Source: Clostridiaceae bacterium
GTDB taxonomy: Bacteria > Bacillota > Clostridia > Acetivibrionales > Acetivibrionaceae
Direction: 5' to 3'
Length of the DNA: 64,000 nt
Assembly: GCA_012519925.1 (NCBI GenBank)
Contig: JAAYPF010000019.1
Span: forward strand, 33,410-97,409
The notes below the pieces were generated by a model that worked only from the letters and a program-made list of their open reading frames with translations, was not told where the DNA came from and made no database searches. The position numbers and the translations under genes were made by a program. Numbering within the stretch: the stretch's first letter is position 1; the number at the start of each line of letters is the position of its first letter. Below are positions 1-64,000 of the stretch, one piece after another.

Positions 1-49
1 TCCAACAAATTTCCGGGAAATATATGTTATATATTTAATATAAGCTGAT

Positions 50-1369
50 TTAGGAAGCATTATCAAGACTATGTTGCTGACTATCAACAGCATTTTTTAG
101 CATATTTTCAATAAATATTCCGTATCCCCTTGTTGGGTCATTAACAAGCACATGGGTTACTGCTCCTATCAACTTGCCGTTTTGAATAATAGGACTTCCT
201 GACATTCCCTGAACTATTCCACCGGTTTTTTCTAAGAGCTCATTGTCCTTAATTTTTATAACCATTCCCTTTTGCTTGTTTGAAGGTTTTTGTGAAATCT
301 TTTGTATTTCTATTTCATACTCTTCTATGGCTTTCCCATCAATATTTGCCAGTATTACAGCACTTCCAAGTGCAACTTCATTCCTTAATCCTACAGGATA
401 TAATTTATTTGGAAACTTACTTAGCATATCCTTATTTAGTATCCCATATATGCCATAAGGACTGTTTTTTCTAATAATTCCTAATTCTCTACGTTCTTCA
501 ATGAGCACACCTTTTAATTCACCAGGATTCCCAGATCGCCCTTTAATAATTGTCAAAATACTTGATTCAACAATTTCTCCATTTTCCACCGGCATAAGTG
601 CACCTGTATCAATATCAGTAATTCCGTGACCTAAAGCCCCAAAGGCATTGTTCTTAGGATCGTAAAAGGTTAATGTTCCAATTCCTGCAGTACTGTCCCT
701 CACCCACATTCCTAAATGATACTTATTATCTTCAACAGACTTTATGGGTTTTATTGTTACAACACAAGTTTTATTGTCTCTCTTATATTTTACTTTAATG
801 TCTTCCCCATTACTTTGATCTATTTCTTCTATCAAAGCCTCTGTACTATTAATATTCTTTCCATTAACTGCAATAATCAAATCCCCAGCCTTGATTCCTG
901 CTTTTTTTGCAGGTAATTCTTTTTTCCCTTCAAGAGTTTCGATGTCCGACATTCCAACTACAAGAATCCCTTCAATTTTAAGCTTAACTCCTATTGTATT
1001 TCCACAGGCAACAACTTCGTGATACGGTACCACATCCACCTGTACTGTTTTTATAGGTATAAAACCTAGAATACTCATGCTTATATTTACTGTACCTAAC
1101 CTTTGAGGTTTTATTAAAATAGGATTTATCAATTTAACCAAGCTATTTTTCTTAGATTTATTATTTTCAAGCCTAATGATATCGTTCTTGTCTGCTTGTA
1201 TATCAACAAAAAAAGGACTTTCCAGATTATATACATATTCCTGACTTTCAAATATTATTAATTGATTTGGTAAATCAAGTATTACTCTTATATATGTTAT
1301 TGCCATTATTACAAAACAAATTAAAAGGAAAATACCTAGTTTTCCCCTCGTTGATTTTACATGTTTCAC
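50..1369 (-). CDS. spoIVB: SpoIVB-like serine peptidase (PDZ + S55 peptidase)
   Basis: 439-aa ORF; N-terminal TM, PDZ-like segment (KKAGIKAGDLIIAVNGKNI), S55 motifs (FGALGHGITD, GIVQGMSGSPIIQNGKLIGAVTHVLVNDPTRGYGIFIENML); next to recN. Confidence 0.95.
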   Translation of the reverse strand: MKHVKSTRGKLGIFLLICFVIMAITYIRVILDLPNQLIIFESQEYVYNLESPFFVDIQADKNDIIRLENNKSKKNSLVKLINPILIKPQRLGTVNISMSILGFIPIKTVQVDVVPYHEVVACGNTIGVKLKIEGILVVGMSDIETLEGKKELPAKKAGIKAGDLIIAVNGKNINSTEALIEEIDQSNGEDIKVKYKRDNKTCVVTIKPIKSVEDNKYHLGMWVRDSTAGIGTLTFYDPKNNAFGALGHGITDIDTGALMPVENGEIVESSILTIIKGRSGNPGELKGVLIEERRELGIIRKNSPYGIYGILNKDMLSKFPNKLYPVGLRNEVALGSAVILANIDGKAIEEYEIEIQKISQKPSNKQKGMVIKIKDNELLEKTGGIVQGMSGSPIIQNGKLIGAVTHVLVNDPTRGYGIFIENMLKNAVDSQQHSLDNAS

Positions 1370-1596
1370 GGCGATTCACTCCCCTGATGTCTTTTTATGT
1401 TGACTAGCCCATAATCTTTAGACCGTTTCAAAAGTAATTTATGAAATAATCAGGATATAAATTTCTACTTAAAACGCTAATCATAAATTAACCTAATATA
1501 AACTTATTTATTCAGCCAAAAACTGCATCAATAATGCGAACACTTTGAAGTTACATAACAGGTTATTTACAGGATTCTTCCATAATTCAAAATCAA

Positions 1597-1636
1597 ACAA
1601 AAAAACCGATGTTTCCTAATGGAATTCATCGGTTCT
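1597..1636 (-). terminator. Rho-independent terminator downstream of recN
   Basis: Minus-strand hairpin AACCGATG...CATCGGTT followed by a T-run (AAAAAAA on + strand). Confidence 0.75.
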
Positions 1637-1675
1637 TGACTTATAACTTTAAAACCCTTTATCTCGCTATTTTTT

Positions 1676-3415
1676 TTAATTAATCTTATTCTCACTCTTA
1701 TATTTCCTCGCATATTCAATCATTTCTTCAGCATGCTTTATTGTAATGTCGGAAATATTCGTGCCACCTATAATTCTTGCCACTTCATGTTTTACCTCAT
1801 TATCATCAAGTTTTCTAACCTTTGTGCTTGTACTACGGCCATTTACAGACTTTTCTATATAATAGTTATTATCAGCCATACAAGCAATTTGTGCTAGATG
1901 AGTAACCGAAATAACCTGATGGTTTTTTGATATATAAGACATTTTTTCGCCCACTTTCTGGGCTGCTTTCCCACTGACTCCTATGTCAATTTCATCAAAT
2001 ATTAGGGTGGAAATTTTGTCTACATTAGCAAGAATGGTTTTTATAGCTAGCATAATACGCGACATTTCTCCTCCAGAAGCTATCTTTGCTAAAGGCTTAA
2101 GGGGTTCACCCGCATTTGTAGAAATTAAAAACTCAACCCTATCCAAACCATTATGATTATATCTTCTATCCCCGCTTTCATTAGTGCTCTCGTCAAACTC
2201 AATATTAACTCTAAGCCTTGCATTTTTCATTTCGAGATCCTGTAATTCGTACCCAATCTTTTCCTCTAGTAGCTTTGCAGCTATTTTCCGTTTTGAGCTT
2301 ATATTTTTAGCAATCAAAAAGAGTTCTCCCTCTGCCTTTTCCAAGTCATCTCTTAGCTTATTAACAAGCTCTTCATTATTTAGTATTTCATTAAGCTCAA
2401 GTTGTGCATTCTCCATAAATTCTTTAATTTTTTCTATGGAATCTCCATACTTCTTTTTGAGCTTAAAAATCAAATCCAACCTTTCTTCAATCTGCTCTAG
2501 TAATTCGGGATCATATTCGACTTCATCCCTTTTATTACGAACTTCACAAACAATATCTTCCAACTCAAAAGATATGCCCTCAAGCCTTTTTGTCAATTCA
2601 AAATAACTTTCATCTAACTTTGATATATCTCCCATAATAGAAACAGCTTCTCCTATATTATCCGAAGCCGATTTCTCAGTTTTGCTTCCTACACCAATCA
2701 ATTCGTATATTTTAGACAAAGTAGCAATGATTTTCTCTGAATTTTGAAGAATTGTTCTCTGCTTATTTAACTCCTCTTCCTCATTAGCTTTAAGCTTTGC
2801 CTTTTTAATTTCGTCAATCTGAAATTTCAAAAAATCTATTTTCCGCTCTCTATCATTTTTATCTCCCGAAAGAAGTTTTAATCTATTTTTTATTTCACGA
2901 TATTTATTCAAGCTATCACTATATTTATTCTTTAACTCATGTATACTTTCGTCACCAAAGGAATCGAGCAAATCTATATGACTGTCTGTACGTAGTAATG
3001 ACTGGTTATCATGCTGTCCATGGATGTCTATAAGCAGCTCTCCTATATGTTTAAGCATTGACACTGTTGCAATTTTACCATTAATCCTGCAACTGTTTTT
3101 ACCACTTAGGGTAAATTCCCGGGAAATAATCAGTGTTCCGTCTTCTTCAGGCTCAATTCCGTATTCATCAAAGAAGCTTTTTAGCCTATCATCATCAATT
3201 ATAAATACAGCTTCAACTACAGCCTTATCCTTACCTGCTCTGATTAAATCCTTAGAAAGCCTTTCACCTAATATAGCTTTTATTGAATCAATAATTATAG
3301 ATTTACCTGCACCCGTTTCGCCAGTTAATACATTCAAACCCTCTCCAAGCTCAATTTCAATCTTATCAATAATAGCTATATTTTGTATTTGTAATTGCTG
3401 AAGCACGAATATCAC
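1676..3415 (-). CDS. recN: DNA repair protein RecN
   Basis: 579 aa; Walker A GETGAGKSIIIDSI, signature LASGGEMSRIMLAIK, Walker B TLIFDEIDIGVSG. Confidence 0.97.
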   Translation of the reverse strand: MIFVLQQLQIQNIAIIDKIEIELGEGLNVLTGETGAGKSIIIDSIKAILGERLSKDLIRAGKDKAVVEAVFIIDDDRLKSFFDEYGIEPEEDGTLIISREFTLSGKNSCRINGKIATVSMLKHIGELLIDIHGQHDNQSLLRTDSHIDLLDSFGDESIHELKNKYSDSLNKYREIKNRLKLLSGDKNDRERKIDFLKFQIDEIKKAKLKANEEEELNKQRTILQNSEKIIATLSKIYELIGVGSKTEKSASDNIGEAVSIMGDISKLDESYFELTKRLEGISFELEDIVCEVRNKRDEVEYDPELLEQIEERLDLIFKLKKKYGDSIEKIKEFMENAQLELNEILNNEELVNKLRDDLEKAEGELFLIAKNISSKRKIAAKLLEEKIGYELQDLEMKNARLRVNIEFDESTNESGDRRYNHNGLDRVEFLISTNAGEPLKPLAKIASGGEMSRIMLAIKTILANVDKISTLIFDEIDIGVSGKAAQKVGEKMSYISKNHQVISVTHLAQIACMADNNYYIEKSVNGRSTSTKVRKLDDNEVKHEVARIIGGTNISDITIKHAEEMIEYARKYKSENKIN

Positions 3416-3575
3416 CTCACATTTTCAATTAATAAAAGCCCGATTATCACTTTAATCTTATCGCCTTATCGTGCGGACTTTATAAAATACAAATTCCTAT
3501 ACTCTAAAGAAATATAAAACAAGCATTCTCAGCCCTTTTAACTAGAAAAGGGGAAATTTTACAGTTCCTAAAGGT

Positions 3576-4043
3576 TTATTTATCCTCTGCACCCATCTTT
3601 GCCATTTTATTGAATTTATCCACAAGTTCCTCTGCGATTTTTTCCGCTCTGCATACTATCATTACAGTATCATCACCAGCTATTGAGCCGACGATTTCGG
3701 GCCAATTCAAAGAATCTATTGCTGAGGCTGAAGCCTGAGCCATACCAGGTAGTGTTTTAACAACTACTATATTGTTGGCATAGTCACTTGAAGTATAGGA
3801 TTCGGTAAAAATAGTCATAAGTCTGTTATAAACTACATTCTCGGTTTTTGCAAAAGGTGCATATTTATAACGCCCGTCTTCCGACATGACCTTAATCAAT
3901 CTAAGCTCCTTTATATCCCTAGATATTGTAGCTTGTGTAACATCCATTCCAATAGCTTTAAGCCTATCTGCTATTTCTTCTTGGGTTTCAATTACTTCTG
4001 ATTCTATTATCTCCAAAATCTTTGCCTGTCTATTATATTTCAT
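3576..4043 (-). CDS. argR: Arginine repressor ArgR
   Basis: 155 aa; N-terminal wHTH (QATISRDIKELRLIKV), C-terminal GTIAGDDT-like motif (VGSIAGDDTVMIVCR). Confidence 0.95.
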   Translation of the reverse strand: MKYNRQAKILEIIESEVIETQEEIADRLKAIGMDVTQATISRDIKELRLIKVMSEDGRYKYAPFAKTENVVYNRLMTIFTESYTSSDYANNIVVVKTLPGMAQASASAIDSLNWPEIVGSIAGDDTVMIVCRAEKIAEELVDKFNKMAKMGAEDK

Positions 4044-4044
4044 G

Positions 4045-4914
4045 CTATTTTATTTTTTCTCCTCTATCATATATTTTGCTTCTTAATACATCAAAAAAAT
4101 TCCTATCGCTTAACCTAATCATCTTCAAAATATGGGAAGATTTCTTTGTAATTATTTTATCTTGACCCAATAATTCATATCCATTCTGTCCATCTACAGT
4201 AACCATTGCTCCATGACAGTTGGTTTCAGCTACCAAAACCTCAAGCACTCTTTCCCCCGTAGTTATAAAAGATCTCGAGTACAGAAGGTGTGGACATATA
4301 GGCGTGACAATAATAAGATTTACATCCGGCTCTACTATAGGTCCACCGGCTGAAAGCGAGTACGCTGTAGAACCAGTCGGTGTTGAAATAATCAGACCAT
4401 CTCCGGGATACAAATCAACAAACTGATTATTAAGATAAGTTTTCAGGTGTAATATTCTTGACATCCAACCCCTTGAAATAACTACATCATTTAATACAAT
4501 GTCATTCATTATTTCTTTATCATCCCTAATAATAGTTGTCTCAAGCATCATTCTTTCCTCAATGGCAAATTCACCATTTACCAAACGCTTCACTGCAGAG
4601 TCTATTTCATTTTTATCAACTTCTGTTAAGAACCCCAAATTACCAAGATTTATCCCTAGTATTGGAATTTTTTTACTAAATACTTTCCTTGCACATTTTA
4701 AAAATGTCCCATCACCGCCAAGGCACAGCATTATATCCGACTTTATTATCACCTCGTCTTCATGGAGGTTTTGTAATTCTTCGCCAATGTCAGCAGCCAA
4801 ATCATCTGCCATAACAGGCTGAGCTCCATTAGCCTTTATACTCTTTACAAGCAAAGAGGTAATATTTAGACCTTCATCCTTGTCCTTATTTGCAATTATT
4901 CCGATTTTTACCAT
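4045..4914 (-). CDS. nadK: NAD(+) kinase
   Basis: 289 aa; GGDGT motif (LCLGGDGTFLKCAR), NLGNLGFLTE, GDGLIISTPTGSTAYSLSAGGPI. Confidence 0.96.
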   Translation of the reverse strand: MVKIGIIANKDKDEGLNITSLLVKSIKANGAQPVMADDLAADIGEELQNLHEDEVIIKSDIMLCLGGDGTFLKCARKVFSKKIPILGINLGNLGFLTEVDKNEIDSAVKRLVNGEFAIEERMMLETTIIRDDKEIMNDIVLNDVVISRGWMSRILHLKTYLNNQFVDLYPGDGLIISTPTGSTAYSLSAGGPIVEPDVNLIIVTPICPHLLYSRSFITTGERVLEVLVAETNCHGAMVTVDGQNGYELLGQDKIITKKSSHILKMIRLSDRNFFDVLRSKIYDRGEKIK

Positions 4915-4959
4915 TTCGTACCTCTCTGTATTTAATTTATTCTTTATTTTTTAAATGAA

Positions 4960-5442
4960 CTATTCATTATCTTTTGAATTGTCCTCAATTATATCTTTAT
5001 CCACGCGAGCTGCTTCTTCTTTTGCACGACGAAGCTCTTCCATCTGCCTTAGATAATTGATCTGCGTTTCAGTTTTTCCTGAAAACCTTTGACTGTCATT
5101 TGCTTTATATGCACTACTTACTTTTTCCTTCATTAATTGACTAATTTTATTCTTATGCTCATCTTCACCAATCTTCTTATTAATTAAGTCCATATTGCAA
5201 TCTGCAACCTCTTTCAACTCATCAAACTTTGCACTCGTTATAATCGCAGCATGAGAACATACCGGGCATACTACGAGATGTTCTGTAGAATACGGAATTA
5301 TGGGAATAAAAAACAAAGTAAACCAAGTGCGTCTTGTATATAACTGCCACAACTCTTCGTTATTACAGCGGTCACAGTGGTTTCTAAACACTGGTCCGTG
5401 ATTTTTTGTCGTTTGTTTACCCCATCCAATAAGTAGAAACAT
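4960..5442 (-). CDS. Zinc-ribbon domain protein
   Basis: 160 aa; HCDRCNNEELW and CPVCSH Cys pairs, hydrophobic middle segment, charged C-terminus. Confidence 0.7.
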   Translation of the reverse strand: MFLLIGWGKQTTKNHGPVFRNHCDRCNNEELWQLYTRRTWFTLFFIPIIPYSTEHLVVCPVCSHAAIITSAKFDELKEVADCNMDLINKKIGEDEHKNKISQLMKEKVSSAYKANDSQRFSGKTETQINYLRQMEELRRAKEEAARVDKDIIEDNSKDNE

Positions 5443-5469
5443 ATTACTTCACCTCTCAATTTGAGTGTC

Positions 5470-6306
5470 CTACAGCACTTTAACAAACTCATCAAACAAA
5501 TAATTAAATCTCTCTCTCATATTGAAAATACTCTTAAAAGACATAGCTTTGTTAAACCAGTATTGTGCTCTTTTATAATCGCCCATTTTTATACTACACA
5601 AACCTAAATAATAGTAATTTACAACGCCAGGAGAAGTTTCAATTGATTCTAAAAGATTATTTTCTGCTTTATTATACTCCTTCATTTCAAAATAAACAAT
5701 TCCAAATAAAATGTTCATGGTCAAGTTTTCATTTTCAAAATGCTTCTTAGTTATGACATTATATTTTTCATTGCCTTGCTGATCTAATATCTTTCTTTCT
5801 AGTAAAACCAGCAATCTACTTTTGCATTCGGAATTAGCAAGATGAATTTTCTTTCTTAATACCAAAATCGGCTCTTCCACTCCACCTAAAGCCATATTAA
5901 CAACTTCTTCTAAACATATAGTCTGAGCATTTTCTCTATCCATTTCATTGCATTTTTTCAAACACTTGAGAGCTTCTTCGTAATTTTTATTATCATAATG
6001 TATCATACCTAAAAACGAATGATATACCTCTGAATTTGGTTTTAATGAAAGTGCTTTTTCTGCCAGTTTAACTGCTTGATCATAACGTCCCTGTTGAGAT
6101 AAAACAAGAGCTTTATGAATAAATAAGGCACTACCCTTTTTGTTTAAAGATATAGCCTTATCAAATAATTCAAGAGCCTTATCATACTCCTCTTGACTTA
6201 CGAGCTTCTGTGCTTTTGAAAACAAAATTTCGGCTTTTAACGGTCCAACCATATAAGCTTCCTCCTGTAAATGCAAAATTGGCATAAATATATATATGCA
6301 CCTCAC
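5470..6306 (-). CDS. Tetratricopeptide-repeat protein
   Basis: TPR units such as QEEYDKALELFDKAISLNKKGSALFIHKALVLSQQGRYDQAVKLAEKALSLKPN; internal Met (MVGPLKAE...) is a possible true start. Confidence 0.85.
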   Translation of the reverse strand: MRCIYIFMPILHLQEEAYMVGPLKAEILFSKAQKLVSQEEYDKALELFDKAISLNKKGSALFIHKALVLSQQGRYDQAVKLAEKALSLKPNSEVYHSFLGMIHYDNKNYEEALKCLKKCNEMDRENAQTICLEEVVNMALGGVEEPILVLRKKIHLANSECKSRLLVLLERKILDQQGNEKYNVITKKHFENENLTMNILFGIVYFEMKEYNKAENNLLESIETSPGVVNYYYLGLCSIKMGDYKRAQYWFNKAMSFKSIFNMRERFNYLFDEFVKVL

Positions 6307-6694
6307 GATGCAATAAACTCGATTTTTCTTAATTATAACATACTTTATTATTTCTTAACCACTAGGTTAAAAAAATACAAATATTTTTTAACAATACTAT
6401 ATTCCCGATTATTGAAGGATTTTTTCTAGATGCGTAGAATATATATAGGCAAGACCTATTTCTTAAAAACACTCTAAATTTCTTATGTTTACTACAATTA
6501 AATGTTTTTATTAAGGTGACTAAAATTAATGTCCTAATAATTATTACCAAAGATGAATCAAATAAGATACTCACTAAATTTCTTTCCTCTAAAACTAATG
6601 AATAAAACCTGTCCTTAGAGCATAAAGTTTATGGAATGCTCTATTGTTTATCTCTATTTTACTGTAAGAAAGGGGGACAACAGGGGTTTTACCC

Positions 6695-8953
6695 TTGTTT
6701 ATTTCCATGAGAAAACTAATTTCTATTTCTACCTTATTTATTTTTGTGCTCATTCTTTCGCAAAACATTCTTTATGCCAACCCAAATTATTTACAAGAGA
6801 CATTAAAAAACGTACACTCCTGTGTTGTAATAGAGCGATCATCAGGAGAAATACTATTTGGCAAAAATGAAAATCAGATTAGATATGCTGCAAGTACAAC
6901 TAAAATAATGACTGCAATTATTGCCCTTGAAAATGCAGATCTAAAAAAAGTATTACCCGTTTCTCAATCTGCAGTAAAAGAAATAGGAGCAGGAGGTTCA
7001 AACGCTGCCCTTATCCCTGGTGAGAAAATAGTTCTTGAGGACGCTTTAAAACTAATGCTTGTAAGCTCTGCAAACGACTGTGCTAATGTTATAGCAGAAA
7101 ATGTGTTTGGAAGCAAAGAAGAATTTTTAAGAAAAATGAATGAAAAAGCAAAAGAAATTTGTGCAAACAATACCACCTATACAAATCCTATCGGTCTAGA
7201 CGAAAACGATGGTGCACAATACTCAAATCAGCTTACTACAGCTATAGATCTTGCACTCATTGCACGCTACGCTATGAATATAGATGAATTCCGCAATATA
7301 GTCTCGCTAAAGACTGTTACTGTTCCCCCTACTAATAAGCGTAAGGAGGAAAGAACTTTTTCAAATACAAATAAAATACTCGGAAATTTTTACGAGAACT
7401 TTAGTATAACAGGAGTAAAAACCGGATATACAATGAAGGCGGGCAAAGTACTTGTTTCTTCAGCAATAAACAGTGAGGGAATAGAGTTGATCTCTGTAGT
7501 TATGGGGATCAATAGCAATACAGTATTTAGCTGTACCGAAGCTTTATTGAAATATGGATTTTCAAATCCCAATCTAAAAGAGTTCTCAATGAGAAACAAA
7601 CCCTACAAAGTTTTAATTAGCAGTAATACATTATTAACCGAACCAATATTAGCAGAAGATACAGTGTTAGTACCAATTAAAGAACTATCCCATTGTCTAA
7701 AAATAGATCTTGATTGGATTGCGGAAGACCAAACAATAATCCTTAAAAAGTATGGTAAGTATATTCACATGGGAATAGGTAAAGACTCCGCCTTTGTTAA
7801 CGGTAATATAATCCACCTTAAGCATGCACCTCTTATAGAAAACGGTACAGGTTTTGTACCCTTAGAACCCATTGCAGAAACCTTTGGTTATGAAGTAAAA
7901 ATTGATTCTACGAATAAAACGGTACAAATTGACAGTCTTCCGTTTATGGAAAATGCCTTAAGCGTTTCAGAAAGTGTTTACTATTATTCCAATTCCGAAC
8001 CCTATGAAATTAAAAATATCCAAATCATAGATGACAAGATTTATGTCAATAGTACCTATATAGATCCATTAATACAGCATAAATTTAGTTTGGAGTTTTT
8101 TCCTGAAAGCCGAATTATGACAATTGACAATACACCAACTTACATTGATAAAAGGACAGAAAAGTTCGGCGAAGAGATATATGTTCCATTGGCAGACTTC
8201 GCTAAAAACTTAGGAATGAAAGTGTTTTGGGCTGAAAACACCAAAACTGTACATATGTTTTATGAAAATCTTTTTGTAAACCCTGAAAAAAACATTGAAG
8301 ATTTAGCTCCTGAGCATTTTGTCTATGCCTCTGTTAAGGATAATACTCCACTGTATAATTCAATAGGAGGAAAAATAAGTTCTCATATTAAGGGTGGAAA
8401 GGTTGAAATTATAAGAGATAGAGATTATAAATGGTATTATATTAAAAGCGGAACTCTATCGGGGTGGACAAAAAGGGAGTATCTATCCATAGATACTAAA
8501 TTCGACTCCTCCGAGGATAGGCTCAATAATTCTGAAACTGAGTATTTTGTTAACAACTATTTCAATTTGACCAGCCAAACTAATTATCTGATATGGGTGG
8601 ATCTAAAGAAACAACTCATTAATATTTTCACAATAGATGAAGACCTTTGGAAACTAGAAAGACAAATACCCTGTGCAACAGGGAAAAATATTTCCCCCAC
8701 AATAAAGGGCACCTTTTCCATTAGTAGTAATCGTGGAACTTGGATGCCTGCTGGAGGTAATATATGGGTTAAAAACTATGTAGGTTTTTATTCTTCATAT
8801 TTCTTTCATTCGGTAAAGGTGAAACGGGATGGGACATTATATGATGGAACTGTTGGAACAGTGGCGTCAGCTGGATGTATCAGAATGCCTCTTGACGCTA
8901 GTGAATGGTTCTCAAAAAACATTCCGGTCAATACCACTGTATTTATTCGCTAA
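6695..8953 (+). CDS. Fusion: D-alanyl-D-alanine carboxypeptidase (S11) + copper-amine-oxidase-N-like domains + SH3-like + L,D-transpeptidase (YkuD)
   Basis: 752 aa; signal peptide; S11 motifs STTK (AASTTKIMTA), SAN (SSANDCAN), KTG (GVKTGYTMKAGK); CuAO_N-like VLVPIKEL.../FVPLEPIAETFGYEV; C-terminal FFHSVKV...VASAGCIRMPLDASEWF YkuD catalytic motif. Confidence 0.9.
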   Translation: MFISMRKLISISTLFIFVLILSQNILYANPNYLQETLKNVHSCVVIERSSGEILFGKNENQIRYAASTTKIMTAIIALENADLKKVLPVSQSAVKEIGAGGSNAALIPGEKIVLEDALKLMLVSSANDCANVIAENVFGSKEEFLRKMNEKAKEICANNTTYTNPIGLDENDGAQYSNQLTTAIDLALIARYAMNIDEFRNIVSLKTVTVPPTNKRKEERTFSNTNKILGNFYENFSITGVKTGYTMKAGKVLVSSAINSEGIELISVVMGINSNTVFSCTEALLKYGFSNPNLKEFSMRNKPYKVLISSNTLLTEPILAEDTVLVPIKELSHCLKIDLDWIAEDQTIILKKYGKYIHMGIGKDSAFVNGNIIHLKHAPLIENGTGFVPLEPIAETFGYEVKIDSTNKTVQIDSLPFMENALSVSESVYYYSNSEPYEIKNIQIIDDKIYVNSTYIDPLIQHKFSLEFFPESRIMTIDNTPTYIDKRTEKFGEEIYVPLADFAKNLGMKVFWAENTKTVHMFYENLFVNPEKNIEDLAPEHFVYASVKDNTPLYNSIGGKISSHIKGGKVEIIRDRDYKWYYIKSGTLSGWTKREYLSIDTKFDSSEDRLNNSETEYFVNNYFNLTSQTNYLIWVDLKKQLINIFTIDEDLWKLERQIPCATGKNISPTIKGTFSISSNRGTWMPAGGNIWVKNYVGFYSSYFFHSVKVKRDGTLYDGTVGTVASAGCIRMPLDASEWFSKNIPVNTTVFIR

Positions 8954-9054
8954 TATTTAACATCGCTTTTTTACGCATTTTCCAATTATCGCTAACCAAT
9001 TGATGTAAGGCTTCAAATTATGTGATTGCTTGAAATGATCTTGTAAATAAATTT

Positions 9055-9088
9055 AATAGCCCTAGATTATCTAAATCAAGGGCTATTT
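9055..9088 (+). terminator. Putative terminator after the carboxypeptidase/transpeptidase gene
   Basis: Hairpin AATAGCCCTaGATTatctAAATCaAGGGCTATT. Confidence 0.6.
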
Positions 9089-9200
9089 ATGTATGATAAA
9101 AAAACAAGCTCTTATTCTATGATAACGACAAAACACAATTTGAGAATTTCCCCATAATGTAATGGTTGAAAGTTGTTTTTGTTATCATTAGATATATGTA

Positions 9201-10514
9201 CTAGTTAAAAATATCTTTAATAGTCGTGTTTTGCTTTTCTATAGTATCCTTAACTTGCTGTGCAGCATCTTCTTTAATACTTTTAACTTCAATCTCTAAG
9301 GCCTTTCTTAGTTTCTTTATTTCCGAATTCCTGTCCTTAGGATCAAGGTTGTTATTGTCTACAACTGAACTGATTTTTTGCCTAGTCTTCTTTATCTCAA
9401 TATCAATCTTGTTTTTAGCTTGACTTCGTATTAAGGATAAATTCTGTCTCGCCTTTTCCAATTCTAAGTTTACTAGTATAAGCTCAGAACCTACATTCGA
9501 TTCTTTATTTATATAAAACTTTTCAGAATAATCAAACTCCGCTTCTTTAGTCTTTACTTCATTAGTTTGATATTCCTCTACAACCTTTTTGGCATCAAAT
9601 TCTTTATCTAAGCCTAACACATTTGGATTATAATAGAATGCCCATGGGTTATATATATTGTAATATGGCTGCCCCCACATATTAAATCCCCCATATAATG
9701 GTGGTGCCTCAAATTTCGACGCATCATATTTCGGTGGTTCCCATGGTTTATACTCAATGTGTGGTGTTGGAGTCACCTCAGGTGTTGGTGTTGCTTGATG
9801 GACCGGGGTATAATATTGGGACGTTACCCATGGTTTATATTCAATATGTGGTGTTGCTTCAGATATTGGTGTATTTTGCTTTGGCATTTCCCACGGTTTA
9901 TATTCAATAGGTGATGTTACTTCAGGTTTTTGTGTATCGTACTGTGGCATTTCCCATGGATTATGTTCAATAGGTGGTGTTGCTTCAGGCATTGGTGCAT
10001 TTTGCTTTGGTATTTCCCATGGTTTATATTCACCGGGTGGTATTACTTCAGGTTTTTGTGTATCGTAATTTGGTGCTTCCCATGGGTTATGTTCAATATG
10101 CGGTGTTACTTCAGGTTTTTGTATATCGTATTTTGGCATTCCCCATGGATTATATTGATGAATTTCGTCAGGCTTCGAGTTTTTGTATTCGGGCTGTTCC
10201 CAAGGATTTTGTCCACTATATGAAGATGTCACCTCTGGCCATGGTGTCTCGTTTGCATGGTACTCCCACGGATTGTGTTGGTTATACGACGTTGTTGCAT
10301 CTGTATTTGGCATATTGTTTTGGGGTTGTTCCCAAGAATTGTATCCACTATAAGGTGATACTGCCTCTTGTTTTCCATAGTCATGTTCCCATTGTTTTGC
10401 TTCATCTTTGCTAAATGATGATAATTCTCCATTAGTACCCTTGGCAATAACATTGCTTCCAATAATATTTAAGATAATCGCAGTTGAAATTGTTATAATG
10501 CCAAGTTTTTTCAC
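9201..10514 (-). CDS. Secreted Pro/Trp-rich ~21-aa repeat protein with C-terminal coiled coil
   Basis: ORF track 9201..10565; GTG at 10514 has a strong RBS (GGGGGGATTAGTGAAAAAA...) and gives a signal peptide (KKLGIITISTAIILNIIGSNVIA). About 11 repeats of type IEHNPWEMPQYDTQKPEVTPP, then charged helices. Confidence 0.8.
   Translation of the reverse strand: MKKLGIITISTAIILNIIGSNVIAKGTNGELSSFSKDEAKQWEHDYGKQEAVSPYSGYNSWEQPQNNMPNTDATTSYNQHNPWEYHANETPWPEVTSSYSGQNPWEQPEYKNSKPDEIHQYNPWGMPKYDIQKPEVTPHIEHNPWEAPNYDTQKPEVIPPGEYKPWEIPKQNAPMPEATPPIEHNPWEMPQYDTQKPEVTSPIEYKPWEMPKQNTPISEATPHIEYKPWVTSQYYTPVHQATPTPEVTPTPHIEYKPWEPPKYDASKFEAPPLYGGFNMWGQPYYNIYNPWAFYYNPNVLGLDKEFDAKKVVEEYQTNEVKTKEAEFDYSEKFYINKESNVGSELILVNLELEKARQNLSLIRSQAKNKIDIEIKKTRQKISSVVDNNNLDPKDRNSEIKKLRKALEIEVKSIKEDAAQQVKDTIEKQNTTIKDIFN
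9640..10400 (-). repeat. ~63-bp in-frame tandem coding repeats (NPWE/KPWE units)
   Basis: Repeated text such as ggcatttcccatggtttatattcaatatgtggtgttacttcaggtttttgtgtatcgta on + strand; translates to IE(H/Y)(N/K)PWE.P.....PE.TP. Confidence 0.9.
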
Positions 10515-10704
10515 ACTAATCCCCCCGTTCAACAAAAAACATACTCTAAGGTTGCTCCAAAACATTCGATCAATTTTAGATAAAAATAAATTAAATGGGT
10601 CTGAAAACTAAAAACTGATCAGTGAAGCTTTTAACCTAATATATTTGTCTAAAAATAATTATACCATTTATTACACTATGATACTAGTGTTCATTAGATA
10701 ATTA

Positions 10705-11925
10705 TTATTTAATTTGCTTTAGTAGGTCTTGTACTTTCCTTTCGAGTTTAATCAGTTCTGCTTGTGCTCTCTCATTTCCAACTCTCTTAATCTCATCAAT
10801 TTGCTTTGCTGTATCTAATTCAATTTGTTTTATTCTAGTGGCCTTTTGCTCACTGCTAATGCTTGTATCATTTTTTATCTTAGAAATTTCCATATTTGCC
10901 CGATCTGTTTGAAGAGCAATATCGGTAGCTACTTGCTTTTGAATATTTTGTATTACTTTTTGAGTTTCAATATTCGCAGCTTCTATAGACTTAATTTTAT
11001 CAATATCATCCAATTCACCAATTGACAAATCTAAATTTGCCTCATAAGGTACATCACTATTATTCTTAACATCCTTTGCTGTATCTATATCTTGATTAAG
11101 CTTTGTATCTTGATTAAGCTTTGTATCTTGATTAACAATATCCTCATTACCCTTACTCGCATCCATATCCCTATTAACAGCTAGATTTTCAAGAATCTCA
11201 TTTATCTCATTTTGCTTTAATTTCTCAATATCTATGTTTATTCCCTGTTCTTTCCCAATTTTGTATAAAGAATATCTACCCACTGAAATATTATTATCCG
11301 CTGCTAGTTTTCTGTCTTCTTCCTTAGCTTCTATAAAATAAGGTTTAATATTTCTGCTTGATAATTCATCAATAATTTTAGGATAAGTCAATTCAAGTTT
11401 TTTTAATCCATCCTTTGGAGAATTTCTTCCATCTTTAGTTTGAAGACATGCTGTTATCAAAACTTTATTGTCAGAATTTAAATCTATTAGCCCGTTTTTA
11501 TTTAGTTTTTCAACCATATCTATAAGGACATCCTCTATAGGCTCGGATTTATATTTAATATCTTCAATTAATAACTCAGAGCCTTTATCCTTTGTCGTAA
11601 TATCTATTACTCGATTGTTTTTATCAACCATTAACTCCCAATTTGAGTTCATATCAATATCTACATAAGCATAAATCTGGTTTGAGATAAATAAATTAAC
11701 ATAAAATATAATCGCTATAAAAACAGCGGCAACACTACCAATGGCAGCTGAAAACTTTACAGTCGGATTGGCTTTATTTATCATTTCCGAAGACTCGAAG
11801 GCTATTTCCATTCCTTCATACATCCCCGGTTGTTTTCTAATACAAACAATTTCACAACTATTCGTCATTAAATAGGCCTTATTATCTTTTATTTCAAGTA
11901 CTACCCCTAAATGTTCCATTAACAT
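10705..11925 (-). CDS. rsgI: RsgI-family anti-sigma factor (membrane)
   Basis: 406 aa; N-terminal RsgI domain (LGVVLEIKDNKAYLMTNSCEIVCIRKQPGMYEGMEIAF), single TM, YAYVDIDMNSNWELMVDKNNRVI, extracytoplasmic coiled coil; directly follows sigI. Confidence 0.9.
   Translation of the reverse strand: MLMEHLGVVLEIKDNKAYLMTNSCEIVCIRKQPGMYEGMEIAFESSEMINKANPTVKFSAAIGSVAAVFIAIIFYVNLFISNQIYAYVDIDMNSNWELMVDKNNRVIDITTKDKGSELLIEDIKYKSEPIEDVLIDMVEKLNKNGLIDLNSDNKVLITACLQTKDGRNSPKDGLKKLELTYPKIIDELSSRNIKPYFIEAKEEDRKLAADNNISVGRYSLYKIGKEQGINIDIEKLKQNEINEILENLAVNRDMDASKGNEDIVNQDTKLNQDTKLNQDIDTAKDVKNNSDVPYEANLDLSIGELDDIDKIKSIEAANIETQKVIQNIQKQVATDIALQTDRANMEISKIKNDTSISSEQKATRIKQIELDTAKQIDEIKRVGNERAQAELIKLERKVQDLLKQIK
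11088..11139 (-). repeat. 18-bp tandem repeat within rsgI (NQDTKL NQDTKL NQDIDT)
   Basis: tatcttgattaagctttg x2 plus partial third copy. Confidence 0.85.
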
Positions 11926-11937
11926 ATTTCACCCCGC

Positions 11938-12675
11938 TTATTCCATATTTTTTATGTAGTTCTTTATTATTTCAAGGTCACTTTTTAGAATTAGAACCAA
12001 AGCGATGATGTATTTTCTATTTCGTTCAACTGTTCGTTGGCTTACCTCTACATATTTTATTACATGTTTATATGGAATTGTCTTCTTTGTACTAAACTTA
12101 TCATATAATGTATCATCCTCAGCTATTTGCTTTGCTATTTTGATGCAAGTTCTTCTGGAATCACTGTGCTTGGGCATATCTTTAACTAAATCAGCCATGG
12201 TTATTCCAAAATCCTTCATCTTTCCCACAAAAAAAGTAAACTCTTCACGGATTTCAAAATTATACACATGATCTGTATGTTTATCTACCAAAAACCTATC
12301 TTCAAAATCGTACGCTTCATCCTCCTCAAAATATGAAAACGGATAGACTTTTGAATTCTTTTGATTTTTTCTCATATAATCTATCAATCTTCGTTGCATA
12401 ACCTGATATGAAAACTTTTTGAAGCTGCATTTTCTATCTTCACTATATTTATCAATAGCTTCATTAAAAGCGATCAACCCAACACTGTATTCTTCACTGT
12501 TCTCTATATCAATATATTTATTATTTAATATCTGGGATACAGATTTGACTATATAAGGTCTGTAATCACTAATAAACCTGTCTTTTAAAAGCTTGTCACC
12601 AGATTTAATTCTATATAATATATCTATAAAGGATCTCTTTTCAGGTTTACGCGTACCCAAAAACCACATATCCAC
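11938..12675 (-). CDS. sigI: RNA polymerase sigma factor SigI
   Basis: 245 aa; IDILYRIKSGDKLLKDRFISDYRPYIVKSVSQILNNKYIDIENSEEYSVGLIAFNEAIDKYSEDRKCSFKKFSYQVMQRRLIDYMRKN typical of SigI; followed by rsgI. Confidence 0.93.
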   Translation of the reverse strand: MDMWFLGTRKPEKRSFIDILYRIKSGDKLLKDRFISDYRPYIVKSVSQILNNKYIDIENSEEYSVGLIAFNEAIDKYSEDRKCSFKKFSYQVMQRRLIDYMRKNQKNSKVYPFSYFEEDEAYDFEDRFLVDKHTDHVYNFEIREEFTFFVGKMKDFGITMADLVKDMPKHSDSRRTCIKIAKQIAEDDTLYDKFSTKKTIPYKHVIKYVEVSQRTVERNRKYIIALVLILKSDLEIIKNYIKNME

Positions 12676-12705
12676 TTCCCTATCACTTCCCTTTAAAGTT
12701 TATTC

Positions 12706-12746
12706 GTAAGAGAATTTTTTTTAAGTCGGCATTGCATATCTCTTAC
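12706..12746. promoter_or_regulatory. Perfect 8-bp inverted repeat just upstream of sigI
   Basis: gtaagaga ... tctcttac separated by 25 nt, 31 nt upstream of the sigI ORF start. Confidence 0.4.
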
Positions 12747-12786
12747 AAAAATTTTAGGTAATTTCAAAATTAACTGGCCTTTTTCT

Positions 12787-15246
12787 CTATTTAACTTTTA
12801 CCTTTACCGGTATAAGACTCCTATCGGAAAAAACCATTGTCATAACACCACTTACATTGCTTCCAACGCCAATTACTGTACCATCATTCATTAAAGCTAG
12901 TGTAAAATCTATTCCTGAAGCAATAGACTTACATCCATTGAACACTTCTATCTGTATCGGTGTTAATTTATTTTCTGTTGTTTCGTCTCCTAGCTGTCCA
13001 CAATTGTTTTTTCCCCATGCCCATACTGTCCCATCCTCTGTAAAGGCAAATGAACTATCTTTTCCTGCAATAATCTTTTTTACATTCTCAAGACCATCTA
13101 CTTTGACAGGTATATTAGTTTTAGTAGTGGTTCCGTTACCTAATTGTCCATAGGTATTATCTCCCCATGCCCATACTGTTCCATCTTGTTTTAATGCCAA
13201 ATTATAATTGTTCCCAGCAGATATCGCACAAATATTTTCAAGTTCCTGAGCCTGAACTGGCTCCAAACTAAAGGTATCGGTTCCGTGAGCTAATTCACCA
13301 AACTGGTTACAGCCCCAGGTCCAAACAGTTCCATCGCTCTTTAGGGCAACGGAATGGTCGCTTCCCGCTGCGACTGACACAATACCTGTAAGATCCTTCG
13401 CCTTTGTCAGCTTAAAAGTCTCAACATAATTGTTATGGTGAGTTTGAGAACCATCTCCTAATTGTCCCCAATAGCTGTTACCAGCAGAATATACGTATCC
13501 GTCTTCCTTTAGGGCAAGAATGTGGCTTTTACCGATAGATACTGCTTTTAGATCCTCAAGCCCTTCAATTCTATAGGGTTCGTATATGGATTGAGCATCT
13601 ACAACATTAGTTGTTCTAGCTGTGTAAAACCACACTTCATTATCTTCATTAATTAATAAAGTGCGGTTAAAAGCAGCTTCAATATCTTTTATACCTCCAT
13701 CGTAGCTTACTATAAAAGGATTGCAATAGTCTTTTGCCCCTGATTGAGCAGATATTTCGACATCATTAATCAGTTGGAGATAATCATTGTTTCCCCATGC
13801 CCAAATTGTCTTATCCTTCCCAACTGCTAATACATGTTTTCCACCGCATACTATCTTATCTATGTCGGAAATGTGTTTAATATTGATTGGTTGTGTAATA
13901 TAGTCAGCAGTACCACTACCAAGTTGCCCGTAGTTATTGTCTCCCCAAGTCCATAAAGTGCCATCGCTTTTTATCATAGCCATATGTGTTTGACCGCAAG
14001 AAATCGACTTCACATCCTTAGCTCCAAATACCAAAGCAGGTGTATCAGAGTCGGTCGCTGACCCAGTGCCAAGCATTCCACTCATGTTTTTGCCCCAACT
14101 TAACACTGTTCCATCATTATTTAAGACTGTAGCACAATATTGAGTCAAAACCACCTCTTTTATCTCCAGTATCCCCTCACTTTGAACCGGGGTACTATTA
14201 ACCTTATTACTATTTCCCATAATACCGTATGTATTATCTCCCCAAATCCATAATTCGCCGTTTTCTTTTAGAGCTGCCGAAACCATAGTACCTGCACTTA
14301 CAGACTTTACATCGGAAATGCTTAATAGCTTTTCAGGTACTCTTGATGATGACTTTGTAGAACCATTTCCAAGCTGGCCTTTAGCTCCAGCACCCCATAC
14401 CCAAATATTTTTATTTTTATCTAATGCTATTACATGCTCATCACCTACAGCTATTTCAGTAATATCGCTGACCCCTATTGCCTGAAGCGGTATATTACTA
14501 TTGATTCCTGTACCATCGCCGATTTGCCCTTTAAAGTTATAACCCCATCCCCATACCGTTCCATCGTCTTTTAATGCAGTAGAGAAAAAATCACCGGCCT
14601 TAATGTCCTTAATTCCCGAAAGTCCCTTAACTTGAACAGGTATACTGCTTCGCGTATTTGATTCATCTCCTAACTGACCATAATAATTATATCCCCATGC
14701 CCATACTGTACCATCGCTTTTAAGTGCAAGAGAATGGCGTTTGCCAGCAGATATTTTAGTAATCCCCTTAAGTCCATCAATTTGTTTTGGTGTTCTTTCA
14801 ATTTCATTTTCTTCGTTAAGACCTAGCTGACCATAAGAGTTATATCCCCACGCCCACACCGTACCGTCTTTCTTTAATGCTATCGTATGGGTCTCACCAC
14901 ACGAGACTTGAACAAAACCTTCCATAGATGGCTTAGGAAATTCAGTTATAAAACCAAGCAGCATCTTTCTCATACATGCAAAGTCTATTGAGTCAATCAA
15001 AGTATCTCCATTAACATCTGCTGCATATAATTCATCTTCAACTTCAAAACTTTTAATCATTCCTAATAGATACTTTCGCATTAACCCAAAGTCAATAGAG
15101 TCAAAGCTTAAGTCTCCATTCAAGTCCCCTATTAAATAGGTAGATGTTTTCGCAGTAGTATCTTCACTTTGAGCAAATACAAAGTTAACCGTCATAACAG
15201 TAAGAATCGCCACAATAATTACTAAAGAAATTCCTTTTCTAATCAT
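12787..15246 (-). CDS. Secreted RCC1-repeat (beta-propeller) protein with N-terminal type I dockerin
   Basis: Signal peptide; dockerin duplicates GDLNGDLSFDSIDFGLMRKYLLG and ADVNGDTLIDSIDFACMRKMLLG; many RCC1 units (HSLALKSDGTVWAWGYNYYGQLGD). Confidence 0.93.
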   Translation of the reverse strand: MIRKGISLVIIVAILTVMTVNFVFAQSEDTTAKTSTYLIGDLNGDLSFDSIDFGLMRKYLLGMIKSFEVEDELYAADVNGDTLIDSIDFACMRKMLLGFITEFPKPSMEGFVQVSCGETHTIALKKDGTVWAWGYNSYGQLGLNEENEIERTPKQIDGLKGITKISAGKRHSLALKSDGTVWAWGYNYYGQLGDESNTRSSIPVQVKGLSGIKDIKAGDFFSTALKDDGTVWGWGYNFKGQIGDGTGINSNIPLQAIGVSDITEIAVGDEHVIALDKNKNIWVWGAGAKGQLGNGSTKSSSRVPEKLLSISDVKSVSAGTMVSAALKENGELWIWGDNTYGIMGNSNKVNSTPVQSEGILEIKEVVLTQYCATVLNNDGTVLSWGKNMSGMLGTGSATDSDTPALVFGAKDVKSISCGQTHMAMIKSDGTLWTWGDNNYGQLGSGTADYITQPINIKHISDIDKIVCGGKHVLAVGKDKTIWAWGNNDYLQLINDVEISAQSGAKDYCNPFIVSYDGGIKDIEAAFNRTLLINEDNEVWFYTARTTNVVDAQSIYEPYRIEGLEDLKAVSIGKSHILALKEDGYVYSAGNSYWGQLGDGSQTHHNNYVETFKLTKAKDLTGIVSVAAGSDHSVALKSDGTVWTWGCNQFGELAHGTDTFSLEPVQAQELENICAISAGNNYNLALKQDGTVWAWGDNTYGQLGNGTTTKTNIPVKVDGLENVKKIIAGKDSSFAFTEDGTVWAWGKNNCGQLGDETTENKLTPIQIEVFNGCKSIASGIDFTLALMNDGTVIGVGSNVSGVMTMVFSDRSLIPVKVKVK

Positions 15247-15653
15247 AAATTATTTCTCCCATTTAATTTTTTTGTTTTTTTGCACTTTTACTGCTTACTA
15301 CTTAGTTGATATCAAGAATACTATAAAGAAATGAAATTATATCTACATAAAAAATTGACCTAGCTCAGGTCTTTAAACAAATAACATCTTTAATAATAAG
15401 AACATTATGTAAATAAAACTAAATTTACAACACCCATATATAACCGATTATTTTTTTAAGACTTTAATCTAAGTGTACTATATGTACTTTAACTAAGTCA
15501 ATGCGATTAAATATGCTGTTGTTCTGATATTAATAGAGAGTTTTTACACACTTAATCCCTTTGGAAATATTTTTTTATCTTCCATTGATTTTGTAAAAGT
15601 GATATTATATAAGGTGCTTTCCGAAATATTGATAATTGAAAGGTGGAAAAACA

Positions 15654-15893
15654 ATGGCAACGAATGATAAAGTAAATAATATTGATGCTCTTATTGAAGC
15701 AACAAAAGATGAGAATCCTAATGAAAGAAAGCAAAATTGGGCTGCTTTCATAGAAAGTACCGCGGTAAATTTTTTTATCGACTGTAAACTAGAAAAGCTC
15801 AACATGGAAGACGGAAAAGGTAACAAAGCAAAATTAGTTCGTCAAAAAGATGATACTATAAAGGTTGAATATACTTCTACCACTACTTTATAG
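15654..15893 (+). CDS. Small conserved-looking hypothetical protein (79 aa)
   Basis: ATG at 15654 with upstream GGTGG RBS inside ORF 15636..15893; followed by strong terminator. Confidence 0.65.
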   Translation: MATNDKVNNIDALIEATKDENPNERKQNWAAFIESTAVNFFIDCKLEKLNMEDGKGNKAKLVRQKDDTIKVEYTSTTTL

Positions 15894-15912
15894 TTTATTC
15901 TAAGAGAAAATT

Positions 15913-15954
15913 GTGTTATAAAATCAGGTTGATTTTATAACACTTTTTGCTTTT
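15913..15954 (+). terminator. Rho-independent terminator
   Basis: GTGTTATAAAATC aggtt GATTTTATAACAC TTTTTGCTTTT. Confidence 0.9.
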
Positions 15955-16110
15955 GATAAAGCTTTAAAATCGGTCTTCAAAATCCGATTTACATTTTCTA
16001 CATAGCAATTAAATGTTCCTTTGTTTGTAAGAAACACTTATCCAAAATGGTACACCAAGAGGATAGAAATGGTACATCTATCAAATAATTAGTAATAGGA
16101 AGGTGCTTAT

Positions 16111-16821
16111 ATGTCAAAAAAGCTAATTTATGTAGTTGAAGATGAAAAACATATCCAAGAATTAATAAGCTTTAATTTAATAGAAAACGGATATGACGTT
16201 AAATGTTTTGACAATGGCGAAGTTATGCTTGACGAATGTAAAGAACAAAAACCGGATCTTTTCATTTTGGATATAATGCTTCCAGGAATTGATGGTCTTG
16301 AAATTTGCCGAAGGATTAAGGAAAACTCTGATTACAAAAAAATCCCTATAATTATGCTGACCGCAAAAAGCGATGAGTTTGATAAGGTCTTAGGTCTTGA
16401 ATTAGGAGCAGAAGACTATATTACCAAGCCTTTCAGCATCAGAGAATTTATAGCAAGGGTGAAAGTAATCTTCAGAAGACAGACAGATACGCAGGAAAAC
16501 ACCCCCGAAATAATCAAAGTAGGCAAAATAACTATTGATGTTGCAAGACATGAAGTATATAAGGATAAAAATCTAATTGAAATGACTTTTAAAGAATTTG
16601 AACTATTAAAGCTCCTAGTATTAAATAAAGGAATAGTCATGTCCCGTGAATTGCTTTTAGAAAAGGTTTGGGGGTTCGACTATTACGGTGAAACACGAAC
16701 TGTTGATGTACACATCAGATATCTAAGACAAAAAATAGAGGATGATGATAATGTCCCTACCTATATACAAACTGTCAGAGGTATAGGCTACCGCTTTAAT
16801 GACAAAGGAGATAAGGAATAA
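16111..16821 (+). CDS. OmpR/PhoB-family response regulator
   Basis: 236 aa; VVEDEKHIQELI, DLFILDIMLPGIDGLE, ITKPFSIREF, C-terminal wHTH TVDVHIRYLRQKIEDD...VRGIGYRF. Confidence 0.93.
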   Translation: MSKKLIYVVEDEKHIQELISFNLIENGYDVKCFDNGEVMLDECKEQKPDLFILDIMLPGIDGLEICRRIKENSDYKKIPIIMLTAKSDEFDKVLGLELGAEDYITKPFSIREFIARVKVIFRRQTDTQENTPEIIKVGKITIDVARHEVYKDKNLIEMTFKEFELLKLLVLNKGIVMSRELLLEKVWGFDYYGETRTVDVHIRYLRQKIEDDDNVPTYIQTVRGIGYRFNDKGDKE

Positions 16822-18592
16822 TCAAACTATGAAAACGAAAATCTTTAAATATTATTTAGTTTTAATTGTAGTTGTTTTAATAACAACAGTTATATTTACC
16901 ACACACCTATCAAAAAAGTACTACAAAGCAGAAGTTGAAAACAAATTAGAAAGTATTGGTCTTTCAATTGAATACTCTCTATTGCAAACCGATGCTTCCT
17001 CTCGGATAGATTATGACAAACTAGCAAAAGATTTTGCTGCAAATTATAACCAGAATATCACTTCCACAAATAATAATTTAAGAGTAACATTTATAGATCA
17101 TTCTGGAAGGGTTTTAGGTGACTCTGAAGCTGATTATACAACCATGGAAAACCACACCTCCCGAAAAGAGGTTCAAATGGCTCTATACGGAGATATAGGC
17201 AAAGACTACCGAAGCAGTATAACTCTACGTGCCGATTTATTATATATGGCAATTCCTATCGAGCAATTGGATTTGATTGTAAGGATATCAATCCCTTTAG
17301 CCAAACTTAGAATAATTGATGCAATGTCCTGGTTTTACTCCATGTTGATAGTTCTATCAGCCTTAGCCATAAGTGCAATTGTTTCTTCTCGTATAGCCGG
17401 AACAGTAATTCAACCGCTTAACGACATAATTAATGCATCAAAAGAAATATCAAAGGGTAACTACTCTAAAAGTATATCGGTAACCTCAAAGGATGAAGTA
17501 GGACAACTTGCACTTCAATTTAATGAAATGGCCTCAAAACTAAACAAAACAGTGTATGACCTAAATAATAAAAAAATCGAAGTAGAATCCATCGTACAAA
17601 GCATCACCTATGGCATAGCAGCAGTTGACAATAACAAGAAAATCCTGATGATCAATCGTGCAGCTTTTGAAGTTTTTGATCTAGACACAAACAATAATGT
17701 TGCAGGAGATATGTTCTCTGAGCACATAAGAAATAACGGCATAAATCTCCTTTTGGAGAAGTCCATGGAACAAAACAAACCTCTTGAATGTGAGATCAAG
17801 CTCGGTGAGAAAGAATTGCTGATTAAAACCTCTCCAATAAGATCTAATAATGGAAAAATCGACAATTCTGGATGGATAATCTCCATTCAGGATATTACAA
17901 TAGTACGCAAACTTGAGCATTTGAGAACAGAATTTGTTTCTAACGTAACTCATGAACTTAAAACGCCAATAACTTCTATAAGGGGGTTTGTAGAAACATT
18001 AAAGAGTGGGGCAATCAATAATAAGGATGTATCTTTGAGGTTTTTAGATATTATAGATATTGAAGCGGAACGGCTCCATGAGCTAATAAATGATATTTTA
18101 TCGCTGTCAGAGATTGAAACAAAACTTAGCGACACCGATTTAGAAAGTGTTGATTTGAAATTTCTGGTTGATAGCGTATTTGAGTTCTTGCAGAACATAG
18201 CTAATGAAAAAAGTATTGTCTTTATAAATAATATATCTGATAAAATATTTATTAAGGCAAATAGAAATAGAATTAAGCAATTGATACTAAACTTAGTTGA
18301 TAACGCTGTTAAATACAATATTACAAACGGTTCAGTAACAGTAAATGCCCAAAACATAGGTGGAAAAGTTGTAATACACGTTAAAGATACTGGGATTGGA
18401 ATTCCAAAAGAGCATACAGCAAGAATTTTTGAACGTTTTTATAGAGTTGATAAAAGCAGATCTAGGGACATGGGAGGTACCGGTTTAGGTCTTTCAATTG
18501 TAAAACATATTGTAAATCTATACAATGGTGATATAAAAGTAAACAGTGAATTAGGCAAAGGAACTGAATTTGTTATTCAGCTTCCCTGCTGA
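16799..18592 (+). CDS. PhoR-like sensor histidine kinase (HAMP-PAS-HisKA-HATPase)
   Basis: 597 aa; TM, HAMP, H-box FVSNVTHELKTPITSIRGFVETL, N-box NLVDNAVKYN, GTGLGLSIVKHIV; overlaps the regulator gene. Confidence 0.93.
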   Translation: MTKEIRNNQTMKTKIFKYYLVLIVVVLITTVIFTTHLSKKYYKAEVENKLESIGLSIEYSLLQTDASSRIDYDKLAKDFAANYNQNITSTNNNLRVTFIDHSGRVLGDSEADYTTMENHTSRKEVQMALYGDIGKDYRSSITLRADLLYMAIPIEQLDLIVRISIPLAKLRIIDAMSWFYSMLIVLSALAISAIVSSRIAGTVIQPLNDIINASKEISKGNYSKSISVTSKDEVGQLALQFNEMASKLNKTVYDLNNKKIEVESIVQSITYGIAAVDNNKKILMINRAAFEVFDLDTNNNVAGDMFSEHIRNNGINLLLEKSMEQNKPLECEIKLGEKELLIKTSPIRSNNGKIDNSGWIISIQDITIVRKLEHLRTEFVSNVTHELKTPITSIRGFVETLKSGAINNKDVSLRFLDIIDIEAERLHELINDILSLSEIETKLSDTDLESVDLKFLVDSVFEFLQNIANEKSIVFINNISDKIFIKANRNRIKQLILNLVDNAVKYNITNGSVTVNAQNIGGKVVIHVKDTGIGIPKEHTARIFERFYRVDKSRSRDMGGTGLGLSIVKHIVNLYNGDIKVNSELGKGTEFVIQLPC

Positions 18593-18824
18593 TTCCTTAC
18601 CGTCAATCTATGTGTACTTATCCTATCATAAGGCTCATAATACTAATCTACACAAAAACCAAGCATAATATTGGTTAATTTGGAATTGATTAGATAATTC
18701 TAATCCATCCCATAATCTAATGCATTTAATTTCTCATGTCGATATTTGTATTAATAGGAGTTATAATAGAAATTGTTAATATTTTATTTGAAGTAGCAAC
18801 TTAATATATAGGAGTTGTCTAGAC

Positions 18825-20867
18825 ATGAATCAAAAAACTTTTACATCGCTTAAGTTTGTTCATAATTTTATATCAAAGTACTGGCTACTATTATTTTTTA
18901 TAGTTTCCACCATATACCTTGAGCTTGTTTTTAGATTGTGGATATTTAAAAGTCTAAGTACCGACTTTATATTTGTTTTGCTATTCTCCCTATCTGCCAG
19001 TATTATTTTGTTTATTCTGTCTTATGTATTTCCTCCTTTAATAAACAAGCTTTTGTCTATAACGCTTTTATCCTTACTTATTGTTATCTACAGCATTCAA
19101 CTTGTATATTATGATGTGTTCAAAACTACTTTGTCCTTCTTTTCACTAACTGGTACAAGAGACGTACTTCAATTTAAGAGCATTATTATAACAGCCGTTT
19201 TTAGAAATATTATAGCACTTCTTCTCCTTTTCATACCTTTATTTATTTTGCCCTTTATTTACAGAAAGTGCCGTTTTGAAAGGCTCAAACTGAAGCCCCT
19301 TTTGATTTTATTGGCGTTTTTACTTATTAGCCATGCAGCTTCTTTGTTTTGTGTAAGCTTTACAAAAGAAACCGAGTATTCCCAGTACGATTTGTATTAT
19401 AAATCTGCTATACCCGAATTATCGGTAAATAAATTAGGACTTATGACAACAATGCGGCTTGATGTAAAAAGACTGCTTTTTGGAATAAACTACAACGATA
19501 ACGTCGAGGAATGCTCAAATAACGATGTTATTGAAACTGTTTCAAAATTTGTATACCGAGCGGAAGTAACTTCCACTCATAACATCGAACCAAATTGCAC
19601 ATTCACTACTCCGACCCCCGAACCAACCTTTAGCACTAATGTATCGAATATCGACTTTGAAGCACTTATTTCAAACGAAAAGGATAAAACTCTTCTTGAT
19701 ATGCACAAATATTTCTATTCGGTTGAACCTTCCAAAAAAAATAAATATACAGGAATGTTCAAAGATCATAATCTGATTCTCATAACAGCTGAGGGTTTCT
19801 CGCCTTATGCCATCAGCCCTGAATTAACGCCAACTTTGTATAAGATGTCAACGGAAGGCTTTTTTTTCAATAATTTTTACAATCCTATATGGGGAGTAAG
19901 CACCTCCGACGGAGAATATGTCGCTTGTACCGGGCTTATACCAAAATCCGGTATTTGGAGTTTCAGTCGGTCGGGCAAAAATTATATGCCTTTTGTTATG
20001 GGCAACCAGCTCAAGAATTTCGGATATACTTTGAAAGCATACCATAATCACTCCTACAAATATTATAACAGGCATATTTCACATCCAAATATGGGCTACG
20101 ATTACAAAGGAATAGGTAACGGACTGAATATAAAAAACACTTGGCCTGAATCGGACCTTGAAATGATTGATGTTACAATGGATGAATATATTGGGAACGT
20201 ACCTTTTCACACATATTACATGACTATAAGCGGTCATTTAAACTATACCTTTGGTGGAAACTACATTGCAAGGAAAAATAAAGCCTATGTTGAGCACCTT
20301 CCCTTCTCTGATAAAGCAAAGGCATATATTGCGTGCAATATGGAGCTTGAATTTGCCGTGAAATCTCTTATGGACAAACTAGAAGAGGCTGGCATAGCCG
20401 ATAAAACTGTAATTGCCATAAGTCCGGATCATTATCCTTACGGACTTCCTAAGGAAAATATCGATGAGCTTGCAGGACATAAAGTTGAAGATAATTTTGA
20501 ACTATATAAAAGCACCTTAATTCTATGGAAAAAAGGAATGGATACTGTTATAGTCAACAAACCCTGCTCAAGCCTTGATATACTACCTACTCTATCAAAT
20601 TTATTCGGACTTACCTTTGACTCAAGACTACTAATGGGGACAGATATATTATCTGACAGCAGACCTCTTGTCATATTTTCAAATAGGAGCTGGATTACAG
20701 ACTATGCACAGTATAATAGCAAATCTGGTTCTGCAGAATATATTGAGGGTATTGATAAAGATATAAAGTATATTGAAGCTATAAATAAAATTGTATCGGA
20801 TAAATTTAAATACTCGGCGAAAATTATTGATACGGATTACTATGCTAAAATTTTAAAGGAATACTGA
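18825..20867 (+). CDS. LTA-synthase-family sulfatase/phosphoglycerol transferase
   Basis: 680 aa; N-terminal TM helices; LILITAEGFSPYAISPELTPTLYKMSTEGFFFNNFYNPIWGVSTSDGEYVACTGLIP; FHTYYMTISGHLNY; VIAISPDHYPYG. Confidence 0.88.
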   Translation: MNQKTFTSLKFVHNFISKYWLLLFFIVSTIYLELVFRLWIFKSLSTDFIFVLLFSLSASIILFILSYVFPPLINKLLSITLLSLLIVIYSIQLVYYDVFKTTLSFFSLTGTRDVLQFKSIIITAVFRNIIALLLLFIPLFILPFIYRKCRFERLKLKPLLILLAFLLISHAASLFCVSFTKETEYSQYDLYYKSAIPELSVNKLGLMTTMRLDVKRLLFGINYNDNVEECSNNDVIETVSKFVYRAEVTSTHNIEPNCTFTTPTPEPTFSTNVSNIDFEALISNEKDKTLLDMHKYFYSVEPSKKNKYTGMFKDHNLILITAEGFSPYAISPELTPTLYKMSTEGFFFNNFYNPIWGVSTSDGEYVACTGLIPKSGIWSFSRSGKNYMPFVMGNQLKNFGYTLKAYHNHSYKYYNRHISHPNMGYDYKGIGNGLNIKNTWPESDLEMIDVTMDEYIGNVPFHTYYMTISGHLNYTFGGNYIARKNKAYVEHLPFSDKAKAYIACNMELEFAVKSLMDKLEEAGIADKTVIAISPDHYPYGLPKENIDELAGHKVEDNFELYKSTLILWKKGMDTVIVNKPCSSLDILPTLSNLFGLTFDSRLLMGTDILSDSRPLVIFSNRSWITDYAQYNSKSGSAEYIEGIDKDIKYIEAINKIVSDKFKYSAKIIDTDYYAKILKEY

Positions 20868-20873
20868 TCCACG

Positions 20874-21677
20874 TCATAACTCATGGGACTTTTCAACAAC
20901 TTTTGAGACTTCATTATACAAATTCTGTAAATCAATTTTTCCTTCTTTTTTACTTAGGTAAATCAAATATTCAATATTTCCTTCCGGTCCCTTTATTGGT
21001 GAAAAATCCAAGCCTTTTACCTTAAGTCCCGTTTCTAATACAAAAGTGATGATGTCTTTTATTACATCTTCGTGAACTATTGGATCCCGTACAACTCCAT
21101 GTTTACCTACTTTATCCCTTCCCGCCTCAAATTGCGGCTTAATCAGGCACATGAGCTCACCTTCGTCAGTCATCAATTTAATTGCTACAGGAATGACTTT
21201 TTTGAGAGAAATAAACGAAACGTCTACTGATGCAAAATCAACTAATGTACCTATTTGCTCTCGTTCAACATACCGGATATTTGTTCGTTCCATGCATACA
21301 ACTCGCTCGTCATTTCTTAGTTGCCATGCCAACTGCCCATAGCCAACATCTACAGCAAAGACTTTAGCTGCACCATTTTTTAGCATACAATCGGTAAATC
21401 CTCCCGTGGATGCCCCAATATCCATTGCTGTCTTTCCTTTTAAATCTATATTAAATACCTTAATTGCCTTTTCAAGTTTTAGCCCGCCCCTGCTGACATA
21501 AGGATGTACATTTTCTTTTATCATTATTTCTGACTCTATATCAACCTTTAAACCAGGTTTATCTTCTTTGTTACCAGCTACAAACACAACTCCTGCCATT
21601 ATAGAACTTCTTGCCTTTTCACGGCTTTCAAAAAGCCCCTTATTTACTAGCAAAACATCAAGTCTTTCCTTTTTCAA
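20874..21677 (-). CDS. tlyA: TlyA-family rRNA (cytidine-2'-O)-methyltransferase / hemolysin-like
   Basis: 267 aa; S4 domain N-terminus RLDVLLVNKGLFESREKARSSIMAGVVFV; FtsJ motif DIGASTGGFTDCMLKNGA. Confidence 0.94.
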   Translation of the reverse strand: MKKERLDVLLVNKGLFESREKARSSIMAGVVFVAGNKEDKPGLKVDIESEIMIKENVHPYVSRGGLKLEKAIKVFNIDLKGKTAMDIGASTGGFTDCMLKNGAAKVFAVDVGYGQLAWQLRNDERVVCMERTNIRYVEREQIGTLVDFASVDVSFISLKKVIPVAIKLMTDEGELMCLIKPQFEAGRDKVGKHGVVRDPIVHEDVIKDIITFVLETGLKVKGLDFSPIKGPEGNIEYLIYLSKKEGKIDLQNLYNEVSKVVEKSHEL

Positions 21678-21745
21678 GACCTAAACCTCCGTATTCTACT
21701 ATGTACGTTTCAAAAAACACCTTTCTTGATATAACAATTGATCAG

Positions 21746-23644
21746 CTATTTTTTGGGAACAGCCTCAACATTTACTCTTTCCTTATTCACTAACTTAATT
21801 GCATCCTTCACAATAGCTTGCTCGTCAAGTCTGTATATACTCTGAAGCTCAATTTTTGAACCATGGGGAATAAATTTATCCGGATATCCAAATATTTTTG
21901 TTTTTATGTTTATTCCGTTCTGATTCAATGTCTCAAGTACCCTACTTCCAAATCCTCCCGCTATGACATTATCCTCAATAGCTATAATACGTCTTGTCTT
22001 TATTGCAGAGCTAAAAAGAAGCTTTTCATCAAGAGGCTTAATAAACCTAGAATATATAACATCACATGAGATACCTACATCTTCTAACATATCTGCAACT
22101 TTCAACGCAACCTCTACCTTATTTCCAATAGCCACAATAGTTAGATCGCTTCCTTCACGTACAAGCAAAGATTTACCAAACTTAATTGGCTCAGTATCAA
22201 TTAGTTTGTCTACTCCTCTTCCCCTCGGATACCTTATTGCAATGGGACCATTATGTACTTTTACTGCATATTCTATCATCAATGCAAACTCCGCGTAATC
22301 ACAAGGAGCTAGCATTGTCATATTGGGTATATGATTCAAGAAAGAAACATCATATATACCTTGATGTGTTTCTCCATCTTCACCAACAATACCAGCTCTG
22401 TCAATAGCAAATACTACGTGAAGATTTTGAATTGCAACATCATGAAGTACTTGATCGTATGCCCTCTGCAAAAAAGAAGAATATAGAGCAACTACAGGTG
22501 TAATACCGTTTCTAGCTAGTCCCGCAGCAAAGGTAACTGCATGTTGCTCTGCAATCCCCACATCAAAGAACCTCTCAGGAAATTTCTTAGAAAAAGGTTC
22601 TAGACCTGTCCCATGAGGCATTGCCGCTGAAATAGCTACTACTTTATCATCGTCTTGTGCTATCCTACAGAGCTCGTTGCCAAAAATTTCGGAATAGCCC
22701 GGTCCACTATTTGCGATTAGCTCCCCTGTCTCAACTTCAAAAGGTGCTATGCCGTGAAAAACATGGGGATTTTCCTCCGCATATGTATAGCCCTTACCCT
22801 TCTGTGTACATACATGTATTAGTACAGGACCTTTTATCGTCTTTGCTATGTTTAAGAGCTTTTCAATTTCAGTTGTATTATGCCCATCAACTGGTCCTAA
22901 ATACTTAAATCCAAGTTCTTCAAATATTATCCCAGGCATTATCATATATTTTATAGAGCCTTTAACTCTTCCTAAAGCCTTTGCAGCACTCTTTCCTATT
23001 GCAGGGATCTTTTTTAATATGAGATCTATATCCTCTTTCACCTTAAAATAGAAAGGTTCTGTCCTTATTTTGCTTAAGTATTTTGAAAGACCCCCAACAT
23101 TTTTAGAAATTGACATTTCATTGTCATTTAAAATTACAATAAAATTGTTTGGGAACCTTCCTGCATTATTCAATGCTTCAAAAGCCATCCCTCCTGTCAT
23201 TGCTCCATCTCCTATAACAGCAATAACTGAAGATGATTCTTTTTTTAAGTCTCTTGCTTTTGCAATTCCTAAGGCAGCAGAAATAGAAGTGCTGCTATGA
23301 CCTGTATTAAAGGCATCATGCTCACTTTCATTAGCCTTAGGAAACCCGGACAATCCTCCTAGTTTCCTCAATGTATCGAATTGGTCTTTTCTTCCTGTAA
23401 TTATCTTATGAACATAAGACTGATGTCCAACATCCCAAACAATTTTGTCGGAAGGCGAATCAAACACACGGTGAAGTGCAAGGGTCAACTCCACTACACC
23501 TAAGTTAGAAGCAAGATGCCCCCCCGTCTTAGACACCTTATCAATTAAGAACATTCTTATTTCCGTTGCCAATTCATTCAATTCATCCAGACTCATATTT
23601 TTTATATCATCCGGTGAATTAACTCTATTTATCAAATCAGCCAA
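21746..23644 (-). CDS. dxs: 1-deoxy-D-xylulose-5-phosphate synthase
   Basis: 632 aa; GGHLASNLGVVELTLALH, GDGAMTGGMAFEALNNAG, DRAGIVGEDGETHQGIYD. Confidence 0.97.
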   Translation of the reverse strand: MADLINRVNSPDDIKNMSLDELNELATEIRMFLIDKVSKTGGHLASNLGVVELTLALHRVFDSPSDKIVWDVGHQSYVHKIITGRKDQFDTLRKLGGLSGFPKANESEHDAFNTGHSSTSISAALGIAKARDLKKESSSVIAVIGDGAMTGGMAFEALNNAGRFPNNFIVILNDNEMSISKNVGGLSKYLSKIRTEPFYFKVKEDIDLILKKIPAIGKSAAKALGRVKGSIKYMIMPGIIFEELGFKYLGPVDGHNTTEIEKLLNIAKTIKGPVLIHVCTQKGKGYTYAEENPHVFHGIAPFEVETGELIANSGPGYSEIFGNELCRIAQDDDKVVAISAAMPHGTGLEPFSKKFPERFFDVGIAEQHAVTFAAGLARNGITPVVALYSSFLQRAYDQVLHDVAIQNLHVVFAIDRAGIVGEDGETHQGIYDVSFLNHIPNMTMLAPCDYAEFALMIEYAVKVHNGPIAIRYPRGRGVDKLIDTEPIKFGKSLLVREGSDLTIVAIGNKVEVALKVADMLEDVGISCDVIYSRFIKPLDEKLLFSSAIKTRRIIAIEDNVIAGGFGSRVLETLNQNGINIKTKIFGYPDKFIPHGSKIELQSIYRLDEQAIVKDAIKLVNKERVNVEAVPKK

Positions 23645-24294
23645 ATAGGTTTCATCTCACTTTCTTTTTTTTTCGCCTTATTCCCATTATCCATAAAGCT
23701 AAATCTTCCTAACAAAAACTTTAATATTACAGCTACTTTATAAACTATATAATTACTCTTTTCAATCGCTATCGTCTTTCCAATAGCCTTCCCTCCGATG
23801 GTCAGCGATGCAACAGTGCCAGTAATTCCAACACTTGCTAGTGTCTGCATAGCACCGTTAGCTATCATGGCAATTTGTACCACAATAAAACCACTGGCTG
23901 CTCCACTTATAACACCACATATATCACCTACAACATCATTACATATGCTCGACACCCTGTTTGCATTTCTAATGAGTATTATAGCCTGCTTCGCTCCGTA
24001 TAGCTTTCTTGATGCCATAGCATGGAAAGGAGCCTCATCGGCTGCAGTGACAGCAATACCTATTATATCAAAAACAATACCCATTAAAATAATTACCAAT
24101 ACTATAAGAAAAGATATGTAAATATAAGCATCTTCTAAAAGGGTTGAGGATATAATAGATAGACTTGAAGATAGTATAAATGTAAGTATTGTTACAAAAA
24201 CAACCCATTTAAAATTTTCTTTTTTTGAACCAACAACATTAGTTCGAAACTTTATCTTTCGATCATTCGCAGGATGTTTATAATTGTCATCCAC
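23632..24294 (-). CDS. oapA: OLE-associated protein A-like membrane protein (OapA-like)
   Basis: Multi-TM protein; ORF track start 24348, but GTG at 24294 has RBS GGAGGG. Conserved-looking core IVFDIIGIAVTAADEAPFHAMASRKLYGAKQAIILIRNANRVSSICNDVVGDICGVISGAASG; lies immediately downstream of the structured RNA and overlaps dxs. Confidence 0.8.
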   Translation of the reverse strand: MDDNYKHPANDRKIKFRTNVVGSKKENFKWVVFVTILTFILSSSLSIISSTLLEDAYIYISFLIVLVIILMGIVFDIIGIAVTAADEAPFHAMASRKLYGAKQAIILIRNANRVSSICNDVVGDICGVISGAASGFIVVQIAMIANGAMQTLASVGITGTVASLTIGGKAIGKTIAIEKSNYIVYKVAVILKFLLGRFSFMDNGNKAKKKESEMKPIWLI

Positions 24295-24368
24295 TAAACT
24301 ACCCTCCAAATACCCAATAAATGAATAACTTACACTAAATCCTCGCAAACTACATCTATAAATTAAAT

Positions 24369-24989
24369 ACAGGGTGGAAATACATTGAGTAAATTTTGCG
24401 GCTTAGGTCAGGCATGTTTTCCACGGAAGATACTGAAATGTCGCCAAATCAGCGGTTTCCCTTTAGATCCTCCGCCACATTGTTACCAATTGTGGGGCCT
24501 GATTACCACTTAGTCCACACTGCAATCCCCAGTGTATCTCTTTCTAGAACAGTCTAGGGGTTTTCCCCAACAGCCTGACCGATTCCTAGCCTCTTTTGCA
24601 AAGGTGGTTTCAAACTGCTTTAGTGTCCTCGTATCGGCCAATACTTGTACACCTGACCATTATCCACCAACTTCACTCAAGGCAGGCTACTCTGTTCACA
24701 GCACCTTTACGGAACCGCATAACAGGTTTACTCCCTTCTCGTAGTTGAGGTGGCACTCTAAAAACGAAATGTTTTAAAGTGTCTTTTCTTCCACAAGGAA
24801 GGGTCTCCACGGAAAAGGGGTCAACGCCCGCATGCCATTGCGGATCGCCCCAAAACCTTAACTCCCAGCATCAGCCCACTACTGGGCGTAACAAGCCAAC
24901 ACAAGGAACTTCATCGATGTGCCCTTAAGCGGATTTTTAGGCCCGCCTTCAGAACCGGTAGCACCGACTAGAATACTGCACCACCCTGT
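24369..24989 (-). ncRNA. ole: OLE RNA (Ornate, Large, Extremophilic RNA) candidate
   Basis: ~621-nt ORF-poor, locally GC-enriched region closed by ACAGGGTGG (24369-24377) / CCACCCTGT (24981-24989); internal hairpins, e.g. ccacattgttaccaattgtgg (24475-24495) and gcccactactgggc (24874-24887); ispA - RNA - oapA - dxs synteny. Confidence 0.85.
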
Positions 24990-25424
24990 TTTATAGCAAT
25001 TTTGTAAACACTCAGTAACACTACTTCTATTTGTCATGAAAAGCGTCACAAAGTGCTTAATCTACAATAAGCCTCTCACATTATTGCATTTATTTATATG
25101 AGGCTTTTTGGTATGACAAGTACTTATTATATCATACAAACACCAATCTATAAAGAATCACTATTATCTGTAAATCGCCTTTAATCATCAATAAAAGCAT
25201 TTAGTTCGACTCAATGAATTTATAGTTATTAATGCCTTGTTTTAGTTCTCTATGCTAATTCTAATGCTACTATATCTTTCGAAAATTGTTCTAAATTTTG
25301 TATGGGGAATAACGAAAAAATAGCTTCTTATTCTCATAGTGTGAGAACATTATCAAATCAAGTTTCTTCGTCATCCAAGAGTTGGAACTTATATTTTAAC
25401 CGTTCCTAGGTCTTTTTGAATTAC

Positions 25425-25865
25425 TTATCCAAGCCAAATGCCGATTAAAATTCCTAAAAGAGCACCCATAACTACTTCAAAGGGAGAATGTCCCAATAAT
25501 TCCTTAAGTTTTTCATCAAAGTACAGCTTATCATTATGAGAGTGAAGAAGTTGATTCAATACCTTTGCTTGCTTTCCTGCAGCTCTTCTTACACCTGCCG
25601 CATCATACATTACAATTAAAGACACAGCAAATGCAATACCAAACTCTGCAGATTCTATTCCTCTAATTTTACCAATAACAGTTGCTAAAGATACAATAAA
25701 TGCTGAATGTGAACTTGGCATTCCTCCTGAACCTATGAATCTCGTAAAATCAATTCTTTTACTTGTCAATAGAATATTTATTACCTTTAGAAGCTGTGCT
25801 AAGAACCACGCAAAAACAGGTACTGTTATCGTCTTGTTTTGTGTAACCGCATCAATAATATGCAC
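25425..25865 (-). CDS. Divergent PAP2 family protein (DUF212, YuiD-like)
   Basis: 146 aa; RFIGSGGMPSSHSAFIVSLATVIG, YDAAGVRRAAGKQAKVLN, LGHSPFEVVMGALLGI. Confidence 0.93.
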   Translation of the reverse strand: MHIIDAVTQNKTITVPVFAWFLAQLLKVINILLTSKRIDFTRFIGSGGMPSSHSAFIVSLATVIGKIRGIESAEFGIAFAVSLIVMYDAAGVRRAAGKQAKVLNQLLHSHNDKLYFDEKLKELLGHSPFEVVMGALLGILIGIWLG

Positions 25866-25984
25866 TTTGCTAAAATCCTCCCTAATAACTAACGCGTTTT
25901 TAAAAATCCTTTAGACCCTTTTTAAAAAAACAAACCATAAATTATTTCTTAAAAACACAAGTCGCAGTTTTTTGTTTCCCCCAG

Positions 25985-26875
25985 TTATATTTCCCTTACA
26001 ATAAGATATTCTGTGAGTTCCTTAAGAAAAGCAGCTTTTGTACCAAACTTTTGTAGGTTTGTTATTGCTTCTTCTGATGTCTTATTAAGCATTTGCTTTG
26101 ACTTTTCAAGCCCATAAAGGCTTACATATGTAGTTTTCTTATTTGAGGCATCACTGCCGACTTTTTTCCCTAATTTCTCAGTGCTTCCTTCTACATCCAG
26201 TATGTCATCCTTTATCTGGAAAGCCAATCCTAAGCCTTCAGCAAATTTTTCCAGACTTTGTGATTCCTCATCGGTAGCATTGCAGATAATTGCTGCGGAT
26301 ACTACCGGTGCTTTTATTAATGCTCCTGTCTTATATCTGTGTATATATTCAAGTGTCTCAATAGATATTTCCTTATTTTCTGATTCAGTATCAATAACCT
26401 GACCTCCAATCATACCTCTTATACCGGAGGATTTTGCTATATATGCCATTGCTTTAATTTTATTTTCTAGATTATTAGGTTTACTAGAGGTACTTTCAAG
26501 CATCACCTCAAAAGCCATGTTAAGAAGTCCGTCACCGGCTAAAATAGCGAGTGATTCACCAAACATTTTGTGATTTGTAAGTTTCCCCCTTCTATAATCA
26601 TCATTATCCATAGCAGGAAGATCATCATGTATTAATGAATAGGTATGAATCATTTCAATAGCACACGCATAAGGAAGGACTTCTTCTAAATCACCACCTA
26701 GCATATCACACACCGCAAGTGCAAGAGTAGGTCTAAGTCTTTTACCTCCAGCTAGGAGACTATAACGAATAGCAGTATATATAGATTTCTCCAACAAATC
26801 CTTCTCTTTTATGCTTTTATCCAAAAAATCGTTTACCATATCTGTATATCTATTTTGTTTTTCCATAAAGTCCAT
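25985..26875 (-). CDS. ispA: Polyprenyl (farnesyl) diphosphate synthase
   Basis: 296 aa; LLAGGKRLRPTL, DDLPAMDND (FARM), FQIKDDILDVEGS (SARM). Confidence 0.96.
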   Translation of the reverse strand: MDFMEKQNRYTDMVNDFLDKSIKEKDLLEKSIYTAIRYSLLAGGKRLRPTLALAVCDMLGGDLEEVLPYACAIEMIHTYSLIHDDLPAMDNDDYRRGKLTNHKMFGESLAILAGDGLLNMAFEVMLESTSSKPNNLENKIKAMAYIAKSSGIRGMIGGQVIDTESENKEISIETLEYIHRYKTGALIKAPVVSAAIICNATDEESQSLEKFAEGLGLAFQIKDDILDVEGSTEKLGKKVGSDASNKKTTYVSLYGLEKSKQMLNKTSEEAITNLQKFGTKAAFLKELTEYLIVREI

Positions 26876-26924
26876 TTAAATATCCCCTATCTTATTTTCT
26901 TTATTTTCAAACTGTAAAATTGCT

Positions 26925-27158
26925 TTATTTGTCCTCATTGAAAGGTTTTTCAATTACTTCGCCCTTCTCATTTTCCACTAATATAGTTATTTTTTTCTCT
27001 ATTTCATCTAACATCTTACTTAAATCTTTTGAAAGTGTAACACCTTTTTGAAAAATCTCTATAGACTCATCTAGTGACATCTCGCCATGTTCTAACTTCT
27101 CAACTATTTCTTCAAGTTCACTAAGTGACTTTTCAAAGTTCTTTTTTTCTTTAGCCAT
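26925..27158 (-). CDS. xseB: Exodeoxyribonuclease VII small subunit
   Basis: 77 aa; FEKSLSELEEIVEKLEHGEMSLDESIEIFQKGVTLSK. Confidence 0.96.
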   Translation of the reverse strand: MAKEKKNFEKSLSELEEIVEKLEHGEMSLDESIEIFQKGVTLSKDLSKMLDEIEKKITILVENEKGEVIEKPFNEDK

Positions 27159-27160
27159 AA

Positions 27161-28426
27161 TTAACTCCTGCCCTTCACTCTATTTACTGTACAATATAAG
27201 TCACCGTCGGCTAGGTTAACTTTTAATTGCTCTCCTACCGCCACATCCTTCACAGATTTGACAATATTCTCGTCATCTGCTAATTTAACAATACTATACC
27301 CCCGTGATAATATAGTTAAAGGACTTAGGGCATCGAGCTTTCCTATAAGAAACTTAAGCTTTGCCTCGGCTCTCTCCTGTCTCATAAGAAAGGCTTTTCT
27401 CATATCCTTACATAGGGTATCTAGTTTCATTCTCTCTTGATATACCCTGTCATAAGGCTGCCTGAAAACAGCAGAGTTTTTAAGTTCTTCAAGTCTCTTA
27501 CGTTTAATTTTTGCATTTCTTAAAACTGAACTTCTAAGCCTTATATCCAGCTCAATTAGCCTATTAATAAGTTGTTGCTTCTCTGGCATCACAATCTCAG
27601 CAGCCGCCGAAGGAGTAGGAGCACGCACGTCTGCAGTAAAATCACATATTGTATAGTCTGTCTCATGACCAACTGCTGATATTATCGGAATCTCGGACTT
27701 AAATATACTCCTTGCAACAATTTCCTCATTAAAAGGCCAAAGCTCTTCTAAAGACCCTCCTCCCCTAGCAATTATAATAACGTCAACACACTTTAATTGG
27801 TTAAGAGTATCAATAGCCTTGCTTATTTCGTTAGCTGCACCTAATCCTTGAACTTTAACAGGAAACACTTTTATACTAGCGTTATGAAATCTCCTGTCAA
27901 GTACATTTATGATATCGCGAATAACCGATCCCGTTGATGATGTTACCACTCCAATTGAATTAGGCAAAAAAGGTATTCCTTTTTTATAACAGCTTTCAAA
28001 AAGTCCTTCATTAGAGAGTTTTTGTTTTAATTGTTCAAAGGCAATATGAAGATTACCAACACCGTCATTTATCATTTCCTCAGCATAAAGCTGGTACTGC
28101 CCATCTCTTTCATATATAGAAATATATCCTTTTATTATAACCTTCATTCCATTTTCGGGCAAAAACTTTAAGTATGAATTATGCGATCTGAACATAACAC
28201 ACTTAATAAGACTGTTTTCGTCCTTAAGTGTAAAATACATATGCCCTGAAGAATGATTTTTGAAATTGGAAATTTCACCTCTAATCCAGAGGTTTGATAG
28301 TATCATATCCTTTGAAATAAGTCCTTTAATGTATCCATTTATCGTAGATACAGTCAATATATTTTCAAAAGCACCAGTCAAAGCTTCTCTCATTTCCTCA
28401 CCTAAAACTATTAATAAATTTCCCAT
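27161..28426 (-). CDS. xseA: Exodeoxyribonuclease VII large subunit
   Basis: OB domain (LWIRGEISNFKNHSSGHMYFTLKDENS), GVVTSSTGSVIRDIINVLDRR, IIARGGGSLEELWPFNEE, SAVGHETDYTICDFTADVRAPTPSAAAE. Confidence 0.97.
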   Translation of the reverse strand: MGNLLIVLGEEMREALTGAFENILTVSTINGYIKGLISKDMILSNLWIRGEISNFKNHSSGHMYFTLKDENSLIKCVMFRSHNSYLKFLPENGMKVIIKGYISIYERDGQYQLYAEEMINDGVGNLHIAFEQLKQKLSNEGLFESCYKKGIPFLPNSIGVVTSSTGSVIRDIINVLDRRFHNASIKVFPVKVQGLGAANEISKAIDTLNQLKCVDVIIIARGGGSLEELWPFNEEIVARSIFKSEIPIISAVGHETDYTICDFTADVRAPTPSAAAEIVMPEKQQLINRLIELDIRLRSSVLRNAKIKRKRLEELKNSAVFRQPYDRVYQERMKLDTLCKDMRKAFLMRQERAEAKLKFLIGKLDALSPLTILSRGYSIVKLADDENIVKSVKDVAVGEQLKVNLADGDLYCTVNRVKGRS

Positions 28427-28544
28427 CCGAAAGCTCTTAAGCTTTCATAACGGAGTTTGTGACTTAATTATTGAATAGGTTCTTTTTTGAAATGTTCTCA
28501 ACACTTTAATTGCAGTAAGTATCTTTCTTACGATTTTCATTACA

Positions 28545-28573
28545 ACAACCCACCTTGAAAAAAGGTGGGTTGT
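28545..28573 (-). terminator. Strong hairpin between nusB and xseA (possible terminator or processing site)
   Basis: ACAACCCACCTT gaaaa AAGGTGGGTTGT; no long T-run on the minus strand. Confidence 0.5.
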
Positions 28574-28589
28574 ACAATTCAAAAAACTC

Positions 28590-29015
28590 TTACGTTTTTT
28601 CTGCCTCAGTAGGTAATACTCTTACTTTTGAAACTTTACCTAATATACCATTAATAAAAGAACTACTTTCTTCACCGCTGTAACTTTTGGCCAATTCAAC
28701 AGCTTCATTTATAGATACGTTAAGCGGAATATCCCTTCTATAACACATCTCATATATACTAAGCCTTAAAATAGATAAATCAACCTTTGAAATTCTAGAA
28801 AGTTTCCATCCCTTTGAATACATTTCAATGTTTTTATCAATCTGTTCTACATTTTTGTATACGCCTTCCACAACATCAACAATATATTTTGTGTCATTTT
28901 CAGTAAGAGTCTCTTCTTCAAGGGTCTGCCTTATCTGCTCTTCCCTAGAATCCTTCTGGATCTCTAGTTGGTATACGAGTTTCATTGCAATTTCCCTGGC
29001 TGCCCTTCTTCCCAT
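28590..29015 (-). CDS. nusB: Transcription antitermination factor NusB
   Basis: 141 aa; RRAAREIAMKLVYQLEIQ...ILRLSIYEMCYRRDIPLNVSINEAVELAKSY...FINGILGKV. Confidence 0.96.
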   Translation of the reverse strand: MGRRAAREIAMKLVYQLEIQKDSREEQIRQTLEEETLTENDTKYIVDVVEGVYKNVEQIDKNIEMYSKGWKLSRISKVDLSILRLSIYEMCYRRDIPLNVSINEAVELAKSYSGEESSSFINGILGKVSKVRVLPTEAEKT

Positions 29016-29044
29016 TAACCTTGTACCTCCTAAATTAATCTCAT

Positions 29045-29275
29045 TTATCTATATGTACCTGGTGGTAATATTCTATCCAACAAATTTCTTAAATAGTCCT
29101 TGTCTTTTGAAATCTTTTTTCCAATATAATAACCTATTAATACACATAATGCAATAAATATCGTCTGAAAAAAGCCTGCAACAAGTGTACATATTGCAAA
29201 TAACAAACCAAATAAAGCACCGTTTATTTCACCAAAATGTGTTTTATAAAAATTGATTAACTTTTCCAAACTCAT
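29045..29275 (-). CDS. DUF2273 family small membrane protein
   Basis: 76 aa; GEINGALFGLLFAICTLVAGFFQTIFIALCVLIGYYIGKKI; adjacent to amaP. Confidence 0.85.
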   Translation of the reverse strand: MSLEKLINFYKTHFGEINGALFGLLFAICTLVAGFFQTIFIALCVLIGYYIGKKISKDKDYLRNLLDRILPPGTYR

Positions 29276-29286
29276 AATATGCTCTC

Positions 29287-29835
29287 CTATTCAACTCTAG
29301 ATTTGTATCCCGTATATACATTTTCAACGGATATTTTCACATCGGTAACATTAATACCAGAAGTTTCTTCAACTGCCTTTTTCACCTTGCTTTGAAGCTC
29401 CTCCGATAGAGTTGGAATATGAATATCGGCTAAAACAACCGCCTTTATATATATAGAAACATCTTCTCCAAATTTACTAACATAAGCCTTTGTTTCCTTT
29501 ATGCCATTAAGCTTCTTTGATGCCGACAAAGCTATATTTTCGATAGTATTTAAAGAGATTCTGATTTCTCCAATATTATTGGGTTTACAAATAGATTTTT
29601 TTTCTCGTTCACTTCTAACCCCTGAAAACAAAAATATTATACTCAGTGTAAAGAAAATCAATTCAACTATAAACATAAGAATATTTGAAGCTTTGTTCGG
29701 TAATACATTATCAATAATGTGCTTTGTTGTGCTTTCAAATATTCCATGGTTCAGAGTCATAGCCATTAACATCACAGACACTACTGTCAAACAAAAAGCA
29801 TAAATTGCCAAAATAGTTCTAAAGATAATATTCAT
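29287..29835 (-). CDS. amaP: Alkaline shock response membrane anchor protein AmaP
   Basis: 182 aa; two N-terminal TM helices, Asp23-like C-terminus; next to the DUF2273 gene. Confidence 0.85.
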   Translation of the reverse strand: MNIIFRTILAIYAFCLTVVSVMLMAMTLNHGIFESTTKHIIDNVLPNKASNILMFIVELIFFTLSIIFLFSGVRSEREKKSICKPNNIGEIRISLNTIENIALSASKKLNGIKETKAYVSKFGEDVSIYIKAVVLADIHIPTLSEELQSKVKKAVEETSGINVTDVKISVENVYTGYKSRVE

Positions 29836-30335
29836 AAGTCACCTCTTCACACTTTTCTTTTGTAATCAAAAAACCCTAATACTACAATTGTTTATTAAAA
29901 CCCAAACTTTTATACTTCCTTTTTGAATATGTATTAAAAATGTTAACTTATATAAATTTCTTCTATACTTCAACTATATTATATTTTATTTTTGGGAAAA
30001 AATAAACCCTATTGACAAAAGTATTATAGGAATTGTTTTTGAAGTACTTTATAAATCTTATTCTCCTCTAAAACATGAATCGCGAACCCAATAATTAAGG
30101 CTAATTCTGTCATTAGAGAAATAAATATTAATATTAAAAATAACCAAACCTCTATATTCTACCGGAACCATAGCATCAGTTTACATATTTATGGTAATGT
30201 ATGATATTATCATAACCCAACTTTTGTTACAACTCAATATTCTTTACTAAAAACACTCATATTTATTAACTGTTAATATTTATAACAAAATGGCCGATAA
30301 ATAAATATAATCAGCAAAAAAGGAAGGAGATAGCT

Positions 30336-33300
30336 ATGAAAAAAACAAATCTTAACATTCTACCATTCTTAGCAATTTGCTTTTCTGTATTTTTTCTCAT
30401 TTTACTCTTTACTACATTTAATCCAACCATATTATCGGCTTCCACTTTGACTGCTGAACGTGCCGATTACCATTCAGATACTCAGATTAATCTTAGATGG
30501 GTAATGACAGCTAATGCAGTGGAATACGAAATCTTTAGAAATGGAATTTCTATTGATATCATTAATGACGTAGACTTAGAAAGAAATTATCATGTTTATA
30601 TTGATACAAACTTAGTGCCTTCAACAACTTATCAATATTATATTGAAGCAAGAGATAGAAACAGCACAATAATATACACTTACCCCCTAGTTTCTATAGA
30701 TACAAGCCAAATAAAAAAACCTTCAATTGTAGCAGCATATCTTGACATTAACAGCAATGAAGTTTTTATCTCATGGAAAAACGAGTCCCTTGCAAGTACT
30801 AAAGCCCTTGTTTATAACCGTACAACATCCCTAGTAGTTGCACAAACAGCATTTGACGAATCATCAATATCCTTTAGTGACACTGCCCTAAATCTAGGTA
30901 CATCAAATGACTATTATTTAGTCCTAGAAGATGTGAACGGTAACCAATCTTTACCTTCAGAAAATATAAAAATTACTCCTATAGATCTACCTGAAATTCA
31001 TGCTTCAATCAAGTCTGGCGTTACAACAATAACTTGGAATAGAGTCCCCCATTTAAATGAATATGTACTTGAAAGATCAGAATATACCGATGACCAATGG
31101 CTAGAATGGAAAGTTATAAAAAGCAATTTGCGAGAAAACACTTTAAAAGTAACTGACCAAACAGGTAGCATTATTCAATTTAGATATAGGTTAAGAATAG
31201 ACACCGATAAATATAAAGGAGTTAGCAATATCTCAAACCCAATAAAGGTTTTGTCCCCTCCGACAGAATTAAATGTTCTATACCTTGAATCAGGAAAAAT
31301 CGAACTGAGCTGGTCGAATCCTGAAAATCCTGATTATACAATAAGAATTGAAAGGCGAAGCAATTCTGAACGATATATAACTATTGCTACTGTCGATAAA
31401 AATATAAATTCATATATAGACACCTATCAAATTAAAGATAACACTAGTTATAGCTACAGAATAACCGCTATTGATCCTTATGGAAATACTGCCTATTCGG
31501 AAATATCAGCATATTCGGGCATACCATTGTCTCCAAGAAACCTATCTGTCTATATTTATGAAAATAAAGTTGAATTAATCTGGGAAGATACTTCAAATAA
31601 CGAAAGCGGTTTTATAGTCGAAAGAAGGATTAATTTCGGTGATTATGTCGAAATTGCAGATCTCAACGAAAATACATGTTCTTATATTGATCATAATAGA
31701 TCTTATCTATCAAATTCAGATACATGTACATATAGAGTAATTTCATATAATGCCTCTGGCAAATCAAGAAATTATACAAATGATGTTATTGTATTGCCCT
31801 ATAGCCAAATACCTAACAACTTATATCCCCTAATCACAAACATTTCATCAACATCCTCCGGTCAAGTCGAATTAACTTGGATTTCCTCAACTTATCAAAC
31901 AATCATCGAAAGGAAAGAACCCTCTAAATCTAACTGGGAAATTATAGAAGCATTAGACCCTGGTATTTCTGAATTTACTGACGATAAATTACTTTCTAAT
32001 ACCGAATACAACTATAGAATAAGCTTCTTGCTAGATGATAATGTTTACCTTAGTAGTTCTTCTACTACGTTCACCTCAATCACTACAAATTCTAACTTGC
32101 CAAAAAACATCAAGATCAGCAGCGAAAATAGAAATACTATAAAAATATCTTGGAGTGTTTTAGAAAACTCATCAGACATTGTAATAATTGAAAGAAAAAC
32201 TGTTTTAGGTACATTTATTCAAGTTGATGAAGTAAAACATCCAAAAAATGTGTGGTATGATTACAATTCCAATTCAATAAATAACACATATAGAATAAAA
32301 ATCAGAAACGGCACAAACGAATCTATTTACTCACACGAATTATCTATTGATGATACAACTTTTTTTGATGATAGTCAAAAAAGCTTGTCCTTCGAACAAT
32401 TATCAAATTCGGAGATCCTCTTAAAATGGTCAGATAATTCAAATCGTAAATCAGGATATTATGTAGAAGTCAAAAAGGATAACTCATGGCAAAAACTTGC
32501 AGTATTAGAGTCCAATTCCACCTCATATAGAGTAAAAGGATTACTCTTAAATACTGAATACATTTTTAGAGTTTCGGCTTTTGATGAAAGATATAACATC
32601 GTGGAATCAAGCAATGAAATTAAAGCTACACTTACAAACTCAACACCATCATTAATTGATCCAGAAATTTCAACCCTTACAAATAAAATCGAAAATATAG
32701 AAGTAAGAATACTAACTTCAAACCATTTAGTGATTAAGTGGCCTAAAGCCACAAATAATGATATCGATTTTTATTTGATCTTGCAAGAAAATGCTCGTAA
32801 GGAGTTTGTTGAGATAGGTAAAGTCAAAAACGAAGAAAGATTCCTGATAAAACATTTGAATCCTAATACAATATATAGATTTAAAATTGTAGGCTATAAA
32901 GACAACTTTGAAATTTCATCTTCTGATATTGTAAGTGTATCAACCTTAAGAAAAGTAACTTTTGACGATATATACAATGTACCTTGGGCGCAAGAGGCAA
33001 TTGAAGCCTTAGCTAGCTGTAATATTATTAAAGGCAAATCCATATCATCAAATTTGTATGCACCTAATGATAATATAACCCGTGCCGAATTTGTGAATCT
33101 ACTTATTAAGTCTATGGATATTAAACAAACACCTTATGGAAGCTATAGTGATGTACAACCACAACATTGGTACTATGAAAGTGTTATGATAGCTACAAAT
33201 ATTGGACTTGTATCAGCTACTGAAAACAACTTTTTCAAACCAAATGAAGCTATTAACAGAGAAGAAATAGCTGTTTTAACCTCAAAAGCACTTAAACTTA

Positions 33301-33521
33301 TTGGAATTGCACCCGCTAATTATGATACCTCAATATTAAATAGCTTTAACGATAAAAATATAATAAGCAGCAATGCTCTAGATTCATTTGCCCTACTTTA
33401 CAACGAAGGCATTATAAATGGTGTAAGTAGTAGCCAAATGGCTCCAAACAACCTCACTACAAGAGCTGAAGTTGCTGTGATTATATGTAAACTTCTCGAA
33501 AAAATATGGCTAGCCATTTAG
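30336..33521 (+). CDS. S-layer-anchored surface protein: multiple fibronectin type III domains + three C-terminal SLH domains
   Basis: 1061 aa; signal peptide; repeated ...LSWSNPENPDYTIRIERRSNSERYITIATVDKNINSYIDT... fnIII units; C-terminal FDDIYNVPWAQEAIEALASCNIIKG..ITRAEFVNLLIKSM SLH motifs. Confidence 0.92.
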   Translation: MKKTNLNILPFLAICFSVFFLILLFTTFNPTILSASTLTAERADYHSDTQINLRWVMTANAVEYEIFRNGISIDIINDVDLERNYHVYIDTNLVPSTTYQYYIEARDRNSTIIYTYPLVSIDTSQIKKPSIVAAYLDINSNEVFISWKNESLASTKALVYNRTTSLVVAQTAFDESSISFSDTALNLGTSNDYYLVLEDVNGNQSLPSENIKITPIDLPEIHASIKSGVTTITWNRVPHLNEYVLERSEYTDDQWLEWKVIKSNLRENTLKVTDQTGSIIQFRYRLRIDTDKYKGVSNISNPIKVLSPPTELNVLYLESGKIELSWSNPENPDYTIRIERRSNSERYITIATVDKNINSYIDTYQIKDNTSYSYRITAIDPYGNTAYSEISAYSGIPLSPRNLSVYIYENKVELIWEDTSNNESGFIVERRINFGDYVEIADLNENTCSYIDHNRSYLSNSDTCTYRVISYNASGKSRNYTNDVIVLPYSQIPNNLYPLITNISSTSSGQVELTWISSTYQTIIERKEPSKSNWEIIEALDPGISEFTDDKLLSNTEYNYRISFLLDDNVYLSSSSTTFTSITTNSNLPKNIKISSENRNTIKISWSVLENSSDIVIIERKTVLGTFIQVDEVKHPKNVWYDYNSNSINNTYRIKIRNGTNESIYSHELSIDDTTFFDDSQKSLSFEQLSNSEILLKWSDNSNRKSGYYVEVKKDNSWQKLAVLESNSTSYRVKGLLLNTEYIFRVSAFDERYNIVESSNEIKATLTNSTPSLIDPEISTLTNKIENIEVRILTSNHLVIKWPKATNNDIDFYLILQENARKEFVEIGKVKNEERFLIKHLNPNTIYRFKIVGYKDNFEISSSDIVSVSTLRKVTFDDIYNVPWAQEAIEALASCNIIKGKSISSNLYAPNDNITRAEFVNLLIKSMDIKQTPYGSYSDVQPQHWYYESVMIATNIGLVSATENNFFKPNEAINREEIAVLTSKALKLIGIAPANYDTSILNSFNDKNIISSNALDSFALLYNEGIINGVSSSQMAPNNLTTRAEVAVIICKLLEKIWLAI

Positions 33522-33643
33522 ATTCATTTAACTTGCAACTTAGTTTTGAATTTCCTTTTAAGCAACTCCAACAACACCTAAACAAGCAAACTGACCATAA
33601 ATATGCTTTTTTCATATGAATGCTTTTTAATTATTTAATTTTA

Positions 33644-33687
33644 ATAGATGAAATTTCTCGGTTATAAACTGAGAAATTTTATCTATT
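33644..33687 (+). terminator. Terminator after the SLH gene
   Basis: ATAGATgAAATTTCTC ggttataaact GAGAAATTTtATCTAT. Confidence 0.7.
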
Positions 33688-33803
33688 AACAAATCAGCAC
33701 CCTACAAAAAACTCCACTTTCTGTTTTGGTCTTAGCCCTTCAAAAAGTGGAAGACTAATAATTTTATACAAAATTATCCAGAATTATTTTTATATATAAT
33801 ACT

Positions 33804-34229
33804 TCATTTCACCCTCGAAGTATCATCAGCAATCTCTCGTTTAGTATCTTTCTCTATATTCACACCTTGAACATGAATATTTATCTCAATCACATCAAGT
33901 CCGGTCATTGTCTCCACAGCGTTTTTAACTTTCTCCTGTATATCCCAGGAAACATCCGGAATCCTGCACCCATATTCAACTATAATATATAAATCTATGG
34001 CCGCCTCTTTTTCTCCAACCTCAACTTTTACTCCCTTTGATAAATTCTTACGTCCAAGGATTTCTGCAATTCCGCCGGCAATTCCACCACTCATTCCTGC
34101 AACACCGGGGACATCCATAGCAGCAACTCCCGCAATTATGGCAACTACTTCTTCAGATATTTTAACGTTTCCAATCTCTATGTTATTCCCTTGGACATTT
34201 TCTTCCATCGGATTTCCTCCTCGCTGCAT
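33804..34229 (-). CDS. Asp23/Gls24 family envelope stress protein
   Basis: 141 aa; GNVKISEEVVAIIAGVAAMDVPGVAGMSGG...GVKVEVGEKEAAIDLYIIVEYGCRIPDVSWDIQEKVKNAVETMTGLDVIEINIHVQGV. Confidence 0.95.
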   Translation of the reverse strand: MQRGGNPMEENVQGNNIEIGNVKISEEVVAIIAGVAAMDVPGVAGMSGGIAGGIAEILGRKNLSKGVKVEVGEKEAAIDLYIIVEYGCRIPDVSWDIQEKVKNAVETMTGLDVIEINIHVQGVNIEKDTKREIADDTSRVK

Positions 34230-34346
34230 CTTATAAAGCTTGATACACAGATATTATACCATTACAAGTAATTGATATCAACAAATTATGTATATTGACT
34301 ACAACATCTTTTGCTATATCATTGTACTATTTATGAAACATGTTTG

Positions 34347-34967
34347 TCAAAAAGTTGGTCTTACATAAACATTACTTATTTCAGTATTTGCCTGCCTCGA
34401 TGCAATATCTGCAATCTGTGTTGCTTCAATATCAGATAAGGTTTGTGCTTTTACAACTATGTCAAGACTTCCATCGTCAGCAATAAAAACCACTACATCA
34501 CTATATCCTTTTTCTTTAATCAGTGTTTCTATAGCCATCTCTTTTTCAGACTTATCAATTAATGCTAAAATTTTCTCATTAGCTTGGGATTTAAGCTCTT
34601 TGCTTGCATTAGGATCCTTCGAAATATTTTCAAGCTCATCTTTATTCTTACCTCTTGTCTTATCCTTATCCATCTTTGCCTGTGCGAAAAATTCATTAGC
34701 CTGTTTTGAGGCCTGAACAGTCTTATTCTTATCATCTTTTTTATTATCTTTCTTGTCGGAATCTTCAGTTTTCTCTGCAACCTCACCGTCAAACAAAGCA
34801 CTGTTATCTACATAAACTGCTTCACCAAGTCTCGGAACATCACTATCTGCTATTTCACTTACTAATATACTGCTTTTTTTGTAGCTGTATTGTAAATACC
34901 CTGCTATGACTATCATAAGAACTAGTGACAAAACTACAATTTGCTTTCTTTTAAAAACCATCATCAA
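34347..34967 (-). CDS. spoIIIAH: Stage III sporulation protein AH
   Basis: 206 aa; N-terminal TM, C-terminal YscJ-like KGYSDVVVFIADDGSLDIVVKAQTLSDIEATQIADIASR; last gene of the spoIIIA operon. Confidence 0.94.
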   Translation of the reverse strand: MMMVFKRKQIVVLSLVLMIVIAGYLQYSYKKSSILVSEIADSDVPRLGEAVYVDNSALFDGEVAEKTEDSDKKDNKKDDKNKTVQASKQANEFFAQAKMDKDKTRGKNKDELENISKDPNASKELKSQANEKILALIDKSEKEMAIETLIKEKGYSDVVVFIADDGSLDIVVKAQTLSDIEATQIADIASRQANTEISNVYVRPTF

Positions 34968-35054
34968 AAATCCCCCTTAATTTTTTCAGTTTTTTATAAT
35001 ATATATTGCAAATTTGTCTTATTTATATCTATTTTTCTAAATTTTGTTCAACTT

Positions 35055-35702
35055 TCACCCTCCCTTTCTTTCAAAAACCTGAATTTTATGTATAGGTATA
35101 TTAAGAAGAACTTTTACTGCATTAACTAAAGACTCTTTTACCAGTGTGTCACTAGCACCATCGGCTACTACCACCACCCCTTTAACCTCCGGCATAAGTT
35201 CTTTAAGAATTATTGGCTTTTGTACGCCGTTCCCGCTATCTTCATAAGCAATCTGACTTTCATAGGAACTTTGATCAATTTTTCTTGTTCCCCCATTGCT
35301 GTCCTTTTCATCCGTCAGTTCATCATTTTTCTTTATATCCGAATAAGGAACAATTTCTCTACCCGAGGAGTAGGTTACCAATACATCAACTTTTCCTGCC
35401 CCATTTATTTGTGAAAGTATATGCTCTATATTTTTCTCTATTTCAGTCCTTTCAGTATTTACACCTACTACAGAAACGTCTTTCACATCCTCAACCGTTT
35501 TGTTGTCAACACTCTTTCCGGTATTATCATTTTTGGGCTTATCCTTTTCCCCAAAGAGTGTACTACCGGCAATAATGATAATAACGCCGATAATTATTAG
35601 AATTATTAGGTTTTCACCCATTTTATTGTTCTTTTCACTCTTAAGCAGCTTTTTAAAATATTCCATTAGTTTTTTGATCTTATCCATTTTATCCTCCCCC
35701 AA
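35055..35702 (-). CDS. spoIIIAG: Stage III sporulation protein AG
   Basis: 215 aa; ILSQINGAGKVDVLVTYSSGREIVP...LMPEVKGVVVVADGASD. Confidence 0.94.
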   Translation of the reverse strand: MGEDKMDKIKKLMEYFKKLLKSEKNNKMGENLIILIIIGVIIIIAGSTLFGEKDKPKNDNTGKSVDNKTVEDVKDVSVVGVNTERTEIEKNIEHILSQINGAGKVDVLVTYSSGREIVPYSDIKKNDELTDEKDSNGGTRKIDQSSYESQIAYEDSGNGVQKPIILKELMPEVKGVVVVADGASDTLVKESLVNAVKVLLNIPIHKIQVFERKGG

Positions 35703-35757
35703 TTTTTCTAAGGTGATTTTAAAAACCCCAGTCTTTACTTGAAAAGGTAGTATTAAA

Positions 35758-36390
35758 TTACATCCTTATAGACATCACTATGTTTTCCTTTTGTATACTT
35801 AGTACGTTTTCAATTTTACTTTCGATCTGTTGCTTTAGCTCTTTATCAATTTCAACCTCGTATTCTTCTTCACTCTCCTGTCTTTTTTCTTTGCCCACTA
35901 TGACTTTATCTATACCTTTAACAGGCGTAATACTTTTCGTTTTTTCCTCAGCTTCCCCAAGCTTCAATTCAAGATAAACCTTCCTAACTTCCCCAAAGCT
36001 TTCATCCGTATAATCATCGTTTATAATCACATCAGCCTTTACCTCAAGTACTCCCTCTATGTCTGTTACCAATCCTTCAAGTTGGCTTATAATTTTATTT
36101 GTATATACATTGGTAATCTGTCTTGTTTGCTCCTCTTTCATCGCTTGACTCCTTACCATAATCTCCCTTTTATCAATAAAATTACTACTTGAAATCTGAT
36201 ATTCTTCAAGATTTATTCCCTTTTGAAACAGCCCTAACACCGGATTTATCAATGCAATAACAAGGATGATACCCGATACTAAATTTATCATTTTTTTCAT
36301 CCTGCCCGAGGGTAAAAGCATTTCCAAAAGTACAATTAAAATTACAAGAGTTACAATATTTAAACACCAGTCTTTTAAAAACTCAATCAT
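35758..36390 (-). CDS. spoIIIAF: Stage III sporulation protein AF
   Basis: 210 aa; FLKDWCLNIVTLVILIVLLEMLLPSGRMKKMINLVSGIILVIALINPVL. Confidence 0.95.
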   Translation of the reverse strand: MIEFLKDWCLNIVTLVILIVLLEMLLPSGRMKKMINLVSGIILVIALINPVLGLFQKGINLEEYQISSSNFIDKREIMVRSQAMKEEQTRQITNVYTNKIISQLEGLVTDIEGVLEVKADVIINDDYTDESFGEVRKVYLELKLGEAEEKTKSITPVKGIDKVIVGKEKRQESEEEYEVEIDKELKQQIESKIENVLSIQKENIVMSIRM

Positions 36391-36394
36391 TTTA

Positions 36395-37609
36395 TCACCT
36401 CATCATAGCACTTAAATTGCTCGCAGTAATCAAAGTTGTCACCGTTATTAGAAACATAAAAGCCACTGAAGCTACTATTCCGAGAATATAAGTCATCGAA
36501 CCCGATACCTCTCCAATACATTTTACAATCCTATTTTCCGCCACAGGTTCTAGAAAAACACATGCTAGCTTGTACAAAGCTATAATAGCTAACATCTTTA
36601 AAATTGGAATAAGACTTATTGACACTATTCCAAGCATAATTGCAACTCCCACTGCATTTTTTATAAGCAGTGTACATCCTACAACAGCATCGGCAGCATC
36701 GGCAAGATATTTTCCAGCGACAGGTATAAATGCACTTATAGCAAATTTGGCGGTTTTACTTGTCACACCATCAACCACTGCTCCTAGAGATCCTTGAAGA
36801 GATACTACTGCAACAAATAATGTAAGAATTAGACCTAAAGACCATGTGGTGATGTTTTTCAAAAAAGCCGCAAGCCTCGCAACCTGCACTTTATCCGAAA
36901 CATTATTGACTATGGATATTACTGTTGAAAGTATTATGAGCGGAACAAAAACGGTTTTAATTATTGTGGCTGTAAATTGCACGATCATTATTAGTACAGG
37001 CTGTAAAACTCCTCCTGAAGTAATATTGCCCCCTGAAATCAATAAGGTTATAAGTACAGGTATAGAGATGTACATGAAATTCACCATAGCATCAATTATT
37101 TCAACACCTGCCTTAAGTGCACTATTAAAGCTAACCATCAATACAGAAACCAAAACAATATAGCACACATAGAAAGCAAGTTCTCCTACGCTTTTACTCA
37201 TAAAAGATGACTGAAGGTTCTTAAGAACTGCACAAATTATTACTAAAACTACTAGTTTAATCAGTATATCAATATTTGAATATACCTCTTTAAACAAAAA
37301 CATTAAAACTCTGTTAAAAATACTTGCAATATCGAACTTAAATTCTCCCTTAGCAACGTCCTTTATCAGGTTTTCCGGATCATAATCGGGCAATATTTCA
37401 TAGAATTCTTCATTCATTGTTTTTTTTAGTTTGTCTTCAATAGAATTAATTTCTTGGGATTGTGCCTGTTCTTCTATTATTTCATGCTCAGTAATCTCTC
37501 TAGAGCTTATTTGTATGGGAAATGAAATACACAATATTAATAACGATATATATATGACTATTATTTTCTTCACAGTGTAAATATGTAGTCTTTTGTTCTC
37601 TCTAATCAT
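36395..37609 (-). CDS. spoIIIAE: Stage III sporulation protein AE
   Basis: 404 aa multi-TM; GSLGAVVDGVTSKTAKFAISAFIPVAGKYLADAADAVVGCTLLIKNAVG. Confidence 0.96.
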   Translation of the reverse strand: MIRENKRLHIYTVKKIIVIYISLLILCISFPIQISSREITEHEIIEEQAQSQEINSIEDKLKKTMNEEFYEILPDYDPENLIKDVAKGEFKFDIASIFNRVLMFLFKEVYSNIDILIKLVVLVIICAVLKNLQSSFMSKSVGELAFYVCYIVLVSVLMVSFNSALKAGVEIIDAMVNFMYISIPVLITLLISGGNITSGGVLQPVLIMIVQFTATIIKTVFVPLIILSTVISIVNNVSDKVQVARLAAFLKNITTWSLGLILTLFVAVVSLQGSLGAVVDGVTSKTAKFAISAFIPVAGKYLADAADAVVGCTLLIKNAVGVAIMLGIVSISLIPILKMLAIIALYKLACVFLEPVAENRIVKCIGEVSGSMTYILGIVASVAFMFLITVTTLITASNLSAMMR

Positions 37610-37642
37610 TTTATCCCCGTCCGTTCACACTTTTTGATTGCC

Positions 37643-38038
37643 TTATGGCATAATTCTTATAATCAAATCCAATAATGATGTTATTATCGGAACCGCTAAC
37701 ACAACAATAAACACTTTCCCTGCCAACTCAACTTTAGAAGCAATTGCACCTTCGCCTGCGTCCTTGCACACCTCTGCTCCAAATTCTGCAATATATGCTA
37801 TTCCAACAATTTTAAGCAGTGTTGAAATATATATAGTATCTATATTTACTTTTTGAGCATAGCTGTTTAAAAGCTCTATTACAGCGGTTACCTTGCCCAA
37901 GATCATAGCAAACACTATTATCCCTGCTGCAATACTTATCTGTATTGCAATCTCAGGTCTCTGCCCTTTAATAACTGCTATAATTACTGTTGCTATAATT
38001 GCCAATCCAATTATCTGAAGTATATCCATTGTAACCAT
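37643..38038 (-). CDS. spoIIIAD: Stage III sporulation protein AD
   Basis: 131 aa multi-TM in operon order; IDTIYISTLLKIVGIAYIAEFGAEVCKDAGEGAIASKVELAGK. Confidence 0.96.
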   Translation of the reverse strand: MVTMDILQIIGLAIIATVIIAVIKGQRPEIAIQISIAAGIIVFAMILGKVTAVIELLNSYAQKVNIDTIYISTLLKIVGIAYIAEFGAEVCKDAGEGAIASKVELAGKVFIVVLAVPIITSLLDLIIRIMP

Positions 38039-38045
38039 CCTTAAT

Positions 38046-38246
38046 TTAAAACTGAAACAACGCCTTTACAGTATCAAATAAATTTACTATTTCCTTCACT
38101 ATCATCATAAGTACAACTATTAGTCCCGCAAGTGTTGTCATCATTGCCTGCTCATCTCTTCCCGACTTGTTAAGCAGAGCATTTAATACTGAAACCAGTA
38201 TTCCTATAGCTGCTATCTTAAAAATCAATTCAATATCCATAAGCAT
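38046..38246 (-). CDS. spoIIIAC: Stage III sporulation protein AC
   Basis: 66 aa; IELIFKIAAIGILVSVLNALLNKSGRDEQAMMTTLAGLIVVLMM. Confidence 0.95.
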   Translation of the reverse strand: MLMDIELIFKIAAIGILVSVLNALLNKSGRDEQAMMTTLAGLIVVLMMIVKEIVNLFDTVKALFQF

Positions 38247-38324
38247 TATTTCCCCTCTTGTTTTTTAGGTGATTTTATAAGAACTTTTCTGTACAAGTTA
38301 TATATATTCAGAGAAACTTTCTAT

Positions 38325-38840
38325 TTAGAACAATAAAATAATTATTGCCAAACCACCTAACACTCCAAGATTCTTAAACATGCTTTCATTCTTGTCTTTC
38401 AACTCTTCGGCCTTTTGTTCCTGAATTTTCAACTGACTTACAGTAAGACGAATATTTTTTATCTGTCCCTCTAAATCAGAGCTTCCAAGCATTTTACCGA
38501 AGGAAATAATTATACTCCTGTCTTCAGTATTTAAATTTGTCTTGGTGATATTCTCCTCAACAGCCTTTGTCCAAGCTTCACAAGCACAAAATCCCTCTTC
38601 AAGGTTTTTGACCGTTGCTTCAAAGAAAATACCTACACTACTATCTGTGCAACTGCATACTTTTAGAAAGGCCTCTTCTAAAATATTTGATAAAAAACTT
38701 ATTTCATTTTCAAATATCTGAAGTAATGTTTGAAAAACCTTAAGTTCTTCCGGTCTTTTAGCATAAGTCTTTGCATGAGAATATCCTAAGAGACTACAGG
38801 ATACTAGAACAATCAAGCTACCTACAATTTTTAACAGCAT
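38325..38840 (-). CDS. spoIIIAB: Stage III sporulation protein AB
   Basis: 171 aa; SLLGYSHAKTYAKRPEELKVFQTLLQIFENEISF. Confidence 0.94.
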   Translation of the reverse strand: MLLKIVGSLIVLVSCSLLGYSHAKTYAKRPEELKVFQTLLQIFENEISFLSNILEEAFLKVCSCTDSSVGIFFEATVKNLEEGFCACEAWTKAVEENITKTNLNTEDRSIIISFGKMLGSSDLEGQIKNIRLTVSQLKIQEQKAEELKDKNESMFKNLGVLGGLAIIILLF

Positions 38841-38843
38841 AGC

Positions 38844-39854
38844 TCACACCCTCCTATACAAAAACTTCATATTGCTGCCGTCTATCACCTCTTCTAAAGT
38901 CCCCGGCCCCTCTTTTGAGCTCAATACCACTAATCTGTCGAAAACTTTCTCTTCGAACATGCTTAGTACTTCTTTACGCAACTTTAATTGTGAAATATTA
39001 AACCCATGAGCTGTTGTAATAATCTTCACTCCTGCATTAATCACTTGCATTAGAGCATCCTTATCTCCAGTGCTCCCTATTTCATCTGTAATAATAACTT
39101 CCGGGGACATAGACCTAAGTAGCATAGACATTCCAAGTTGCTTAGGACAAGCATCCAGCACATCCGTTCTGACTCCTACTCCTTTTTGAGGTGAGCCTTT
39201 AAAACATGCAGCAATTTCCGATCGCTCGTCCACTACTCCCACCTTGAGACCCTTTAGACCAATTTGAGCAACACCATCACTGATATTTCTTGTAATATCC
39301 CTCAGTATTGTAGTTTTTCCGCATTTTGGCGGTGAAATGATAAGTGTATTATAAACATCATTTTCACCTTGTACTATGTAATTGAGAATTTTCCTCGAAC
39401 AACCATTAACTTCTCTAGAAATTCTTATATTAAGACCGGAAATATCTTTCAAATTCTTTATTTCTGTCCCATCTAATACTGCCTTTCCTGTTATACCTAC
39501 CCTATGTCCGCCTCTTAGCGTAATATATCCGTTTCGTATTTCATCTTGAAAGGCATATATTGAATTTTCACTTATTAATTCTAATGTTTTTATTATCTGT
39601 TCCTGGGTTACAAACACTGAATTTTCGGGTCTAGACCTCAACTCTCCTGATGAATTCAGAAAAAAGTTTCCCTTATAACTCTGAATCATTACCGGTCGAT
39701 TAACTCTAAACCTTATTTCCTCTGTGTACATCAAATCCTTTATAGGTACCTTTCTTATTACATTTCTTAAATCCGGTGAAATGAATCTCAAAATTTCCCT
39801 TTCGAGATTATCAACTTCCTCCATTTTAAAAACTTGCTTGTCATTAGTAATCAT
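38844..39854 (-). CDS. spoIIIAA: Stage III sporulation protein AA (secretion ATPase)
   Basis: 336 aa; Walker A SPPKCGKTTILRDITR, VVDERSEIAACFKGSPQKGVGVRTDVLDACPK. Confidence 0.96.
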   Translation of the reverse strand: MITNDKQVFKMEEVDNLEREILRFISPDLRNVIRKVPIKDLMYTEEIRFRVNRPVMIQSYKGNFFLNSSGELRSRPENSVFVTQEQIIKTLELISENSIYAFQDEIRNGYITLRGGHRVGITGKAVLDGTEIKNLKDISGLNIRISREVNGCSRKILNYIVQGENDVYNTLIISPPKCGKTTILRDITRNISDGVAQIGLKGLKVGVVDERSEIAACFKGSPQKGVGVRTDVLDACPKQLGMSMLLRSMSPEVIITDEIGSTGDKDALMQVINAGVKIITTAHGFNISQLKLRKEVLSMFEEKVFDRLVVLSSKEGPGTLEEVIDGSNMKFLYRRV

Positions 39855-39899
39855 TAAGCACTCCTCCTAAAAAAGCATAATTTCTTCCGAAGTAAGTAG

Positions 39900-39945
39900 T
39901 CTGTAGCGTACACTTAATAAATTCTGTGGCGTACACTTAATAAAT
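39900..39945. repeat. Two adjacent 23-bp direct repeats
   Basis: TCTGTAGCGTACACTTAATAAAT / TCTGTGGCGTACACTTAATAAAT (one mismatch). Confidence 0.8.
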
Positions 39946-39982
39946 ATTATAATTTGTCCAATTCTATGCTAAAAATAATACA

Positions 39983-40033
39983 AAAAAAGTGCCGTTCACC
40001 ACTAATTAGTAGTTTACGGCACTTGTTTTTTAC
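39983..40033 (-). terminator. Terminator, possibly bidirectional, between the zinc-ribbon gene and spoIIIAA
   Basis: AAAAAAAGTGCCGT...ACGGCACTTGTTTTTT. Confidence 0.85.
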
Positions 40034-40046
40034 TTAATAAGTAATA

Positions 40047-40457
40047 TTACTCATCATTGTCATGACCACAACATTCATCACAATCGCAGTCCCATTCAAC
40101 GGCTACATCCTTTCCACAATGTGGACACTCAAAAGATTCTGCTTCATCATCTAGCATATCCTCTTCAAGATAGATTATCTCACTACAATGCGGACATTCA
40201 ACTTCTGCTAGTATTCCATCATCATCTTCTTCACAATCAAAAAGGATTCTTTCCACCTCTGCAAGATCTTCATCCATATTGTCTACTTGATCACCAAGTT
40301 GTTCTTGAACTTCTTCAATATCATCGATAGCAAGAGCCATATCATCCAAAACATCAATTATGGAGCTCAATAGTTTGCCCTCGTTTGTTGCATCACTAAT
40401 CTTCATACCTTCTGCTAACCCCTTCAGGTATGCGACTCTCTCTTTTATAAAGCTCAT
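40047..40457 (-). CDS. CD1247-type acidic zinc-ribbon protein
   Basis: 136 aa; CPHCSEIIYLEEDMLDDEAESFECPHCGKDVAVEW plus Cys-rich tail CDCDECCGHDNDE. Confidence 0.75.
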   Translation of the reverse strand: MSFIKERVAYLKGLAEGMKISDATNEGKLLSSIIDVLDDMALAIDDIEEVQEQLGDQVDNMDEDLAEVERILFDCEEDDDGILAEVECPHCSEIIYLEEDMLDDEAESFECPHCGKDVAVEWDCDCDECCGHDNDE

Positions 40458-40605
40458 AGTTTTCTCTCCTTTACATTGTATTAGTAAGTAATAATATTAT
40501 ATTAACTTTGCTTCAAGGACTTATATATAACACGATGGACATCGATCTTTAATACAGTTTTGAAACAATATCATAGTCTTCCAACTTACTGTTATATTAT
40601 ACCCA

Positions 40606-41163
40606 CTAAACTCTTTCCATATACTCCCCTGTACGAGTATCTATTCTTATAACATCACCTGAATCAACAAATAAAGGAACTTTAATTACTGCTCCTGTTT
40701 CGACTGTTGCAGGCTTTGTAGCTCCTGTGGCAGTATCACCTTTGAAGCCTGGCTCTGTTTCTATTATCTTTAACTCAACAAATGTAGGTGGCTCAATACC
40801 AAAAACATTTCCCTTATGAGACAATATTTTTACGATCTCATTTTCTTTTACAAACTTAAGAGCATCTCCAATTTTATCTTTTCCTAAAGGTATTTGCTCG
40901 AAAGACTCAGTATCCATGAAATGATAAAGATCATCATCACTGTAAAGAAACTGCATGTCCTTTCTTTCGATATGTGCCTTAGGCATTTTATCTGTCGGAT
41001 TGAAAGTTCTTTCAACTGTAGCACCAGTTACAATATTTTTAAGCTTTGTTCTAACAAAAGCTGCTCCTTTACCTGGTTTAACATGCTGAAACTCAACTAC
41101 TTGAAATATATTTCCGTCAAGCTCAAAAGTCACGCCGTTTCTAAAATCACCAGCAGAAATCAT
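40606..41163 (-). CDS. efp: Elongation factor P
   Basis: 185 aa; [42 protein letters not shown]...[15 protein letters not shown]. Confidence 0.97.
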
Positions 41164-41399
41164 TAAATTATCCCTCCAAAAAATTAGTATATTGAAATCA
41201 ATAAAAGCTTCGGTTCAATTCCTTCGCTTTTGACTTTCACTTAATCTTGAGACTAAGTTTATATTAAAATAAAATCAATCTAATTTCAAGCAAAAGTTTC
41301 TTTCTAAGAAAAATAATGCTAACACTCTCGATATTAAAAAGCTTCAATAGCACACGCCCAATATAGCTAGAGTATATTTGTAACATTTCAAATTAAATA

Positions 41400-42494
41400 C
41401 TACAGTATTATCATTTCCTTTGTTGAAGCTGTCAAAACCATAGGTTTATCCTCATTAATAACAATCATATCCTCAATTCTTATTCCACCTAAACCACTAA
41501 CATATATTCCAGGTTCAACCGTTACCACCATACCATTATTCATTTTTAATGAACCTAACTGAGACAATCTTGGATCCTCATGGATTTCAAGCCCTACTCC
41601 ATGTCCTAAACTATGACCGAAATGCTCACCATAACCTGCATCTGATATTATATTTCTTGCTATGCTGTCAATCTCACTACCTGTCAAATTCTTTACAGCA
41701 CCCTCAACTCCAGCTTTTTGTGCTTTTAAAACAATTTCGTATATTTGTTTCAATTCTTCTTTCGGTTGCCCCACAAAAACCGTCCTTGTCATATCGGAGC
41801 AGTAATCCTTATAAATCGCCCCAAAATCCAGAGTAACAGCATCTCCAATTTCAATAATCTTATGGGAAGCTACTCCATGGGGAAGACTTGATCTCAATCC
41901 CGAGGCAACAATTGTATCAAAGGATGGTCCCCTCGCTCCCTGGACCTTTATATAATATTCAAGCTCCGCAGCAACTTCCGTTTCGCTCACACCGGGTTTG
42001 ATATATTTTAACACATGAGAAAATGCTTCATCCGCAATTCTTACAGCCTCTCTTATCACTTGAATTTCTTCAGAATCCTTAATTAGTCTTAAAAACTCAA
42101 TAGCTCTACCTAGAGGTAAAAGTTTAGATATACTTAGCTTTTTTAACAGGTCATCATAGTTTTTATAAGTAAGGTAGTCTTCTTCAAAACCAAGATTCTT
42201 TATATTATTCGATGAAACCAAATCATTCAAAGTTACCGTCAAGCTACCCTGATATTGAATAACATCAAATAATTGAGCCTCTTCTTTTGCTTGTTCGACG
42301 TATCTGAAATCAGTAACAAGTATCGCTTTATCATGAGTAATTAACAAATTCGCAAAGGTACCAGTAAAGTTGGACATGTATATGTAGTTTTCCCTTTTTG
42401 CAATTAAGGCACCGTCTAAACCCTTTTGCGAAAGTTTACTGCGAAGTTCTTTAAGTCTTCTTTGAATTTGATTTTTATCAGCCATTTTTATCAC
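41400..42494 (-). CDS. pepP: M24 family Xaa-Pro aminopeptidase
   Basis: 364 aa; GDAVTLDFGAIYKDYCSDMTRTVFVG, HSLGHGVGLEIHEDPRLS, VTVEPGIYVSGLGGIRIEDM. Confidence 0.95.
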   Translation of the reverse strand: MIKMADKNQIQRRLKELRSKLSQKGLDGALIAKRENYIYMSNFTGTFANLLITHDKAILVTDFRYVEQAKEEAQLFDVIQYQGSLTVTLNDLVSSNNIKNLGFEEDYLTYKNYDDLLKKLSISKLLPLGRAIEFLRLIKDSEEIQVIREAVRIADEAFSHVLKYIKPGVSETEVAAELEYYIKVQGARGPSFDTIVASGLRSSLPHGVASHKIIEIGDAVTLDFGAIYKDYCSDMTRTVFVGQPKEELKQIYEIVLKAQKAGVEGAVKNLTGSEIDSIARNIISDAGYGEHFGHSLGHGVGLEIHEDPRLSQLGSLKMNNGMVVTVEPGIYVSGLGGIRIEDMIVINEDKPMVLTASTKEMIIL

Positions 42495-42512
42495 CTTTAA
42501 TATATTTTATTA

Positions 42513-42941
42513 CTATAACATTGCTGCCGCGTTCAATCCTAAAATATAGCTGTTACTTCCGAAGCCGCATATTTGTCCCACACAAACCGGTGCAATAACA
42601 GAGTGACTTCTGAATTCTTCCCTTGCGTGTATATTGGAAAGATGAATCTCAATTGTTGGTATTTCCACAGCTTTTATTGCATCTCTTATAGCTATACTAT
42701 AATGAGTATACGCACCGGGATTGATAACAATAACATCCACGGTTCCCCTTACCGCATGAATTTTGTCAATAATTTCACCCTCGTGGTTAGTTTGAATAAA
42801 CTCCACCTCAATATTAAGCTTTGCCGCCTCAGCATTTGTTCTCTTTGCTATATCCTCTAATGTTTCCATACCATATACAGCTTTTTCCCTAGTACCTAGA
42901 AGATTTAAGTTTGGACCATTTAGTATTAATACTTTTTTCAT
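42513..42941 (-). CDS. aroQ: Type II 3-dehydroquinate dehydratase
   Basis: 142 aa; LILNGPNLNLLGTRE, QTNHEGEIID, INPGAYTHYSIAIRDAI, EIHLSNIHAREEFR. Confidence 0.97.
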   Translation of the reverse strand: MKKVLILNGPNLNLLGTREKAVYGMETLEDIAKRTNAEAAKLNIEVEFIQTNHEGEIIDKIHAVRGTVDVIVINPGAYTHYSIAIRDAIKAVEIPTIEIHLSNIHAREEFRSHSVIAPVCVGQICGFGSNSYILGLNAAAML

Positions 42942-42944
42942 ATT

Positions 42945-43796
42945 CTATCCCCCCACCCGTTCGTATACTTTTTTTAGTTTTAACGCATCTTCTGCCATGT
43001 TACCTCTTGACTCACATATTATAACCGGCTCCATATTTTTTATATATAAAGCTTCAGCCAAAGGTTCAAAATCAGGACCAAACTGAACATCATCCAACGT
43101 CCAATGCTTCTTTTCTCCACCTTTGGTGAACTCAATTCTGCTAAAATGGCAGTGTAGATTTTTAAGTCTGTCATAGCCTAAATTTTTCTCTATTTTTTCC
43201 AACACCTTCATAAAATCCTCTACCGAGTTCAGTATACCTTGTCCCCTAGCATGTATATGTCCAAAATCTACTGTAGGTATAAGTCTGTTATCAATTTTAC
43301 ATATTTCAATTATTTCTTCTAAAGACCCAAGCTGATTTTGCTTTCCTAGTACCTCAGGACATATAACTATATCATCAAGACCATTTTCTCTTGCTTCCTC
43401 CAAAACTTCTTTCATAACTGTTATCGCCATATTAAGAGCCCATTTTTTGTCCACCTTGCTATAAGATCCGGTGTGTACAACAATTCTTTTTGCTCCCATC
43501 CATTTTGCACAAGTCAAAGTCTCTAAAATATAACGTTTTGAATTAGCCCTCTTTTCTTCTTCCTCACTTGCCATATTTATATAATAAGGTGCGTGAATAC
43601 TTAAGTATATATTATATTTCAATGCCTCATCACCGATATTTCTTGCTACAGCTTCACTTACCTTTACCCCTTTACTACACTGATACTCATAGGCATTTAG
43701 CCCCATAGCATTTAGCCAAGCTGGCATCTGAACAGAAGATTTATAACCCTGCTCATAAAAACTCTCCGAATTCCCTGAAGGCCCAAATCTTATCAT
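42945..43796 (-). CDS. AP endonuclease family 2 / TIM-barrel (deoxyribonuclease IV-like)
   Basis: 283 aa; LSIHAPYYINMAS, VVHTGSY, ICPEVLGKQNQLGSLEEIIEIC, PTVDFGHIHARGQGI. Confidence 0.85.
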   Translation of the reverse strand: MIRFGPSGNSESFYEQGYKSSVQMPAWLNAMGLNAYEYQCSKGVKVSEAVARNIGDEALKYNIYLSIHAPYYINMASEEEEKRANSKRYILETLTCAKWMGAKRIVVHTGSYSKVDKKWALNMAITVMKEVLEEARENGLDDIVICPEVLGKQNQLGSLEEIIEICKIDNRLIPTVDFGHIHARGQGILNSVEDFMKVLEKIEKNLGYDRLKNLHCHFSRIEFTKGGEKKHWTLDDVQFGPDFEPLAEALYIKNMEPVIICESRGNMAEDALKLKKVYERVGG

Positions 43797-43994
43797 TTAC
43801 ATCCACCTTTATATCTGGAATAGTAAAATTTCTTAAAAAAAATATATAAGCTTATTATATCTAAACTTATATACTTTTAAAACATAATATTTTATTAACA
43901 AAATTAAACTATTCCTATTTGAATCATAGAAGCTCACTTCAAACTGAAGCAAAAACTGCAATCAGTGTATTGTAGCTAACAAATGCTGACACGG

Positions 43995-44261
43995 CTACTC
44001 ATGCCTCGGACTACGCTTGACAAGCACAGCAGCCTTTGTAATTGCTGATATTACATCTACTTCAAACTGTTGCCTTAAGGAGTTGATTTTAGAATAAAGC
44101 TCTCCTTTTTCACTCACAATGTATCTTGATGGCAAATCATTTAAGGCTATTGCAGCTATATCGAGAATACATTTCTCACAATTACAAACATTTATATCTT
44201 CTAAAACTTCATTAATTAGTGAAAATACTATTTCCTCCATATAGTTCTTAATCTGTGCCAT
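43995..44261 (-). CDS. Late competence development ComFB family protein
   Basis: 88 aa; VFSLINEVLEDINVCNCEKCILDIAAIALNDLPSRYIVSEKGELY. Confidence 0.85.
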   Translation of the reverse strand: MAQIKNYMEEIVFSLINEVLEDINVCNCEKCILDIAAIALNDLPSRYIVSEKGELYSKINSLRQQFEVDVISAITKAAVLVKRSPRHE

Positions 44262-44404
44262 ATATTTTCCTCCTCATAAATCCTTACAGTGAGCTTTTTT
44301 CATACCTTTAATCGGTAAGGTCGTACTTTTCACACCCGTAGAATTTAATAATCCTATAAATTATATCGTACAAATTAGTAATTTAAATTATATATTTAAT
44401 TCGC

Positions 44405-45211
44405 CTATCCTCTTAAAACCAAGGTGCTGATATAGAATTCTAAGATGTCCCAACCATAGAGATATGTTATAAACGTACCCATAACTATAAACGGACCAAA
44501 AGGAATAGTACTTCTCCTGTCTTTTACTTTTAAAATAATAAGAATAAAACTTATTAGACCCGCTAAGACTACTGATAGTAAAAGAGCTAACAAGGTCATT
44601 TTCCAACCAAGAAAAATCCCGATTGGTGCGAAAATTTTTATATCTCCACCGCCCATTGCCTCATCGGTCTTGTATATTATCATACCTATCAACCCAATAA
44701 CCAAAAGAGTACCCGAACCTACAATCATCCCAACTATTGGATCCCACCATTGTCCTCCTCTGTAAATCTGCATCGGAAAAAAGATATTGTATATAATAAT
44801 AATTGCACCTGCCGCAAGCCCTGTTACAACTAACTCATCGGGTATTATCTTGTGGTCTATGTCGATAAAAAACACAGCAATCAGAATTGACATAAGAAAA
44901 GCCGAGGCAAGTAAGTCTACTGAAAGCCCAAATTTATTGTATAAAAGTGCAAAAGTAAGTCCTGTCAGTAACTCGACTATAGCATATCTAGGTGATATTT
45001 TACTTCTGCAGTACCTACACTTACCCTTAAGAAATAACCAACTAAAAACAGGAACAAGATCAAATACTTTGAGCCTCTTTCCACAATTTCCACAATGGGA
45101 TGGAGGATATGCGATATTCTCCTCCTTTGGTATACGGTAAATGCAAACGTTTAAAAAGGAACCTATAACTACCCCGACTACTGCAAAATAAACAAGCAAA
45201 ACTATTTCCAT
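44405..45211 (-). CDS. Type IV prepilin peptidase
   Basis: 268 aa; GSFLNVCIYRIPKEENIAYPPSHCGNCGKRLKVFDLVPVFSWL, FFIDIDHKIIPDELV, GGGDIKIFAPIG. Confidence 0.95.
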   Translation of the reverse strand: MEIVLLVYFAVVGVVIGSFLNVCIYRIPKEENIAYPPSHCGNCGKRLKVFDLVPVFSWLFLKGKCRYCRSKISPRYAIVELLTGLTFALLYNKFGLSVDLLASAFLMSILIAVFFIDIDHKIIPDELVVTGLAAGAIIIIYNIFFPMQIYRGGQWWDPIVGMIVGSGTLLVIGLIGMIIYKTDEAMGGGDIKIFAPIGIFLGWKMTLLALLLSVVLAGLISFILIILKVKDRRSTIPFGPFIVMGTFITYLYGWDILEFYISTLVLRG

Positions 45212-45301
45212 TTTATTTTCCTCTTCTGTACATAGATTTTATTTATATTATATAAGATAAATACGTTTATGTAAAAAAGTTTGTAAACAATCGAATGCAA
45301 A

Positions 45302-45339
45302 ATAGTTACAAGACTGAGTCCCGCCAGACTTGTAACTAT
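45302..45339 (-). terminator. Hairpin/terminator between gspE/pilB and the prepilin peptidase gene
   Basis: ATAGTTACAAG...CTTGTAACTAT, 11-bp stem, TTT following on the minus strand. Confidence 0.6.
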
Positions 45340-45491
45340 CTTCTCACAAATCCACTTCAAAAAATACAATTATGAAGTCAAGAAAATTCGCTTACCTTAT
45401 AACTTTTCTTGTTCTCTAAAAAACCCTATGGTTTCCTTAGCCATATATTAATATCTTTAGTATACTTTTAAAAAAATATTTTATAAGAACC

Positions 45492-47189
45492 TTAACCATT
45501 TGAAAATGTAATTTTTATCATTTCTTCAATGGTTGTTTTTCCATCTAAAACTAAAAATTTGGCATTTTCCTTTAGTGATTTCATACCGCTTTCAAAAGAT
45601 AACTTTCTAAGTTCTTCCTCCGTACAGCCTTTATTTATAAGTTCTTTGTGCTTTTTGGTAAATATCATTATCTCAAATACACCTATTCTTCCCTTATAGC
45701 CTGTTTCGTTACATACAACACAGCCTTTTCCCTCATACACTTTGACAGGTCCATCCATTTCAAGGGTTACAAGCTCTTCATCGGTTGCATTACGTTCTTG
45801 TTTGCAGTTATAACACACTCTTCTTACAAGCCTTTGTGCAATCACGCCAACAAGAGAGGATGCGACTAAAAACGGTTCAACTCCCATGTCAATCAACCTT
45901 ATAACCGTTCCAGGAGCATCATTAGCATGAAGAGCACTAAGTACCAAACGCCCTGTAATTGCCGCTCTAACTGCTATTTCAGCCGTTTCATTATCTCTTA
46001 TCTCACCTAGCATTATAACGTTTGGATCCTGCCTAAGTATTGCTCTAAGTCCAGATGCAAAAGTCAAACCTGTCTTATAATTAACTTGAACATGGTTTAC
46101 TCCTTCAACTAAACATTCGACGGGATCTTCAATAGTAATAATATTTATATTCTGTCTATTTATTTCATTCAATGCCGTATACAAAGTGGTGGATTTGCCG
46201 CTCCCTGTTGGACCTGTAACTAGTATCATTCCATGGGGATTCTTTAGCATTCTGTCAAACTTATCCTTATCCTCTAGAGTAAATCCAAGCTGATCTTTTG
46301 GCAGAATAAAAGCCTTTTTATCTGTAATTCTAATAACAATCTTCTCACCAAAAACAGTTGGTAAAGCTGACACTCTAAGATCAAATTCCTTTCCATCTAC
46401 CTTAACCGCTAACCTTCCGTCTTGTGGGGACCACTTATCAGTAATATTCATACCAGAAATAATCTTTATACGTGTAGAAAGTGCATTCATTATATCTATT
46501 TCCGTCTTCATTGCTTCGTGCATTTCCCCATCTGTTCTAAACCTAATTTTAACATATTGTGAAAAAGGCTCAATATGTATATCGCTAGCTCCGTTTCTAA
46601 CTGCTTTTTCAATAATTGAATTTAGAAGCTTAGCTGCGGGTGCACTATTAACTTCTTCGTTTAATTGATCAACATTGTCTGAATTTATCTTTAGAGACAC
46701 TCCACTTTCCTCTTTAAGCTCCTCCACTTCTTTTATGGCATGCTGCTCGCTGTAATGCTCTCTAATGGCTTTATTTATTTCTGAAGAGGATGCTAAAACA
46801 GGCTTAACATCTAAACCAGAATAAATGGCTACATCGTCTATAGCAAATACATTTAAAGGATCGCTCATAGCAACAGTAAGTATACCATTTTGTTGAAAAA
46901 TAGGTATAATTTCGTATCTTCTTGCCAGTGATTCGGGAATCATAAGGCATGCAGCCTGATCTATATTATACTCCTCTAAATTTACATGGGGAATACCAAG
47001 CTGAAACTCAAGAACTTCAATAATACTTTCCTGAGTTACAACCCCCTCTGAAATAAGAACTTCACCCAATTTTTTACCGGTGATCTTCTGAACCTTCAAA
47101 GCCTTTTGCAATTGTTGCTCTGATACAAGTCCTGCTTCGAGGAGAAGGACACCAAGCCTTTTTCTAATCTGCTTTTTCATAATATCCAC
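45492..47189 (-). CDS. GspE/PilB type II secretion / type IV pilus assembly ATPase
   Basis: 565 aa; MshEN domain; Walker A LVTGPTGSGKSTTLYTALN; DPVECLVEGVNHVQVN; LRQDPNVIMLGEIRDNETAEIA; CxxC zinc region. Confidence 0.95.
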   Translation of the reverse strand: MDIMKKQIRKRLGVLLLEAGLVSEQQLQKALKVQKITGKKLGEVLISEGVVTQESIIEVLEFQLGIPHVNLEEYNIDQAACLMIPESLARRYEIIPIFQQNGILTVAMSDPLNVFAIDDVAIYSGLDVKPVLASSSEINKAIREHYSEQHAIKEVEELKEESGVSLKINSDNVDQLNEEVNSAPAAKLLNSIIEKAVRNGASDIHIEPFSQYVKIRFRTDGEMHEAMKTEIDIMNALSTRIKIISGMNITDKWSPQDGRLAVKVDGKEFDLRVSALPTVFGEKIVIRITDKKAFILPKDQLGFTLEDKDKFDRMLKNPHGMILVTGPTGSGKSTTLYTALNEINRQNINIITIEDPVECLVEGVNHVQVNYKTGLTFASGLRAILRQDPNVIMLGEIRDNETAEIAVRAAITGRLVLSALHANDAPGTVIRLIDMGVEPFLVASSLVGVIAQRLVRRVCYNCKQERNATDEELVTLEMDGPVKVYEGKGCVVCNETGYKGRIGVFEIMIFTKKHKELINKGCTEEELRKLSFESGMKSLKENAKFLVLDGKTTIEEMIKITFSNG

Positions 47190-47325
47190 CTTATAAGGAT
47201 ATGTTTTAACTTACTTAAGTAATTATCGTCTTTATCAGAGTTTTGCTTTACTCTACATTTTTCCACTCGGTTTCAAGTATTATAGAAGTAAACATTTTAC
47301 AACTTGCATTTTATTAATATGCAAC

Positions 47326-47362
47326 AACCCTCTTATGGTATTATTTCGACCAATAGAGGGTT
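47326..47362 (-). terminator. Hairpin downstream of aroE
   Basis: AACCCTCTtaTGGT...ACCAatAGAGGGTT. Confidence 0.6.
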
Positions 47363-47515
47363 TACATATACTTAACTTTAAATAAATACTAGTCAATCGT
47401 TGAAAAAATTTGCTTTTGTTGGGTTGAAACTATAAATTTAATTAGTGAACTTAGAGCCCTTCGGGCGAAATTGCAAAATGCAAATTCCTATACTATATAA
47501 ATTTACTAAAACACC

Positions 47516-48397
47516 TTACTTATTTAGAATTGATATAAAAGATTTGTAAATTTTCTTTAACTCCTCATCTGAGAACTTAACACCAGTCCATATTTCATAA
47601 GCATTTATACCTTGGTAAAACAGCATTCCCAAACCGTTAATTGCCTTACAACCCCTGTTTTCGGCATCAATGAGGAATTTTGTCTTAGTAGGATTATAAA
47701 CCACATCATATACTATCTGTCCATTGAAGTACTCCATATCACTAACAAGCGATTCTTCAGTATGAGGTTCCATACCAACCGATGTTGTATTTATAATTAT
47801 ATCACTTTCTTCAAACGCCATCTTTAAGGTCTTATCTTCAAAATTGTAAACTTGAACTATCTCTCTTATATTTTCATTGACAACCTCAGCTAACTCTACC
47901 GACTTCTGAGTTGTACGATTTACTATGCTGATTTTCTCAGCACCATCCATTGCAATCTTAACAGCAATTGGTCTTGCAACCCCTCCTGCTCCGAGCATTA
48001 CAACCTTCTTACCCTTAAAGCCTGTACCCGCTGATTCTTTAAAGGCCCTCAAAAAGCCTTCTCCATCAGTATTATAGCCATAAAGCCGACCTTCAATTTT
48101 TTTTACCGTGTTTATTGATCCCATCAATATAGCTTCTTTTGTATTGTCATCAATAAACTTCATAATTTCACGCTTGAACGGTATAGTCACATTAAAGCCA
48201 ACAAAATCAACAGCTTTAAGAGCTTTTACCAAAACCCCAAGGTTTTCTTTTTCTATTTTTAACGGAACATACATTAAATCTAAACCTAGTAATTTGCTCA
48301 GTGAATTATGCAACTGGGGTGAAATAGAATGCTCGACAGGATTTCCGATTAATCCCAAAAGCCTGGTATTACCTGTAACACTATAATCAATATTCAT
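47516..48397 (-). CDS. aroE: Shikimate dehydrogenase
   Basis: 293 aa; LGLIGNPVEHSISPQLHN, GFNVTIPFKREIMKFID, VMLGAGGVARPIAVKIAMDGA, DVVYNPTKTKFL. Confidence 0.97.
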   Translation of the reverse strand: MNIDYSVTGNTRLLGLIGNPVEHSISPQLHNSLSKLLGLDLMYVPLKIEKENLGVLVKALKAVDFVGFNVTIPFKREIMKFIDDNTKEAILMGSINTVKKIEGRLYGYNTDGEGFLRAFKESAGTGFKGKKVVMLGAGGVARPIAVKIAMDGAEKISIVNRTTQKSVELAEVVNENIREIVQVYNFEDKTLKMAFEESDIIINTTSVGMEPHTEESLVSDMEYFNGQIVYDVVYNPTKTKFLIDAENRGCKAINGLGMLFYQGINAYEIWTGVKFSDEELKKIYKSFISILNK

Positions 48398-48463
48398 AAT
48401 GCCTCCTTATAGTAAACCTAAAAAATAAAAGATGATAATTAGGAAAACACAACTCCAAAATCT

Positions 48464-48976
48464 CTATTTTTCTTGTTCCAACAAGAATTTCTTGTACTTT
48501 GAAAGTATATATTTTTCTGCAATTCTTTTGACTCTAACATAGAAGATCTCCTTCTGGTCAATAGGATTAACAAGTATGGTAAACATATTTAATCTGTTCC
48601 CACCATATATATCGGTAAAAATCTGATCACCTATAACAGCTGTTTCTTCAATTTTTGTGTCCATTAGTCTCGCGGCCTTCATAAATGCCTTTTTCCCTGG
48701 CTTTGAGGCCTTATGAATTGCATAGAGTTTTAAATTTTCATTAAATTTAATTACCCTTTTTTCGGACGCATTAGATACAATACAGGCTTTAAATCCAGCT
48801 TCTTTCAATCTTTCAATCCATTCCACCGCATTTTGGTCAGCTTCTGCTACATGTTCAGGTACAAGAGTGTTGTCTATATCTAATATAAGACCTTTTATTT
48901 TTTTGGTTTTAAGCATATTTAGATCAACATCCTGGACTTTATTAACTTTAAGTTTTGGATAAAATTTTTCTATCAT
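48464..48976 (-). CDS. YqeG family HAD IIIA-type phosphatase
   Basis: 170 aa; GLILDIDNTLVPEHVAEAD, CIVSNASEKRV, KPGKKAFMKA, AVIGDQIFTDIYGGNRL. Confidence 0.94.
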   Translation of the reverse strand: MIEKFYPKLKVNKVQDVDLNMLKTKKIKGLILDIDNTLVPEHVAEADQNAVEWIERLKEAGFKACIVSNASEKRVIKFNENLKLYAIHKASKPGKKAFMKAARLMDTKIEETAVIGDQIFTDIYGGNRLNMFTILVNPIDQKEIFYVRVKRIAEKYILSKYKKFLLEQEK

Positions 48977-49053
48977 AGTTTCCTCCCTAGTTCATAAATA
49001 AGACGATTACCTTTATAATAGCAAATAAGATTATAACATAGCAATATAATAAC

Positions 49054-49089
49054 ACATATAAAATACCCTTATTGGGACTTTTTATATGT
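49054..49089. promoter_or_regulatory. Near-perfect inverted repeat in the yqeG-ilvE divergent intergenic region
   Basis: ACATATAAAAtaCCCttattGGGacTTTTTATATGT. Confidence 0.45.
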
Positions 49090-49263
49090 TATTTCTAGAT
49101 TCTTTGTAAATTTTCTCAATCTATTTTGATAAAAGGCTGGATTTTTGAAATAAAAAGTAGCATAATATATATAAGATTTTTCTCCGTACTTATTTTGTAC
49201 GATTTTAGAGGTATTACAACTTACAAACAATTTTCTATATATATTTTGAAAGGGGTTAACAAT

Positions 49264-50331
49264 ATGTCCTACCAAATTGCAATTGAAAAAACAAAAAGTC
49301 CAAAGCAAAAACCTGACCAAAACAATTTAGGTTTCGGTATATATTTTACAGATCACATGTTTACAATGGATTACACGGAAGGTAAAGGCTGGCACGATCC
49401 AAGAATCACACCTTATGCTCCGTTAAGTTTCGATCCTTCATGTATGGTATTTCACTACGGTCAGGCTATCTTTGAAGGTTTAAAGGCCTATAAGGGTGTA
49501 AACGGCGAAATTCTTCTTTTCAGACCAAAAAAGAATATGGAAAGAGTAAATATTTCAAATGATAGATTATGCATACCACCAATTGACGTTGACTTTGCTG
49601 TTGAAGCAGTAAAAGCTTTAGTAGAAGTTGAAAAAGATTGGATACCAGAAGCAGAAGGGACATCCCTTTATATTCGTCCGTTCATAATAGCAACTGATGC
49701 TAATCTTGGAGTTAGACCTTCCCATACATACAAATTTATGATAATACTCTCCCCTGTTGGAGCTTATTATAAAGAAGGTATTAATCCTGTAAAAATCTAT
49801 GTAGAAAGCAATTATGTCCGTGCTGTAAAAGGCGGTATAGGTTTTGCTAAGACACCGGGCAACTATGCTTCAAGCTTAAAGGCTCAAATGGAAGCAAAGG
49901 AAAAGGGCTATACACAAGTTTTGTGGCTTGATGGATTAGAGAAAAAATACGTTGAAGAAGTAGGTACAATGAATGTATTCTTTAAAATAAATGGAGAAAT
50001 TATTACTCCATCCCTAGAAGGTAGTATTTTAGCCGGAATAACGAGAACATCTACTATAGAACTACTAAATTCAATGGGTGTTAAAGTCACTGAACGAAGA
50101 ATTTCCATTGCAGAGATTTTCGATGCCCATGCTAATGGTACGCTTGAAGAAGCTTTTGGAACGGGCACAGCTGCTGTTATATCTCCAATCGGAGAGCTTA
50201 ATTGGGATGGAAAAGTGATTGAAATAAATAACGGTAAGATTGGTGAAATTTCTTCAAAAGTCTACGATACTATTACCGGAATTCAAAGCGGCAAACTAGA
50301 AGATAAGTTTGGTTGGACTGTTAAGATATAA
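49264..50331 (+). CDS. ilvE: Branched-chain amino acid aminotransferase
   Basis: ORF 49126..50331, likely ATG at 49264 (GAAAGGGG RBS); FHYGQAIFEGLKAYKG, YIRPFIIATDANLGVRPS, FAKTPGNYASSLKAQMEAKEKGYTQVLWLDG. Confidence 0.96.
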   Translation: MSYQIAIEKTKSPKQKPDQNNLGFGIYFTDHMFTMDYTEGKGWHDPRITPYAPLSFDPSCMVFHYGQAIFEGLKAYKGVNGEILLFRPKKNMERVNISNDRLCIPPIDVDFAVEAVKALVEVEKDWIPEAEGTSLYIRPFIIATDANLGVRPSHTYKFMIILSPVGAYYKEGINPVKIYVESNYVRAVKGGIGFAKTPGNYASSLKAQMEAKEKGYTQVLWLDGLEKKYVEEVGTMNVFFKINGEIITPSLEGSILAGITRTSTIELLNSMGVKVTERRISIAEIFDAHANGTLEEAFGTGTAAVISPIGELNWDGKVIEINNGKIGEISSKVYDTITGIQSGKLEDKFGWTVKI

Positions 50332-50365
50332 ACTTTTCGCTTTCTCTTTACATTTTGCAATAATA

Positions 50366-50402
50366 AAAAGGCGGAGGGGAATTTTAGTCCCCTTCGCTTT
50401 TT
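50366..50402 (+). terminator. Rho-independent terminator of ilvE
   Basis: AAAAAGGCGGAGGGGA attttag TCCCCTTCGCTTTTT. Confidence 0.9.
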
Positions 50403-50548
50403 GTTACGCTCCTTAGAATGAAATGAAAGGAGCAAAAACGAAGGGGCTCGATGCCCCGTAGTTTTTATTACGCTCCTTGGAACGAAATGAAAGGAGTAAA
50501 AACAAAGGGACCCAATACCCCATAGTTTTTATTACGCTCCTTTCGAAC
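50403..50548. repeat. 64-bp tandem repeat, ~2.3 copies, each with two potential hairpins
   Basis: Units begin at 50403, 50467 and 50531 (exactly 64 bp apart): (G/A)TTACGCTCCTT.GAA.GAAATGAAAGGAG.AAAAAC.AAGGG...CCCC.TAGTTTTT. Confidence 0.9.
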
Positions 50549-50656
50549 CATGTAATATTTTTTGACTTTTGTAATATTTACAAAAATATCTTATAATATA
50601 TATATGTAATATTAGTAAATATCCAAACAATACAAAACGGAGTTTTAACAAACAAT

Positions 50657-51529
50657 ATGAAAAAAAAGCTCAATATAAATAAAACTATACTTTCTATAAT
50701 TATTTTAAATTTTATACACTTAAGCATACTTATTGGAGTTTTGGCATATACCGCTTTTTCAAATAAGTTTAATAAACCTGCTCCAACCTTCAATATAACT
50801 TACCTGTTTTTTTACTTAATGGTATTTACCATCTTATTTATAAACAGCTATATTACAATAAAAAATGCTATTGAGCTAACCGATTCAGTTTCTCAACACG
50901 AAGCCTTTAAAAGCTCCTTAAGTCAATTGGAAAGCCTAAACAAGACCCTTAGAGCTCAAAGACATGACTTCATGAATCATCTACAAGTTGTTTACAGCTT
51001 AATAGAAATGAAGGAATACAAAGATGCTGAAGAATACATTGAACAGGTTTATAATGACATACAAAAGGTTAGCAGGGTTTTAAAAACCACTAATGCAGCA
51101 ATTAATGCTCTTCTTCAAGCAAAAATACTAGACTGTGAAAAAAGAAACATCAAAATAGAATTGAAGGTCACATCACAGTTAGACGGCTTTCAAGTACCAT
51201 CTTGGAAAATGTGCCGTATACTTGGTAATATTATTGACAACTCAATATATGCCCTTGAAGAACTTGACGCCAACAGATTGTTGAAAATTAACATTTTTGA
51301 GGATTTACGAACCTTTGATTTTATAATCACAAACAACGGTCCTAATATCCCTCTAAACATAATAGATAAAATATTTGAAGCAGGTTTTTCTACAAAAGGA
51401 AGTAAGGGCGAAGGAATGGGGCTTTTCACCTCAAAAAGCATCATTGAAAGATATAACGGTAAAATATCCGTATCTAGCGAAGATTATACAACCTTTGAGA
51501 TTAAATTCCCAAAAAATAAGGATGTTTAA
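50657..51529 (+). CDS. GHKL (Spo0B-type/citrate-agr-like) sensor histidine kinase
   Basis: 290 aa; two TM helices; LRAQRHDFMNHLQVVYSLIEM; NIIDNSIYALEE; GMGLFTSKSIIERYNG. Confidence 0.9.
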   Translation: MKKKLNINKTILSIIILNFIHLSILIGVLAYTAFSNKFNKPAPTFNITYLFFYLMVFTILFINSYITIKNAIELTDSVSQHEAFKSSLSQLESLNKTLRAQRHDFMNHLQVVYSLIEMKEYKDAEEYIEQVYNDIQKVSRVLKTTNAAINALLQAKILDCEKRNIKIELKVTSQLDGFQVPSWKMCRILGNIIDNSIYALEELDANRLLKINIFEDLRTFDFIITNNGPNIPLNIIDKIFEAGFSTKGSKGEGMGLFTSKSIIERYNGKISVSSEDYTTFEIKFPKNKDV

Positions 51530-51848
51530 TTTAATCGATTCGAAAATACAACTGGTTAATTGGGGTTTTTAGAAAGCTGTTTTGCATTTTTCACCTCAAA
51601 AAAACAATGTTAATCTATCTAGAATCTTTTAGTTTGGACTATAAATATTGATTTGCGTTCTTTTAACACCTTAATCCATTAAAAATGACAATTGGGACTT
51701 AAAGATGTATAATATAGAGAATTGATATTTAAGTTATTATTTAAGTCGTTTATACTTAGAATATAAATTTAATTGAATACACAATTGTTGCTTCAATAAT
51801 TTAAACCACAAGAAATTCATACTATTAATTAAAAAAGGGGGTGTTTAT

Positions 51849-52352
51849 ATGCCAGATTTAGTAGGTCTTTTTACTAGTTTTGATTTCTTATCAGCTGTAC
51901 TTTTTATACTCGGCATTATATTGGTAATTATCGAAATGTTCAACCCCGGTTTTGGTGCACCCGGTATAACAGGAACTATTCTGCTCATACTAGGAATTAT
52001 ATCCGTGGCAAGAGATCCATATGATGTATTATATCTAATTATTATCATATTGGCTATTTTAGGTATTGCTCTTACTTTTGTACTTCACTCTGCTACTAAA
52101 GGCAGACTTTCAAAAACTCTAGTACTAACCGCTTCTTTGAACAAAGAACAGGGTTTTGAAGGAACAGAAGATTTAAAGTTTTTTCTAGGAAAAGAAGGTA
52201 AAGCAGTAACTATACTTCGTCCTGCAGGAACTGCAGATTTCGATGGCGTTAAACTAGATGTCGTTTCTGAATCGGAGTATATTCAAAAGGACGCTAAAAT
52301 AAAAGTTATAAAAGTAGAAGGAAGAAGAATAGTTGTTAGAGAAACTAAATAA
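51849..52352 (+). CDS. NfeD family protein
   Basis: 167 aa; TM helices, C-terminal OB-like GKEGKAVTILRPAGTADFDGVKLDVVSESEYIQKDAKIKVIKVEGRRIVVRE. Confidence 0.93.
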   Translation: MPDLVGLFTSFDFLSAVLFILGIILVIIEMFNPGFGAPGITGTILLILGIISVARDPYDVLYLIIIILAILGIALTFVLHSATKGRLSKTLVLTASLNKEQGFEGTEDLKFFLGKEGKAVTILRPAGTADFDGVKLDVVSESEYIQKDAKIKVIKVEGRRIVVRETK

Positions 52353-52433
52353 CAACAAACTTTTTGTAATGCTTTTTCTACAAAAACTCTGCAATTTGCA
52401 TTATAAAAATACACAATTGAAAGGGGTAATATT

Positions 52434-53435
52434 ATGAACGATTTAAATCCATTATTAATTATCGTTGCCTTAGGAGCAATAATTCTATTTATTTCATTCT
52501 TTTTCTCATTTATTCCTGTAGGTCTTTGGATATCTGCCTTTGCTGCAAATGTACGTGTAGGTATCTTTACTCTTGTAGGTATGAGACTTAGAAGAGTTGT
52601 TCCATCAAGAATTGTTAATCCAGTGATCAAAGCTACAAAAGCAGGTATTGATGTTTCAATAAACAAACTTGAAGCCCACTATCTTGCAGGTGGTAATGTT
52701 GACAGAGTTGTAAATGCACTTATAGCTGCACAAAGAGCAAATATACCACTAGAATTTGAAAGAGCTGCTGCAATAGATTTGGCCGGCAGAGATGTTTTAG
52801 AAGCTGTTCAAATGAGTGTTAATCCAAAGGTAATAGAAACACCTATAATCGCTGCAATCGCTAAAGACGGTATTGAACTTAAGGCAAAAGCGAGAGTTAC
52901 AGTTAGAGCAAATATAGATCGTTTGGTCGGTGGTGCCGGTGAACATACCATCATCGCCCGTGTTGGTGAAGGTGTCGTTACAACAGTTGGTTCCTCCGTA
53001 GATCACAAAGAGGTTTTAGAAAATCCTGATAATATATCAAAAACAGTGCTTAGTAAAGGTCTTGACTCTGGAACTGCCTTCGAGATATTGTCAATTGATA
53101 TTGCTGATATAGATGTAGGTAGAAATATAGGTGCACAACTTCAAACAGACCAAGCAGAAGCTGATAAGAGAATAGCACAGGCAAAAGCTGAAGAAAGAAG
53201 AGCTATGGCTGTTGCAAGAGAACAGGAAATGCAAGCTATGGTTCAGGAAATGCGAGCAAAAGTTGTAGAAGCTGAATCGGAAGTTCCTAAAGCCATGGCA
53301 GCTGCACTACGCGAAGGTAAACTTGGAGTTATGGATTATTACAGTATGCAAAATGTTATTGCCGATACACAGATGAGGGATTCCATCGCAAAAGCTGGAA
53401 AACCTAATGTTTCAACAAAAGAACCTAAGTCTTAA
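52434..53435 (+). CDS. floA: Flotillin-like protein FloA
   Basis: 333 aa; YQFA-type: [73 protein letters not shown]. Confidence 0.96.
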
Positions 53436-53448
53436 GGAGTTGTATATT

Positions 53449-53958
53449 ATGAGTGATTATAGGAACAACACTAATTATCCTCAAAACACACAAAGACCAA
53501 GACCTTATGCGAACAGGTCACCTGGAGGAAGATCTGTTTCCTCTGGTGCTCCCATAAACAGAGCTGCTCCTAACAGACCTCCGGTAAACAGGTCAACTGC
53601 TAACAGAACTAGGCAAAATAGACCTATTGAAGGAAGATCACCACAAAATACTTCTGCCCGTATAAGGGATATAATAAACAACAATACAAAACCGGAAGAC
53701 ATGAGTACAGAAGGTATTAGCATGGAAGGTTCTTTCGGTTCTGCCTCAACTCAAGTTAAAGAAAACCTTGGTGGTTTTAAAGAAGTTACTAGTACTGAGG
53801 AATCCATATATCAAGAAGCTTCAAATAATCAAAGATATAAAAATAACTTAAGCGATTTACTTAACTTGACAAATATGAACAGTAATGACATTTTAAAAGG
53901 AATTGTCCTTTCCGAAATTCTCGGTAAGCCAAAGGCTCTTAGAAGGGGGCGATGGTGA
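53449..53958 (+). CDS. Hypothetical basic, low-complexity (Asn/Arg/Pro/Ser-rich) protein
   Basis: ATG at 53449 with AAGGAG RBS inside ORF 53407..53958; NRxxxNR repeats; 3' end overlaps the LytTR regulator gene. Confidence 0.7.
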   Translation: MSDYRNNTNYPQNTQRPRPYANRSPGGRSVSSGAPINRAAPNRPPVNRSTANRTRQNRPIEGRSPQNTSARIRDIINNNTKPEDMSTEGISMEGSFGSASTQVKENLGGFKEVTSTEESIYQEASNNQRYKNNLSDLLNLTNMNSNDILKGIVLSEILGKPKALRRGRW

Positions 53959-54704
53959 GCTTGAATTTCAGAGTACTAATAGCTGATGATGATAAAGGAA
54001 TGAGACTTGTGCTAAAAAAAGTACTGTCAAAGGTTGAGGGCTTTGAGGTGATAGGTGAAGCAGAAGACGGAGATGCCGCCTTCTGCTTTTCCGAAGCTTA
54101 TAAACCTGATGTGATTTTTATGGACGTCGAAATGCCCTTACTAAATGGCATAGAATGTGCAAAAAAAGTAATGGATATAAACCCCAAAACCATTATTATA
54201 TTTGCAACAGCTCATGAAGAGTATATGTCGGATGCCTTTGAGGTATATGCTTTTGATTATCTTGTTAAGCCTTTTAAACTCGAAAGAATTAATCAAACCT
54301 TAGAAAGGATTAAAAGCCTGTCAGCCCATCTCAACGAACAGCCGCTAAAACAGATTGGTAAACCTAATAGGATTTTAGAAAAACTAGTTATCAAAAACAA
54401 AGATGGTATCAGTTTTATAGATATGAATGAAATTATACTCATCCAACGCGAAGAACGAAGTACTGCAATATATACAATGGATGACAAATATATAACCTCT
54501 GACAGTTTGAGCGACTTAGAAGAACGGCTAGACAGTTCAATCTTTTTTAGAAGTCATAAGTCATATATAATAAACCTTCTTATGATTCAGAAAATTTACT
54601 CTTACGGTCGTTGGACCTATGTACTTAAACTTAAAAATACCGATAAAGATGCTCTTCTAACCCATGAGCGTTATGAAAAACTTCAAAAAATATTTGAAAA
54701 ATAG
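53952..54704 (+). CDS. LytTR-family response regulator
   Basis: 250 aa; REC (VLIADDDKGMRL, DVIFMDVEMPLLNGIE, YLVKPFKLERI) + LytTR (ILIQREERSTAIYTMDDKYITSDSLSDLEERLDSSIFFRSHKSYIINLLMIQKI). Confidence 0.93.
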   Translation: MVSLNFRVLIADDDKGMRLVLKKVLSKVEGFEVIGEAEDGDAAFCFSEAYKPDVIFMDVEMPLLNGIECAKKVMDINPKTIIIFATAHEEYMSDAFEVYAFDYLVKPFKLERINQTLERIKSLSAHLNEQPLKQIGKPNRILEKLVIKNKDGISFIDMNEIILIQREERSTAIYTMDDKYITSDSLSDLEERLDSSIFFRSHKSYIINLLMIQKIYSYGRWTYVLKLKNTDKDALLTHERYEKLQKIFEK

Positions 54705-55038
54705 AAAAGTCATACTCTTCTATTTTTCAAATACAAACATTTTCTCCCATCTCTTCAAGTATTTGCTTGTTAAATCAACAATATATTCCTCCGATAAATA
54801 AATAGATTAATTTTTTCTTAAATTTTGTCTTTTTTACTCGAATTCCGTTAAACATATGTTAAAATATTCTTATACAGAAACTAAATAAAATAACCTATGC
54901 AATATTGAAACTACAAATCCCATCATGAAGCTTCGAAGCATAGGAACATTTTTTTACGATATAAAGCGTTTTAAAGACATTTGACCAATTTTTTTAATAA
55001 ATTAATTCTATGCTTAGTTAGTGTAAGGGGAGAAGGAA

Positions 55039-56151
55039 ATGAAGAACAAAAGAAAATCTAAAATCAATTTGAAAAAAAACATTATTATTTGGCTAAGTTC
55101 ATTTGTAATAATAACAATTTCAGTCTTTGCTCTTAGCAAATTCGGATTATTAGGAAACGACAGCAGTGTTGCAAAAGATATATATGAAGGTATACCCTCT
55201 GAAAGCCAACCCACTATTGACCCCATTGAAATAACCAAAAAAAATGCTCACTATATACCAACACCATCCATACTACCAACACCTAGTGAGATAGATTACG
55301 ATGCCATACCAGGACTTACAAACGAAATTACATACTCTAAGGAGCTTATTTCAAAAGGAAGCAAAAACATTCTATTCATCGGTTCGGATAGAGTATCCGG
55401 GCTATATGACACTATAGGAATTTTAAGTATTGACAAGGAAAACGAAAAGCTCAAGCTTATTATGATACCTAGAGATCTCTACATAAATTATAACGAAAAA
55501 GTAAGACACTATCTTTCCCTACACGGCAAAGTAAACAATGCGGCTTTTTACAAAATCAATGCTGCACATAATATTGGTCCTTATTTGAAATATGAGGGTA
55601 AATTCGAGCCTTACTCAATGAATTTTCTTGCCGATGTAATAAAAGAAAAATTCGGTATTGTTGTAGACGATTATGTAAGAATAAACCCCGACGGCTTTGT
55701 TAAACTTGTTGACCTCTTTGGAGGAGTTGATATTGATGTTCCCATCGATATGCACTATGATGACCCATTTCAAGATCTCTCCATACATTTGGATAAAGGT
55801 AGACAAACACTTAATGGTAAACAAGCAGAAGGCTTTGTTCGTTTCAGGCAGGGCTACGATGAAGAAGGTGAACTCTTTCAAATTGGAGACGTAGAAAGAA
55901 AAAACAATCAAATAAAATTTATTAAAGCCTTTATTAAGCAACATGGAACAATAACGAATATAGATAAAATTCCAGATCTCACCAAAACCCTTAATAAGAA
56001 TTTAAAGCACAGCTTTGGCGTTGGCGATATCTTTACCTCCTATTTAGGACATGCTAAGGATGTAATAATCAAAAAATACGAAATTGAAAGTATAACCCTA
56101 ACAGGTAAAAGTAAAATGCTCAATGGATCCTATTATTTATTTATTGAATAA
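55039..56151 (+). CDS. LytR-CpsA-Psr (LCP) family protein
   Basis: 370 aa; TM; NILFIGSDRVSGLYDTIGILSIDKENEKLKLIMIPRDLYINY; NAAFYKINAAHNIG; LFGGVDIDVP; GKQAEGFVRFRQGYDEEGELFQIGDVERKNNQIKFIKAF. Confidence 0.94.
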   Translation: MKNKRKSKINLKKNIIIWLSSFVIITISVFALSKFGLLGNDSSVAKDIYEGIPSESQPTIDPIEITKKNAHYIPTPSILPTPSEIDYDAIPGLTNEITYSKELISKGSKNILFIGSDRVSGLYDTIGILSIDKENEKLKLIMIPRDLYINYNEKVRHYLSLHGKVNNAAFYKINAAHNIGPYLKYEGKFEPYSMNFLADVIKEKFGIVVDDYVRINPDGFVKLVDLFGGVDIDVPIDMHYDDPFQDLSIHLDKGRQTLNGKQAEGFVRFRQGYDEEGELFQIGDVERKNNQIKFIKAFIKQHGTITNIDKIPDLTKTLNKNLKHSFGVGDIFTSYLGHAKDVIIKKYEIESITLTGKSKMLNGSYYLFIE

Positions 56152-56194
56152 GTTATTTATAGAAAGAATCTTATATATTTTATGTAATTTTAGA

Positions 56195-56237
56195 GGAGGA
56201 GGAATGGAGAAACTTGGTTTTCTTTCACTCCTCCTCC
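56195..56237. other. Purine/pyrimidine-rich stem-loop downstream of the LCP gene
   Basis: GGAGGAGGA...gGAGAAActtggTTTTCTTTCaCTCCTCCTCC; terminator-like but lacks a clean T-run. Confidence 0.4.
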
Positions 56238-56392
56238 AAATCTGTTATTTAGCTCCATTACGCAAAATTATCTTGAAGCTCTCCCCTCAATATGTTAAAA
56301 TTAGAATACAATAATTGGATTAATAATAAAAAGCCTTTTTGTGCAGATTAATATATATCTTGCATTACTTTATTGTTTATTAGGAGGTTTTT

Positions 56393-56713
56393 ATGTATTC
56401 ACATATCCATAAGTATAAATTAGAATCAAAAGAATTTAATGGTCATATTCATAGAATTCTCGGAACTTCAGATACTATGATAGGAATTGAAGCTTTTCAT
56501 ATTCATACATTTTTCGGTATATCTTCTTATAATGGTCATTCCCACTATTATACTGGCTATACTGGATTGCCAATTAAAACAGAAAACGGACATATTCATA
56601 AAATCGAAGGTGAACTTGATATTAATTCAGAACATTCTCATTTATTTAAAAGTTATACTGATGAAGAAATTCAATATATAGCTACTAATAAACTCTATAA
56701 TTCGCATGTTTAA
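56393..56713 (+). CDS. YmaF family His-rich protein
   Basis: 106 aa; periodic HxH motifs: SHIHKY, GHIHRI, FHIHTF, GHSHYY, GHIHKI, EHSHLF. Confidence 0.85.
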   Translation: MYSHIHKYKLESKEFNGHIHRILGTSDTMIGIEAFHIHTFFGISSYNGHSHYYTGYTGLPIKTENGHIHKIEGELDINSEHSHLFKSYTDEEIQYIATNKLYNSHV

Positions 56714-57127
56714 ATTGTATATGGTTTGCTACCTAATTGTTCTATGGCTCATCTAAAAACGGCTAAAATAAATAATTCTTAAAAGTAACTGATTATAACC
56801 ATTTTTTTTAATTACATCTTGCATTTTCTCTTTAAACCCTTTATTATTATATAGGATAGTGTATTAATACTTTATAAGTTATAAACAATGGTGTTTTATA
56901 AAGTTTATAGATGTTTTTGAAGAGCAAGGGCGTTTCAGATTTTATTGACACGCTCTTTTATTTAATCTTTCTGATGAGAATTCAATAAACATAACTTTAT
57001 AATTTTGATATTTATAACCATATGTTTTTATTCGCCAATAAAGCATATGCAGGGTCACTTGTATTATGTAGATACTATTACTTTTAGTTAATTGTTAAAT
57101 TTATATTTATTGAAAGGGGATTTTAAA

Positions 57128-59242
57128 ATGTCAAAGGTGGAATCACATACCTATTCTCTTGTAGAATTATTCGGTTCTAGCGTTTTTAATGATGCAACTA
57201 TGAGGGAACGCTTACCCAAGCCAACATACAAGGCCTTAAAGAAAACTATAGACGAGGGCACTCCCCTTCTTCCACAAGTAGCAGACGTTGTTGCAAATGC
57301 TATGAAAGATTGGGCTATTGAGAAAGGTGCAACACACTATTGTCATTGGTTTCAGCCTATGACAGGAATTACTGCCGAAAAACACGACTCCTTCATCTCT
57401 CCTACAGCGGACGGAAAAGTTTTAATGGAGTTTTCAGGTAAAGAGCTTGTTAAGGGTGAACCTGACGCTTCATCCTTTCCATCAGGAGGTCTTAGAGCAA
57501 CCTTTGAAGCAAGAGGTTATACAGCCTGGGATTGCACTTCACCAGCCTTTGTCAAAGACAATACCTTATATATTCCCACTGCTTTCTGCTCTTACACAGG
57601 AGAAATACTAGACAAAAAAACACCTCTCTTAAGATCTATGGAAGTACTTTCTAATCAGGCACTTCGAATTTTAAGGCTGTTTGGAAATACTACAACAACA
57701 AAAATTATTACAACTGTTGGACCTGAACAGGAATATTTTATTGTTGACAAAAAACTTTTTGATAAACGTAAGGATCTAATCTTTACTGGTAGAACCTTAT
57801 TTGGTGCTAAACCACCTAAAGGACAGGAAAAGGAAGATCATTATTACGGAACTCTCAAAGAGAGAATCTCAGAATTCATGAAAGAATTAGATCATGAGCT
57901 CTGGAAATTAGGTGTAGCATCCAAAACCAAACACAATGAAGCTGCACCTGCCCAACATGAATTAGCACCAATCTTTGGAACAACAAATGTCGCAACCGAT
58001 CATAACCAGTTAATTATGGATACACTAAAGAAAGTCGCACTAAGGCATGGACTAGTATGTCTATTGCACGAAAAACCCTTTGCAGGAGTTAACGGTTCCG
58101 GAAAACACAATAATTGGTCAATGTGCACAGATGACGGTCAAAATCTTCTTGATCCAGGAAATACACCTCATGAAAATGCACAGTTCCTAGTATTCCTGTG
58201 TGCAGTTATAATGGCTGTAGATGAATATGCCGATTTGCTAAGAGTGTCTGCTGCAAATCCCGGCAATGACCATCGTCTCGGGGCAAACGAAGCACCACCT
58301 GCTATCATTTCCATCTTCTTAGGTGATCAACTTACAGATATACTCGAACAAATAGAAAAAGGCGGTGCAAAATCATCAATACAAAATGGAGAACTTAAAA
58401 TAGGGGTTAACACATTGCCTACCTTACCAAAGGATGCAACCGACAGAAATAGGACTTCTCCCTTTGCTTTTACTGGAAATAAATTCGAATTCAGGATGGT
58501 TCCATCCTCTGACTCAGTTGCATGTCCAAACTATATTATTAATACAATAGTTGCCGAGGCTTTATGTAACATAGCTGACCGACTTGAAAAGGCTACAGAC
58601 TTTAATATGGAGTTACAAGCCTTGCTAAAGGATATTGTATCAAACCACAAGAGGATTATTTTCAATGGCAACAGTTACTGTGAAGAGTGGGTAAAAGAAG
58701 CCGAAAGAAGAGGTCTTCCAAACCTAAAAACCACAGTTGATGCAATAGAGGCACTAGTTAAAGAAAAGAATATTAAACTATTTGAAAAACATGGTGTTCT
58801 AAACAAAACAGAGCTTCACTCCCGGTCTGAGATTTTGCTCGAAATATATATAAAAACAATAAATATTGAAGCTCATACAATGCTAGATATGGCTAAACGC
58901 CAAATACTGCCTGCTGTCATTAGTTTCACTAGGAATATTGCCTCTTCAATAACATCTATACAGGCTACGGGTTTGAGTGTAGATATTAGTGCACAAACTG
59001 AACTCCTACAAGAAGTGTCAGCACTATTAGCACAATTAAAAAAGAGTATTACAGCTCTAGAACAGGCTACTTCAGATGCCACCAATTTTTCCGGTAGCTC
59101 TTATGAGCATGCTGTAATGTACAGAGATATTGTCATTACAAAAATGAACGAATTGAGGCTGGTGGCTGATAAACTCGAAACAATAGTAGATGAAGAAATG
59201 TGGCCCTTCCCTACCTACAGCGAGTTATTGTATAATGTGTAA
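57128..59242 (+). CDS. glnN: Glutamine synthetase type III
   Basis: ORF 57092..59242, ATG at 57128 after [87 protein letters not shown]. Confidence 0.96.
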
Positions 59243-59326
59243 TAGGCTTGTACAAGTTGCAAAACAGCCTACAGTTGTACATCCAATACTTTAAACCATA
59301 AACAAGATTAACTATAATGATCTTTA

Positions 59327-59373
59327 TAACCACCTTCTATAATAAAGATACTACCTTATAGAAGGTGGTTATA
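59327..59373 (+). terminator. Hairpin terminator after glnN
   Basis: ATAACCACCTTCTATAa...TTATAGAAGGTGGTTAT. Confidence 0.75.
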
Positions 59374-59540
59374 ATTATTAGTATTTGTGTGCATTTAGCT
59401 AACATAAAGTGTTTAATTTTCTCAAGTACCTTTAAATTCACTCTTCATAAGCTCACTGAAAATTTCACTCCAATGAGCATAATAAAAGCTATGTACTATC
59501 TATTTGGTACACAGCTTTCATCAACATCTAATAACAAATT

Positions 59541-60074
59541 CTAATAGTTCATTCCATATTCTAAAGCTTTAATCTCATCGGGAATCATATAATGCTTTTT
59601 CGCTGGCAGAGTCTTTTTCAAAGCTTCTTCAAAAGATTCCTTTGAAACAATATTCGTTGCTGCAATCAATTTTCCTAGTAAGACTATAGTAGCAAAAGTA
59701 GCATTGCCCATATCTAAAGCAGTTTTTGTTGCAGGTATTCTGTATATATCTACATCTTTTCTTTCAGGAACCTTTTCAACTAGTGAACTATCTATTATTA
59801 TTACGCCCCCACTAGAAACCATTTTTTCAAATTTATCAAGAGAAGGACCATTCATAACAATAAGCGATGTAGCAATATTTATTATCGGTGAACCTACCGC
59901 TTCATCGGAAATAATTACACTACAGTTTGCCGTACCGCCCCTCATTTCAGGCCCATAGGAAGGGAGCCAGGATACATTCTTATTCTCTAACATTCCTGCA
60001 TAGGCAAGAATTCTTCCCGCTGAAAGTATACCTTGTCCACCAAATCCAGCTATAATAATATCTTGATTTTTCAT
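59541..60074 (-). CDS. korC: 2-oxoacid:ferredoxin oxidoreductase gamma subunit
   Basis: 177 aa; IIIAGFGGQGILSAGRILAYAGM, WLPSYGPEMRGGTANCSVIIS. Confidence 0.92.
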   Translation of the reverse strand: MKNQDIIIAGFGGQGILSAGRILAYAGMLENKNVSWLPSYGPEMRGGTANCSVIISDEAVGSPIINIATSLIVMNGPSLDKFEKMVSSGGVIIIDSSLVEKVPERKDVDIYRIPATKTALDMGNATFATIVLLGKLIAATNIVSKESFEEALKKTLPAKKHYMIPDEIKALEYGMNY

Positions 60075-60080
60075 TTTAAA

Positions 60081-60827
60081 TTACACCTCCAAATCCTTGC
60101 CTTTAAAATTACCCAAAGGATAAAAAGGTACCATTTTATCCTTTATCCATCCTAAGGCGTCTACCGGGTTCATTCCCCAGTTTGTCGGACAGGAGGACAA
60201 TATTTCAACAATGCCAAAACCCAAATTAGCCCTTTGTACTTGTATTGCTTTTTTAATAGCCTTTTTTGCATTCATAATGTTCTTAACATCATGGGTAGAA
60301 ACTCTTTCAACGAACACCGCTCCTTCTAAAGTAGACAACATCTCACAAACTTTTATCGGAAAACCGTGAACTTCAGGCTTTCTTCCAAAGGGTGAAGTCG
60401 TAGTAACCTGATTTATAAGGGTTGTGGGTGCCATCTGCCCCGATGTCATTCCATAAATAGCATTATTTACAAAGATAACAGTTATCTTTTCGCCCCTTGC
60501 AGCTGCATGAACTATTTCAGCAGTACCGATAGCCGCCAAGTCACCATCACCCTGATACGCAAAAACAACATTGTCTGGATTAGCTCTCTTGATACCTGTT
60601 GCAACCGCTGGTGCTCTTCCATGTGCTGCCTGAACCATATCACAATTGAAATACTCATAATTGTTATAGGTACATCCAACAGGAGACACACCTACAGTCG
60701 TACCTTCTATATCCAATTCATCTAAAACTTCTGCAATAAGCCTGTGGATAATACCATGGGTACATCCAGGGCAGTAATGCATTGACTTATCTATCAAAGC
60801 ATGTGGTCTCTTAAAAACAGTAGCCAT
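60081..60827 (-). CDS. korB: 2-oxoacid:ferredoxin oxidoreductase beta (TPP-binding) subunit
   Basis: 248 aa; HYCPGCTHGIIHRLIAEVLDEL, AYQGDGDLAAIGTAEIVHAAARGEKITVIFVNNAIYGMTSGQMAPTT. Confidence 0.94.
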   Translation of the reverse strand: MATVFKRPHALIDKSMHYCPGCTHGIIHRLIAEVLDELDIEGTTVGVSPVGCTYNNYEYFNCDMVQAAHGRAPAVATGIKRANPDNVVFAYQGDGDLAAIGTAEIVHAAARGEKITVIFVNNAIYGMTSGQMAPTTLINQVTTTSPFGRKPEVHGFPIKVCEMLSTLEGAVFVERVSTHDVKNIMNAKKAIKKAIQVQRANLGFGIVEILSSCPTNWGMNPVDALGWIKDKMVPFYPLGNFKGKDLEV

Positions 60828-60841
60828 TTTAATTCCCCTTC

Positions 60842-61900
60842 TTACTTATTTAATATTTGCTTTATCTGATCTAAGATTTCCTGTTGGCTTGGAATCATTC
60901 CACCCATTCTACCGTAGAAATATACCGGTCTCTTACCATTGACAGAAAGTCTTACATCCTCGACCATCTGACCTGCATTTAATTCTACTGACAAAAACGC
61001 TTTCGGAACTTCTGCATATTTTTCAAATTCCTTTACAGGGAAAGGCCAAAGTGTAATAGGTCTAATCAAACCTACCTTTATTCCTTCCTTCTCAGCCATT
61101 TTAATAACATTATTAACTATTCTTGCAGTAGTACCAAAAGCGGTAACAATAATATCTGCATCCTCACAGTTATAACTTTCAACTCTTACTTCATTTTCTT
61201 CTATAAGCTTGTACTTTTCTTGAAGCTTTTTATTGTGCTGTTCTAGTACTTCAGGCTGAATATATATAGACTGAATTGTATTATGTTCTCTTTTCATACC
61301 TGTACCAGTAGTAGCCCAAGGCTTATCAACATTTACTATATTCTCTTGATCTTTAAACTCAACGGCCTCCATCATCTGCCCTAATACACCATCTCCCATA
61401 ATCATGGTAAGCTGTCTGTATTTATCAGAAATATTAAAAGCCTCAACAGTTAGCTCATATAATTCTTGGACACTAGAAGGTGCCAAAACAACCATTTTGT
61501 AGTCACCGTGCCCTCCGCCTTTTACAGCTTGAAAATAATCACACTGTGCTGGTAAAATACCTCCAAGTCCAGGACCACAACGTACTATGTTAACAATAAC
61601 AGCCGGAAGCTCAGCTCCTGCAGCATAGGAAATACCTTCTTGCTTTAAACTGATTCCAGGGCTTGAAGATGAAGTCATAACTCTAACTCCAGCACTTGCT
61701 GCACCATAAACCATATTTATTGCTGCTATTTCACTTTCTGCTTGAACAAAAGTACCACCAACCTCAGGCATTTTCTTTGCCATGTAATGTGCAATTTCAG
61801 TCTGAGGAGTGATAGGATACCCGAAATAATGCTTACAACCTGCTCTAATAGCTGCTTCAGCAATTACTTCATTACCTTTCATCAATAATTTTTCACCCAT
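60842..61900 (-). CDS. korA: 2-oxoacid:ferredoxin oxidoreductase alpha subunit
   Basis: 352 aa; LMKGNEVIAEAAIRAGCKHYFGYPITPQTEIAHYMAKK, TSSSSPGISLKQEGISYAAGAELP. Confidence 0.95.
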   Translation of the reverse strand: MGEKLLMKGNEVIAEAAIRAGCKHYFGYPITPQTEIAHYMAKKMPEVGGTFVQAESEIAAINMVYGAASAGVRVMTSSSSPGISLKQEGISYAAGAELPAVIVNIVRCGPGLGGILPAQCDYFQAVKGGGHGDYKMVVLAPSSVQELYELTVEAFNISDKYRQLTMIMGDGVLGQMMEAVEFKDQENIVNVDKPWATTGTGMKREHNTIQSIYIQPEVLEQHNKKLQEKYKLIEENEVRVESYNCEDADIIVTAFGTTARIVNNVIKMAEKEGIKVGLIRPITLWPFPVKEFEKYAEVPKAFLSVELNAGQMVEDVRLSVNGKRPVYFYGRMGGMIPSQQEILDQIKQILNK

Positions 61901-61943
61901 TTAACTAAGTCCCCCTACCTTTATCCATTTCAAAGAATGAATT

Positions 61944-62150
61944 CTATTTTTCAACCTCAATTACGCAATCAGGACAAATTGTTGCACAAAAAGCACATCC
62001 AATACATTTGTCCATATCCGATACACCAGCAGGATGAAATCCTTTCTGGTTTATCTTATCTTCTAACATTATAACAATATTTTTTGGACATACCGTTGTA
62101 CATAACTTACATCCTTTACAACGGTCTTCATTAAATATTACCTTTGCCAT
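61944..62150 (-). CDS. korD: 4Fe-4S ferredoxin subunit of the 2-oxoacid oxidoreductase
   Basis: 68 aa; CKGCKLCTTVCPKN and CIGCAFCATICPDC. Confidence 0.94.
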   Translation of the reverse strand: MAKVIFNEDRCKGCKLCTTVCPKNIVIMLEDKINQKGFHPAGVSDMDKCIGCAFCATICPDCVIEVEK

Positions 62151-62393
62151 TTAAATCCCCCATTACATTAGTGGTTTATATCATTTAATTTTTTGTTATT
62201 TTCACCGTTCTTATCGTGCTTTCTATTCTTCGACCAAAAGCTACTTCGTTTATTATAGAACTCTTTCTCCTTTTTTTCAAGTTTTTCTAAAAGTTCTAAG
62301 AAAACTTTTTCACTTTCATATCAATATAAATATTGGTCATTACAGAAGACTATAAATTGCCGTAGCTTAGTCTTTTCATTAAAGAAAACCTCG

Positions 62394-63077
62394 CTAATTC
62401 CAGGGCAATTTAATCAACTTTTTCAACGAAAAAAATTCAATATCAATTTCTTTCTCAACTCCGCCAACCAAATCAGCAAAACCGCTTACAAACCCAATGG
62501 GAATATTGAGTTTATCAGATATTCTCTTAATAGCACTGTGTCCTTCAATTACAACTTCCATATTGGTTTGGTCTAAAAGATTTGTATTGTTTATAAGTTT
62601 TGTAACTTTAAGTCCCGATGAGCTTTCTATTTCATAAATCATATGTTCTAATTTCTCATCCGTATCAGTCATAGGTCTCTTGGTGTTGACAACAAAGTAC
62701 ATACAATATCCCTGGTAAATAAGCTCGTCCTTATATCTTGCAAGAACTTTAGCTCCGAGATCATCTCCTCCTATGTCAAGAATCACATTGTAATCCTTTC
62801 TTTCAAATAAAGTATTTATTTCAGGAGGAAGTGCAGGAACATCAACATTTGTATTGGCATACATCGGTGTAATTACCCAAATACCTTTATTCTCAAGTTC
62901 ACTTTTAGCATCGGCTGTGCGAAAATATGGGTTTACTATATCTAAATCAACAATTGCCACCTTTTTCGTTCTACTTGCAGAATTTAGGGCAAAGTTGACA
63001 GCTACCTCTGTCTTACCACTTCCAAAATGTCCTGTAAATATATTTATTCTTTCTTTTGACATTTGATTCTCCTTCAT
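62394..63077 (-). CDS. P-loop ATP-binding protein (SIMIBI/ParA-like), kor-associated
   Basis: 227 aa; IFTGHFGSGKTEVAVNFALNSASRTKKVAIVDLDIVNPYFRTADAKSELE; VILDIGGDDLGAKVL. Confidence 0.75.
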   Translation of the reverse strand: MKENQMSKERINIFTGHFGSGKTEVAVNFALNSASRTKKVAIVDLDIVNPYFRTADAKSELENKGIWVITPMYANTNVDVPALPPEINTLFERKDYNVILDIGGDDLGAKVLARYKDELIYQGYCMYFVVNTKRPMTDTDEKLEHMIYEIESSSGLKVTKLINNTNLLDQTNMEVVIEGHSAIKRISDKLNIPIGFVSGFADLVGGVEKEIDIEFFSLKKLIKLPWN

Positions 63078-63263
63078 TTGTTTATCAAATCCTTTATAAG
63101 TTCTCTAAATATAATATGGATGTAGAATAAATATCTGCTGCTTCAAACCTCTTAGGAACCAAGTTAGATTTAGCAATAATCTATCCTTGTAAAAACATCT
63201 CGCTGTAAAAAAGCATTGCTATGCAAAAATGCAAAGAATCCTATTGAAATAGCTAGTGACCAG

Positions 63264-63854
63264 TTATTTTTTAGAAATCATATCACACACCTCAAAAAGG
63301 TGCTTTGCCATTATTAACGCTCGCTTCTGTGCTACTTCGTCACTTTCAGCTGGTTTTTTGGCACACACACCATGATGTCCACAGTCATCTTCAACATACC
63401 CATCGCCAATAACCATCATTCCGTGAACCATCATAATATCGTGAAGAGCCTTCATCGTTGTCTCTTGACCTCCATATTTTGATGCTCCAACAGTAACACC
63501 AGCTGCAACCTTGTTGTAAAAGGCTTTTTCTCCCCTAAGCTTTCTCGTCTTATCAAAGAAAGCTTTCATTTGCCCCGTCACTGTTCCAAAATAAGAAGGA
63601 CTTCCAAACACCAACCCATCAGCTTTTCTCATTAATTCATAAGCTTCTTCAAGAGCTGTATCTTTATAACATACACCAGAACATGGATTGCTGCACACAG
63701 TACAAAAGCTGTGTTTTGCAGATTTTAAAAGTTCGGGTATTTCAAGTATCTTAGTCTCAGCTCCCATTTCTTTAAGCTTATCTAGGACTGTGTTCAGCAA
63801 AAACTTTGTATTCCCATTCTTATTTGGACTTCCGTTCAAACCTATAATTAACAA
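63264..63854 (-). CDS. NADPH-dependent FMN reductase / flavodoxin-family iron-sulfur flavoprotein
   Basis: 196 aa; GLNGSPNKNGNTKFLLNTVLD, GLVFGSPSYFGTVTGQMKAFFDKT; Cys cluster CTVCSNPCSGVC. Confidence 0.88.
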   Translation of the reverse strand: MLIIGLNGSPNKNGNTKFLLNTVLDKLKEMGAETKILEIPELLKSAKHSFCTVCSNPCSGVCYKDTALEEAYELMRKADGLVFGSPSYFGTVTGQMKAFFDKTRKLRGEKAFYNKVAAGVTVGASKYGGQETTMKALHDIMMVHGMMVIGDGYVEDDCGHHGVCAKKPAESDEVAQKRALIMAKHLFEVCDMISKK

Positions 63855-64000
63855 TTAAATCACCTCAGAATATTATACCTGAATTATTCACGGTGATATG
63901 AAAATAAAATTTCACCCATCATTCTTTATTTTACAGTTCAAAATTTGGAAAAACAATAGTTTTGTGTACTAAAAAGTACTAAAAAAGGGTAGAGTTATCC

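What the first reader, a model, noticed from the sequence alone, without database searches (positions are those of the whole stretch)
50403..50548. 64-bp tandem repeat with dual hairpins between ilvE and a sensor kinase gene
Copies start at 50403, 50467 and 50531, exactly 64 bp apart. Each full unit has CTCCTT...AAGGAG and GGG...CCCC hairpins and ends TAGTTTTT. Variation such as GGGGCTCGATGCCCC versus GGGACCCAATACCCC changes loops and some pairs while the frame is kept. This could be a repeated extragenic element or a serial terminator/anti-SD array: AAAGGAG is an SD-like sequence sequestered by CTCCTT.
Basis: seen in the sequence. Interest (0 to 1): 0.6.

Follow-up and report, generated by a model that had tools for sequence, protein, structure and literature searches.

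The report
Mobile repeat that targets transcription terminators
The 64-bp repeat is one copy of a small gene-less mobile DNA element, found about 145 times in this bacterial genome and in its relatives, that lands just behind the hairpins that end genes; because it carries such a hairpin itself, copies can stack behind one another.

Summary
The repeat is real: two full 64-bp units (50406-50469, 50470-50533) and a 15-nt start of a third follow the ilvE terminator hairpin (50366-50402). The unit is not a local oddity. At least 146 matches lie in this 3.9-Mb genome, and the family occurs in 9 of 14 genomes of the taxonomic family examined. Orthologous terminators in sister species are empty, so the element moves. 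It has two covarying hairpins; the second, with its T-run, is terminator-like. Array mates are usually not each other's closest relatives (5/35), so arrays grew mainly by new copies landing behind older ones: the element recreates its own target. IS200-type (Y1 transposase) insertion sequences of related clostridia use the same kind of site (19/21), so mobilisation in trans by such an enzyme is my best guess. No parent with matching ends was found, and two copy-rich genomes have no Y1 gene, so the enzyme stays open. The anti-Shine-Dalgarno idea is not supported; a serial-terminator effect is a plausible by-product. New variant of small palindromic mobile repeats.

The parts
49264..50331 (+). 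ilvE, branched-chain aminotransferase; gene whose terminator was the landing site
   Evidence: NCBIfam TIGR01123 E 5e-122, PRK13357 E 6e-148; Pfam Aminotran_4
50366..50402 (+). Intrinsic terminator of ilvE (15-bp stem, T-run): the original target
   Evidence: Fold -22.9 kcal/mol, z -5.12
50406..50469 (+). Element unit 1 (64 nt, ACGC...TTTTTATT)
   Evidence: nearest relative is another locus (94%), not its array mate (81%, rank 37)
50408..50433 (+). Hairpin 1 of unit 1 (GCTCCTT/AAGGAGC)
   Evidence: arms differ between lineages but stay complementary
50434..50466 (+). Hairpin 2 of unit 1 (AAAAAC..GGGGC-TCGAT-GCCCC..GTTTTT), terminator-like; serves as the new target
   Evidence: 92.5% of cells paired, 18 double changes against 1-3 in slid controls
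50470..50533 (+). Element unit 2, stacked behind hairpin 2 of unit 1 (order of the two insertions not known)
   Evidence: array mate is only rank 9 among relatives
50534..50548 (+). 3'-truncated third copy (first 15 nt of the element)
   Evidence: one of 7 arrays followed by a partial 5' unit (1 in shuffles), 0 preceded by a partial 3' unit
50657..51529 (+). SpoOB-type sensor histidine kinase, downstream neighbour; not part of the element
   Evidence: Pfam SPOB_a E 8e-21, HATPase_c

Best explanation
A small non-coding mobile element of about 64 nt with two hairpins. Shown: it is dispersed, it sits directly 3' of intrinsic terminators in the terminator's orientation, and sister species have empty sites. 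Shown indirectly: its own second hairpin plus T-run acts as a further landing site, so that later copies stack head to tail at one-unit spacing. Inferred: it moves as single-stranded hairpin DNA, joined behind 'hairpin-TTTTATT' by an IS200-type Y1 (HUH) transposase acting in trans, which takes a terminator for the element's own right end.
For: (1) 146 matches in G000 (floor: only 150 candidates were scored); family in 9 of 14 genomes of the same taxonomic family and rare outside it. (2) Terminator hairpin ending near the element start in 85/124 arrays, against 6 (downstream flank), 7 (200 nt upstream) and 7 (shuffles); stem-to-element distance 0-4 nt in 75 of the 85; Fisher p 7e-28. In G013, with near-identical copies, 40/44 against 3/44. 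Both sides of one bidirectional terminator are occupied, in divergent orientation (L026), so the DNA strand with hairpin plus T-run is what is recognised. (3) Orthologous terminators of G001/G002 lack the element at 6-7 loci. (4) Only 5/35 units in arrays have an array mate as nearest relative: stacking by independent insertion. (5) Two hairpins conserved with compensating changes. (6) IS200-type elements in G001, G015, G016, G004, G008 and a decayed one in G000 sit behind terminators in 19/21 cases, mostly with junction TTAT(T)|; NCBIfam confirms an IS200/IS605 transposase in the G001 copy. (7) G013 flanks show TTTTTATT at the left junction and CTTTTATT at the right end.
Against: No longer relative with the same ends and a transposase was found: none among the loci read, and no split copies among the G013 places read. 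G002 (complete, at least 47 copies) and G013 (87% complete, at least 88 copies, near-identical in the loci read) have no Y1 match. IS200 ends in these genomes differ from the element's ends. 3'-truncated copies are not expected of precise two-ended Y1 transposition, though later deletion can explain them. No movement has been observed.
Confidence: 0.6

Rival explanations
1. Same terminator-targeted mobile element, but spread by a reverse transcriptase: the nicked terminator end, or a group IIC-intron-like machinery, primes copying of an element RNA, giving intact 5' junctions and variable 3' ends.
For: Group IIC introns are known to insert after intrinsic terminators (PMC4424553). Copies cut at the 3' side with an intact junction at the terminator occur. 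RT genes in G000, G002, G004, G005, G013.
Against: G006 (99% complete, at least 43 copies) and G010 (at least 64 copies) have no RVT_1 match. No group II intron domain matches the element. Group II introns read here were not clearly behind terminators. Deletion under selection for the upstream terminator also gives one-sided truncation.
Confidence: 0.15
2. An unidentified transposase or recombinase of another class moves the element; IS200 shares the landing site only by convergence.
For: Neither Y1 nor RT genes follow the copy number across genomes.
Against: Nothing positive points to another enzyme; enzymes other than the Y1 and RVT_1 families were not searched.
Confidence: 0.15
3. A host cis-element (back-up terminator or mRNA 3'-end structure) kept by selection in place, not mobile.
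For: Hairpin 2 is terminator-like and the structure is conserved; mostly at gene ends.
Against: It lies downstream of a complete terminator, so it is seldom transcribed from the upstream gene; orthologous sites in sister species are empty; near-identical copies at unrelated loci in G013; orientation follows each strand's terminator even at one shared hairpin.
Confidence: 0.06
4. The 64-bp array arose by replication slippage or unequal exchange from a single copy (a rival for the array only).
For: 5/35 units do have their array mate as best match, more than chance; some arrays in G005 with 63/64-bp steps have similar units.
Against: For the window array and most others the closest relatives are elsewhere in the genome.
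Confidence: 0.15
5. Anti-Shine-Dalgarno or riboswitch-like control of the downstream kinase.
For: CTCCTT pairs with AAGGAG in the window's variant.
Against: Not conserved in other variants; more than 120 nt upstream of the kinase start; no Rfam match above chance; copies lie 3' of unrelated genes.
Confidence: 0.02

Closest known systems
IS200/IS605 family and their ends-only derivatives (PATEs)
   Same: Hairpins near both ends, no inverted repeats at the tips, one orientation, insertion 3' of a short T/A-rich motif; IS200-type copies in related genomes land behind terminators as well (19/21)
   Different: The element's ends do not match any IS200/IS605 found; two copy-rich genomes have no Y1 match; PATEs described so far share ends with a resident IS (PMC7290912)
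REP / REPIN sequences with REP-associated tyrosine transposases (RAYT)
   Same: Short, palindromic, intergenic, high copy, non-autonomous
   Different: No conserved GTAG or CGTC tag; no RAYT in G000 or G002, and only two isolated element copies near the many Y1/RAYT genes read; terminators are not mentioned in PMC8266576 and PMC3733652
Group IIC introns
   Same: Insertion after intrinsic terminators in one orientation (PMC4424553, PMC7923331)
   Different: 64 nt, no catalytic domains, no intron-encoded protein
MITEs
   Same: Small non-autonomous mobile repeats
   Different: No terminal inverted repeats; two internal hairpins instead

Membership tests
PATE (IS200/IS605 ends-only element) | Subterminal hairpin at each end, no terminal inverted repeat | tested here: met
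PATE (IS200/IS605 ends-only element) | Strand-specific insertion 3' of a fixed short sequence | tested here: met
   TTTTATT junction and fixed orientation behind terminators; exact base of the junction ambiguous
PATE (IS200/IS605 ends-only element) | Ends shared with a complete IS200/IS605 in the genome | tested here: not met
   IS200 ends read in G000, G001, G004, G008, G015, G016 differ
PATE (IS200/IS605 ends-only element) | Y1 transposase gene present | tested here: inconclusive
   Present in G000, G001, G004, G005, G010; no match in G002 and G013
REP/REPIN | Conserved GTAG/CGTC tetranucleotide beside the palindrome | tested here: not met
   No such invariant in alignment A1; GTAG after hairpin 2 varies to GAAG, GGAG, GAG
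REP/REPIN | RAYT gene in the genome | tested here: not met
   Absent from G000 and G002, though RAYT-like genes occur in G001, G005, G006, G007, G010
Group IIC intron | Ribozyme domains V/VI and boundary motifs | tested here: not met
   No Rfam group II match to the element
Group IIC intron | Insertion directly after intrinsic terminators | tested here: met
MITE | Terminal inverted repeats | tested here: not met
   Ends ATTACGC / GTTTTTATT are not complementary
MITE | Target-site duplication | tested here: inconclusive
   TTTTATT present at both junctions; cannot tell duplication from site plus element end

The most novel reading that the evidence does not exclude
A family of gene-less mobile elements that uses the shape of intrinsic terminators (hairpin plus T-run) as its landing pad and carries its own terminator hairpin as a regenerating target, moved by an enzyme class that is not the Y1 or RT known from other palindromic repeats or terminator-seeking introns.
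Probability: 0.2. Interest if true: 0.8.

Novelty: new variant of a known kind. Interest (0 to 1): 0.6.

Why it matters
Terminator-seeking insertion is known to me only for group IIC introns. Here a 64-nt element and, apparently, a group of IS200 transposons do the same. Landing behind terminators is a harmless 'safe harbour', would explain why so many copies persist, and gives gene ends extra terminator-like hairpins. It makes a clear question testable: does an HUH transposase recognise a terminator hairpin because it resembles the element's own right end? If so, such enzymes could be used to place DNA at gene ends.

Tried and rejected
Rfam scan of the interval: only chance-level matches. Search for a parent element: the element profile against the Y1 and RT loci read found only one partial copy near a Y1 gene (L131) and one (L342); the RAYT loci had none; odd partial copies in G000 and 5'-only places in G013 were truncations or diverged copies, none with an insert. 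RAYT as mobiliser: rejected for lack of linkage and absence in G000/G002. RNAalifold on the MAFFT alignment missed most pairs because hairpin 1 shifts register between variants, so pairs of hairpin 2 were counted on a stated structure. The genome-contig search with the kinase protein gave nothing useful. Viral contigs: no match to an exact motif. Literature searches for terminator-targeting IS200 elements found no report in the held library; this does not prove absence elsewhere.

Full report
OBSERVATION. The repeat is as described: period 64, two full copies and a short third. Each unit can fold into hairpin 1 (GCTCCTT/AAGGAGC) and hairpin 2 (AAAAAC..GGGGC TCGAT GCCCC..GTTTTT); unit 1 does so on either strand. 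Neighbours are ilvE and a SpoOB-type sensor kinase.

A DISPERSED FAMILY. A search of the window's own assembly with the array gave 40 matches; a covariance model gave 146 matches in 3.9 Mb, a floor because only 150 candidates were scored. Relatives in the same taxonomic family carry it in lineage-specific versions: at least 47 in G002, 84 in G005, 88 in G004 and G013, 43 in G006, 64 in G010, few in G001 and G007; at most one weak match in G003, G008, G009, G011 and G012; outside that family only single weak matches.

ALMOST ALWAYS BEHIND TERMINATORS. Printing the copies with flanks showed a terminator hairpin and T-run immediately 5' of the element, in the same orientation. Scored over 124 non-redundant arrays (144 units), a strict hairpin with T-run is present in 85, against 6 in the downstream flank, 7 at 200 nt upstream and 7 after shuffling; in 75 of 85 the stem ends 0-4 nt from the element (p 7e-28). 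Several of the rest have hairpins with larger loops or mismatches, and some have no visible hairpin. In G013, whose copies are almost identical and therefore probably young, 40 of 44 are behind a terminator. At the glutamate dehydrogenase locus one bidirectional terminator has a copy on each side, pointing away from it (L026). Hairpin plus T-run on a strand thus decides the orientation.

MOBILE. Orthologous gene ends in the sister species G001 and G002 have the terminator without the element at the loci read as gdhA, a spoVS-like gene, HPr, rpsR, an RNase J gene, glyA and transketolase (gene names read by eye from the translations; not every locus could be compared in both species). For example, the spoVS-like gene ends ...GGTCATTTTTTTATGAATATTATG in G001 and ...GGTCATTTTTTT[element]...AATTATG in G000.

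TARGET REGENERATION EXPLAINS THE ARRAY. The element ends in hairpin 2 followed by TTTTTATT, itself a terminator-like site. In 17 arrays with more than one unit, only 5 of 35 units have their array mate as nearest relative; in the window, unit 1 is 94% identical to a copy elsewhere and 81% to its mate (rank 37), and unit 2's mate ranks 9. The arrays therefore mostly grew by separate insertions. Roughly 13% of units carry another unit behind them (18 of 142). Partial copies with an intact start follow 7 arrays (the window is one), and none with an intact end precedes an array. Truncation after insertion, with the 5' side protected by selection on the terminator, is the simplest reason, but one-ended copying is not excluded.

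STRUCTURE UNDER CONSTRAINT. Hairpin 2: 92.5% of cells paired, 18 cells with changes on both sides against 1-3 when the partner is slid. Hairpin 1: arms differ between lineages yet remain complementary (GCTCCTT/AAGGAGC, GCCTCTT/AAGAGGC, AAGTCTT/AAGACTT). The loop of hairpin 2 (TCGAT) and parts of the hairpin-1 core GAAnGAAnTGAAAG are nearly invariant, as expected of sites recognised by a protein.

WHO MOVES IT. IS200-type elements of relatives, with an IS200/IS605 transposase, lie behind intrinsic terminators in 19 of 21 copies read, junction mostly TTAT or TTATT. One decayed copy sits behind a terminator in G000 (L294). This is the same class of site as that of the small element, which makes a Y1 enzyme in trans the leading candidate. 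Against it: their ends differ from the element's, no parent was found, and G002 and G013 have no Y1 match (G013 is an incomplete assembly). Reverse transcriptases do not follow the element either: G006 and G010 have no match. I keep the enzyme open.

FUNCTION. A copy adds one or two hairpins behind a gene's terminator, so back-up termination is possible but untested. The anti-Shine-Dalgarno proposal fails because the motif is not conserved and the copies are not in leaders.

PLACEMENT. It works like a PATE or REP (short, palindromic, non-autonomous) with the landing site of a group IIC intron, but fails a defining test of each (see Membership tests). I file it as a new variant of small palindromic mobile repeats.

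Noticed in passing
L112, L122, L129, L136, L296-L300 (G001); L113, L123, L130, L137, L301-L303 (G015); L114, L115, L110, L121, L294: IS200-type insertion sequences of these clostridia are themselves inserted behind intrinsic terminators (19 of 21 scored), junction mostly TTAT(T).
   Followed up: yes
L112 / L113 / L114, 3' part of the IS200 elements: They contain GTGGCTTGAACGAAGTGAAAGCC or close variants, the same GAACGAAGTGAAAG core as hairpin 1 of the small element; the reason is unknown.
   Followed up: partly
L103 and L104 (G005), about 2839-3157 and 2528-2913: Longer tandem arrays (at least 5 units, 63-64 bp steps) of the same family in another genus.
   Followed up: partly
L026 around 173-344: Two copies on the two sides of one bidirectional terminator, pointing apart.
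   Followed up: yes
window 9827-10156: 63-bp tandem repeat, 5.2 copies (21-codon steps), probably a coding repeat.
   Followed up: no
L293 41-115 and 2799-2883: Two group II intron domain V matches on one small contig with a reverse transcriptase reading frame between them that contains a stop.
   Followed up: no
L292 7765-7866: RT-5 RNA (Rfam RF03026) near a reverse transcriptase gene.
   Followed up: no
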